A stretch of 41,611 nt of DNA from Acidithrix ferrooxidans (GTDB taxonomy: Bacteria > Actinomycetota > Acidimicrobiia > Acidimicrobiales > Acidimicrobiaceae), in NCBI RefSeq assembly GCF_000949295.1, contig NZ_JXYS01000022.1:1-41611 (forward strand). The letters are read 5' to 3'. Shown here one piece after another: positions 1-41,611 of the stretch. Below the pieces are notes generated by a model. It searched no databases, was not told where the DNA came from, and saw nothing but the letters and a program-made list of their open reading frames with translations. How positions within the stretch are numbered: the first letter of the stretch is position 1; every line of letters starts with the position of its first letter. The translations under genes and the position numbers were made by a program.

Positions 1-979
1 GTCCTGGTTTGGATTTGCGAGCTCCCTCGTAGAGCTCGCGCCGTCTATTTAGTAGCTCAATATGTTCGCCACTGTGTGCTTGTTGTGGAGTTACGAATTT
101 GATGCCAGAGTGCTGATGGTCGTTGTTGTAGTGATCAACGAAGTCACTCATCCACTTACGCGATTCTTCTATTGTGGCAAATCCTCCATAGGGATAGCTT
201 GGAAAGTACTTCACCGTCTTAAAGAGCGACTCAATATGAGCGTTGTCATTTGATACCCGAGGCCGTGACCTCGATATATTTACATCTAGCTCATATAAGT
301 ACTCAACTAGTGACCACCCCTTCATGGGTGATCCATTGTCGCTGTGGATCACCTTCGGGACCATATTCTCTCTAGCCATTGCTCGCTTTACGACTCTCTT
401 TAGCTGCTCAGAGCTTTCGGATTCGTATACTTCCCATCCGACTATCTTCCTCGAATAAAGGTCGATGATCACATAGGCGTAGTAATAGATACCCCTAGCT
501 GGTCCATTTAGCCAGGTGATATCAAGTGTCCAGATGTCACCTGGTTTTACTGCTGTGTGCACTGGTCTAGCTCTCTTCTTCGGCGGTTTCGTCCTGCTCC
601 TGCGCTTGTTTAGATTGCTATCGGCTAGTACTCGATAGAAGGTCCTCTCAGATGCAATGTATCTGCCCTGATCAGCGAGCTTTGGAACTATTTGGGCAGG
701 GGTAAGAGAGGAGAACTTACTCGAAGTACATACTTCGATGATCTCATGTCTCTCTTCCTCCGATAGTGCGTTAGAGCGACGTTTGTGTACAGCTCCTCGC
801 CGGCGATCTGTAGCACCAGATTCCCATCGCCTAAATGTACGAGTGGATATCTTCAAAACTTCACAGGCTTTGTAACATCTAGCACCTGCATCTACTGCTT
901 CATTGATTAGAGCTACAGCTTGAGCTCGATCTGAGGGAGAGACTAAACGTCCCCTTCTTCCCCCCAGATCTCTCGTACT
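1..979 (-). CDS. IS3-family transposase OrfB, DDE integrase domain (partial)
   Basis: This frame is open from the slippery site at 979 to the window edge, so its C-terminus is missing. I translated it by hand. It opens with an HTH-like region (reading LVSPSDRAQAVALINEAV), followed by the integrase core. The catalytic triad is visible: Asp in GDIWTLDITW, Asp in VIHSDNGSP and Glu in NDNAHIESLFK, followed by the family-typical HYNNDHQHSGIKFVTP stretch. It has no clear start codon of its own and is most likely made only as an OrfAB fusion by -1 frameshifting. The fused protein cuts and joins DNA at the element ends. No internal stop is seen in the part present, so the enzyme may be intact. Confidence 0.87.
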
Positions 980-1437
980 TTTTTTTGAAGAACCAATAGA
1001 GCAGCAGCTTCTGCTAGCGCCTTTTCTTTCCGTCGAAGTTCAGCTTCAATTCGTACTCTAGCTTTACGTTCTTTATCAAGTTCCGCCTGGTGAGCCCTAT
1101 TAGCAGCACTCTTGTTGTCAAGAGCTGACTCTAGGGTGTTGCGCCACTCCTCCAGGTCTACTGCTAGAACTCCATTTGATCTCAACCAAGAACCGAGTTC
1201 GTGCTCATTCATCGCAGCTGTGTCAACAACAGCTTTGATCTTGTTGATCTTATCGCTGGCTGAATTTGCACTAGCCTTGCGCTCTGAGTTCCACTGGTAG
1301 ACAACGTTTGCATTGATTTCGTTATCCCTTGCAATCTTGGCGATAGCACCAGGTGTAGCATCTCCTGAATTGTCGAGCTCATATAGAGCTGCAACTACTT
1401 TTTGCTTTAGTTCTTTGGGGTACCTTTTCATGACCAT
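943..1437 (-). CDS. IS3-family transposase OrfA, helix-turn-helix protein
   Basis: This 164-residue protein begins with a transposase_8-type HTH (MKRYPKELKQKVVAALYEL, then GAIAKIARDNEINANVVYQW), which binds the element ends. The C-terminal half is a charged coiled coil (ELDKERKARVRIEAELRRK, then LAEAAALLVL) that would mediate oligomerisation. It is longer than many OrfA proteins (about 100 residues). Its ATG overlaps the end of the truncated upstream transposase frame, and a second ATG two codons later is an equally possible start. Near its 3' end the frame crosses a run of eight A residues (979-986) where ribosomes can slip into OrfB. Confidence 0.83.
   Translation of the reverse strand: MVMKRYPKELKQKVVAALYELDNSGDATPGAIAKIARDNEINANVVYQWNSERKASANSASDKINKIKAVVDTAAMNEHELGSWLRSNGVLAVDLEEWRNTLESALDNKSAANRAHQAELDKERKARVRIEAELRRKEKALAEAAALLVLQKKVREIWGEEGDV
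978..986 (-). promoter_or_regulatory. Programmed -1 frameshift site A8G of the IS3 element
   Basis: On the minus strand eight A residues followed by G lie in OrfA as CAA AAA AAA GTA. A one-base backward slip gives AAA then AGT ACG, which opens directly into OrfB with no stop. A poly-A run followed by G is the standard slippery signal of IS3-family elements. Whether a downstream stem-loop assists was not established. Confidence 0.75.
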
Positions 1438-2006
1438 TCCATCTTCGCCCTCTTATAAACAAAAATCAAGCTAGGTGACAACAATCTTGGCAGAGAGGGT
1501 GTTTCAAGATCAGAAGAAGGAGCAACCAAACGAGCACATATTACAGCTTTAGCAATTGCTGTCTCTTTTTCACTAAGGCCACACCGTAGTAGTTGCTCTT
1601 TGATCTTCAATCTGTCATAGAAGCTACTAGCTATTAGTTCAGGACCTAAGCGCCTAATATCAGATGCCTCTAGAGATGATGTATTGACATTTAGGAACTC
1701 GGCATCTTTTGTGATTACTTCACGATCAGAGCGAAGTGTTTGAGTAACAGAAAAGCTAGATAGAACTTTATCGGCGATTGACTTTAGTTCTAGATCACCT
1801 TCAAACAAAGACTCAGAGCCAGCTAGTCTCATCGTCAATATCTGAGCTAGCTTCTTGTAGTCCTTAGGATCGATCTCAAGTCGTCCTAGATCCATAACTA
1901 TCTCTTGGCGTACTTTATCTCCTTCGCGATAAGACCTAACTAACTGATGCTTTATATATTTAGTTCCAGTTGCCTTATTCTTAGTGGTCTTCTCGCGAAT
2001 GAACAT
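1428..2006 (-). pseudogene. IS1634-type transposase, 5' fragment cut by the IS3 element
   Basis: The first ~165 residues (MFIREKTTKNKATGTKYIKH, then LVRSYREGDKVRQEIVMDLGRLE) look like the N-terminus of IS1634/IS1549-type transposases, which are normally about 500-600 residues. The family-like sequence ends around LVAPSSDLET. The last ~25 residues (ending VYKRAKMEWS) read into DNA that belongs to the IS3 element. The DDE catalytic core is missing. I infer that the IS3 element landed in this gene; the remaining part should lie on the far side of that element, left of the window. The family assignment rests on the N-terminal sequence alone. Confidence 0.7.
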
Positions 2007-2124
2007 ATAACAAGTATACCAGATGAATTACCTTGTAGGCCAATATACCCAGCTAATACTCAGCTTAGGGCACTACATTCGCCATTTGAGAAAACCGAAC
2101 TTCATCTACCAGCATCTCCAAATA

Positions 2125-2198
2125 GGGGTTACCCCCAAATAGGGGCTAAAAGGGGGCTTAAACGGGGTCTTGGGGGGGGGATTCAGCCGAAACTGGGG
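2125..2198 (+). repeat. G-run cluster with G-quadruplex-forming pattern
   Basis: Runs of four or more G occur at 2125-2128, 2142-2145, 2152-2156, 2164-2167, 2172-2180 (nine G) and 2195-2198. The four runs from 2142 to 2180 are separated by loops of only 6, 7 and 4 bases, which fits the pattern of a four-tetrad intramolecular quadruplex on the plus strand. The surrounding DNA is AT-rich, so the cluster stands out. Its function is unknown. Confidence 0.7.
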
Positions 2199-2214
2199 TT
2201 AGAGAAATGGGCGC

Positions 2215-2356
2215 TGGCTCCGTCCCCCCCTGTGAATAGGAACGGAGCCAACTTTGGTTCAATTTGTTCGACGAGAGCCGCCATTCTCATCACAAAGATG
2301 AACCAATACTACTTTCGGTGTTAGTGGCTCTCACCTTGAGTGTTTTTACACCGAAA
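2215..2356. repeat. Cluster of one hairpin and three interleaved inverted repeats
   Basis: TGGCTCCGT (2215-2223) pairs with ACGGAGCCA (2242-2250) around an 18-base loop that contains seven C residues. Further arms are TTGGTTCA/TGAACCAA (2254-2261, 2299-2306), GAGAGCC/GGCTCTC (2273-2279, 2326-2332) and TTTCGGTGT/ACACCGAAA (2313-2321, 2348-2356). The last three interlock rather than nest, so they would form either alternative hairpins or a pseudoknot chain. Confidence 0.6.
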
Positions 2357-3077
2357 AATCTTTGTACCCAATTTATCGTCAATACAGATGCCAACTTAAA
2401 GACAAGTTTCACTTCGATCCTAAAAATCGAGCGCTATGTCGATAAGCCCGAATGGATTACAGGATCAAAAGGAGCCCCGATGGCACCTACGGTCGTACAA
2501 GACGCTAGCTCCAGAAGATACTGTCGATTCCCTGTCTCGCCCCACCTCGAACCAGCCCTTGCTTCACCCTGGTGATCCCAATGAATCGAGATAGATCCAA
2601 AACTCCAGAGTTAACCCACATAACGAAATTTACAATATTTAAATCACCTAAACAATAAACTCCTAATCGGCACTCTGTGGCATTCAAGGACACCACGACG
2701 GTTACTTCTACAAGGCGATCGATATCTTTGGTCCTTATCTGAACCCATAGTCATGCAATTTGCCTATCAAATAAACGCCCGCCCATAGTGAAGAGCTCAG
2801 CGTCAAAGTGTCAACAACCTGTCAAGGTTCATAGAAACTCGAGATTCAGAGAGGATAAAGTAACTGCAAACCGACTGCCTAGCCTCATTCTCCAAAGTGC
2901 AGTTGCTTCCTCCGCTAGGACATCGGCGGAGTAGCAGCTAACGTAAATGAAACCTTGCAGATCTCAATGGCCCCTAACAAGTTATAGGGAAGTTCTCAAC
3001 TGTATGAATCGGAACATTGTAGCTTAGAGACCATCAGTGGAATATAATTTTTAAAAGCCACCTCTTATGCTCCAAAT

Positions 3078-3103
3078 ATGAATCGCAGAAAGCTGCGATT
3101 CAT
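3078..3103. repeat. Perfect 11-bp hairpin with 4-base loop
   Basis: ATGAATCGCAG is followed by loop AAAG and the exact complement CTGCGATTCAT. There is no T-run on either side, so a standard intrinsic terminator is unlikely. No gene borders it directly. Confidence 0.6.
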
Positions 3104-3671
3104 TTGAAGTCGCACCTAGCCCCTTACCTCTAAACGTGCCTTTACGATGACCCCTCGCAAAGGCTACCAATCAATCGCATGAACTCAAAGCTTTGTTGGT
3201 CGCAGCTTCCAACCACACTCGCTTTTATTGAAACGATTTCCAAAGGACACTCGATGATCGATACGAACCCTAGATGCGATTTGAGCCGCATCTGCGATCT
3301 AAATGGGGTTACCTTGATCCGATCGAATCCCTTAGAAGGCGAATTTCAATGGAGCAATAACTAAAGCACAGGAACGAGCCAACGAAATCTTCGAGTTACT
3401 AGAACCCCTATCTATCGCATTATGGTTACCTTTACATTTAATGCTTTCGCAAATCGTAGGTAACGCAAATTACAAAGATAACCCGACATGCAAACTTTAT
3501 TCAAAGACGACTACTTGCGCGCTATTAAACCCTAAATAAAAGGTGCAATTCCCAGTTTTAAAATGCTATTTAGTCATAAATCGAGTTATTGGTCGATTAT
3601 TTATAGAAGCATAGGATGGAAATCAACCCGGATATCCAAAATATATAAAGTAGCAATGAACTACTTCAACT

Positions 3672-4895
3672 TCATCCTGGAATTATAGTTACCGAGTCAC
3701 CGGCCAATCTGTTGCGCTCTCTAAGGAGGAATCCTCTTCCTACGAGCATCAAAAGAGCCGCCACTACACCAGCAATACTCGCCATTGCCCATGCCGTCCC
3801 GAATGAATTATGATCTACTACATAGCCAAAGATCAATGGCCCGACAACGGATCCGACAAAGGCGCCAGATTGAGTAGTTCCAGTAGCGCGACCTTCTGCT
3901 CCTGGGTGGTTGACAATAATTGCAAAATTAAAGACACCGTTCCATCCCCAACCTGCGGCATAACCAATAACGGTAGCAGGAACAATCAGGTATGAAAGTC
4001 CAGTTGCAAATCCTAAATAGCCAATGGATCCAAGACATAACATGGTCGCTATCACGACCAAATGGCGTCCACCGCGCCTATCCGCGAAGTAACCGCCGGC
4101 CAAACGTGAAATCAAACTAGTTGCCGAACCTAGTGCGCCCAACAATCCTGCATTACCTGGTGTCCAGTGTGCATGCACTGCATTCTCAACCAAAAATGCA
4201 CCAAGAGCATTTGCCACTCCAGCGCCGATAGCCATTGCAAGCGTAAGCATCAAAATTGGAGCAAGAGCGATTTTAGGCCGGGTCGCCTTGTCGACCTTTG
4301 CAATTATTCTTTCGCCTTCATGTGGCTCTCTCGGAATGGCGATAACGACCAAAAGGGCAAAGAGCGCGCCCATGGCGTACGCATATCTCCAGCCGATCGT
4401 CAAAGCAACAGAAGGCACCGCTAGACCTGCTAACAGGGTTGCTACTGGGATCGCGGCCTGCTTCACCCCAAGTGCAAAGCCACGGCGACTTTTGTTTACA
4501 GAATGAATGACAAAGAGATTAGCCGCAGGTTGATTAGCACCATTTGCCATACCCGCAATAGCCAAAATAACAATCATGGTAGATATCGAATGCACAAATA
4601 ATGATATCGATGCCATTGACAGACTTGAAACCGACACACAGATACGCATTATCGTGGGTCCGCCTGCACGTTCAGCCAAGGATCCAGAGGCTAAAGAGAC
4701 GATCGCTGCAGATGCGAAGAAGACAGCTACCAAAATACCGAGTTGGCCGATGGAAAATTTAAGACTTTGACGAACCTGCACCGCCAATGCACCGGTAAGA
4801 AATACAGGAAACACAGTTGAAGTGGTCGTTGAGATTGCCACTGCGACTCTGTACCCACCGCGAGAACGAAGTTTTAGGGGTTGAGTCGAAGTCAA
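3672..4895 (-). CDS. MFS transporter, 12-TM, substrate unknown
   Basis: This 407-residue protein has about 12 hydrophobic helices in two six-helix halves split by a charged loop near residues 193-208 (PREPHEGERIIAKVDKATR). The MFS loop 2-3 signature appears as GSLAERAGGPTIMR, with its weaker counterpart ADRRGGRH in the second half. This resembles the NimT/CynX-like branch of the superfamily, but the transported compound cannot be read from the sequence. The start is TTG behind a purine-rich AGGTGGGG. It follows the ferredoxin gene on the same strand after about 220 bases holding palindromes, so it is probably transcribed from its own promoter. Confidence 0.87.
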   Translation of the reverse strand: MTSTQPLKLRSRGGYRVAVAISTTTSTVFPVFLTGALAVQVRQSLKFSIGQLGILVAVFFASAAIVSLASGSLAERAGGPTIMRICVSVSSLSMASISLFVHSISTMIVILAIAGMANGANQPAANLFVIHSVNKSRRGFALGVKQAAIPVATLLAGLAVPSVALTIGWRYAYAMGALFALLVVIAIPREPHEGERIIAKVDKATRPKIALAPILMLTLAMAIGAGVANALGAFLVENAVHAHWTPGNAGLLGALGSATSLISRLAGGYFADRRGGRHLVVIATMLCLGSIGYLGFATGLSYLIVPATVIGYAAGWGWNGVFNFAIIVNHPGAEGRATGTTQSGAFVGSVVGPLIFGYVVDHNSFGTAWAMASIAGVVAALLMLVGRGFLLRERNRLAGDSVTIIPG

Positions 4896-5027
4896 ATGAA
4901 CCCCACCTCTACTTCTTGTAGAATCAAAGCTTTGTGACTAGCCTGATCAGTAGCGGATCCAATTTCAGATTCCATCGTTAATATCGCCTGTTGTATCTAT
5001 CCATAACAGCTTAGTCAGTTAGGGTAG

Positions 5028-5054
5028 ATTGCACAGACTATTGTAATGTGCAAT
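5028..5054. promoter_or_regulatory. Operator-like inverted repeat upstream of the MFS gene
   Basis: ATTGCACA and TGTGCAAT are perfect complements separated by 11 bases (19 bp centre to centre), the size of a site for a dimeric repressor. It sits about 130 bases upstream of the MFS start and downstream of the ferredoxin gene. No regulator gene lies next to it. Confidence 0.4.
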
Positions 5055-5060
5055 GGATTA

Positions 5061-5116
5061 CTCGATAGATCGAGGTGTATTCCGGTATTCGATCCAACCG
5101 AGACGATACAATACCG
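5061..5116. repeat. Palindrome and hairpin just after the ferredoxin gene
   Basis: CTCGAT-AG-ATCGAG (5061-5074) is a short palindrome. CGGTATT (5083-5089) pairs with AATACCG (5110-5116) and abuts the ferredoxin stop codon on the minus strand. The position suits the end of the operon, but there is no clear U-run, so calling it a terminator is only a possibility. Confidence 0.35.
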
Positions 5117-5311
5117 CTAGTTGTCTACAATTTTAATTGCGAGCTCTGGACAAAGCTGTACGGCTCTTTTGGCAGATTCAAGATGAACATCTCGAAGTTT
5201 ATCGTTATGAACTAATGGGTAGTGCCACTTGTCGAGCTCCATATACTCCTCCAATAACGCAGCACACGTTCCATGGCCGTGACAGCGCGTAGGATCAATG
5301 ACGATTCTCAT
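5117..5311 (-). CDS. [3Fe-4S]-type ferredoxin
   Basis: This 64-residue protein has three cysteines in the pattern C10-x5-C16 ... C54-P, as in single-cluster [3Fe-4S] ferredoxins of actinobacteria, which often serve cytochrome P450s. The fourth ligand of a [4Fe-4S] cluster is missing, with His/Gly residues in CHGHGTC in its place. It should carry single electrons in the cytosol. Its ATG overlaps the stop of the NuoF-like gene by four bases (ATGA), so the two are translationally coupled and the ferredoxin is most likely the redox partner of that protein. No P450 gene lies in the window. Confidence 0.9.
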   Translation of the reverse strand: MRIVIDPTRCHGHGTCAALLEEYMELDKWHYPLVHNDKLRDVHLESAKRAVQLCPELAIKIVDN

Positions 5312-6684
5312 TTTCCGCCTATGGACGACATGCCGCTATTCATCTTCGGCGTCGGCAGAAGAACCGATCTATGGTTTACGCCAACGACCGAACAGTTCCC
5401 GGACTTATGAAGCTTGATCTCATCTCCAAAGGCGCCTACTGTTGAGCGGACCAATCCGATAACACCATCTGGATGCTGGCAGCCACCTCGATGCTCGACG
5501 AGCGGGATTACACTTCTCAGCTCAGCTATACCTTTTTCAACATTTGAAGAGAGGGCAATACGTGCAAATGCCGTCGAAATCTCGGGGAGACCAAAGACGC
5601 AAGGGCCACACTGTCCAGCGCTCTGTCGTGAAAGATATTCAACAATTCCAGCAGCCTCAACTACTGGACATGTGTCCTTGGATAGGACGCCTATAATTCC
5701 TGCTCCGATATTAAGCTTGCGATCCGCCAAAGTATGATCATCGAAAGAGAAATTAAGATCACTTTCATCTCGGACATTGATCCAACCACCAAAGTAGCCG
5801 CCCACCAAAAGAGCCCTGACGGAGGAAGCTCCGGCCTCCCGTAATAGTGCAGCCACAGAGACACCTGGGTTCACCTCATAGACACCCGGCCTAGCCACCG
5901 AACCGGATATGGTAAGCAGTCTTGTTCCCGAGTCATACCCAACACCACCACTACGATACCAATCGCCTCCAAAGCGAAGTATTAAAGCAGCATTTGCAAA
6001 AGTCTCCACGTTGGATAGTAGCGTTGGCGCCCCTTTAATACCCGAAGTAGCGAGTCGATCTGTTGAAAACCTAGGAAGAGCAGGTCCGCGCTCAATGCGT
6101 CGTACCACAGAGGTCTCCTGACCCGAAACGTATCCAGGTGGGGCCTCTACGACCGAAACGCGTACCTCGTTGATTCCACGATCTCGACGTTCGCGAAGCG
6201 CAGCATTGATTGCTACGTGGGCCTCTTTATCTTTGACGTAAATATATCCTGCTTTAGCGCCCAAGACCTCGGCAATAATGGACATCCCATCTAATACCAA
6301 ATGAGGGTTGGCTCGTAGTAAAGAAGAATCCTTCCTGGACAAAGGTTCTGACTCTGAGCCATTGGCGACGATATAGATAGCCTTCTTGGTTCGAGCGTTC
6401 GCTACAGCATCTATCTTTCGATACATCGGGAAACGCGCACCACCGCGACCGGTAAGGTTCGCAACCCTAAGTGTCTCTATAATCATATTCAAACTAAGCC
6501 CAGTGGGAATTCGGCCATAGTTTGAGATATGTTCAGCCAAAGTAACTCGAGATTTTGATCGGAGTTCGAAATCACCAGCATAGGAAATATCGGGATTGCC
6601 CGTTCTGAGCGAAGTCTCCCAAGATAGGCTCAGGCGACGTGAACCCGACGGTGCCATAATGCTAGTTGAAACGCTTTCATTCAT
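5308..6684 (-). CDS. NuoF-like NAD(P)H/FMN/iron-sulfur oxidoreductase
   Basis: This 458-residue protein resembles the 51-kDa (NuoF) subunit of complex I, but stands outside any nuo operon. It shows the flavin/nucleotide-binding segment TGRGGARFPMYRKID, then VANGSESEPLSRKD in place of the NuoF NxDExEP motif, then KGAPTLLSNVETFANA, an SLBB-like part (GVYEVNPGVSVAALL) and a C-terminal iron-sulfur domain. The N3-type cluster region reads SAGQCGPCVFG (near residue 359) and later RGGCQHPDG (near 398), so three of the usual four cysteines remain and the first is Ala. It likely takes hydride from NAD(P)H and passes electrons to the coupled ferredoxin or to the membrane protein. SD GGAGG lies about 10 bases before ATG. 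Confidence 0.88.
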   Translation of the reverse strand: MNESVSTSIMAPSGSRRLSLSWETSLRTGNPDISYAGDFELRSKSRVTLAEHISNYGRIPTGLSLNMIIETLRVANLTGRGGARFPMYRKIDAVANARTKKAIYIVANGSESEPLSRKDSSLLRANPHLVLDGMSIIAEVLGAKAGYIYVKDKEAHVAINAALRERRDRGINEVRVSVVEAPPGYVSGQETSVVRRIERGPALPRFSTDRLATSGIKGAPTLLSNVETFANAALILRFGGDWYRSGGVGYDSGTRLLTISGSVARPGVYEVNPGVSVAALLREAGASSVRALLVGGYFGGWINVRDESDLNFSFDDHTLADRKLNIGAGIIGVLSKDTCPVVEAAGIVEYLSRQSAGQCGPCVFGLPEISTAFARIALSSNVEKGIAELRSVIPLVEHRGGCQHPDGVIGLVRSTVGAFGDEIKLHKSGNCSVVGVNHRSVLLPTPKMNSGMSSIGGK

Positions 6685-6725
6685 TACTTCAAAACCTCCA
6701 AGATAGTAAAATATCCCAATAACCT

Positions 6726-7862
6726 TTAATGTCCCTCGGAAGATCCTGAGAATTGGAAGGGAGCGCTAAAAGTACCGCTAAAAGTACTGCCGCTTAAGGA
6801 GACATTCATCGAAGCAAGGACCTTGCCGCTAGGCCCGCTCAAAGAGAGAACTAGCGAAGAACCATTTGCTTGGGAGACCGTGCCAACATAGGTGTTGGGT
6901 TTGGCGACTGTACCAAAGTAAGCCGTGCTGGATTGCAATACAAGTGCCCCATTTTGAGGGACACCATTCAACTGCACTTCAACATAGTCCTGCGAGTTGG
7001 CTACCGAACCACGCAATGTCAAAATAACTACACCAGCACTTGTCTGGCTTTGAACCACCGTTCCAGATATCGACCCATTTACCGGCAAAGCAACCGAGGG
7101 GGTCGTAGTGGGTGAAGAAGACGAGATTGCGCCTGTCGTAGCGACCGTTGTTGCACTCAATGAAGTTGACTTAGGCAATATAGAAAAGCTAGACGAGGAC
7201 TTCGCCCACCCTGGCTTTAACGGACCTTGAGATGCCCACGCCAAAATAGCCAGGGGAACTAAACTCAAACTCGCACCGGCCACCAACTTGCGAATTGGCG
7301 TCAAACCGCGCTCGCGCGAAGTTCTGAAGATTCCAAAGGCTCCAACTCCCAAAACAAACGCCACATAGATGATCTCGACGATCTTGATCTTGTCGTCAGA
7401 GCCTGTCCCAAGCGCATGAAAGAGAACCAGGCCAACCACTGCCCAGGACAGATAGTGGATCTTTTTCCATCTGGAGTGTGGAAACTTATGCCTAACGATA
7501 GACGTCGCAATAATGATAAGCATCAAGTCAAAAGATAAAGTCCCAAGGCCGACCCACAGCGGACGGTATTTAGAGACAAAGGGAATAATGGTTGTGGTAA
7601 TTCCAATCTTTACAAAGGGATCCAAGATAGCAGTTACTATATGAACCCCGAGGAAGATAACTGTAGTAAGCGAAAGTCGCCTATGTAGATCTGGCCCGAT
7701 AAACTTGCCAATTCCAGCTGGAGTTGACTTAGTGGCCGTCATTATTCCAAGGATTACAATCGCACCTAAAAGCAAAAGTGCGATAATACCGGTAGCACGC
7801 GTTATGTACCAAAGCAACTTCGGATTAGATACAATTGATCCAATAAGATTAACATGGCTCAT
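6726..7862 (-). CDS. Ferric-reductase-like heme membrane protein with external domain
   Basis: Of its 378 residues, about 1-205 form a ferric-reductase-like transmembrane domain with five or six helices. Its histidines (HRRLS, then FLGVHIV; KKIHYLSW, then VLFHALG) lie in two pairs and would bind two b-type hemes across the membrane. A Ser/Thr-rich linker (about 230-260, with SATTVATTGAISSSSPTTTP) leads to a beta-rich domain of about 115 residues that should face outward. No FAD- or NAD-binding domain is fused, unlike NADPH oxidases, so electrons must come from another protein, plausibly the NuoF-like subunit. The ATG overlaps the apbE stop by four bases. Confidence 0.87.
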   Translation of the reverse strand: MSHVNLIGSIVSNPKLLWYITRATGIIALLLLGAIVILGIMTATKSTPAGIGKFIGPDLHRRLSLTTVIFLGVHIVTAILDPFVKIGITTTIIPFVSKYRPLWVGLGTLSFDLMLIIIATSIVRHKFPHSRWKKIHYLSWAVVGLVLFHALGTGSDDKIKIVEIIYVAFVLGVGAFGIFRTSRERGLTPIRKLVAGASLSLVPLAILAWASQGPLKPGWAKSSSSFSILPKSTSLSATTVATTGAISSSSPTTTPSVALPVNGSISGTVVQSQTSAGVVILTLRGSVANSQDYVEVQLNGVPQNGALVLQSSTAYFGTVAKPNTYVGTVSQANGSSLVLSLSGPSGKVLASMNVSLSGSTFSGTFSAPFQFSGSSEGH

Positions 7863-8815
7863 CGCGCGCCCACCAGTGACGACTGCCCTTTGTTTGATAG
7901 TTCATTACTAGGCCAGCCACCCAAGCCAATTCCAATCCCATCTGCGGTGCGAACCAAAGCTGGAAGTCCAAAACGAGCCAACATCGCAGGAGCCTCATCT
8001 TGGGATAATAGAGCAAAGAGGGTGTAGAAATTGGCCAAAGTAGCACTGGAAGCTGCGACCGTGACACTCGTGTAATCACATTTTATGGGACTCTTGTCGC
8101 CAAGAACAATGTGTTCGCGATCATTTCCAGCCCTATCAATCCAACGTCTTGTGAGCCTAGATGATGTAGCCACCCCACCTAAGACAATAGAAATCAACTG
8201 ACCAGGGGCATCCGGAGAAAGCGAGAGATCGTTTGTGACTTTAATAAGCCAACCGCCTTGAGGAACTTCTCCTTCTACGCGAATATCACCGCCTAGATTG
8301 ACCAAAACGCCTCCACCACCAGCCTCTATGATTTTGATCGCAAGGTTGTCGGCAATAAACGATTTACCCAAACCACCAAAGTCAATTAAAAGTCCAACCG
8401 GACGAGTGATCAAATTATTTTTAGAATCGATCTTGACATCGCCAAAGGTAGCTTCACCACCGTGGGCATTTTGAACAGCAAATTCATAAAGAATAGAATT
8501 GTATGGTGCTACTAACTCAACGAGTTGGTGACCAACAGCGGCATCGATTTTGGACTTGCTCTCGCAATATGCCCAATCGTAGAGCTCCAGCAACTCTAAA
8601 AGTTGTTCTGAAACCGAAACGGTCTCACTTCTAGCGACATTCAGAGTTGTAAGTTCGGAGTCTGAACGATAAAAGCTAGCTACCTTGTCCATCTGGCGAA
8701 TGTAGGAATGCGCGGTAGAGATAGCTAACTTCGAATCAGTTGATTTGTACAGAATTATCTGACAGCTAGTGCCAAGCGCGTCAAAGCTCTCAACGATGAA
8801 GTCGCTCTCAGACAT
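7859..8815 (-). CDS. apbE: FAD:protein FMN transferase ApbE
   Basis: This 318-residue protein matches the ApbE family over its whole length. It has FDALGTSCQI at the start, an MDKVASFYRSDSELTTLN segment, LIDFGGLGKSFIADNLA, GGVLVNLGGDIRVEG and a C-terminal KSPIKCDYTSVTVAASSATLANFYT region, which replaces the family's usual Thr/Ser-rich metal-site loop. ApbE enzymes split FAD and link FMN to a Thr/Ser of extracytoplasmic redox proteins. No signal peptide is obvious, so its location is uncertain. It starts one base after the stop of the preceding small gene, with GGGGGATC as a ribosome site, and overlaps the heme protein gene downstream. Confidence 0.92.
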   Translation of the reverse strand: MSESDFIVESFDALGTSCQIILYKSTDSKLAISTAHSYIRQMDKVASFYRSDSELTTLNVARSETVSVSEQLLELLELYDWAYCESKSKIDAAVGHQLVELVAPYNSILYEFAVQNAHGGEATFGDVKIDSKNNLITRPVGLLIDFGGLGKSFIADNLAIKIIEAGGGGVLVNLGGDIRVEGEVPQGGWLIKVTNDLSLSPDAPGQLISIVLGGVATSSRLTRRWIDRAGNDREHIVLGDKSPIKCDYTSVTVAASSATLANFYTLFALLSQDEAPAMLARFGLPALVRTADGIGIGLGGWPSNELSNKGQSSLVGAR

Positions 8816-8816
8816 C

Positions 8817-9146
8817 TCAAGATCCCCCAGTTGCTGCTACTGGAGCTTGGGCAGCGGGAGCTTGGGCAGCGGGCGTTCCCGCTACGGGAGCCAACGTGGG
8901 CGAGGTGCTATTGAGTGCCGACGAACCCGAAGCAGTAGTTCCAGATGAAGCTCCGGTACTGGCTGAGGTTGACGAGGTTGGCGCAGTTGAGACGCCCGGG
9001 TTAAGCCTAGCTAGAACCAGCGCAAAAGTTGCTGTTACTGCAATTGAGACCGCCACTACGGTACGATGTAACCTAGATGACCGAGCAAGAGCCACTTCAC
9101 CGCTCGATCGTCCTGTTGGTCTGGCTGTTGTGTATGTGACAGACAT
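8817..9146 (-). CDS. Small membrane-anchored Ser/Thr/Ala/Pro-rich protein
   Basis: I chose ATG at 9146 (109 residues) because GGAGG stands seven bases before it; a longer reading from 9173 lacks such a site. A basic N-terminus (about 1-30) is followed by one hydrophobic helix (TVVAVSIAVTATFALVLA) and then a low-complexity outward tail rich in Ser/Thr, ending in repeats of AAQAP. It is the first gene of the redox operon. In related operons this position can hold an anchored FMN-binding protein, but here no FMN_bind domain or DxxSGAT-like flavin site is visible. It could be a scaffold or a worn-down version of such a protein. Confidence 0.72.
   Translation of the reverse strand: MSVTYTTARPTGRSSGEVALARSSRLHRTVVAVSIAVTATFALVLARLNPGVSTAPTSSTSASTGASSGTTASGSSALNSTSPTLAPVAGTPAAQAPAAQAPVAATGGS
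8842..8871 (-). repeat. 15-bp tandem repeat inside the small anchored protein gene
   Basis: Two exact copies of a 15-base unit (8842-8856 and 8857-8871) encode repeated Ala-Gln-Ala-Pro-Ala. Such repeats can expand or contract by slippage and change the tail length in frame. Confidence 0.75.
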
Positions 9147-10020
9147 AAATTTCCTCCATAAACTTCTGTGCAATATGTTGTGCTTGAAGACAAGCGCAAC
9201 GGTTCACTGATAACGTTCTAATTGCTTCAATTGAGATCAAACTGAATAGATCTAAAGCTGCTCTTGGGTCGTGCTGTGAATTCAGTGAGTGTTTCTGCAA
9301 AATCCCTTGTTGAAGTGCATTTATGGCTCCCGCTCGAATGAGACGGATTTCACAGGCTCAATTAGATAACGTCGAAGAACCCGACCGCTTCAAAACGAGC
9401 TTCTCCTAAAGAATCTTTCCTCCAAAGAAAGAGCCAAGGGCCCCATTGTTTCAGAAAGGGCGAGCTGTGCTTCGAAAGATCATTAGATCTGGCGACGACT
9501 CAAAATGAACGAGCAAGATTGCGCTTAAAAGCAAGACAATACTTATATCCAAGATCCAAGGAGGCTAAAGAGCAAAACCGACCATCCTAACATTCATCGA
9601 GAGGGCCTTTATCCAATAATCCCCCGCTTGTACCAGTCTTGATTCAATTCATCGAATAGGGCGATAAACTGCGAACACCTTCGAAAAGGTGCATCATTTT
9701 GAGTGGTCTCACTATTGATCGCGCTGGTGCAACGGTTGAAACCTCTTGTGAATCTATCCAAACCGTCGCCTCAAAATGTCGCAATACTACATCTCAAAGG
9801 TAATGCAGCAAAAACATTACTAGAGGCTCTATTGATCACAGTACTCCCAACTGCCATAATTGCTGAAGCCAACCGAGCTGGCAGTCCTTGAACAAAAAGG
9901 GGAAACACCACCCATAAACAACCAATAATCATTTGTTTGATGGGTATTAATATTTTTCACCCATTAGCGTCAGCAAAGAAGTTAAAATGTCGCTAAGATT
10001 TTCAGAACGTAAATTCGATT
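9147..10020. other. Gene-free region upstream of the redox operon
   Basis: It contains the leader of the minus-strand operon, including a small hairpin (GCTTG-AAGA-CAAGC, 9182-9195), and the upstream flank of the tRNA gene. Short open frames here show no domain. I could not identify a convincing promoter. Confidence 0.5.
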
Positions 10021-10107
10021 GTCGGAGTGGCGGAATAGGCAGACGCGCTAGCTTGAGGGGCTAGTGCCCGCAAGGGCGTGGGGGTTCAAGTCCCCCCTCC
10101 GACACCA
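10021..10107 (+). tRNA. tRNA-Leu, anticodon GAG
   Basis: The acceptor arms GTCGGAG (10021-10027) and CTCCGAC pair perfectly, and CCA is encoded at the end. The anticodon stem GCTAG/CTAG-C frames the loop TTGAGGG with anticodon GAG. A long variable arm (GTGCCCGCAAGGGCGT) marks a class II tRNA, and the T-arm reads GGGGG-TTCAAGT-CCCCC. It stands alone. Directly behind it CACCA-AATCA-TGGTG followed by CTTTT may help end transcription. Confidence 0.96.
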
Positions 10108-11603
10108 AATCATGGTGCTTTTAGCATCGGTTCAAAATAGCTTTTTGTCTTGGTGAATCTCCTTTGAGTTCAAATACTTCAATCTCGCCCAGGCCCATAT
10201 GGTTGCCATTCATACAATAGTGTCACGCCAGAAACAGCATCGCACTAGTAACTGGGCGTTCGACCTTCGAAATCTTACTTAAGCATTTGGTCTTTTAGAT
10301 TTGGCCCTTTGCACTGGCATAGATACTTGCGACTCTTGGTAGGCAAGTTATTTAAGTGCCACAAGATATTCATGGTAAACAATTCGGCAAGCCAATAAGT
10401 GAACTCGAAATTACCTTTGAAAATTGCTAGGCTGATTTCAACCAAAGGATTACCAAATCTATGGCAATCTATGATGCCTTGGAAGTTCCATTTGACGATC
10501 GAGGTGTGCGCCACGAGCAAACAACCTCGTCGAAAAAATTACCCAAAAACTAAAGTTGCCAGAGAAGTCTTGCACATCATTTCGAATCCTCATGAAGTTG
10601 TTCAAAGTTGCCTTCATCACCCTCAAAAAGCTTTAGTTCAAACGCTAGAATCCATAGTCGATGCATCCTCCCGGAGCGCTTTGAAGTATTCCCGAGAGAG
10701 TCGCACGAGTGTTGACAAAACAAGTCGAATTCGATTCCAATCATCCTCTTCTAAGGTTGCTGATCATCCATTAGAGCATTCACAAAAAGAATTCTTTCGA
10801 AAATTGCGTTATCAATCGTTGCAATTGCAAAAGTATCTTCAAAAAGAAATAGTTCTATTTTCCATATTTGCTAATATCGGTAATCAGCTTCATAGGTCAT
10901 AAGTCATAAATAGAGGCAAGCGGCTTGTCTGTCGCGAGCACATCACTACGATAAGCAATTAGACACCATTTAAACAAATCATCTTCGATGTCGTAATGCA
11001 TCAACCTTTATAGTCTGCAAAAAGCGCAAATACAAAAGATACCGCGCAACTCTCCTGTAAGTAATCGAAAATTTCCTCAAAAAACAAAATGAATATTGCT
11101 TTGATGATCGCACAATGCAAGACCCAATTTTGATGAAATTGATTGCGATAGATAGATCAATCAAATAAAACATTATACTGAGATTAGCTAGTCATAAACT
11201 AACTTATTCTTACAATAATAATCGATGCTAGCCTTCGATTATCAAAATTCCACGAAACATACTAAATGCAATAATAATGTAACTTCGAGAACAAACCTAT
11301 AAATATCGATGACAAATCCGTATGCAAGTCAAAATCCAAGGTATCAACATAGAGAACCTATACAGCTAGTTTTTTAATCCGATTCTGCTTATAAATAAGT
11401 AAGGTTATCGATGCTTTGGGGAAAAGGTTTCTGTACGAAATTTTCACACTTATCATCTATCAGCCAACTTGATAATGACTCCCAATACTTTTAGATCAAG
11501 ATCAATGATTGAAAGCGCCTAACTCTGTATGAGATATTCTATCACTTTCAAAATACAAAACTAACCCGGTAAAACTTATTTGAATTGAAGATCGCGCTCA
11601 AAG
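10108..11603. other. Gene-free, AT-rich region of about 1.5 kb
   Basis: An open frame of 167 codons (10399-10902, plus) and shorter ones on the other strand exist, but none shows a domain, a ribosome site or a plausible protein composition. The last ~500 bases before the c-di-GMP gene are very AT-rich. No RNA gene is recognised. Confidence 0.5.
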
Positions 11604-14600
11604 CTACTCTTCACCCTCGCGCACTTTATCGGCAAGCCAACCCAGCAAGCTCCGGCTCAATTCTCTTCGACGATCACGATCAATTCCACTGTGGATCTGA
11701 CGGTGACATTCATTGATTTCGCTATCATGATATCCACTTATGGCGAGAAAAGCATCTACGGGACATTCATTGGCATCTGATTTAGCAGTTGCTCTTTCAA
11801 AATAAATATATGCCATATGATAGGCAAGAGCACCTAAGTACGAAGAGATCTCGTTGAACCGCGGTCTTTGCCATTCCTTTTCGGTGACCCATTTATAAAT
11901 CATCCCAGCAGGCATGGGCTTAGCGATCTCAAAACCTTGCGCAATCGTAGCTCCTAGAAGATGAATCGCTTCTATCTCCGCTCGACTTTCCAAACCCTCC
12001 ACTATTACATAGCGATCGAAGTCGTCGCCAATTTGAATTATCGTCCTTATCAAAGATAAGTTAGCAATTGGATCATATTTTAACGCCCGAACGATTGACT
12101 GATCAACTTTTATAACATCAAATGGCAAACTTGCAAGCCGCTTTAAGCTCGAATATCCTGATCCAAGATCGTCGATGGCCAATCGAATTCCAATCTTAGA
12201 AAGCGTACGAACTGCATCAGAATGACGGTCGCCCGCGATCTCCTGATTCTCTACCAACTCAAGTGTGATCCTCTGAGGATCAATTGAATAAGTGTCTAAG
12301 TGTTGCTTTAACCAAAGGTTGCTTTGGGGATTAAGCACTGTCGAGGGCGCGATGTTCATTGAAAGATCTATCTTGAGACCCTGGCGATCCCATGCTTGTA
12401 ACTGTCGTAACGACTGATCTAACCCTTGTAAGAACAAAGTGTCCAAATCGCCATCGCTGAAACTGGGCAGAAATTGTCCGGGCGTTATCACCGAGCCATC
12501 AAAGCTAGTCAATCTCGCTAGCATCTCAACCTTGATCGTGTCGCCACTAGCAATATCTACAATGGGCTGAGCGTACATCGTCAAAGCTCCTGAATACAGC
12601 AATTTTCTAAAAGCTTCCCCTTCGCGCACCGTCAAACGATTGGGTTTCTCGCCAATACGACGAAACAATTGACTCCAACGCTGACAAAGCTCCATGGAAA
12701 ACGAGGCACTCCACTTGCTGGAGAACTGATTCGGGTAGGCGCCATGGAGTACGAGAACTGAGCTAGGAGAGCCACGATCTGCAATTGGAATTGCAACTAC
12801 GGAATGAACACCTAGAGGGTGGAGCAGGTCGTGCCACGATACTGTACGGGGATCTGAAGAAAAAGAACTAGAGAATGTAATCTCACCGGACAACATTGCG
12901 GCTGGCACCAAACCCGCGCCTGTTCGAAAGCGACTGTCAAGGCGCGGCAATATTGATCTAGCCACAACCTCTTCAATGGCTCCCTGCAAAAAACCCACGT
13001 TGATGTCCGGATAAAAAACTCCCTCTAAATTGGGCCTCCACAGTTGGCATCCCAAAATCCCGGTCAGCCCTCCAAGTACTCTGGCTTCGCCCAATATTAC
13101 ATCCAACCAATTTTCGCTCATTTGCGGTAATGGAGACGAAAGAACTGAACGATAGCTTTCGATGGCTTCGTCCATGGCTGTGAGTTGCATTTGAAGGTCC
13201 AGTTGCAGTCTGGCCTCTAACGCCGATTGAGTACGCAGACGATCGATGGAACGAATATTCATTTCGTCTAAGGCTGTATCCATAAATTTTCTATATAGAT
13301 TCGTTATTTCAATCAAAGCACTACTAGAAGTGCCCACATAGGCATGTACTGCACCAAGATGACGCGAAAATTCCTTAAACGGTTCAACTCCGCTGGAGCA
13401 ATCTATAAGAGTAGTTAGGGATTGAACTTGAATGGCCTTTAGGGATTCCAACTCATCCGGGGAGATCTCATTCAGGTTTTTCGAGATGGAACCATCCTGA
13501 ATCAACCGATCGTAGAAGTCAGATACGAAACTTTGGATTGAACTGGCGACCGTCTTCGAAAGGTTTTCCAGCAAAAAGTTGGCTTCGCTGCCGTATGGAT
13601 CAATCGTAACGATCTCAACCGCATCTTCAATCTTAGAATCGGCAACCAACCACCATCTTTTGCGGTTACCTTTAAGCTTTTTGATAGCGAACATCGCCGA
13701 ATCGGCCATCCTAACAAGAATGTCCGGCTCGTCAATAGTGGGGTTTGAGAATGATATCCCCATTGACATTCCAACATTCACCAGATGGCCCCCATCGATC
13801 TCAAACGGTGACTCCACAGTCTCGTATAAACGCAGAAGAACTGTCTCAAGTTGTGATTCCAAAGTCTCCTTGCTTAGGCCCTCTAGAATCACAACAAACT
13901 CATCACCTCCTAGCCGCGAGGCAAAATCCCCCGAACGCAGGACACTCTTTAGACGTCTAGCAAACTCTTTTAAGAGTTCATCGCCAGATAAATGGCCATA
14001 GACATCATTAACTGGCTTGAAGTCATCTAGGTCTATAACGCCTACGGCGAGATGTCGTTCATCGCTACGTGCTCGGGCAATTGCCTCCTCTAGATATTGA
14101 TGGAGTGCGCGTCGATTCGGAAGATTAGTCAAGGAGTCGAAGTTCGCAAATCGACGTAGCTCGTCGTTGAGTTGATGTCTCCCCGTCACATCTACCGAGG
14201 TCCAAACAACCACTTGACTTTCGGAGTCGCCACCATCAAGATAGCGGCCGTGAATATCTACGTAGATTGTCGACCCGTCTTTTTTAAGAACTTGAAGATC
14301 GCTCAGGCTCCCCTGTCCGCTCGAGAGGACCGATCGACTCAAAGCCGCCATCCTCGCGTTCTCGGAGTCAAGAGTGTAAAGAGTCGAGGTATTCATTCCA
14401 ATTAGCTCGGTTAGATCACCATATCCCAACATCTCCGCGAACGCTAGATTTGCCTCAATGATTCGACGCGTTGGGTACTCGACTAGGTCAATGCCCGCAA
14501 CTGTATTGTTTAGCAGGACGTCGCGCATCTTGCCAATTTCGTTACGTTGACGATCGGCCTCGACTCTATCAGTTACGTCAATCTGTGTCCACACAATTCG

Positions 14601-15626
14601 AGTAATACCATCTCCAAAGTTCAAAAGTCGACCTGACATGTCAAGAAATACCTTTTCACCTGTGATGGTTCGGTAACCAACAGTATCCAAACTCCCAGAG
14701 CCGCACATCTCGACAAGCTTGGCTAATTCGCCGACCCGCTCAAATTGTTCATCATCTAGGTACAGGCTGCGAACGGGCTGGTTCCTGAACTCCTCAAGGT
14801 CCTTTGCCTTTGCAATATCCAGCAACTTTTGGTTTGCAATCTCGATAACCCGCTCTGGGTATCGAACGACATTTATGCCCACGCCAAGGCTTCCGAGTAA
14901 TGTTTCATTCATTGCGCTAGTCTTTAGATCGCGTTTCACGAGTTCGATCCGGTGGATCCCTCGCATGAGATCGTTGGCGATCTCGGCCATAAGCTCTTTT
15001 ACAAATTGATTCGCTGGAAAGTGTCGTTTGTTGTCGAAAGTTACAAGAATCAACGCACTGGGATTCTTTAAATAATTTTTCAAAGGCAATACGACAGCCG
15101 TACTCTTTCCCTCAAAAACTCGTCGCCAAGAAAAAATGTGGCGGGTCAAAGTTGAAGGAAGCTCCAAAAAATAAGGAGATCCGGCGTCTAAACCAATACG
15201 AACTGCTGGCTTTATAGCCTCAAAATAACCTTCAAAAACTCCAGACCCTTGCGATTCAAACACTAAATCGAGCTGATCAAGCTCACCATTCGTCAATTCA
15301 ACTATTGCCGACGTTCTAAAACCGCCATCTGAAACGGCGAGATCACAGGCTAGAGCTAAAAGTTCACTCTCCTCATGAACGTCATTAGCTATCTGATTCA
15401 GTCGCGCTATATATTTACTCGATGCGCTAATCTGCTTCGCGGCATTGGCTTGACTCCGCTGTTTGCGAAACAATAGGTATAGAACGAGCGAAAGGATTAT
15501 CGCCAAAAGCGCAATTCCGCCCCTTTCTGAAAAAAAAGGAAATCCATACTCTGCGATAGTCAAAACCAAAGAAGAAGAGTGCCACGCCATCCAAAACGAG
15601 TAAAAACTATGAAAAAGAATCACCAT
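11604..15626 (-). CDS. Cyclic-di-GMP cyclase/phosphodiesterase with PAS, globin-like and GAF sensor domains
   Basis: This 1340-residue protein has a membrane helix near residues 36-53, a GAF-like region (about 75-225), two PAS domains (about 237-350 and 365-490), GGDEF (about 490-660), a sensor-globin-like helical domain (about 675-830), a second GAF-like domain (about 835-1000), EAL (about 1010-1250) and a helical tail. The cyclase motif RLGGDEFVVIL is intact and has an upstream RSGD inhibitory site. The EAL side keeps its key residues: KVEMLARL, LELVENQE, AIDDLGSGYS, DVIKVDQSIV and IVEGLES. In the globin-like part, SRHLGAVHAYVG resembles the heme-ligand helix of globin-coupled sensors. It probably makes and breaks c-di-GMP according to gas or redox signals. 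It stands alone, with an AGGCG site before ATG. Confidence 0.9.
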   Translation of the reverse strand: MVILFHSFYSFWMAWHSSSLVLTIAEYGFPFFSERGGIALLAIILSLVLYLLFRKQRSQANAAKQISASSKYIARLNQIANDVHEESELLALACDLAVSDGGFRTSAIVELTNGELDQLDLVFESQGSGVFEGYFEAIKPAVRIGLDAGSPYFLELPSTLTRHIFSWRRVFEGKSTAVVLPLKNYLKNPSALILVTFDNKRHFPANQFVKELMAEIANDLMRGIHRIELVKRDLKTSAMNETLLGSLGVGINVVRYPERVIEIANQKLLDIAKAKDLEEFRNQPVRSLYLDDEQFERVGELAKLVEMCGSGSLDTVGYRTITGEKVFLDMSGRLLNFGDGITRIVWTQIDVTDRVEADRQRNEIGKMRDVLLNNTVAGIDLVEYPTRRIIEANLAFAEMLGYGDLTELIGMNTSTLYTLDSENARMAALSRSVLSSGQGSLSDLQVLKKDGSTIYVDIHGRYLDGGDSESQVVVWTSVDVTGRHQLNDELRRFANFDSLTNLPNRRALHQYLEEAIARARSDERHLAVGVIDLDDFKPVNDVYGHLSGDELLKEFARRLKSVLRSGDFASRLGGDEFVVILEGLSKETLESQLETVLLRLYETVESPFEIDGGHLVNVGMSMGISFSNPTIDEPDILVRMADSAMFAIKKLKGNRKRWWLVADSKIEDAVEIVTIDPYGSEANFLLENLSKTVASSIQSFVSDFYDRLIQDGSISKNLNEISPDELESLKAIQVQSLTTLIDCSSGVEPFKEFSRHLGAVHAYVGTSSSALIEITNLYRKFMDTALDEMNIRSIDRLRTQSALEARLQLDLQMQLTAMDEAIESYRSVLSSPLPQMSENWLDVILGEARVLGGLTGILGCQLWRPNLEGVFYPDINVGFLQGAIEEVVARSILPRLDSRFRTGAGLVPAAMLSGEITFSSSFSSDPRTVSWHDLLHPLGVHSVVAIPIADRGSPSSVLVLHGAYPNQFSSKWSASFSMELCQRWSQLFRRIGEKPNRLTVREGEAFRKLLYSGALTMYAQPIVDIASGDTIKVEMLARLTSFDGSVITPGQFLPSFSDGDLDTLFLQGLDQSLRQLQAWDRQGLKIDLSMNIAPSTVLNPQSNLWLKQHLDTYSIDPQRITLELVENQEIAGDRHSDAVRTLSKIGIRLAIDDLGSGYSSLKRLASLPFDVIKVDQSIVRALKYDPIANLSLIRTIIQIGDDFDRYVIVEGLESRAEIEAIHLLGATIAQGFEIAKPMPAGMIYKWVTEKEWQRPRFNEISSYLGALAYHMAYIYFERATAKSDANECPVDAFLAISGYHDSEINECHRQIHSGIDRDRRRELSRSLLGWLADKVREGEE

Positions 15627-16216
15627 AAGCGCCTGGTGGCTAGGTAGACCCTTTTAGCAACATATGTCAGCAAGCAGCAAGCCTCTAGGGTAACGTCTCG
15701 CCGAGCGAACTCACCTGCACCAACGATCAGCAGATCCATTTCATCTTCCAGTCAAACCGAGTGCGCTGCGATAAAATAACATCGATTCGAAGTCACAAAA
15801 CGCCACAACCTCGCCTATAAGAACTCAAATTCTCCACAATGCAACCAGAGTATCGATGGCTACTCGCAAAATCAAGGATTGGAGATTTCACAAAGTTGAA
15901 AACCCCCTCCTCAGTCCGAAATACAACCTTGGATAACTCAGTAAACATTCAAAATACCATCAATTTGCCGATTGCGATTGCGAAATCTCGCTCCGACAGT
16001 TTGCTTCGACCATTCTGGAAAAAAGAAAGACAACTTCCAGCTTGGCACCACACTCTTACACTAGCAAACTAATTCGTAATTGCGAAAATTTGCAATTGCA
16101 TATTTACATTAATATCGAATGAATCCATTTCAATCTTGAACTGTTCAACCACAAAATACCGAACATACAAATCAGCTTCCAAGACAAAAAGAACGACTAG
16201 GGCAATTTACGAGATG

Positions 16217-16241
16217 GAATCAGGTAATAAAATCCTGATTC
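16217..16241. repeat. Perfect 8-bp inverted repeat
   Basis: GAATCAGG (16217-16224) and CCTGATTC (16234-16241) enclose the AT-only spacer TAATAAAAT. No T-run follows, so it looks more like a protein site or a stable hairpin than an intrinsic terminator. Confidence 0.5.
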
Positions 16242-16387
16242 AGCCAATGGGAGATCCTGTGAAACTTGATGGGCTTTGACTTAGACAGGCTTAGGGAGCA
16301 TATCTTACGCCTGGAATTTGAGCCAAAGAGCCCAAACTCAATCTAGAGACCGGCCATGAATGAAGTTCACGCACACGCATCAAAAGG

Positions 16388-16416
16388 AGTTGTGACATTT
16401 CATAAGTCTCACAACT
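16388..16416. repeat. Operator-like inverted repeat, 21-bp half-site spacing
   Basis: AGTTGTGA (16388-16395) and TCACAACT (16409-16416) are exact complements whose centres are 21 bp apart, two helical turns. It lies beyond the 3' end of the ArsR-type gene, and no gene starts near it. Confidence 0.45.
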
Positions 16417-16649
16417 ACCAGCACACAAAGTTGACATCACCAGTGCAAATTAGAAACTCTGTGCGCCTCTTGGAGCTCAAAGCAGTCATTCTGTCAAGGG
16501 GTTAAGCAAATATTTTAAACCAACGACAATACGAACATTCAAATACGACCACAGCACTTAGATCTAAGTTGTTAGGGCTGAAACCTTTCGATCCGCCGCT
16601 GGTCATCTGGCCACTTCAATAAATGACAGACAAATAAATCTAAAGTCTT

Positions 16650-17051
16650 CTAGCTGGAAGTCACTCTGGTGCATTCGAGAATAGTACCGCTATGATCGCT
16701 AGCGATCTCTCGGCCTATCTCGACTAAGTCAATCACACGCTCATCAACGACTCGATAGTAGGCAAAATGTCCCTCACGTCGAACACGTACAAATCCGCAA
16801 TTTACCAGACACTGTAGGTGAGACGAGACCCTGCTCTGTGCAAGCCTTACATGGGCAACACATTCATTACCAGTGTGTTCGCAGGAAACGAGAAATTCAA
16901 GCAACAATAACCGATTGGGATCGGCAATTGCCCTAAAGAACTTCGCTAAAACCAACCTCGTATCCGAAACTCCCGGTATCGAAAGCTCCAGCTCTTTTAC
17001 ATCATTCATAACTCTCAACACTTTGCGAAATTTGACATCGGTTGACTGCAT
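16650..17051 (-). CDS. ArsR/SmtB-family metal-sensing repressor, CmtR-like
   Basis: This 133-residue protein has the ArsR winged helix: LAKFFRAIADPNRLLLLEFL, recognition region LAQSRVSSHLQCLVNCGFV and wing RREGHFAYYRV. Cys81 and Cys85 in HLQCLVNCG, plus Cys127 near the C-terminus, match the arrangement of the Cd/Pb sensor CmtR; Cys57 and Cys64 (CEHTGNEC) add thiols. Being divergent from merA, it is most likely the Hg(II)-responsive repressor of that gene. The first ATG (17051) has no ribosome site and only a ~6-base leader. The ATG at residue 15 (17009) would shorten the protein to 119 residues and may be the true start. Confidence 0.9.
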   Translation of the reverse strand: MQSTDVKFRKVLRVMNDVKELELSIPGVSDTRLVLAKFFRAIADPNRLLLLEFLVSCEHTGNECVAHVRLAQSRVSSHLQCLVNCGFVRVRREGHFAYYRVVDERVIDLVEIGREIASDHSGTILECTRVTSS

Positions 17052-17077
17052 ATTTTATATCCGCTTATACGGATATA
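17042..17077. promoter_or_regulatory. Shared operator and divergent promoters of the mercury pair
   Basis: TATATCCG-N6-CGGATATA (17056-17077) is a perfect 8-6-8 palindrome. For merA, a -35 TTGACT (17042-17047) and -10 TATACG (17066-17071) are 18 bp apart. For the repressor gene on the minus strand, TTGATT (17091-17086) and TATAAG (17069-17064) are 16 bp apart. Both -10 boxes lie inside the palindrome, so one bound dimer would shut both genes. The promoter boxes are predictions by eye; the palindrome is certain. Confidence 0.7.
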
Positions 17078-17122
17078 CTTAGATCAATCAAACCATAGAA
17101 GTCATAATACCGGAGATTACGC

Positions 17123-18754
17123 ATGAAGAACCTACTCAGTGTCACCGTTATCATAAGTCAAACGAATTACCGCTACGACACCATCTCTGTCGTAGCGATG
17201 CTCCTAGAATCAGGTGCAACTTCAATAATGCAAGATGAATCCAAGCACAACATCCGCTTCCTCCTGCCAATCGACAAACCGCTAAGTGAGATAGAAGCCG
17301 CATTAGGAAGACTTCATGTTGAGACAATCTCTATCGAGATTGACAATTCAGCTCCTGTTGATGAAAGTAATGACTACGATTTCATCGCGATCGGGAGCGG
17401 CTCAGCATCATTCGCAGCTGCAATAAGAGCTCGCGAAGCTGGTCTGTCTGTTGCAATAATTGAAAAAGATGTGGTTGGCGGAACATGCGTAAACGTGGGA
17501 TGCATTCCGTCCAAGGCGCTCTTGCGCGCTAGCGAGCAAATTCAAGAAAAGCGCCTCAGCTCGAATGGGGCCTTTCGGGTCCAATTCGAAATTAATCAAA
17601 TGATCAAGAATAAAGATGAATTAGTCAATTCCCTGCGAAGATCCAAATATCTAGACTTAGCAAAAGATTACGGCTTCGATATTATATATGGACACGCATC
17701 CTTTGTTGCAAAAGACAAAATCGAAGTAGGTGATCGCGTTCTAGGGGCAAAATACTTCCTAATCGCTACTGGGGCTTCGCCGTACATTCCGCCAATTCCT
17801 GGATTATTCTCTACGTCTTATCTAACCTCCACCACCGCGCTAAATACAAAGTCGATCCCCAATCGCCTTTGTATAGTAGGCGCTGGCTCGATCGGACTAG
17901 AACTAGGACAGCTATTTATGAACCTAGGTTCCCAAGTCACCTTTATCGAAGCAGGCGAACAGATTGCGCCCCAAGAAGAGGCTGAAATCTCGGCCATTCT
18001 AAAAGATACTTTGATCAGCCAAGGTGCAACTATCTATACCTCTGCTCAAATTACAAGAGTGAACGCGAAGGGCAGCAGTCGCTCGATTGAGCTCACATCA
18101 CAAATGGATAAGGTCACAATCGCATTTGACAAGATACTTATAGCCACGACAAGAAAACCCAATACAAATAGACTTGGATTGGAAAAAGCCGGAGTAGAGG
18201 TCACTAAAGATGGCGCAATCGTAGTAAATCATCTCCTACAAACTACCAACCCGCAGATCTACAGTGCGGGCGATGTGATTGGCGGTCCACAATTTGTCTA
18301 CGTCGCCGCCTATGAGGGCGCACTCGCAGTCGATAATTGCGTCTTGGCGTCGAATCGAAGTCTAGATCTCACGGCCCTTCCAAGAGTCACCTTTACCAAC
18401 CCTCCTATATCTGGGGTAGGACTTAGAGAGAGTGAAGCTAAAATCTTGGGCCTCGATACCATAACGACCATTCTGCCCCTCGATCAAATCCCAAGGTCCT
18501 TGGTGAACGGCCAAACCCATGGAGCAATAAAGCTAGTTGCCGACAAATCCACTAGAAAGCTTTTGGGCGCCAATATCATCTCTGAAGGAGCTGGTGACGT
18601 GATACAGGCGGCATCTCTAGCGATCAAATACAACATTTCAATCGATGACCTAGCCTCGAGCTTTCATCCGTATCTAACAATGGCCGAGTCGCTAAAGCTT
18701 GCATGTCAATCCTTCACAAAAGATGTAACTAAATTATCGTGCTGCGCATCGTGA
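17123..18754 (+). CDS. merA: Mercuric reductase MerA
   Basis: This 543-residue flavoprotein reduces Hg(II) to volatile Hg(0) with NADPH in the cytosol. Residues about 85-543 are the pyridine-nucleotide disulfide reductase core: FAD site DFIAIGSGSASFAAAIRA, redox pair Cys122/Cys127 in GGTCVNVGCIPSKALL, NADPH site CIVGAGSIGLELGQLF and second FAD site PQIYSAGDVIGG. The C-terminal LSCCAS holds the vicinal Cys540-Cys541 that distinguishes MerA from other family members. The N-terminal ~75 residues look like a metal-binding-type fold but lack the usual GMTCxxC motif, so mercury delivery by this domain is doubtful. GGAG lies seven bases before ATG. No merT/merP transporter or merB is visible nearby. 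Confidence 0.95.
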   Translation: MKNLLSVTVIISQTNYRYDTISVVAMLLESGATSIMQDESKHNIRFLLPIDKPLSEIEAALGRLHVETISIEIDNSAPVDESNDYDFIAIGSGSASFAAAIRAREAGLSVAIIEKDVVGGTCVNVGCIPSKALLRASEQIQEKRLSSNGAFRVQFEINQMIKNKDELVNSLRRSKYLDLAKDYGFDIIYGHASFVAKDKIEVGDRVLGAKYFLIATGASPYIPPIPGLFSTSYLTSTTALNTKSIPNRLCIVGAGSIGLELGQLFMNLGSQVTFIEAGEQIAPQEEAEISAILKDTLISQGATIYTSAQITRVNAKGSSRSIELTSQMDKVTIAFDKILIATTRKPNTNRLGLEKAGVEVTKDGAIVVNHLLQTTNPQIYSAGDVIGGPQFVYVAAYEGALAVDNCVLASNRSLDLTALPRVTFTNPPISGVGLRESEAKILGLDTITTILPLDQIPRSLVNGQTHGAIKLVADKSTRKLLGANIISEGAGDVIQAASLAIKYNISIDDLASSFHPYLTMAESLKLACQSFTKDVTKLSCCAS

Positions 18755-19119
18755 CCCAGCAATAGACAAATTCCTCGTGTGCAACCGACCGAATTTGGAA
18801 ACGCTTGACCAAAATGGCCCCAGCACGTTTGAGCTAGTGGCCCCATTCAACTTTCAGTTATCACGACAACCAAAAGTCCAACCATTTATTCCAAAGGTGA
18901 AATCTCGGTCGACGCTATATGTGGGGCTAACTCACACGTTCAATGCATCAAATGAATCAATCTACAATGGTAGGAACCGACGCCCCCATATGAGTTGAAC
19001 TAGAAGGTTCACAACAAATCGCGGCGGGTGTTACTTGGAACTTCATAAACCAAACATCTTGGCTCACTCGAAAATCAAAGGAAGTAAAGTCAACAACTTG
19101 AACAATCGAGTCGCAAGAG
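18755..19119. other. Gene-free region between merA and the PhnB-like gene
   Basis: The two genes converge on this 365-base stretch. I see no supported gene and no clear terminator. Confidence 0.5.
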
Positions 19120-19539
19120 TTAATTTTGGAGTATCACATTAAACATCCATCGAATTCCAAATCTATCTAGACCTGCCCCCCATAGGGAAGTCCAAGGGGT
19201 CTGCGATGGTTGAGCGCAGAATATTGCCCCTTGCGACAGCGCTTCATGGAAGTCCCTGGCCCCATCGACATCGTCAAGTTCAAGATTGGTAGTTGTACTG
19301 TTTCCAATCGATACCTTTTGGCCCAAGGAATCGATCATATCGCCAGCCATTAGCAGATGACTACCAACGACAGACAACTCCATATTTACAAGCCCATTTC
19401 TCTCAAAATCGCTTAGGTCGACTTCGCTACCCCTAGGAAATATTTCGCCCATTCTGGCAATTGGTGTAATGTAATCTGTGTCAAACACGGACTTGTAGAC
19501 GTCAAAGGCCTCTTCAAATTTACCTGAAAGTTCAAGCAA
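19120..19539 (-). CDS. PhnB-like VOC-fold protein, start uncertain
   Basis: This ~139-residue protein resembles the PhnB/3-demethylubiquinone-methyltransferase-like group of the vicinal-oxygen-chelate superfamily: GKFEEAFDVYKSVF, NMELSVVGSHLLMAGD, DGARDFHEALSQGA and a C-terminal WGAGLDRFGIRWMFNV. Members are small soluble proteins, mostly of unknown activity. The reading given starts with TTG and has no ribosome site; an in-frame stop lies seven codons upstream. A good candidate start, AAGGGG-TTGAA-ATG at about 19550, lies in another frame and would join this frame if one base were missing after ATAAG. The gene may therefore carry a small frameshift. Confidence 0.68.
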   Translation of the reverse strand: MLELSGKFEEAFDVYKSVFDTDYITPIARMGEIFPRGSEVDLSDFERNGLVNMELSVVGSHLLMAGDMIDSLGQKVSIGNSTTTNLELDDVDGARDFHEALSQGAIFCAQPSQTPWTSLWGAGLDRFGIRWMFNVILQN

Positions 19540-20070
19540 ATACTTATCATTGCCATTTCAACCCCTTGGCTCAAAGCCAAAACGATCATCAAACAAACTA
19601 CCGAATCGTCTCAGCCACCGCATCATACAGAAAATTACGACGGCGCACGGCACTCAAGCCTTGGGATGAGTCGTTATAAGTCGATCCATGGCGCCTCCGA
19701 TGTCACTTAGTATTTCCGTCTCTTGGAATATCAAGACCCTATCGCCGATTGGGGAATTATTCATAGAAAATCTAACTCACCACAGACGCCCAAGTCAATA
19801 AGTTCAGAGATGGTCTTTGATCTGTAAATTTGAAAGCCTCCCAGAGAAGGTACATCTGCTGTTTCAACGCCGACATCTCAAAAACAGATTTGACCACGTT
19901 AGGGGTCAATCTCTCCTGCCGTCTTGTCTTGAGCAGTGGGGTGAAACTCCAAAGTGATAGGATTTATATGTATCTTACGATCCAGACACTATCGCAGTTT
20001 GACTTAAAAACGCAATCTAAGTCAAACCGCAATTTGGGCAACGGTATCTATTCCCTAGTGTGGTTGTAGT
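19540..20070. other. Gene-free region upstream of the DNA methyltransferase
   Basis: I see no supported gene in this 530-base stretch; a 79-codon frame at 19830-20069 lacks any feature. Near its right end is the inverted repeat at 19997-20027. Confidence 0.5.
19997..20027. promoter_or_regulatory. Perfect 10-bp inverted repeat upstream of the methyltransferase
   Basis: GTTTGACTTA (19997-20006) and TAAGTCAAAC (20018-20027) are exact complements with an 11-base spacer; the half-site centres are 21 bp apart. It ends 43 bases before the methyltransferase ATG. The spacing suits a dimeric DNA-binding protein, though no regulator gene is adjacent, so the binding protein is unknown. Confidence 0.55.
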
Positions 20071-20994
20071 ATGAACGTTGACGTATTGATCAAACGAAAT
20101 TCCAAATTGACACTTTCCTCCGCCCAAGAATCAATCGGAACCGTCTACCTGGGGGACTCCCTTGCGGTTTTGCCAAAGCTAATGCCGAATTCGGTTTCAA
20201 TGATTTACATCGACCCACCATTCAATACCGGGATACGCCAGACAAGAACAAACAAAAAGATGGTCCGAGACCCAAATGGCAACCACACCGGATTTCAAGG
20301 GCAAAGCTACAGAAGTGAAATTACCTCTACGGTCTCCTACGATGACTCCTTCGATGACTTTATAAGCTTCCTTCGATTGCGTATAAAACTTGCACATAGA
20401 CTGTTGTCACCGACTGGAAGCCTCTACCTTCACCTTGACTATCGAGAAGTCCATTACGCCAAAGTAATGTTAGACGAAGAATTCGGTCGCGAAAACTTCA
20501 TCAACGAGATAATTTGGGCCTATGACTATGGCGCCCGTTCTAAGTCAAAATGGCCAGCAAAACACGACAACATTTTGCTCTATTCAAAAGATCGATCCAA
20601 ATATTACTTCAACTCTGCCGACGTAGACCGAGAACCTTATATGGCACCTGGACTGGTGACACCACAAAAGAGAGAACTAGGAAAGCTTCCAACCGATGTG
20701 TGGTGGCACACGATCGTATCTCCTACTGGCCATGAAAAAACCGGCTATCCGACTCAAAAACCCTTAGGAATACTAAGGCGCATGATCACAGCCTCTACCC
20801 AGCCTGGCGACACTGTCCTAGACTTTTTCGCCGGCAGTGGCACCACTGGGATAGCGGCAAAAGAACTGGGTAGAAAGTTTCTCCTGGTTGACTCCAACCC
20901 AATGGCAATCGATGTTATCAAAGCACGATTTGGCCCTATCGAAGGAATCGATTTTATCGATCTAACAGACCAAACCAACTCAAGCGGTGACTAA
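20071..20994 (+). CDS. DNA (adenine-N6 or cytosine-N4) methyltransferase, orphan
   Basis: This 307-residue protein has the beta-type motif order: the catalytic DPPFNTG (motif IV, about residue 49) comes before the SAM-binding DFFAGSGTTGIAAKELGRKF (motif I, about 251-270). Between them, TGYPTQKPLGILRRMI is the usual segment leading into the SAM site. The middle part should recognise the DNA target, which I cannot predict. No restriction endonuclease or specificity gene is adjacent, so it is probably a regulatory or solitary methylase. The ribosome site before ATG is weak. A perfect inverted repeat lies upstream. Confidence 0.93.
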   Translation: MNVDVLIKRNSKLTLSSAQESIGTVYLGDSLAVLPKLMPNSVSMIYIDPPFNTGIRQTRTNKKMVRDPNGNHTGFQGQSYRSEITSTVSYDDSFDDFISFLRLRIKLAHRLLSPTGSLYLHLDYREVHYAKVMLDEEFGRENFINEIIWAYDYGARSKSKWPAKHDNILLYSKDRSKYYFNSADVDREPYMAPGLVTPQKRELGKLPTDVWWHTIVSPTGHEKTGYPTQKPLGILRRMITASTQPGDTVLDFFAGSGTTGIAAKELGRKFLLVDSNPMAIDVIKARFGPIEGIDFIDLTDQTNSSGD

Positions 20995-21674
20995 CACTGA
21001 GAACTACCAGCCAGCAAAGATGATCGGAGTCCTTCCAAAAAGTAACCTAGGAAAAGTCGCCTGCTACCGACGGTCCTATAAAGATACTTATAAATTGTTT
21101 GGCTATCGTCGAAACATCTCCCAAAACCAGACCCCTTTTTTCTAAAACTCCCATATCCCCCTTAGAAAAAAGATCGCATTTTTGATACTCGAATTGAGAG
21201 CGCCTCATCAATCGACCCCGAATACCAACATAGCCCATCGCCAAATTCCCCTTTTAGATCGACGTTGACCCTATCTATGGTTGCAATGGGCTTCAACCTT
21301 GGGCTTTGGGGGTTGAATTCAAAAATGCGATGCAGACCAAGTCCGAAATTGCATCTAGAAGATAATGCAGGGACTCTCGATTAAATTATTCACTGCTACT
21401 CCAATGAAGTTCGTCTTTACAATCCAATGGTTGATTTGGATCATTCACTCAGAACGATTGGGGCCATTGCAATCGAGCGTTCTCCGCGGCGCCACTATAA
21501 ACACAAGCAGCGATCATTCAAAAGTCAAAATCGAATAGTTCACAAAGAATAGTCAGAGACGCCAACCCAGATAGGAGCAAACTTTTAAGAAACAACATCT
21601 CTTCAATCAGCTTGAAATAAGTCTCAACTTCAAAAGAACATCACCAACTCCAGCGCCTTGTCCCTGTACCCATT
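20995..21674. other. Gene-free region between the methyltransferase and the binding protein
   Basis: Converging genes border this 680-base stretch. It contains the long inverted repeat at 21135-21172 and a 7-bp one (TTCAACC 21292-21298, GGTTGAA 21311-21317). No gene is supported. Confidence 0.5.
21135..21172. repeat. Perfect 11-bp inverted repeat between convergent genes
   Basis: CTTTTTTCTAA (21135-21145) and TTAGAAAAAAG (21162-21172) flank a 16-base loop rich in C. Its position about 140 bases behind the methyltransferase stop could suit bidirectional termination, although the stem is almost all A/T. Confidence 0.5.
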
Positions 21675-23327
21675 TCAACCTAGCGTAATAAATGCACTGG
21701 AGTTCAAATTCCCACTTGTTATCAATGTCAAAGCTGCATGCAACTCTTCACTAGAGATCGAAGATCCAAAAACTACCTGCTGTGGCACCTGAAATAGTGG
21801 CAGTGCAGCCATATCACCCCATATCAATGCATCAATTTTATTATAAAGACGAGAGGAGTTCAATGGATAGACTTGCGCACCAGCCGATCTAACTGTGTTC
21901 TTTGTCCCTACTGGAGAGCTACCTAGAATAGATGAATAACTTGCTCCAGCCAAGGGTACAAACGGTTGCACCAAGGGAGCCACCGCTCCTGTAATTGGGA
22001 TATCAACTATGGCCGCAGTAAATGCTCCAGAAGACAGCGCATTGTTCAATGCACTCTTGCTGTTCTTTGGGTCTAAGGTAACATTCAATCCATAGTATCG
22101 CCAGACACTCGCAATCATCGTTGCCACCTTGGAATCCAGGGCAGAGGTAGAGTTGTACACCAAATCGATAGTTGACGAACCTGACGTTGGGTAAAAGATC
22201 CCATTGGGGGAATATGTATAGCCGGCCATAATCAATGAGCGCTCAGCTCGAGCGGGATCCCCCAGCATAAAGTATCCTTGTTGATCCTTGTAGTCAGATT
22301 GCCCTTCCATGAATAAATTGTTTCCAGGTGGATTGTACTCATAACTAGACAGAGGACTATGGCCGAAAAGATTGCTCCAAAGCGCCCTTCTGTCGATCGC
22401 ATAGGCCAAGCCATTTCGCATAGTTAGAGAGGAGGCAGTTGTATTGAATCGCAATGAGGTGAGAGTCGATCCGCTCACAAATCCAAAAGTACCAGAGGCG
22501 CCAGATTGAATGACTCCCGGCGGATAGATATTGGCGCTTAATGATCCAGACGAAGGCGATACCGCAAGACCACTTTCAAAGGTGACCCCAGAGAACGAAG
22601 CAACTGCTCCCTTTTTTGCTTTGAAGCCAATAGAGGTAGAAGAGTAATCAGCAATTCGGTAGGATCCGATAGTTGGAAAGGCTAGTTGTCCCAGAGACAT
22701 AGATGCAACAAATCCATTGGCCTGCATATACCGAGCCGGAAAGACTGGATTAAAAAAGCTCCGCCAGGACGAATCTGGATGAGACAGTGTAACCGTTACC
22801 GCACTCCCTGTGCTGTTGGAGACGACTGATGAGATATCGTTGTATCTTGTTGGATCGACCAAGGAAGATAAGTACTTGGGCACAATCCCGCGAACCCCCG
22901 CCTTTTGCGACTCCCAAGTGTAGATAAAGTCAAGGGCGGAAAGTGGGTGACCATCGCTCCAGATCGACTTCTGATTTATTTTATATACAATCACCTGAGG
23001 GTTCACCGATACGATTTCAGCTGATGTCACATAAGGAGTGTTAAGTACAAGGTTCCCCCCGGAATCAAGCAAAAATGCGCTTGGCAGAAAGAGTGAATCG
23101 ACCATCTTCGTGATCGAGGGATCTCCAGATGCTAAGGCCGGATTCAAATTCGAAGGAATTGAAGCAACTGAGATAACCAACGGCCTTCTTGCTACTGGTT
23201 TAGCAGACGAGAGCAATGAACAGCCTGCCAAAGTAGTGAGCAAGGCTAGTAAGACACCCACTTGGGCAAATACCCCTATCCCTTTCGGACTTTTGCCCAA
23301 GATAAAACCTCTCGGCTCAATAACCAC
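21675..23327 (-). CDS. Family 5 (peptide-type) ABC solute-binding lipoprotein
   Basis: This protein of up to 550 residues starts with a lipoprotein signal: basic KSPKG, hydrophobic VGVLLALLTTLAGC and a lipobox cysteine at position 36. The mature part follows the OppA/DppA-type binding-protein pattern: IPSNLNPALASGD, YKINQKSIWSDGHPLSALDF, then YTWES, and AYAIDRRALWSNLFGH in the C-terminal half. It should capture oligopeptides or similar solutes outside the membrane. The start is GTG at 23327; TTG at 23300, behind GAGAGG, gives a more compact signal peptide and may be the true one. No permease or ATPase gene is nearby, so its transporter must be elsewhere. Confidence 0.86.
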   Translation of the reverse strand: MVIEPRGFILGKSPKGIGVFAQVGVLLALLTTLAGCSLLSSAKPVARRPLVISVASIPSNLNPALASGDPSITKMVDSLFLPSAFLLDSGGNLVLNTPYVTSAEIVSVNPQVIVYKINQKSIWSDGHPLSALDFIYTWESQKAGVRGIVPKYLSSLVDPTRYNDISSVVSNSTGSAVTVTLSHPDSSWRSFFNPVFPARYMQANGFVASMSLGQLAFPTIGSYRIADYSSTSIGFKAKKGAVASFSGVTFESGLAVSPSSGSLSANIYPPGVIQSGASGTFGFVSGSTLTSLRFNTTASSLTMRNGLAYAIDRRALWSNLFGHSPLSSYEYNPPGNNLFMEGQSDYKDQQGYFMLGDPARAERSLIMAGYTYSPNGIFYPTSGSSTIDLVYNSTSALDSKVATMIASVWRYYGLNVTLDPKNSKSALNNALSSGAFTAAIVDIPITGAVAPLVQPFVPLAGASYSSILGSSPVGTKNTVRSAGAQVYPLNSSRLYNKIDALIWGDMAALPLFQVPQQVVFGSSISSEELHAALTLITSGNLNSSAFITLG

Positions 23328-23406
23328 TTATTCGGCCGAGACCATAACGCTGGAGTGTCTTCGGCTCAAATTACTTACCTAAAAATCTTGCGATAGCCTA
23401 ATATCT

Positions 23407-23634
23407 TCAAATTCGAAGCGAGAGAGCCACTGCCGAAAACATAAAGACAAGTGCAAATGTGATAGTAATACGGTCTAGGTTACGTTCGGCAACCGTAGAA
23501 CCTGCGGCTGAAGCTCCAACGGAGCCTCCTAACAGTTCAGACATTCCCCCACCCTTGCCGGAGTGAAGCAAAATCAAAATAATCAAAGCTAGTGCTGAGA
23601 TGATCTCAATGACCACCAATATTGCGGTAAGCAC
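23407..23634 (-). CDS. secG: Preprotein translocase subunit SecG
   Basis: This 75-residue protein has two membrane helices (about 3-23 and 54-74) joined by the SecG loop LLHSGKGGGMSELLGGSVGA. It assists the SecYE channel in protein export. It starts with GTG behind GGAAGGAAAT and follows tpiA by about 70 bases, the usual gap-pgk-tpiA-secG order of actinobacteria. Confidence 0.94.
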   Translation of the reverse strand: MLTAILVVIEIISALALIILILLHSGKGGGMSELLGGSVGASAAGSTVAERNLDRITITFALVFMFSAVALSLRI

Positions 23635-23702
23635 TCAATTTCCTTCCAAAAACAGACAAAACCAAACCCTAAATTATTTAGAGCATTATTTAGTGCCAAA
23701 AA

Positions 23703-24509
23703 CTATCCTCGGATAATTCGGGCAAAAGTCTCAGCATCCAAGCTAGCACCACCAACGAGGAGACCATCCACACCTTCGGTGGCTAGAAGTTCCGGAGCTG
23801 AAACAGGAGTCACGGAACCTCCATATTGAATACGAACTGAGTTTGACACGCCTTGTCCAAAAAGAGTGTTGATCTCTTGGCGAATCAGCTGTGCCCCACT
23901 TGCGGCATCGTCTGATGTGGCTACCGCACCTGTTCCAATTGCCCAAACAGGTTCGTAGGCTACGACAATCTTCGAGGCAAGCTCACCTGTAAGTTCAGCC
24001 ATAGCACCTCGAACTTGTCGAGTTATAACTTCATCCGTCAGTCCATCCTGGCGTTCTTGTGCAGTTTCTCCAACGCACAGAATCGGAGTCATTGCTTCAC
24101 TAAAGACACTCTGAACCTTGGCGGCGACAACTTCATCAGTTTCACCAAAAATTCGACGCCGCTCAGAGTGACCAACAATTACGTATTTCACGTTCAGTTT
24201 CGAGAGCATCGACGCTGAAATCTCCCCGGTATAAGCCCCGGAAGGCTCATAAAAGCAATTTTGGGCACCAAGACTAAAGCGCATCTTGTCGCTCTCTATT
24301 AGCAACTGAAGAGGTCTAATTGAAGTTGCTGGTGGATGAATACTAATCTCGCTAAAAGAGTAGTCCACGTCTCTCAAACCAAAATAGAGCTTTTGTACAA
24401 GCTGAATCGCTTCAAGGTGATTGAGATTCATCTTCCAGTTGCCACTTATTAGGCGATAACGACCAGTTGCTGGATTCGGCTTAAGTTCATAGCCCTTTTT
24501 TGCCGACAA
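23703..24509 (-). CDS. tpiA: Triosephosphate isomerase
   Basis: This 268-residue enzyme interconverts dihydroxyacetone phosphate and glyceraldehyde 3-phosphate. Its active-site parts are all present: the lysine in SGNWKMNLN, the histidine in VIVGHSERR, the glutamate in VAYEPVWAIGTG and the phosphate-binding IQYGGSV and LLVGGASL. The start is TTG with GAGGAG seven bases upstream. The N-terminus has about 20 extra residues before the first strand compared with a typical 250-residue enzyme. It lies 106 bases after pgk. Confidence 0.97.
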   Translation of the reverse strand: MSAKKGYELKPNPATGRYRLISGNWKMNLNHLEAIQLVQKLYFGLRDVDYSFSEISIHPPATSIRPLQLLIESDKMRFSLGAQNCFYEPSGAYTGEISASMLSKLNVKYVIVGHSERRRIFGETDEVVAAKVQSVFSEAMTPILCVGETAQERQDGLTDEVITRQVRGAMAELTGELASKIVVAYEPVWAIGTGAVATSDDAASGAQLIRQEINTLFGQGVSNSVRIQYGGSVTPVSAPELLATEGVDGLLVGGASLDAETFARIIRG

Positions 24510-24615
24510 AGCTTCTCCTCAAATATAGATTAGGTCAACCACACCAATATAACATTCCATACTACAAGGGCCTAGCAATTACCTGTTGGTCACCCAGTCC
24601 TAAAGGAGTTCTCAG

Positions 24616-25755
24616 TTATAAAACAAGCCCATGCCGAAGAGCAGCGAGACCCGGAAGATCACCCTTCTCTAGAAGTTCTAGAGATGCGCCACCTCCGGTA
24701 GATAGGTGACTGATACGAGGCGCCAAGCCGGCTGCGTCAATGGCAGCTGCGGAATCCCCTCCGCCTACCACTGAAAATGCACCACTTTCGGCCACGGCAT
24801 TTGCAATGGCCAAAGTTCCTCTTGAAAAACGGTCATCTTCAAAGACGCCCATCGGTCCATTCCATAAGATTGTGGCTGCATGATTGATCTCCGCAATAAA
24901 AAGCTCAATACTCTTGGGACCAATATCTAGGCCACGAAACCCACTCGGGACATCTTCCCCTAGGGAGACGGGATCGGCTCCTGATTCACCCCGTCCAAAT
25001 TTTATCGAGCTTTGAAGACCAAGAAAGTCAATCGGGACCACAAGGGTATCGCTACCGGCCAAAAGAGCTTTGCATTCTTCCACCAAATCCACTTCGAAAA
25101 GTGAATCCCCTACGCTATGACCCATCGCTGCCAAAAAGGTAAATGCCATAGCGCCGCCAATAAGGATCTTGTCGACCTTCGGTTCTATCGCGCGAATCAA
25201 TGCGATCTTATCCGATACCTTTGCCCCGCCTATAATCGCTACAAATGGCCCCTTTGGTGCCTCCAAAAGACCGCTTAGAACATTTACCTCTTTCGACAGT
25301 AGACGACCAGCAGCGGACTTTAAATACTTCGGCGGACCAACCACAGAGGCATGAGATCTATGGGATACTCCAAAAGCGTCGTTTACATAAAGATCCTGAC
25401 CAGCGATTAGAAATTGCACGAACTCCGGGTCGTTAGCCTCTTCACCCTTGTTGAAACGCACATTCTCCATCACCTCGATCTCTGGGTAGATGGCTTTCAG
25501 GTAGTTGCGCACCGGAGCCATGAGATATCTTGGATCTGGAACTCCTTTTGGTCGCCCAAGGTGCGAACAAACCGTCACTCTGGCCCCATTTTTTATGAGA
25601 TAATCCAAGGTAGGCAAGCTAGAGGTAATTCGAAAAGGATCAATTATGCTTGCATCCAAGTCGTCATCATATTGAAGCGGAACATTCAGATCCGACCGAA
25701 CCAGCACTGACTTACCAGAGACATCGCCCAAGTCTTCTAGCTGGGGAATATCCAT
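24616..25755 (-). CDS. pgk: Phosphoglycerate kinase
   Basis: This 379-residue glycolytic kinase makes ATP from 1,3-bisphosphoglycerate. Visible landmarks are VRSDLNVPL, SHLGRPKG and NVRFNKGEE in the N-domain and GGAKVSDKI, NGPMGVFE, VGGGDSAAAID and HLSTGGGASLELLE in the C-domain. It is slightly shorter than the usual 390-415 residues, the shortness being spread over loops. ATG is preceded by GGTGAGG. It follows gap after 180 bases that hold a terminator-like hairpin, so expression relative to gap may be reduced or separately driven. Confidence 0.97.
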   Translation of the reverse strand: MDIPQLEDLGDVSGKSVLVRSDLNVPLQYDDDLDASIIDPFRITSSLPTLDYLIKNGARVTVCSHLGRPKGVPDPRYLMAPVRNYLKAIYPEIEVMENVRFNKGEEANDPEFVQFLIAGQDLYVNDAFGVSHRSHASVVGPPKYLKSAAGRLLSKEVNVLSGLLEAPKGPFVAIIGGAKVSDKIALIRAIEPKVDKILIGGAMAFTFLAAMGHSVGDSLFEVDLVEECKALLAGSDTLVVPIDFLGLQSSIKFGRGESGADPVSLGEDVPSGFRGLDIGPKSIELFIAEINHAATILWNGPMGVFEDDRFSRGTLAIANAVAESGAFSVVGGGDSAAAIDAAGLAPRISHLSTGGGASLELLEKGDLPGLAALRHGLVL

Positions 25756-25866
25756 CTAAAAACCTCACCATTTTTCCAACTCAGTATTACTGAAGAAGAT
25801 CTTTAATTCCATAAAAACAATACGACGACCTCAAAACTCACAAAAAGTCAGATTTTCAACGATCGC

Positions 25867-25920
25867 AAAAAGCAAGGATCCCCAACTTAAATAATTTGGA
25901 GCGTACTTGAGAATCCTTGC
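25867..25920 (-). terminator. Terminator-like hairpin between gap and pgk
   Basis: On the minus strand GCAAGGAT and ATCCTTGC form a perfect 8-bp stem around a 33-base loop, with an inner CCAA/TTGG pairing, and TTTTT follows at once. It lies just after the gap stop codon. The large loop makes it weaker than a classic intrinsic terminator, so partial read-through into pgk is likely. Confidence 0.5.
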
Positions 25921-25935
25921 AATTTCTAAAAATAA

Positions 25936-26958
25936 TTAAATCGAAGTCGCCATAATGCGAGCCAGATCAACGAGGCGATTTGAATAGCCCCATTCGTTGT
26001 CATACCAACCGAACACCTTAACGAGGGTTGTTCCATTATCTAGGTTCATCGCCATAGTCATTGCTGCGTCGATAGTACAAGAAGCAGGTGTTCCGACAAT
26101 GTCAGATGAGACCAATGGTTCGGTCGAATAAACCAGAACCTTCGACAATGGACCCGAGGTGGCAGCCCTTTGATAAGCCGCATTTATCTCATCCTTGGTA
26201 AACTCGCCATTCAAAACCAACGTAGCATCGGTGATCGAACCATCTGGAACCGGAACTCTAAGCGAGGTTCCATCAAGGCGACCTGCCATTGCTTGAAGCA
26301 CAAGTCCCGTAGCCTTAGCTGCACCCGTAGAAGATGGGACTATATTCGATGCGGCCGCTCGTGCTCGACGTGGATCTTTATGAGCTAGATCGAGAAGGTT
26401 CTGATCGTTCGTGTAGGCGTGAACGGTGCTCATAAGTCCCTTATGCACGCCGAAGGCATCGTCTAACACTTTAACCATTGGTACAAAACAGTTTGTAGTG
26501 CACGAAGCGTTCGAAACTATGTGATGGATTTTTGGATCATAATCACCGTCGTTCACTCCGACCACAAAGGTCGCATCAACATTAGTTCCAGGCGCTGAAA
26601 TGATGACCTTCTTGGCTCCGGCATCGATATGAGCCGAGGCTTTATTTCCATCAGTAAATATTCCGGTACTCTCGATTACAACATCGCATCCGAGTTCTCC
26701 CCAGGGTAGCGTCTTTGGATCACGCTCAGAGAATACTCGAATCAAAGACTCTCCTACGATGATTCCTTCAGGACTGACTCTAACGTCCACTCCTAAGCGA
26801 CCATGCGTCGTATCGTACTTAAGAAGATGGGCGTTTATCTCAGGCGACGTCAAGTCATTTACTGCTACGACCTCAATATCGACGCCCTGCTTGGCTGCCG
26901 CTCTATAGAAGTTTCGCCCAATTCTACCAAAACCATTGATTCCGACTCGAAGCGCCAC
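25936..26958 (-). CDS. gap: Glyceraldehyde-3-phosphate dehydrogenase
   Basis: This 340-residue enzyme oxidises glyceraldehyde 3-phosphate with NAD and phosphate. It has the dinucleotide-binding GINGFGRIGRNFYRAA, VAVNDLTSPE (an Asp position typical of NAD use), catalytic cysteine in SNASCTTNCFVP, the phosphate site HAYTNDQNLLD, then SSTGAAKA, and FGWYDNEWGYSNRLVDL. It starts with GTG behind GGGGG at about 8 bases, following a leader that opens the glycolytic set. Confidence 0.97.
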   Translation of the reverse strand: MALRVGINGFGRIGRNFYRAAAKQGVDIEVVAVNDLTSPEINAHLLKYDTTHGRLGVDVRVSPEGIIVGESLIRVFSERDPKTLPWGELGCDVVIESTGIFTDGNKASAHIDAGAKKVIISAPGTNVDATFVVGVNDGDYDPKIHHIVSNASCTTNCFVPMVKVLDDAFGVHKGLMSTVHAYTNDQNLLDLAHKDPRRARAAASNIVPSSTGAAKATGLVLQAMAGRLDGTSLRVPVPDGSITDATLVLNGEFTKDEINAAYQRAATSGPLSKVLVYSTEPLVSSDIVGTPASCTIDAAMTMAMNLDNGTTLVKVFGWYDNEWGYSNRLVDLARIMATSI

Positions 26959-27653
26959 TTAAAACCCCCATCTTCAGACCTTTTGGTCATTTAATATTAA
27001 ACATCCAACAACGGCTTCCACAATATATCGAAATAACAAGAATCAGCCACTACGTAACTAGCTTCCGCCGATATGTTGTCTATCACTGATCAATGCTTGT
27101 GGGCATCCGAGGATAGGCAATAACTTGCATATTCGCCAATGACTCAAATTTCGGGACGTGAGCCTAAAAATCGCAGTCACGACATCCACTCAAAGAGAAT
27201 AGATGTCAACCAAATCCAAAATATCACGGAGACGATCTCGAAAAACCCCGACACTGCCAAATGAGCACTTGAAGGAAATCTTCAAAACCAGTCACCTAAA
27301 AAAGTTCGAGCAAGAAAGCGTTCAATCATCCCGTTAATACCAATTCACTTTATCGGCGCGATAAATCGATATTAGTTCGACCTTGGTCCACAAAAGACGA
27401 TTTCTGCAAATATGAAAAATCATCCTTGAGGTAATTTCCAATGGTGACCGAATTGCTCTGCCAAATGGCTCTGTCATATTGCTCTAAGGCCAAGAGTAAC
27501 TAAAGCTAGTGGTTTAAGACAATTTCAAAACCAAAACGCCACGTTACCGATGGAATTGTATTTCGGCTTGAATATCGATCGCACTATTTAATGTCACAAT
27601 GAAACAAGGTTAAAGTTCAAATGGATTCAAAGATCCAGCTACTCGTCCACTCA
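26959..27653. other. Gene-free region where whiA would be expected
   Basis: In many actinobacteria whiA follows rapZ and yvcK and precedes gap. Here 695 bases separate yvcK from gap and contain no open frame or remnant resembling WhiA that I can recognise. The gap promoter must lie in the left part. Confidence 0.6.
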
Positions 27654-28565
27654 CTATACAATAACCGCCTCAAGATATTTCTGAAGGCGACTAACGTCGT
27701 GAATTCGGGTATCATCGCGACAACCCAAGGAGGCGCGAACCAGGTTGGTAGGATCCATCATTTGGATGTCTCCTAATTCGATGGATCGATCATCGTATAG
27801 AACTACATCAGGAGTGACTCCGTATCTTCCGATTGCACGAATGTGGTCCACTACGGTCATATTTTGTGCCTCCCCAACCTGAGATGCAAGATTTGCGACA
27901 TAGACCAGCCTTGCCTTGGAACGACTAAGCGCCTCTCGGATCTCATGAATTTGACATACTGCAATGACACTCGTATAAATCGAACCAGGGCCCAAAACTA
28001 TGGTCGTAGCGCGTTCAATTGCCTCAACGACAACCGGGGCAACTCTTGGATTATTTGGAAGATGGTGCAACTCCTGAATCCCTGCGGTATTCGAGAGTCT
28101 AGCTTGCCCAAGTATTTGTTTACCTTGAAATTCACCCACCAAAGTTATGGGGTCAAGACTCGCTGGAAATATTCGCCCTGCAGCATGTGTCAGCCTAGCA
28201 AGCTCCAGTGCCGCTATCATTGGATCCTGGTTTAGAGTTGCCAACGCGGTGAAAATAAGATTTCCAAGAGCATGGCCCCGCAACTCAGATTCACCAAAAC
28301 GAAATTCCAGCAACTCGCGCCAGAGCGAGTCGCTAGGCACCAACGCTGATATGCAGCGACGAAGGTCACCTGGAGGGATTTGACCGAAGGCTTCCCTCAA
28401 TCTTCCCGAAGAACCGCCGTCGTCCGCAACGGAAACTATACCTATCGGGAAATGGCCACCTCTGGCTAGAGCATCTAGTGTCACGCCCAAGCCATGGCCC
28501 CCTCCTATAGCAACTATTCGACTCGATGAGTGCAAAAATTGGGGAGCAACATCTTCAAGGATCAC
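27654..28565 (-). CDS. yvcK: YvcK/CofD-like protein (gluconeogenesis factor)
   Basis: This 303-residue protein has the family start VAIGGGHGLGVTLDALARG, then VSVADDGGSSGRLREAFGQI, then PPGDLRRCISAL, followed by GHALGNLIFTAL and LGPGSIYTSVI. YvcK proteins bind UDP-sugars and are linked to cell-wall homeostasis and growth on gluconeogenic carbon; they share a fold with CofD, but this genomic place marks YvcK. It starts with GTG overlapping the rapZ stop (GTGA), so the two are co-translated. It is at the low end of the family's usual length of roughly 310-350 residues. Confidence 0.94.
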   Translation of the reverse strand: MILEDVAPQFLHSSSRIVAIGGGHGLGVTLDALARGGHFPIGIVSVADDGGSSGRLREAFGQIPPGDLRRCISALVPSDSLWRELLEFRFGESELRGHALGNLIFTALATLNQDPMIAALELARLTHAAGRIFPASLDPITLVGEFQGKQILGQARLSNTAGIQELHHLPNNPRVAPVVVEAIERATTIVLGPGSIYTSVIAVCQIHEIREALSRSKARLVYVANLASQVGEAQNMTVVDHIRAIGRYGVTPDVVLYDDRSIELGDIQMMDPTNLVRASLGCRDDTRIHDVSRLQKYLEAVIV

Positions 28566-29413
28566 CTTTCGACATCCCTATGGATTACCTTAGGAATCAG
28601 TCCCTGTTCTCTAAAATATCTGGCCAAGACCTCGGTTAGTACTACAGAACGATGCCTTCCACCTGTACATCCAACAGCCACAGTCAAATAGGACTTTCCC
28701 TCTTGAATATAAGCTGGTATCAAAAAGTCAAAGAGATAGGTAAGTCTCTTTATAAATTCATTCGTATCCGCCTGCTCTAGAACATAATCCCGAACGGGTT
28801 CTTCGAGGCCCGTATGTGGTCTCAGCTCTGGGATCCAGTGCGGATTTGGTAAAAAACGACAATCAAAAAGCAGATCGACATCCCTCGGAGTTCCATAACT
28901 AAACCCGAACGAAACAACCGTCACAGTAAGAGTAGAGCTTGATACTGGACCTGAAAAAAGCTCGTTTAAACGACGTTTGAGCTCGTGAACATTGAGATTC
29001 GAGGTGTCAACTATGATGTCGGCGATGTCGCGCAAGACCAAAAGCATTCTGCGCTCGCGCCCAATAGCATTTCCAACACCTTCCTCGCCGATAGGATGCC
29101 GTCGTCGGGTCGATTCAAAACGAGTTATTAGCGCTTCATCGGTAGCTTCAAGATAGAGCACCTTCACAGTTGCGCCGTTAAATCTAAGCCGCTCAATCTC
29201 CGACACCACTCCATCAATAGCCTCATACCCAAAACGTCCTATCACGAAGGCGAGTCGATCGGCATCACTATTTCGATCTGCCAGGTCAGAGACCTTTGAT
29301 ATCAACTCAACCGGCATGTTATCGATCACGAACCAACCAAGGTCTTCCAGCGCTGCCCCAGCAGTAGAGCGGCCTGCACCGGACATTCCAGTAATAAAGA
29401 GATACTCTGACAT
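28562..29413 (-). CDS. rapZ: RapZ, nucleotide-binding RNase adapter-like protein
   Basis: I chose ATG at 29413 (284 codons) because GCGAGGAA precedes it closely; a longer reading to 29494 lacks such support. It has the family P-loop ITGMSGAGRSTAGAALEDLGW, then FVIDNMPVELI, VSFGFSYGTPRDVDLLFDCR, FLPNPHWIPELRP and the C-terminal VGCTGGRHRSVVL region. In enterobacteria RapZ controls glucosamine-6-phosphate synthase through small RNAs; in actinobacteria its role is less clear. It overlaps yvcK by four bases. Confidence 0.94.
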   Translation of the reverse strand: MSEYLFITGMSGAGRSTAGAALEDLGWFVIDNMPVELISKVSDLADRNSDADRLAFVIGRFGYEAIDGVVSEIERLRFNGATVKVLYLEATDEALITRFESTRRRHPIGEEGVGNAIGRERRMLLVLRDIADIIVDTSNLNVHELKRRLNELFSGPVSSSTLTVTVVSFGFSYGTPRDVDLLFDCRFLPNPHWIPELRPHTGLEEPVRDYVLEQADTNEFIKRLTYLFDFLIPAYIQEGKSYLTVAVGCTGGRHRSVVLTEVLARYFREQGLIPKVIHRDVER

Positions 29414-30102
29414 ATGGTTCCTCGCCTTAAAAAACACGGCTGTAAAAGAATCGAACCCAACTCGACACGCCTTGAGTTTTAGATATCCTTTCAAAAAAAT
29501 CTAGTCCATGGTCCAACCATAGATACCTAATCAAGATCTTACGAGTGACAATCAATTTTCCAAGAAGTTCGACCTGGAGTGCCCGGTAAAGAACACCTAC
29601 GGCTTCCTAGAGAGCATTCATGAAGGACAACGGGTCAATGGACGTATTAATTCATGGAATGCACGACGAGGTACCTTGGAATTACTAGATCTCAAAACAC
29701 TAAACCAGCCATCTCTATTGATGACTAGCGCCAGCCATCTCCCAGGTTATCAAAGGAACTAACCCATGAGATTTGCGGATCACAAAGATTAACAGTCAAT
29801 TAACAGCGATCTGGTACCCAGATTACGAAGGACGACCCAAAGTAGAATATTTAATAAGGGTAAAAGCAGACTCAAGGATAACGAATCGACGTGTTCAACC
29901 GCCACGTGTCTGACACGTATCGACGCCCTAACCTCATGATCGCCACTACGACTTTTTGAATTTGACTACTTTGCTGTCAGTCAAGCTTTCGGTAGATAAA
30001 TCATCGCAATCTGTTGAGAAAAACACCGCCTTAGGAGGTGAGTTTCGAGCTGAAAATAGCCTCTACGCTAACTTCATTCATAGACACCCTAACGATGTGT
30101 TG
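29414..30102. other. Gene-free region upstream of rapZ
   Basis: This 689-base stretch should hold the rapZ-yvcK promoter. It contains a palindrome at 29904-29918. An 86-codon plus-strand frame at 29956-30216 overlaps the end of the methyltransferase gene and shows no feature. Confidence 0.5.
29904..29918. promoter_or_regulatory. Palindrome ACGTGTCTGACACGT
   Basis: Two 7-base arms are exact complements around one T. A further related sequence CGACGTGT stands 20 bases to the left, and ATCGACG follows on the right. It lies about 490 bases upstream of rapZ. It looks like a regulator site, but no binding protein can be named. Confidence 0.4.
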
Positions 30103-30867
30103 CTAGCTCTTTATGAATCGAAGTGCCAGAAGTCGCGGGACGAATCTGGCCTCGTAATACTCGGGTGCAAGATCAATAAAACCCTGTGGTGGAGCCGGCT
30201 CCAGCATCTGTGCTAACGACAAACTTGATGAAATGGCGGCATTTATGTAGTGCGAAAGGGGACGATGTACAAATGGAATAAACACATCTTTCTCCACTTC
30301 CTCCACATTTTGACTAACCTGAAGATATTTACCAATTCTCCAATACTGTTCCCCAAATGTCGTATCATCAACCCAACCTGAGTCAGGCGTTTGAAAAAGA
30401 GGGTGATTTAAGAGAAAGATAAATTGCCCACCGGTTTCCAGCAGCCGAGCAACCTCCTCGAGTGCTTTGGACAGATCCATTATGTGTTCAAAGACTAAAC
30501 ATGCAATCACTGTGTCGAAATGAGCATCCGCCAAAGGAATTGAGGCAGCGTCGGAACGGATGTACTCAATCTCTCCGCCACGCTCCTTTGCTAAAACAAG
30601 CTGCTCGGGCGTTGGATCGATTCCAACTAGAAGTTTGCGCTCGAAAAGCTTTGAAAGCGACCGAAGAATTTGCCCCTCGCCCGTTCCCACTTCTAAAACA
30701 CGCTGCGAGGCTCCCGTCCAATTGGCGATGATCGGGAGTATCTGTTCTACATACTCAGGATCTGCGCCTTCTGTGAACCCCTCCTGCCACCAAGCGGCGT
30801 TGTGACTCCAAAGCTCGGCTGCGATGGGTGCGAACTCATCACGTAAATAGTTTTCCTCGAAGCTCAT
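30103..30867 (-). CDS. Class I SAM-dependent methyltransferase, substrate unknown
   Basis: This 254-residue protein has the SAM-binding motif I VLEVGTGEGQILRSL, an acidic residue at the end of strand 2 (LVGIDPTPEQLVLAKERG), motif II-like SDAASIPLADAHFDTVIAC and the post-motif LVFEHIMDLSKALEEVARLL, then ETGGQFIFLLNHP. This is the Methyltransf_11/UbiE-like group, which acts on small molecules. The ~100 C-terminal residues probably define the substrate, which I cannot tell. Its neighbours (uvrC, rapZ) give no pathway hint. The start at 30867 follows GGGCATATG, and the ribosome site is poor. Confidence 0.88.
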   Translation of the reverse strand: MSFEENYLRDEFAPIAAELWSHNAAWWQEGFTEGADPEYVEQILPIIANWTGASQRVLEVGTGEGQILRSLSKLFERKLLVGIDPTPEQLVLAKERGGEIEYIRSDAASIPLADAHFDTVIACLVFEHIMDLSKALEEVARLLETGGQFIFLLNHPLFQTPDSGWVDDTTFGEQYWRIGKYLQVSQNVEEVEKDVFIPFVHRPLSHYINAAISSSLSLAQMLEPAPPQGFIDLAPEYYEARFVPRLLALRFIKS

Positions 30868-31286
30868 ATGCCCATCACCCTTGGTTAGTAAATCAATTCA
30901 AAGTCAGCATGGAAAATTATTTACGCCTTCCAGGCTTGTTATGCGAATTTGTTCATTCTACTCTTATCGCAAAAACCCTAGCAACCAAGGGAAAAATGTA
31001 ACTGACTACACCGACTCAAAGAACAAGCATCTCCACACCAAAAAGACAGATGGAATTTAGTGGAAATCAACCAATTAGAAGCCACACGGCTACCCTAGGG
31101 GCAGCCGTTCTATCTTGTCAACGCATTAGTCGACACCTCTCAATGCGCACTCTCTAGGCAGCCTATGGTATAGCAGATAGAGACGGAGTCGAGATCCAAC
31201 GACCATTTGCGCAATTGAGAATAGATCTTGGAGATCACATTTAAATTGACCTGAAAATACTCTTTATCCAACAAATAAACATAGGA
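30868..31286. other. Gene-free region between uvrC and the methyltransferase
   Basis: No gene is supported in these 419 bases. A small hairpin (CGGCT and AGCCG around CCTAGG, about 31087-31107) lies inside. Confidence 0.45.
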
Positions 31287-33152
31287 CTAACTGGGCAGGT
31301 CGTGCAAGGTCGAATACACTGCAGCACCCACCTCACCTGGTAGCCACCTCAAATTGGATAGCTCTTCGAGAGATGCAGTACGCAACTTTTTAATGCTTCC
31401 GTATTCATTGAGTAGTCGCTTTTTTCGTATCGGCCCCAACCCGCGGACATCATCCAAAATAGATTGCGTCATCTCCTTATCACGTAACTGACGGTGAAAT
31501 GAAATGGCAAATCTATGCGCTTCATCTCGAATCGATTGAAGTAAAAAAAGTGACTCTGAAGTTCTAGGAATTCGAATCGGCTCCGACTCATTCGGACGGT
31601 AAACCTCCTCAAACTTCTTCGCCAATGAAATCACAGGGATCTCGTCCTGCAAGCCAGCTTCGCAAAGCGCTTTGTACGCCATCGAGAGTTGACCTTTACC
31701 TCCATCAATTACCATCAAAGACGGTGGATAGGAAAACCTTGCCCTTTTCGAATCATCAACCATCGCATCGTCATTGGCATCATTGAGGCGGCGCAAACGT
31801 CTAGTAAGAACCTCGTACATAGCCGCAAAGTCGTCATTTTGTTCTATCGATACCTTAAATCGTCGGTACTCTGACTTCTTAGGAAGACCATCTTCCATCA
31901 CCACCATCGAACCGACGTAATTAGTTCCACTTAGGTGGCTCATATCGTAACATTCAATTCGAAGCGGAAAGATTGGCAAAGATAACTCATCAGCCAGAGC
32001 GGTAAGGGCTCGCGATCGGGCATTATGGTCTGATGCCCTCTTTAGGCGATGGCGTCTAAAGGACTCACTAGCATTTGCATTTGCTCGATCCAAAAGTGCC
32101 TTTTTATGGCCACGACGCGCAACCCTTATTGACACTAAGTTACCTCGAAGTTCACAGAGCCAATCCTCTATTATCTCAGTGTTCGTTGGTACAAACGGGA
32201 CGATCAGTTCCTTGGGGAGTTCGGCCGGAGAATCAAAATAAAGTTGCTCAATCAAGACCTCTAGAAGCTCATCCTCCGATAACTCCTCGACCCTATCAAC
32301 CGTAGTGGATCGCCGTCCACTGACTCTGCCGGCACGCACGACCAGAACGTCTACCTGACATTCAAGTTCATCAAAGCACAAACCAATCACATCAAAATTG
32401 TCGTTGGGATTGCCGACCATCTCCTGACGTTCAACAGCACGTTCTAGAGCGCCTAGACGATCCCTTAGCCTGGCAGCGCTCTCAAAATCGAGTTCACTTG
32501 CAGCCTTGGTCATATCAGCTCTCAGGCGATCGACAAAGCTTTTAGAATTACCCTTTAAAATCGATTCGAAGTTAGAGACTATCTCGGCGTATTCACGGTC
32601 ACTTACGAGATTCACACAAGGTCCGCTACACCTTTCGATATGGTACAAAAGACAAGGCTTTTTAACTTTCGCTGCCCGTTGAAACTTGGAATCGGAACAT
32701 GTTCTAATTGGAAATGTCCGAATAAGGAGGTCAAGCGTCTCCCTTATCGCATAGGTATGCGGATATGGGCCAAAGTAACGAGCACCCTTTCGATGAGGCG
32801 ATCGTGTTATCACCGCTCTTGGCCAAAGCTGATCAGCTGTAACCATCAAGTAGGGATAACTTTTATCGTCTCTAAGACGAACATTAAAACGCGGTCGGAA
32901 CTTCTTGATCAGACTAAATTCAAGCATGAGAGCTTCGACGTCATTTGAAACAGTTATCCACTCGACGTCAACTGCCGCTGTTACCATTGCAGCCACCCGG
33001 GGATGGAGGCTTTCGATAGGCGCGAAGTAATTTTGAAGACGCGACCGCAAACTCTTCGCCTTGCCGACGTAAATTACTCGACCGTCCTGATCCTTAAACT
33101 GGTACGAACCAGGAGAATCCGGAATTGTACCCAGATCAATACGATTTATCAA
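31287..33152 (-). CDS. uvrC: Excinuclease ABC subunit C
   Basis: This 621-residue nuclease makes the two incisions of nucleotide excision repair. Domain order: GIY-YIG nuclease (1-~90; PGSYQF ... VIYVGKAKSLRSR), a Cys-rich part (CSDSKF, KKPCLLYHIERCSGPC), a UVR motif that binds UvrB (ASELDFESAARLRDRLGAL), the RNase H-like endonuclease (IECYDMSHLSGTNYVGSMVV, then VIDGGKGQL) and C-terminal helix-hairpin-helix motifs (LDDVRGLGPIRKKRLL). The usual Gly-Val-Tyr is Gly-Ser-Tyr here. The start is TTG behind TTTGGAGC. It is divergent from uvrA. Confidence 0.96.
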   Translation of the reverse strand: MINRIDLGTIPDSPGSYQFKDQDGRVIYVGKAKSLRSRLQNYFAPIESLHPRVAAMVTAAVDVEWITVSNDVEALMLEFSLIKKFRPRFNVRLRDDKSYPYLMVTADQLWPRAVITRSPHRKGARYFGPYPHTYAIRETLDLLIRTFPIRTCSDSKFQRAAKVKKPCLLYHIERCSGPCVNLVSDREYAEIVSNFESILKGNSKSFVDRLRADMTKAASELDFESAARLRDRLGALERAVERQEMVGNPNDNFDVIGLCFDELECQVDVLVVRAGRVSGRRSTTVDRVEELSEDELLEVLIEQLYFDSPAELPKELIVPFVPTNTEIIEDWLCELRGNLVSIRVARRGHKKALLDRANANASESFRRHRLKRASDHNARSRALTALADELSLPIFPLRIECYDMSHLSGTNYVGSMVVMEDGLPKKSEYRRFKVSIEQNDDFAAMYEVLTRRLRRLNDANDDAMVDDSKRARFSYPPSLMVIDGGKGQLSMAYKALCEAGLQDEIPVISLAKKFEEVYRPNESEPIRIPRTSESLFLLQSIRDEAHRFAISFHRQLRDKEMTQSILDDVRGLGPIRKKRLLNEYGSIKKLRTASLEELSNLRWLPGEVGAAVYSTLHDLPS

Positions 33153-33600
33153 TCCAACTGCTCCAAATACCGAAATATCGCCATCGGCTGCTCACTTACC
33201 ATCACAGACTAACAAGCCCACCTTGTCTATAAATTTTAGATACCAAAAAATCAATAGGCAAAGCAGTCTCCGACCTCTCTTTGAACAACCTAGCGATTCG
33301 ATCTTTAGTTGTCATCATCGGTCGAATTTGAAAATTACCTGACAAATCCATCCTCCGAACTTCAAGCACGATGCTTATCTCTCTAATTGCAACCCAATTC
33401 GCTATCAACAACCATTAAACTAAATCGCCTTAGAGGGTAATCCACAAATAGCAAAGACAAAGAGCCCTGCCGGCCAAGGAAATAATGCAACCTCGTAGTT
33501 ATTGCCTTTGCGAAAGCAAGAGGCGTCTTTACCTAACTACAAGGCTCTCATGCAAATGATTTCAGGGCTTTCATGCAAATGGCAATAATCTTCAAAGAAA
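33153..33600. other. Shared upstream region of uvrC and uvrA
   Basis: This 448-base divergent region should hold the promoters of both repair genes. I looked for a LexA-type site (GAAC-N4-GTTC) and found none. A 16-base direct repeat lies just before uvrA (33543-33581). A 70-codon minus-strand frame here has no feature. Confidence 0.5.
33543..33581 (+). repeat. 16-base direct repeat in the uvrA leader
   Basis: GGCTCTCATGCAAATG (33543-33558) and GGCTTTCATGCAAATG (33566-33581) differ at one base and start 23 bp apart. The second ends 19 bases before the uvrA start. The first copy's ATG opens a 12-residue frame ending with TAA at 33588, a possible leader peptide. Confidence 0.55.
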
Positions 33601-36444
33601 TTGGGTTTACCAACTGTGGCAAATGAGCTAGTAGTAAAAGGTGCAAGAGTACACAACCTCAAAGAGGTTGACCTGTCGATACCACGAAATAAGCTAGTAG
33701 TCTTCACTGGACTATCCGGGTCAGGCAAGTCGAGTTTAGCCTTTGACACAATCTTTGCGGAGGGCCAACGAAGGTATCTAGAATCCCTATCCTCTTATGC
33801 ACGTCAATTCCTCGGCCAATTGGACAAACCTGATGTAGACCAGATTGATGGCCTTTCTCCAGCAATCTCCATTGACCAAAAGTCAGCACCGCGAAATCCA
33901 CGGTCGACCGTTGGAACTGTAACCGAGATCAACGACTACCTACGTCTCCTGTTTGCACGAGTAGGCATCCAGCACTGCCACAAATGCGGCCAAAGGGTTG
34001 AACGCCAAACACCTCAGCAGATTGTGGATCAACTAATGAAGATCCCAGATGGTACTCGTTTTATGGTTATGGCGCCAATTGTTGAGGGGAGAAAGGGAGA
34101 ATACTCTGCCCTTATCAAAGAGATTGCACGAAAGGGCTACTCTAGGGCGCGCATCGATAACGAAATCGTGGAGATACAAGGCGATAGCCACATTGACTTG
34201 GCACGCTATGAAAGCCACAGCATTGACGTAATCGTAGATCGCCTCAGTCGCCGAGACGGAATTCAACCACGACTAACCGATTCGGTTGAGACCGCTCTCG
34301 AACTTGGCACCAGACGTCTCAAAGTCCTCGTATTAACGGACGAATCAAACGCGAACTCTGAGCATGAACTTGTATTTTCAGAGCTTTTAGCGTGCGCAGA
34401 CTGCGGTATCAGCTTCTCGGAATTAGCGCCAAGAAACTTCTCATTCAACTCTCCTTATGGCGCCTGCGAGGCCTGTTCGGGCATCGGAACGATGATAGAG
34501 GTAGACCCAGAACGAATCGTTCCAGACCAAACGCTGTCGCTATATCAAGGCGCAGTGGCGCCATGGTCTCATATGCGCAGCGACTTCTACCTTAGTGGCC
34601 TCGAAGCTCTAGCAAAGAAGATGGACTTTGACCTAACCACGCCTTGGTCCGACCTCCCCAAAGAGGTAAAAGACGAGATTCTCCATGGGAGGGGCGGACT
34701 CAAACTAAAGGTGAAACTCGGCTCGAGATATAACAAAGGTGAGATCAACCTAAAGTGGGAAGGTGTCATTCCGTGGCTTCGTCGCCGCTTCGAAACTGCA
34801 TCCTCTGAAGGAGCAAAAGAACAGATAAAGGCTTACATGAGTGATGTGGCCTGCGAGTCATGTCACGGAGCACGTCTCAAACCCGAGTCCCTTGCGGTTT
34901 CAGTCGAGTCGCACTCAATTTCATACCTCTCTTCGCTTTCAATTGCCCGTAGCCTCGAGGTGATCGACTCCTTTCATTTTGATGAGCGACGTGCCATAAT
35001 AACTACACCGATTCTAAGGGAGGTGCGAGCTCGCCTTAAATTCTTAATGGATGTCGGCCTTGAATATCTAACCTTAGATCGAGGTGCAAATACCCTAAGC
35101 GGCGGCGAGGCCCAGCGAATTCGCTTAGCTTCTCAGATTGGATCGGGTCTAACCGGCGTACTATATGTCTTAGACGAACCATCGATTGGACTTCACCAAC
35201 GCGACAACCATCGCCTTATTCAGACTCTAGAAAAGCTCAGAGACCTAGACAACTCTGTAATAGTTGTAGAACACGACGAAGACACCATTAGAGCTGCTGA
35301 CTATGTGGTAGATATAGGTCCAGGGGCTGGAGAGAACGGAGGACGCGTCGTAGCAACCGGAAGCGTCCACGATATTATCAACTCCTCCGAGTCTGTAACT
35401 GGTGACTACTTGGCCAAGCGAAGAAGTGTCGAATTCCCGGCCTATCCGAGACCGCGCTCCGACAAAAGGATTGAGATTATCGGTGCAGCCGCAAACAACC
35501 TAAAGGGAATAGACGTCGAGATACCACTTGGTTGCTTCGTAGCAGTAACTGGTGTTTCGGGCTCTGGCAAATCAACCCTGGTCAACGATATCCTGCGAAA
35601 CGCGCTGATGCTGAAGATCTATAAGTCTAAAGTTGTCCCAGCAAGACATCGCGAGATACGAGGACTTGAGAATATAGACAAGATCGTAGACATCGATCAG
35701 TCGCCTATTGGACGCACTCCACGGTCAAATCCTGCTACATATACCGGGGTCTTCGACAAGATACGTGCCCTCTTTGCAGGTACTCCAGAATCAAGAGTTA
35801 GAGGCTACGAGCAAGGACGATTTTCATTCAATATTCGAGGCGGCCGTTGCGAGTCCTGTTCTGGCGATGGGACGATTCGTATCGAGATGAACTTTCTCCC
35901 GGACGTCTATGTCCCCTGTGAGCAGTGCAAAGGGACCCGTTACAACCGCGATACCTTAGAGATCCTCTATAAAGGAAAATCCATCGCTGAAGTCCTTGAC
36001 CTTCCAATTGAAGAAGCCCTCTTCTTCTTCAAAAGCCTGCCGTCCATCGAACGCCACTTACGAACCCTTTCCGAAGTCGGTTTGGGTTATGTTCGTCTTG
36101 GCCAGCCCGCTACAACTCTTAGCGGCGGTGAAGCACAGCGCGTGAAATTGGCCACCGAATTAGCCAAACGCCCAACCGGTCACACCTTTTATATTCTAGA
36201 TGAGCCCACTACGGGGCTGCACTTTGAAGACGTAAGGCGTCTTCTGGTTGTTCTCCAACGTCTTGTCGACAATGGCAATACCGTATTAGTAATTGAGCAC
36301 AATCTCGACGTGATCAAATGTTCCGACTGGATAATTGACCTTGGCCCCGATGGTGGCGACAAAGGCGGATCAGTAGTCGGCTGCGGCACGCCACAAGAGA
36401 TCGCTAAGTTGCCCCAAAGTCATACCGGTCGATTTCTGGTTTAA
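33601..36444 (+). CDS. uvrA: Excinuclease ABC subunit A
   Basis: This 947-residue ATPase finds DNA lesions and loads UvrB. It has two ABC modules. The first has Walker [13 protein letters not shown], signature [20 protein letters not shown] and Walker [17 protein letters not shown]; the second has [32 protein letters not shown] and [14 protein letters not shown]. Cysteine zinc sites are visible at [27 protein letters not shown] and [17 protein letters not shown]. The start is TTG at 33601 with a weak purine stretch; GTG at 33616 is possible and would remove five residues. It is transcribed away from uvrC. Confidence 0.97.
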
Positions 36445-36597
36445 GGTCAGCGCCAATAGCCACAATGCGGTTCAATCAATAACCAAATGTCCGTCAAAAA
36501 ACACCGCGGCATCTATAGGGTCGCGCCCGGATTGGAAGTCAAGTGCACAAGATGAAGCAAACCCAATCGCCAGAACGAAGAAGGAGAGTTAGACGAG

Positions 36598-37830
36598 GTG
36601 GCAAATCTATTCGTAGACCTCAGTCCATTACGCGACAGTAAGAATTTTCGCCTTCTCTTTATCGGTCAACTCATCTCCGGCCTGGGCGACCAGATCACGA
36701 TCGTTGCTATCTCATATGAGATCTACAGATTGACCCACTCGTCGCTTCTAGTTGGCTTGGTAAGCCTCGTTCAGCTAATTCCCCTTCTTTTGGCCTCTCT
36801 TGGAGGAGGGCCGATCATCGATAGGACAGATCGCAGGCGACTACTCATTTGGGGCTTCGGCGCGTCTACCTTAGCCGGGGTTGTGCTCTATCTAGATGTG
36901 ATTCCTTCACACCCGTCAATTTGGCCCATCTTTGCCCTGAGCGCCTTTAGCGCTGGTGTATCAGGAATCGTCAAACCCGCACAGAGCGCAGTAATTCCAC
37001 AAATGGTCGCCAGGGATAAGGTCACTGCAGCCATAGCCATCCGTCAGATGATGTTCCAAATTGGATTAGTCGTTGGTCCGGCAGTTGCTGGCATACTCAT
37101 CGCGCATTTCGCCGTAGCAACCGCCCTGGGCATCGATGCCCTGACCTATTTAGTCGGAGCAATAGCGTGCTTTTTTCTACCCCCATTGCATCCCGTCGAA
37201 AAAAGTAAGAGCAGAGGATTAAAGTCAATCAAAGAAGGGTTTAGCGAAGTTGCATCAAGCCAAATTCTAAAAGGAATCTTCCTAATTGACCTGGTAGCCA
37301 TGGTCTTTGGGATGCCCCGAGCCCTCTTTCCTGCATTGGCTTTAACACACTTTCATGACGGGGCAAGCGGACTTGGGTACCTCTATAGCGCCTTAGGAGT
37401 TGGTGCCTCAATCGGAGCGGTTACCTCGGGATGGGTCACAAACATCAAACGACAGGGATTAGGAATAATACTTTCCGTCCTATCATGGGGAACTGCAATA
37501 ATTGTCTTTGGAGCTATCAACTCAATCTCTCTTGCACTTTTACTTCTGGCGGTGGCTGGATATGTAGATCTGGTCTCGTCAGTTCTAAGAAATGCAATCC
37601 TACAGAGGATCGCGCCTCCGGAGATGAGGGGTCGACTGTTCTCAATACAAATCTCAGTGGTGACTGGTGGCCCTCGCCTTGGCGACCTAGAGTCCGGCGG
37701 CGCTAGTGCGCTCCTTGGAACCACGTTGGCCGTAATTACTGGTGGGGTCGCCTGCGTCGCTGGTTCCTTGGCGATCTGGAAGTTACTTCCAAAGTTTTCA
37801 AGGTATTCGGCAGGCGAAAAAGCACCATAA
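36598..37830 (+). CDS. MFS exporter, EntS-like
   Basis: This 410-residue protein has about 12 membrane helices with the MFS loop motif GGGPIIDRTDRRRLL after helix 2. Features such as SLLVGLVSLVQLIPLLLASL, VVGPAVAGILIAHF, PEMRGRLFSIQI and VTGGPRLGDLESGG are typical of the enterobactin-exporter-like branch, so export of a siderophore or drug is plausible, but no siderophore genes are nearby. The start is GTG with GAAGGAGAG about 10 bases upstream. It follows uvrA by 153 bases on the same strand. Confidence 0.87.
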   Translation: MANLFVDLSPLRDSKNFRLLFIGQLISGLGDQITIVAISYEIYRLTHSSLLVGLVSLVQLIPLLLASLGGGPIIDRTDRRRLLIWGFGASTLAGVVLYLDVIPSHPSIWPIFALSAFSAGVSGIVKPAQSAVIPQMVARDKVTAAIAIRQMMFQIGLVVGPAVAGILIAHFAVATALGIDALTYLVGAIACFFLPPLHPVEKSKSRGLKSIKEGFSEVASSQILKGIFLIDLVAMVFGMPRALFPALALTHFHDGASGLGYLYSALGVGASIGAVTSGWVTNIKRQGLGIILSVLSWGTAIIVFGAINSISLALLLLAVAGYVDLVSSVLRNAILQRIAPPEMRGRLFSIQISVVTGGPRLGDLESGGASALLGTTLAVITGGVACVAGSLAIWKLLPKFSRYSAGEKAP

Positions 37831-38082
37831 ATATGTAGAACACTTCAACTATCGGAAAGTAAAATTGGAAATAATTACAACCCATGTGCGCCTTCCACGA
37901 TGGCTTGTTTGAACAAAAACTAAATTATTTAATCACATCCGGTTGGTTCGAATTACACTTAGTTATTCGACTTGAGATTCATCGCCATCGATTTCCTAAC
38001 AAAATTGGACGCTTCGAAAGATATCCTTGCGATTCAAGGTGAAAAAATAGCCTTCGAGCCAAGGCAATGACCTAGGAAAATC

Positions 38083-39459
38083 TTGGAACAAAAGAACATA
38101 AACAAGAGGCTGCTAAAGGTCTCCCTAATAACTATGATAACCGCGGTTGCATTCGAGAACCTCGCAGCTACTGCAGACCTTGGAGCCATTGGGGTACACT
38201 TTCATACCACAAAGTCACTCGCTCTCATTCTTAGTTTTTTTCTTGTTGCCGAGATAGTTGGGGTTGTCGCTCTATCGGAGCTTTCCAAAGTCCGCGGTCC
38301 AAAACTTGCAGTGCTTGTCGGAAGCACACTATTTCAGGTAGGGATAGTACTGGTCTCGCTCAGCCCCAACATTACCTTCCTAATCTTGATGCGAGGCATC
38401 CAGGGCCTTGGAGGGGGCGCCTTCGGATCGGTTGGTTATGTAATCATCAATGATTACTTCGATACAACCGAAAGACCAAAGATCTTCTTTGCCTTCTCAC
38501 TAGCATGGGTTGTCCCGTCATTGATATCACCTGGAATCTCTGGATACCTAGCACAAAACTTTGGATGGCAATTTCCATTCCTAGTAGTACTCCCGATCTC
38601 TCTGATAGCGACCTTGGTCCTAGCCCTAGCGCTACCTAAAAGGTCGAAGATAAAGCCTCGAGTACTCGAGTCCAATCCTCTCCTACGAATCGTCTATGCC
38701 ACAATTTTCGCCGCATCGATCCTTGCGATCCTCCTAGCGCTGGACTCTATTCCACGTATCACACCACTCTTGATAATCATCCCGGGCATCGTCTTCGCTG
38801 GCATCGCTGGAAAACGCCTCCTTCCAAAAGTTGCGTTCTCGCAATTCCCAGCCCTTCGAAGGATCATTCTGCTGCGGGTTCTGACAAACTTCGCCTTCTT
38901 TGGAATCGACGGCTTCTTACCCCTTGCCCTCTTTAGGGATAGAGGATACAGCCTGGCGTTAGCCGGATCAACTTTGACCCTAGCAAGCTTGAGTTGGAGC
39001 GCCGGCTCCTATTTACATTCACGATTCACCAAGCCCAACCATCGAGGAACGCTCTTTCGGCGCGGAATCGCAATAGCTCTAATAGGGGTAGCAATGACAG
39101 GGATATCCCTCTATTTTCAAGGTATTGGATCATGGTTCATCCTGGCAGGGTGGACGATTGCTGGCCTTGGGATGGGCATCTCCTACGTCTCGCTCTCTGT
39201 CGCCTTACTTGATGTCGCACCTAGAGACCACTTAGATGAATCGAGCTCCGCACTCGCCTTAGCTGACACGACTGGTGTTTCGGTTGGAACTGGCGTCGCA
39301 GGAGGACTTATCGCGACCGCATTGGCCATTCATGGCTCCAGGTCTATATCGCACGGACTCGCCTTTGATGCGATTGCGTGCCTTCTAATCTTCGTCATCT
39401 CCTTATCGATCGGAAAGAGCATCGACCACAGCGCCAGTCAACCTACATCATTAGCCTAA
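38083..39459 (+). CDS. MFS transporter, drug-exporter-like
   Basis: This 458-residue protein has about 12-14 membrane helices and the MFS motif ILMRGIQGLGGGAFGSVGYV, typical of the multidrug DHA branch, followed by WVVPSLISPGISGYLAQNFG, then WQFPFLVVLPISL. The second half ends with LADTTGVSVGTGVAGGL. It likely exports a small molecule using the proton gradient; the substrate is unknown. The start is TTG with AGGAAAA five bases upstream. It is separated from the previous MFS gene by 252 bases, so it need not be in the same transcript. Confidence 0.85.
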   Translation: MEQKNINKRLLKVSLITMITAVAFENLAATADLGAIGVHFHTTKSLALILSFFLVAEIVGVVALSELSKVRGPKLAVLVGSTLFQVGIVLVSLSPNITFLILMRGIQGLGGGAFGSVGYVIINDYFDTTERPKIFFAFSLAWVVPSLISPGISGYLAQNFGWQFPFLVVLPISLIATLVLALALPKRSKIKPRVLESNPLLRIVYATIFAASILAILLALDSIPRITPLLIIIPGIVFAGIAGKRLLPKVAFSQFPALRRIILLRVLTNFAFFGIDGFLPLALFRDRGYSLALAGSTLTLASLSWSAGSYLHSRFTKPNHRGTLFRRGIAIALIGVAMTGISLYFQGIGSWFILAGWTIAGLGMGISYVSLSVALLDVAPRDHLDESSSALALADTTGVSVGTGVAGGLIATALAIHGSRSISHGLAFDAIACLLIFVISLSIGKSIDHSASQPTSLA

Positions 39460-39477
39460 GCTACCCCCATCCAGAAT

Positions 39478-39516
39478 CAAGGTGAGGGCAACCTTGGATT
39501 TGCCAAATAAGCAAAT
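39478..39516. terminator. Two adjacent hairpins after the MFS gene
   Basis: CAAGGT-N7-ACCTTG (39478-39496) and ATTTGC-N7-GCAAAT (39498-39516) follow the stop codon by about 20 bases. Neither is followed by a clear T-run, so termination here is plausible rather than shown. Confidence 0.35.
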
Positions 39517-39679
39517 GGCTCATCTCTTCAAGGTCGACAATAGAGGAAAAATTGCTCCCAATTTAGAGCCAACCACCACACATCCACCTAGGTTCAGCTC
39601 AGAGAATTATGGGAGCTGCTTTCCAACTATGTCGCTAACCTTGTCCTTGGACTAATCTTGGGTATAAAATTGAAATTGC

Positions 39680-40000
39680 GTGAATCCTAATTACCAACCA
39701 AACCAGATTGCAATCACCGAATATAAAGATGGGATCAGGGTTCCTTTTTATATCTCGACTCGAAAATCAAGAACTGAGATCACAGGCATACGAGAAACAG
39801 CAATCGCGATATCGCTCACATCACCAGCCGTTGAGGATCGCGCAAATCAAGAACTGGTAACATTTCTCGCCAAGGCACTTTCAACTCAAAAATCTCTTGT
39901 AAATATTGTGATGGGTGCTCATAATCGAAATAAAGTGATCGAGATCACCTCTATGTCACAATTCGAGCTTCTAACGAAGCTGGGGTTAGCCAACAATTAG
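39680..40000 (+). CDS. DUF167 (YggU-like) family protein
   Basis: This 106-residue protein has the DUF167 outline: a beta start IRVPFYISTRKSRTEITGI, then IAISLTSPAVEDRANQELV, then TFLAKALSTQKSLVNIVMGA, then HNRNKVIEI. The family is small and soluble and has no established function. It starts with GTG. It stands alone between the MFS gene and the insertion sequence. Confidence 0.82.
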   Translation: MNPNYQPNQIAITEYKDGIRVPFYISTRKSRTEITGIRETAIAISLTSPAVEDRANQELVTFLAKALSTQKSLVNIVMGAHNRNKVIEITSMSQFELLTKLGLANN

Positions 40001-40323
40001 ATCTTGTCACACCCCAAAAAGATGACTACCGATAAATATCACCACCAATTTTAATTTAGAATCTCTCACCCTTTGATGGGTCCTGAGCTTCGTAGCTACA
40101 CATTCATATAGTTAGGCATAGCGGTCTATCCTGGATCTTCGGAAATAAGCGGTATTCCGGTACCAAGATCGACCAGGAATCGGCAAGTTATTGAGCGTTC
40201 TGAGGTGATTGGCCAGATTGAAGCCGTCATTCGGAGAGGTCTAGGCTACACAACCCGTGAACGGGTAAGAGGGGCCAAGGGGGTTCTCCCTGGTGTCTTA
40301 CTTATTGGGTTGGTTGGTTCCTG
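40001..40323. other. Region containing the 3' border of the ISL3 element
   Basis: There is no gene here. The element should end in this stretch, because the DNA becomes visibly richer in G and C toward 40200-40323, but I could not match a terminal repeat since the other end is outside. GGTA-TTCCGG-TACC near 40150 is a small palindrome. Confidence 0.45.
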
Positions 40324-41601
40324 TTACGAACCAAGTGCGCTAGAGATCTGCGTTGTCACCGGGGTAACAGTAGCTAGTAGTGACCAGTCAGGCTTACCAG
40401 CCGCCAAGAGCGCTCTGATTCTAAAGTTCGCAAAGTTCGTCATCCCAAAGGCGATGCGCTTAATCCGCTTAATGAGGTTGTTCATCGACTCTGTCGGTCC
40501 ATTGGTCACGAAGGACGTGTGCCAGGCCAGGATCTCATCATGCCAGCTTTTCAAGGTTCTCCCAAGTAGTTGGACCTCGGGGGGTCGTTGGTTGTCGGTG
40601 AAGTCACTGATAAGAGCATCGAGGTGGTCACTAGCGAGTTTTGGGTCACGATAGGTATAGAGCTCTCGTAAGGACTCCTTGGCTCTCCATGCGGTAGCTA
40701 CCTCGTTGTCTGGGTCACCTAGTTCAAGTAGGTGAGTAAGTTTGGCGTTGGCACCCTCGGTGAGTCTCTCCTTGGCCATAGTCAGGAGTCGCCGGATGCG
40801 ATAGAGGGGATCCCCACCCCTGCCTCTGTGACCAAGGATGTTCTGTTGTACCCTTCTTCTCACCTCATCAAGGCGAGTGTTGGCCAGCTTTATCAGGTGG
40901 AATGGATCGGCTACCATGGTAGCGTTTGGTAACGCCTCTCGAAAGACCGCCCGGTAAGAACCAGCTAGATCAAGAGTTCCCCACTTGATATCATCACGCC
41001 ACTCCTTGGACTGACTGGCTATCCACTTCTTTGGCTCCTTTCCCTCTCTACCAGGCACGACATCAAGAAGGGTTGGACTCGTAACGTCCACGATTGAGGT
41101 AGACCACTTCTGGGTCCGATAGCGACCCTCGCGACAAAACAAGGTCTCATCTAATCCGAGTGCACGAACCTTACCAAAGCGACTTGGATCCTCTACGAGG
41201 GGAGTCCCATAGGCAATGACAGCGTCATTGATCGTGTGCCAATCACAATCGAGCTCTCTGGCTACCGATGACACCGATCGACCATCTCTACCAACCACTC
41301 GGGTTGCGAATCTAGCTGCCCTATCGGTGAGCTTGAGTCTTGGAGCTGCGATCCTAGTGTCCACGTCACTCCACGACGGGGCGGAACAGTTCCCATCCTT
41401 GCACTCCCACCTGCGTTTGTGCCAGATGAGTCTGACGGCACGGCCAAAGCTTTGTAGATCAATCAGCTCTACTAGTGAGCCTCCCTTGGAATAACTCATC
41501 CCATTACATACTGGGCATTTTGGTCGTTCGCCTCGACACTCGATATGGACCCGAAGGGGTGTCTTTGAACCTTGGTCACCCAGATCCTCGATGCCAATCA
41601 A
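40324..41601 (-). CDS. ISL3-family transposase (5' end at or beyond the window edge)
   Basis: This protein of at least 425 residues has an N-terminal zinc ribbon (RPKCPVCNG and CKDGNCSAP), an HTH part (SVSSVARELDCDWHTINDAV), and the DDE core with LGLDETLF, DLAGSYRAVF, MVADPFHLIKLAN and the typical closing TNGPTESMNNLIKRIKRIAF, then GMTNFANFRIR. These are the marks of the ISL3 family. The visible start is TTG at 41601, but the frame stays open to the window edge and family members usually begin a few residues earlier, so the true start may be outside. No frameshift or stop breaks the gene. Its codons are more GC-rich than those of its neighbours, as expected for a mobile element. Confidence 0.93.
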   Translation of the reverse strand: MIGIEDLGDQGSKTPLRVHIECRGERPKCPVCNGMSYSKGGSLVELIDLQSFGRAVRLIWHKRRWECKDGNCSAPSWSDVDTRIAAPRLKLTDRAARFATRVVGRDGRSVSSVARELDCDWHTINDAVIAYGTPLVEDPSRFGKVRALGLDETLFCREGRYRTQKWSTSIVDVTSPTLLDVVPGREGKEPKKWIASQSKEWRDDIKWGTLDLAGSYRAVFREALPNATMVADPFHLIKLANTRLDEVRRRVQQNILGHRGRGGDPLYRIRRLLTMAKERLTEGANAKLTHLLELGDPDNEVATAWRAKESLRELYTYRDPKLASDHLDALISDFTDNQRPPEVQLLGRTLKSWHDEILAWHTSFVTNGPTESMNNLIKRIKRIAFGMTNFANFRIRALLAAGKPDWSLLATVTPVTTQISSALGS

Positions 41602-41611
41602 ATTGACATCC

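Follow-up and report, generated by a model that had tools for sequence, protein, structure and literature searches.

A putative natural flavin tether in an ApbE/MsrQ operon of Acidithrix ferrooxidans and other Actinomycetota

Why should a protein of the FAD:protein FMN transferase (ApbE) family be encoded among the parts of an apparent electron chain, in an operon that holds no gene for an FMN_bind protein? The question is raised by the window analysed here, a stretch of 41,611 nucleotides from A. ferrooxidans, which carries five touching genes, all on the minus strand and reading from 9146 to 5117: a short membrane protein (P0001), ApbE, an MsrQ/STEAP-like two-heme protein, a NuoF-like protein and a three-Cys ferredoxin (Table 1). 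We lean slightly towards an answer in which the operon forms a single transmembrane electron chain that is driven by NAD(P)H and ends in P0001 as an FMN-tipped tether. NAD(P)H would give its electrons to the NuoF-like protein, with its FMN and Fe-S, from which they would go on to the ferredoxin and then to the two hemes of the membrane protein, and out via P0001, a membrane-anchored and disordered tether to which ApbE would attach FMN by a phosphoester at the last Ser of a C-terminal [ST]-x-[GA]-S. With FMN fixed on that Ser the flavin would therefore swing on a string and could pick up electrons at the outer heme and deliver them to an extracytoplasmic acceptor. The direction of the electrons, the flavinylation of the tail and the acceptor are points that we infer.

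Table 1. Features of the five-gene operon (positions in the window)
Feature	Position	Strand	Remarks
P0001	8817-9146	-	109 aa; ATG start; GGAGG ribosome site at 9153-9157, 6 nt upstream
P0002, ApbE-family (FAD:protein FMN transferase family)	7859-8815	-	318 aa; Pfam match
P0003, MsrQ-like/STEAP-like two-heme membrane protein with outer beta barrel	6726-7862	-	Pfam, alignment, AlphaFold2 barrel
P0004, NuoF-like protein (FMN/NAD part, weak SLBB match, Fe-S region)	5308-6684	-	Pfam, alignment
P0005, ferredoxin	5117-5311	-	64 aa; Pfam, Cys positions
Terminal TGGS of P0001, codons ACT GGG GGA TCT	8820-8831	-	proposed relaxed flavinylation motif; last Ser the putative FMN acceptor

Layout and distribution of the operon

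The overlaps at 5308-5311 and 7859-7862 and the single base at 8816 lie exactly where a sequence-only reading of this DNA had placed them, and from this arrangement the joint expression that it claimed for the five genes is likely; the gap between the MsrQ-like and NuoF-like genes is 41 bases. That reading counted P0001 as a gene and gave it no interpretation. Rfam at the gathering threshold found only tRNA and hence no riboswitch, promoter-like sites were at shuffle level (5 against a mean of 5.9) and terminator-like sites numbered 8 against 4.9 in shuffles.

Among 80 named loci, retained for their best matches to the NuoF-like protein, 59 show the order ApbE-MsrQ-NuoF-Fd, as do 26 of 40 class-mate regions, the best matches of the membrane protein; this is more than chance. 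The full five-gene order is present in 55 of the 80 named loci, nearly all of them in Actinomycetota. Had the families been scattered in related genomes the sequence-only reading would have fallen, and they do stay together. Its expected tie to iron-metabolising species did not emerge, for the operon is also found in Streptomyces, Mycolicibacterium, Rhodococcus and Arthrobacter. Nor does the distribution lend support to a chain specific for Fe(III), and we dropped the Fe(III)-specific reading on that ground. A. ferrooxidans and Acidimicrobium are listed among iron reducers (PMC8790237); iron is a possible acceptor, not an indicated one. Within the family to which the window belongs, G267 had nothing that matched the membrane protein. 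Two-component genes are not a core feature of the operon: a screen by regular expression detected a histidine kinase at 17 of 114 loci, most of them from one family. Loci L045 and L135 are one and the same record.

The proposed path from NAD(P)H to the outer heme

P0004 matches the Pfam families Complex1_51K (1.8e-32) and NADH_4Fe-4S (7.1e-12), regions that it shares with complex I NuoF and with the HydB type of bifurcating hydrogenases. The segments of the flavin/NAD site, on which the earlier reading had also staked its case, are kept, with Gln189 in the window protein where 90% have Glu; family and motif thus argue for the NAD(P)H-type input that had been proposed. The Fe-S region has Cys at 339, 359, 362, 402 and 431. 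P0004 lacks the four-Cys site SCGxCxxC...C of complex I NuoF: Ala stands in place of the first Cys of SCGxC, and an invariant Cys is found at 339 instead. Both Cys339 and Cys431 are invariant in 30 of 30 sequences, and one HydB-type PDB relative among those listed, 9bov_B, has Cys aligned with each. The ferredoxin carrier seen in the operon earlier stands too, given the Fer4_15 match of P0005 (6.3e-12) and its Cys 10, 16 and 54, conserved across 24 alignment rows, which probably hold a [3Fe-4S] cluster. Streptomyces Fd68 has the same Cys positions (PMC4048220).

The membrane protein P0003 scored 27.2 bits against Ferric_reduct (cut-off 28) and 29.3 bits in the genome search, so that at the latter score the window holds a PF01794 two-heme membrane protein clustered with apbE. 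His 60, 74, 136 and 149 do not vary across an alignment of the window protein with 22 relatives (23 sequences), in favour of the two-heme conduit that had been proposed, and the outward beta domain reappears in the AlphaFold2 model as a barrel of residues 261-367 (pLDDT 88-96 by ten-residue block). This outer barrel is optional and occurs outside the window's acidophile clade as well. Foldseek returned no match to P0003 at E <= 0.001. The membrane part resembles the NOX/STEAP/cytochrome b561 fold, with SpNOX 8qta at Z 13.3 (rmsd 3.2, 154 aligned), b561 4o7g at Z 12.2 and STEAP4 6hcy at Z 11.8, where a VIA-align Z below about 13 may reflect an arrangement common in helical proteins; it differs from that fold in lacking a fused flavin reductase domain and in its optional outer barrel. 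The outer barrel aligned with PloI4 7x81 (Z 9.8, rmsd 3.8, 112 aligned), with several unrelated barrels following closely, and may be of the 8-stranded antiparallel AOC-like/calycin type.

The tail of P0001 and its putative flavinylation

P0001 matches no Pfam family. Its N-terminus is rich in K and R, a single membrane helix spans about residues 29-47, and a tether of S, T, P and A leads to the C-terminus TGGS; its family shares the positive N-terminus, the single helix and a disordered tether with a median of 74 residues. Among 107 loci no tail was called in 10, leaving a set of 97; two uncalled tails, at L057 and L064, can be seen by eye, and L115 and L130 each show the beginning of one. 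K and R are more frequent before the helix than after it in 96 of the 97 tails, an N-in/C-out charge pattern. The tail ends in [ST]-x-[GA]-S in 74 of 97, where 2.2 are expected from each tail's own composition. The same ending is found in 43 of 2,484 long ORFs from these loci and in one of 288 other ORFs of the operon (ApbE 0/60, MsrQ 0/78, NuoF 1/82, Fd 0/68). Entropy is at most 2.2 bits at the last four positions, against 2.5-3.5 bits along the tether, and when the 93 tails that have a NuoF are clustered at 60% NuoF linkage, every member bears the motif in 39 of the 50 clusters. The sister type, ApbE and MsrQ without NuoF next in line, has the same tail end, exactly so in 15 of 24 and with 1-3 extra residues in 6 more. 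As the invariant motif a strict [ST]GA[ST] is too restrictive, and [ST]-x-[GA]-S describes the tails better.

Profile searches placed no FMN_bind gene inside any operon. None of the five operon proteins of the window matches FMN_bind, the only match in that genome being on C53; the domain is missing from 18 of 38 genomes and in the other 20 is not beside the operon. We rejected P0001 as a decayed FMN_bind protein on these grounds. Two Arthrobacter loci, L104 and L137, do have an FMN_bind gene, about 3.7 kb further downstream and adjacent to a second gene of MsrQ type. A regular-expression screen proved a poor tool for this domain, since it missed both of these genes; it gave scattered hits elsewhere, for example at L079 2420-2884, upstream of ApbE.

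The ApbE of the window is secure by family (Pfam 1.9e-31; PF02424 110 bits, cut-off 25.6), and to that extent it was rightly called an enzyme that fixes FMN; what does not stand unmodified is its metal site. K151 and H235 are kept, the latter in an HH-I-x-DP segment and invariant in 17 ApbEs, whereas N262 occupies the Mg-Asp position and the Thr ligand and DPxTG are lost. The Asp and Thr of the ADxxxT segment of PDB relatives, which we take to be metal-binding residues, are Asn/Leu in the window and Asn/Thr in most of the subfamily; Asn replaces the Asp in 89 of 94 ApbEs of the operon subfamily. No signal peptide was seen by eye. The enzyme looks cytosolic and the tail should be outside, and therefore loading must precede export. 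Because its ApbE metal site is degraded, flavinylation is less sure for the window than for the family, and the window tail, which ends AATGGS, departs from [ST]GA[ST] and from the strict D-x-x-[ST]-G-A-[ST] motif and has no Asp. Further ApbE copies are encoded on C18 and C53, either of which might act in trans on P0001.

It could instead be that the tail is never flavinylated and that its conserved end serves for docking, to the membrane protein or to some outer partner, as an assembly subunit or a cell-wall link; ApbE would then act on another protein, or would do no more than cleave or bind FAD and so give the NuoF-like protein its FMN. We consider this unlikely, yet worth serious attention. 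The altered metal site fits it, as does motif position -3, which is free (G, S, R, T, H), unlike the known motif. Nine tails of genus g14, and that of L124, end in a Cys loop instead of the motif; the g14 genomes still hold the operon ApbE with His, DPxTG and Thr. Moreover, the tail precedes MsrQ without ApbE in line in 13 of 80 named loci, and a genome search of one of these, the 2.8-Mb MAG L089, found no ApbE at all. Against docking, seven of the 97 tails end in the exact minimal ApbE motif D-x-x-S-G-A-S (six titled Streptomyces and one Actinobacteria bacterium OV320), three with extra residues (L033, L034, L046) retain [ST]G[GS]T ahead of the extension, and ApbE is encoded in 19 of 20 named genomes searched. 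Furthermore, 19 genomes, nine of them named ones listed without a completeness value, encode exactly one ApbE and none of the three known substrate families that were searched for there, FMN_bind, NqrB/RnfD and DUF2271. A motif tail is present in 11 of the 19 and absent from 6 (L049, L051, L056, L059, L065, L101), and in 2 the tail was not seen.

Rather improbable, in our estimate, is a loss of flavinylation confined to the window's acidophile clade, with ApbE a decaying or FAD-binding relic, the hemes passing electrons directly, perhaps to Fe(III), and the barrel a ligand or docking site. The habitat is acidic and iron-rich (PMC8790237), and Thr has become Leu in the window, L032, L040, L072 and L073; of these only L040 retains DPxTG. 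Window-to-MAG identity is 46-48% for ApbE where it is 66-68% for NuoF. Faster decay of the window ApbE is a weak case, however: its 48% compares with 58-69% in six other pairs (NuoF 62-67%), and it is not exceptional because it lies within the spread of 90 pairs at NuoF identity 55-75% (ApbE 56.8 +/- 8.8, minimum 42.7). The ApbE ORF is intact, the clade still keeps the tail end (TGGS, SGGS; at L040 no tail was called) and the barrel is not peculiar to it. Finally, we rejected, as highly improbable, an origin of the terminal GGS in the ribosome site of the next gene or in the overlap with it: the tail overlaps the next start in 44 of 68 (by signature) and GGAGG-like codons can encode GG, but SD-like strings occur in only 18 of 74 motif tails, Ser and Gly codons vary (AGC and AGT included), SGQS is written with CAA, and other operon ORFs almost never end in the motif.

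We return to the tether. The sequence-only reading had offered either a route to an external acceptor such as Fe(III) or the assembly of extracytoplasmic flavoproteins; the link to protein flavinylation survives, Fe(III) specifically does not, and the two alternatives are probably one system, in which the outer carrier loaded by ApbE would be that of the chain itself. For the family as a whole we judge the chances evenly balanced that the first gene encodes a natural domain-less covalent flavoprotein, in which a single-helix anchor and a disordered tether bear FMN at the C-terminal Ser, and that this protein, loaded by a dedicated ApbE subfamily whose metal site has Asn, stands in for the FMN_bind domain as mobile outer carrier in the MsrQ-type chains of much of Actinomycetota. 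If true, this would be a new class of both ApbE substrates and redox carriers, and a very small one. It would account for ApbE being kept without three known substrate families in at least 19 genomes, and would reveal an unrecognised NADH-driven electron-export route in genera such as Streptomyces and Mycolicibacterium.

Comparison with known flavinylation systems

MsrQ-like flavinylation clusters, in which apbE accompanies a six-helix two-heme PF01794 protein, occur broadly in Actinobacteria (eLife 2021, PMC8238504), and a NuoF-like PF10589 protein is present in 31 of the 1797 gene clusters of that survey. By its sequence the operon appears to share with them apbE, the two-heme protein and a NuoF-like NAD(P)H-oxidising partner. 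Those clusters typically, not obligatorily, hold a gene for an FMN-binding domain where the operon has a domain-less tail, and from the survey's account we infer that clusters with such a tail would have been removed. The FMN_bind (NqrC/RnfG-type) carrier of the C53 cluster in the window genome (L001) resembles P0001 in its membrane anchor and S/T-rich linker, and has its own ApbE and its own ferric-reductase-like protein; P0001 differs in being anchor, tether and terminal motif only. Flavinylated Flavodoxin_4, FMN reductase, DUF2271 and NqrB/RnfD proteins likewise have the ApbE acceptor residue within a motif, and the FMN reductases bear an extension at the C-terminus (mSystems 2024, PMC11334425); all are folded domains, and the available text of that paper describes no bare tether. 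In the engineered flavin-tag a 7-residue motif at a protein end suffices for ApbE and works best at the N- or C-terminus, with Ser flavinylated 10-55% less than Thr (PMC12052999); the tag is artificial, whereas the tail motif would be natural. Among the papers listed by searches of the open-access literature, none describes this tail. The operon is thus of a known kind, that of the ApbE/MsrQ systems, with a variant tail that is apparently new.

The operon and its spread

The sequence-only reading described five genes that overlap or nearly touch, and re-reading of the coordinates confirmed the overlaps. The host genome is 4,019,867 bases long. Pfam assigns four of the five products: P0002 (ApbE), P0003 (Ferric_reduct, scoring slightly below the cut-off in one search and slightly above it in another), P0004 (Complex1_51K and NADH_4Fe-4S) and P0005 (Fer4_15). 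The short membrane protein P0001, here called the tail, had no family match in Pfam or NCBIfam.

Features in the window and in the loci compared with it
Feature	Location	Strand	Basis
Five-gene operon	window 9146 to 5117	minus	ORF reading
NuoF-like P0004	window 5308-6684		
Outer 8-stranded barrel of P0003	window 6729-7085 (residues 260-378)		AlphaFold2 model
MFS-like transporter gene downstream of the operon	window 3672-4895	same as operon	named by eye
MFS-like transporter gene, likewise after the operon, in the nearest relative	L072:5428-6651	same as operon	named by eye
ORF resembling an IS transposase	window 40324-41601	minus	by eye
Second MsrQ-like gene with an FMN_bind gene, on the downstream side of a tail-type operon, so that both carrier types are neighbours (Arthrobacter)	L104 and L137, about 8900-10300		
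FMN_bind protein linker, three direct repeats containing SGAT (ASSGATTTT)	L001:1165-1746 (own genome, contig C53)		
Second ApbE and MsrQ-like cluster	L171:2950-5800 (own genome, contig C18)		

Four histidines of the MsrQ-like membrane protein P0003 are kept in 23 of 23 aligned sequences, and structure comparison of its AlphaFold2 model (mean pLDDT 83) gives matches to SpNOX, cytochrome b561 and STEAP4 (Z 11.8-13.3). The outer barrel, residues 261-367 in the model, is optional, being found in 7 of 24 relatives; its likeness to AOC-type barrels (PloI4, Z 9.8; pyocyanin demethylase, Z 9.2) is one of shape alone. The NuoF-like P0004, whose profile has complex I Nqo1 as its best PDB match, retains the segments GRGGxxFP, ExEPxSxKD, Yx-x-GxE and N-x-ET. 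Unlike that of complex I NuoF, the Fe-S cysteine set of its family is rearranged: Ala takes the place of the complex I motif's first Cys, while Cys339 is invariant, as are Cys 359, 362, 402 and 431 (30 of 30). The three cysteines of the ferredoxin P0005 (positions 10, 16 and 54) match in position those of Fd68, a Streptomyces [3Fe-4S] ferredoxin, as given in the part of PMC4048220 drawn on here.

A P0003 query found matches in 133 of 296 genomes of the class, and the order ApbE-MsrQ-NuoF-ferredoxin in 26 of the 40 regions around the best matches. Scanning named genomes with a NuoF alignment gave at least 544 relatives; of the nearest 80, HMM annotation shows 59 with the four-gene core, and the full set of five stands in 55. 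The closest among the matches listed were two MAGs (L072 and L073; NuoF identity 66-68%). Nearly all of the 80 loci are titled as Actinomycetota; no MsrQ was found within the stretch examined of L121 and L140, filed under Chloroflexi/Thermomicrobiales. Because the operon occurs across Mycolicibacterium, Streptomyces, Rhodococcus, Arthrobacter, Sinomonas, Actinoplanes and others, it is a general actinobacterial system; iron metabolism is not what its hosts have in common, and a tie to iron-metabolising species is not supported.

The tail and its C-terminus

Using hydrophobicity and composition only, with the terminal motif not among the criteria, we called a short protein with a single hydrophobic helix and a low-complexity tail in 97 of 107 loci, encoded 5' of ApbE, or 5' of MsrQ where ApbE is not in line. 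Since Lys and Arg are more numerous N-terminal of the helix than C-terminal in 96 of 97, the tail should lie outside the cell membrane. The tether measures 43-238 residues (median 74), and entropy, about 3 bits along it, is down at 1.1-1.5 bits for residues -1, -2 and -4. Ser is the last residue in 81 of 97 tails (21.9 expected), and 74 of 97 end in [ST]-x-[GA]-S, where the tails' individual compositions would predict 2.2. The window's tail ends in ATGGS, its nearest relatives' in MASGGS, that of L032 (genome G014) in PTGGS, six Streptomyces tails in DSTSGAS and three of five from Mycolicibacterium in VSRGS. The 23 exceptions comprise ten whose C-terminus carries a Cys pair (L124 and nine tails from genus g14), five with [ST]G.[ST] near the end (followed by extra residues in three), three ending in x[GA]S and five with other ends, two of them SGQS.

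A nucleotide artefact is made very unlikely by the variable Ser and Gly codons, the few SD-like strings (18 of 74) and the controls at other ORF ends, where the motif closed 0/60, 0/78, 1/82 and 0/68 of the other operon ORFs and, across these loci as a whole, 43 of 2,484 long ORFs. Codon variation and rarity elsewhere point firmly to an amino-acid signal. Descent among close relatives as the only cause is likewise excluded: of 50 clusters at 60% NuoF linkage, the motif was in all members of 39, in none of ten and in some of one.

Tails also occur in clusters where NuoF does not follow directly. We took 20 further regions (19 at other MsrQ-like matches, one at another ApbE of the own genome) with six earlier ones, and found a tail in 24 of 26, the exceptions being L154 and L162; in L160 NuoF is present on the opposite strand. 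Fifteen of the 24 end in the motif, six in the motif plus 1-3 residues and three in neither. In the C18 cluster two anchored low-complexity proteins are encoded one after the other, and the latter ends in TTRAS-LLG; the cluster's ApbE, by eye, has Glu at the metal-Asp position. Given these regions and the C18 cluster, the tail seems a general alternative to FMN_bind, the folded flavin-carrying domain, within the class.

Proposed flavin on the tail

The cited part of PMC12052999 gives the ApbE motif as D-x-x-[ST]-G-A-[ST], with seven residues sufficient, FMN attached to the last residue and tags performing best at either terminus; there the motif works almost as well without the Asp, changing Gly to Ala or Ala to Val leaves about half, and Ser is a poorer acceptor than Thr. 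The strict motif stands exactly at the end of seven tails. We surveyed FMN_bind in 38 class genomes (37 with a membrane-protein match, plus G267): it was absent from 18 and in the remainder never beside the operon. Only in G014, assembled as one contig of 2,158,157 bases, was it on the operon's contig, about 330 kb away. Among 20 of the 80 named genomes, 13 had none. In Arthrobacter L104 and L137 an FMN_bind gene lies about 3.7 kb 3' of the ferredoxin gene, adjoining a second MsrQ-like gene. A single ApbE without FMN_bind was found in ten class-mates and nine of the 20 named genomes; all 19 lacked NqrB/RnfD and DUF2271, and their tails carried the motif in 11, lacked it in six and were not seen in two. 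The own genome's sole FMN_bind protein belongs to a separate cluster with its own ApbE and a ferric reductase, and its linker might itself be flavinylated several times, besides its domain.

Several observations weigh against ApbE fixing FMN to the last Ser. The position occupied by Asp in the PDB ApbEs compared is Asn in those of operon type, 89 of the 94 aligned (the others being four Glu, of the type without adjacent NuoF, and one Asp, of the FMN_bind type); that Asp binds Mg together with a Thr four positions further along. ApbE requires magnesium, according to the part of PMC12052999 used. The window's ApbE has lost both Thr and DPxTG, as have those of L032 and the two nearest MAGs; L040 has lost Thr but not DPxTG. 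The window's ApbE is only 46-48% identical to those of the two MAGs, which is low, yet inside the spread shown by 90 pairs with NuoF identity of 55-75% (ApbE 56.8 +/- 8.8, minimum 42.7). In genus g14 a conserved Cys loop (C-x3-[PA]-S-G-x3 or 4-C, then one residue) takes the motif's place at the end of the tail; all ten g14 loci (L051-L057, L059, L060, L065) have a histidine kinase pattern upstream. The partial genome of L089 has a tail ending AHGS, and a genome search found no ApbE. Since no signal peptide is evident in ApbE, it would have to load FMN before the tail's membrane insertion. Given these points, we consider the chances that the tail is a flavin tether about even.

Relation to described systems

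The cited part of a 2021 eLife survey (PMC8238504) reports MsrQ-like clusters, 31 of them with a NuoF-like gene, and discarded ApbE and FMN-binding genes without signal peptides or lipidation sites. We found no description of a domain-less flavin tail in the open-access literature. The ApbE substrates in the part of a 2024 mSystems study used here (PMC11334425) are all folded, unlike the tail. We rate the five-gene operon type as belonging with known systems, from which the domain-less tail is what differs.
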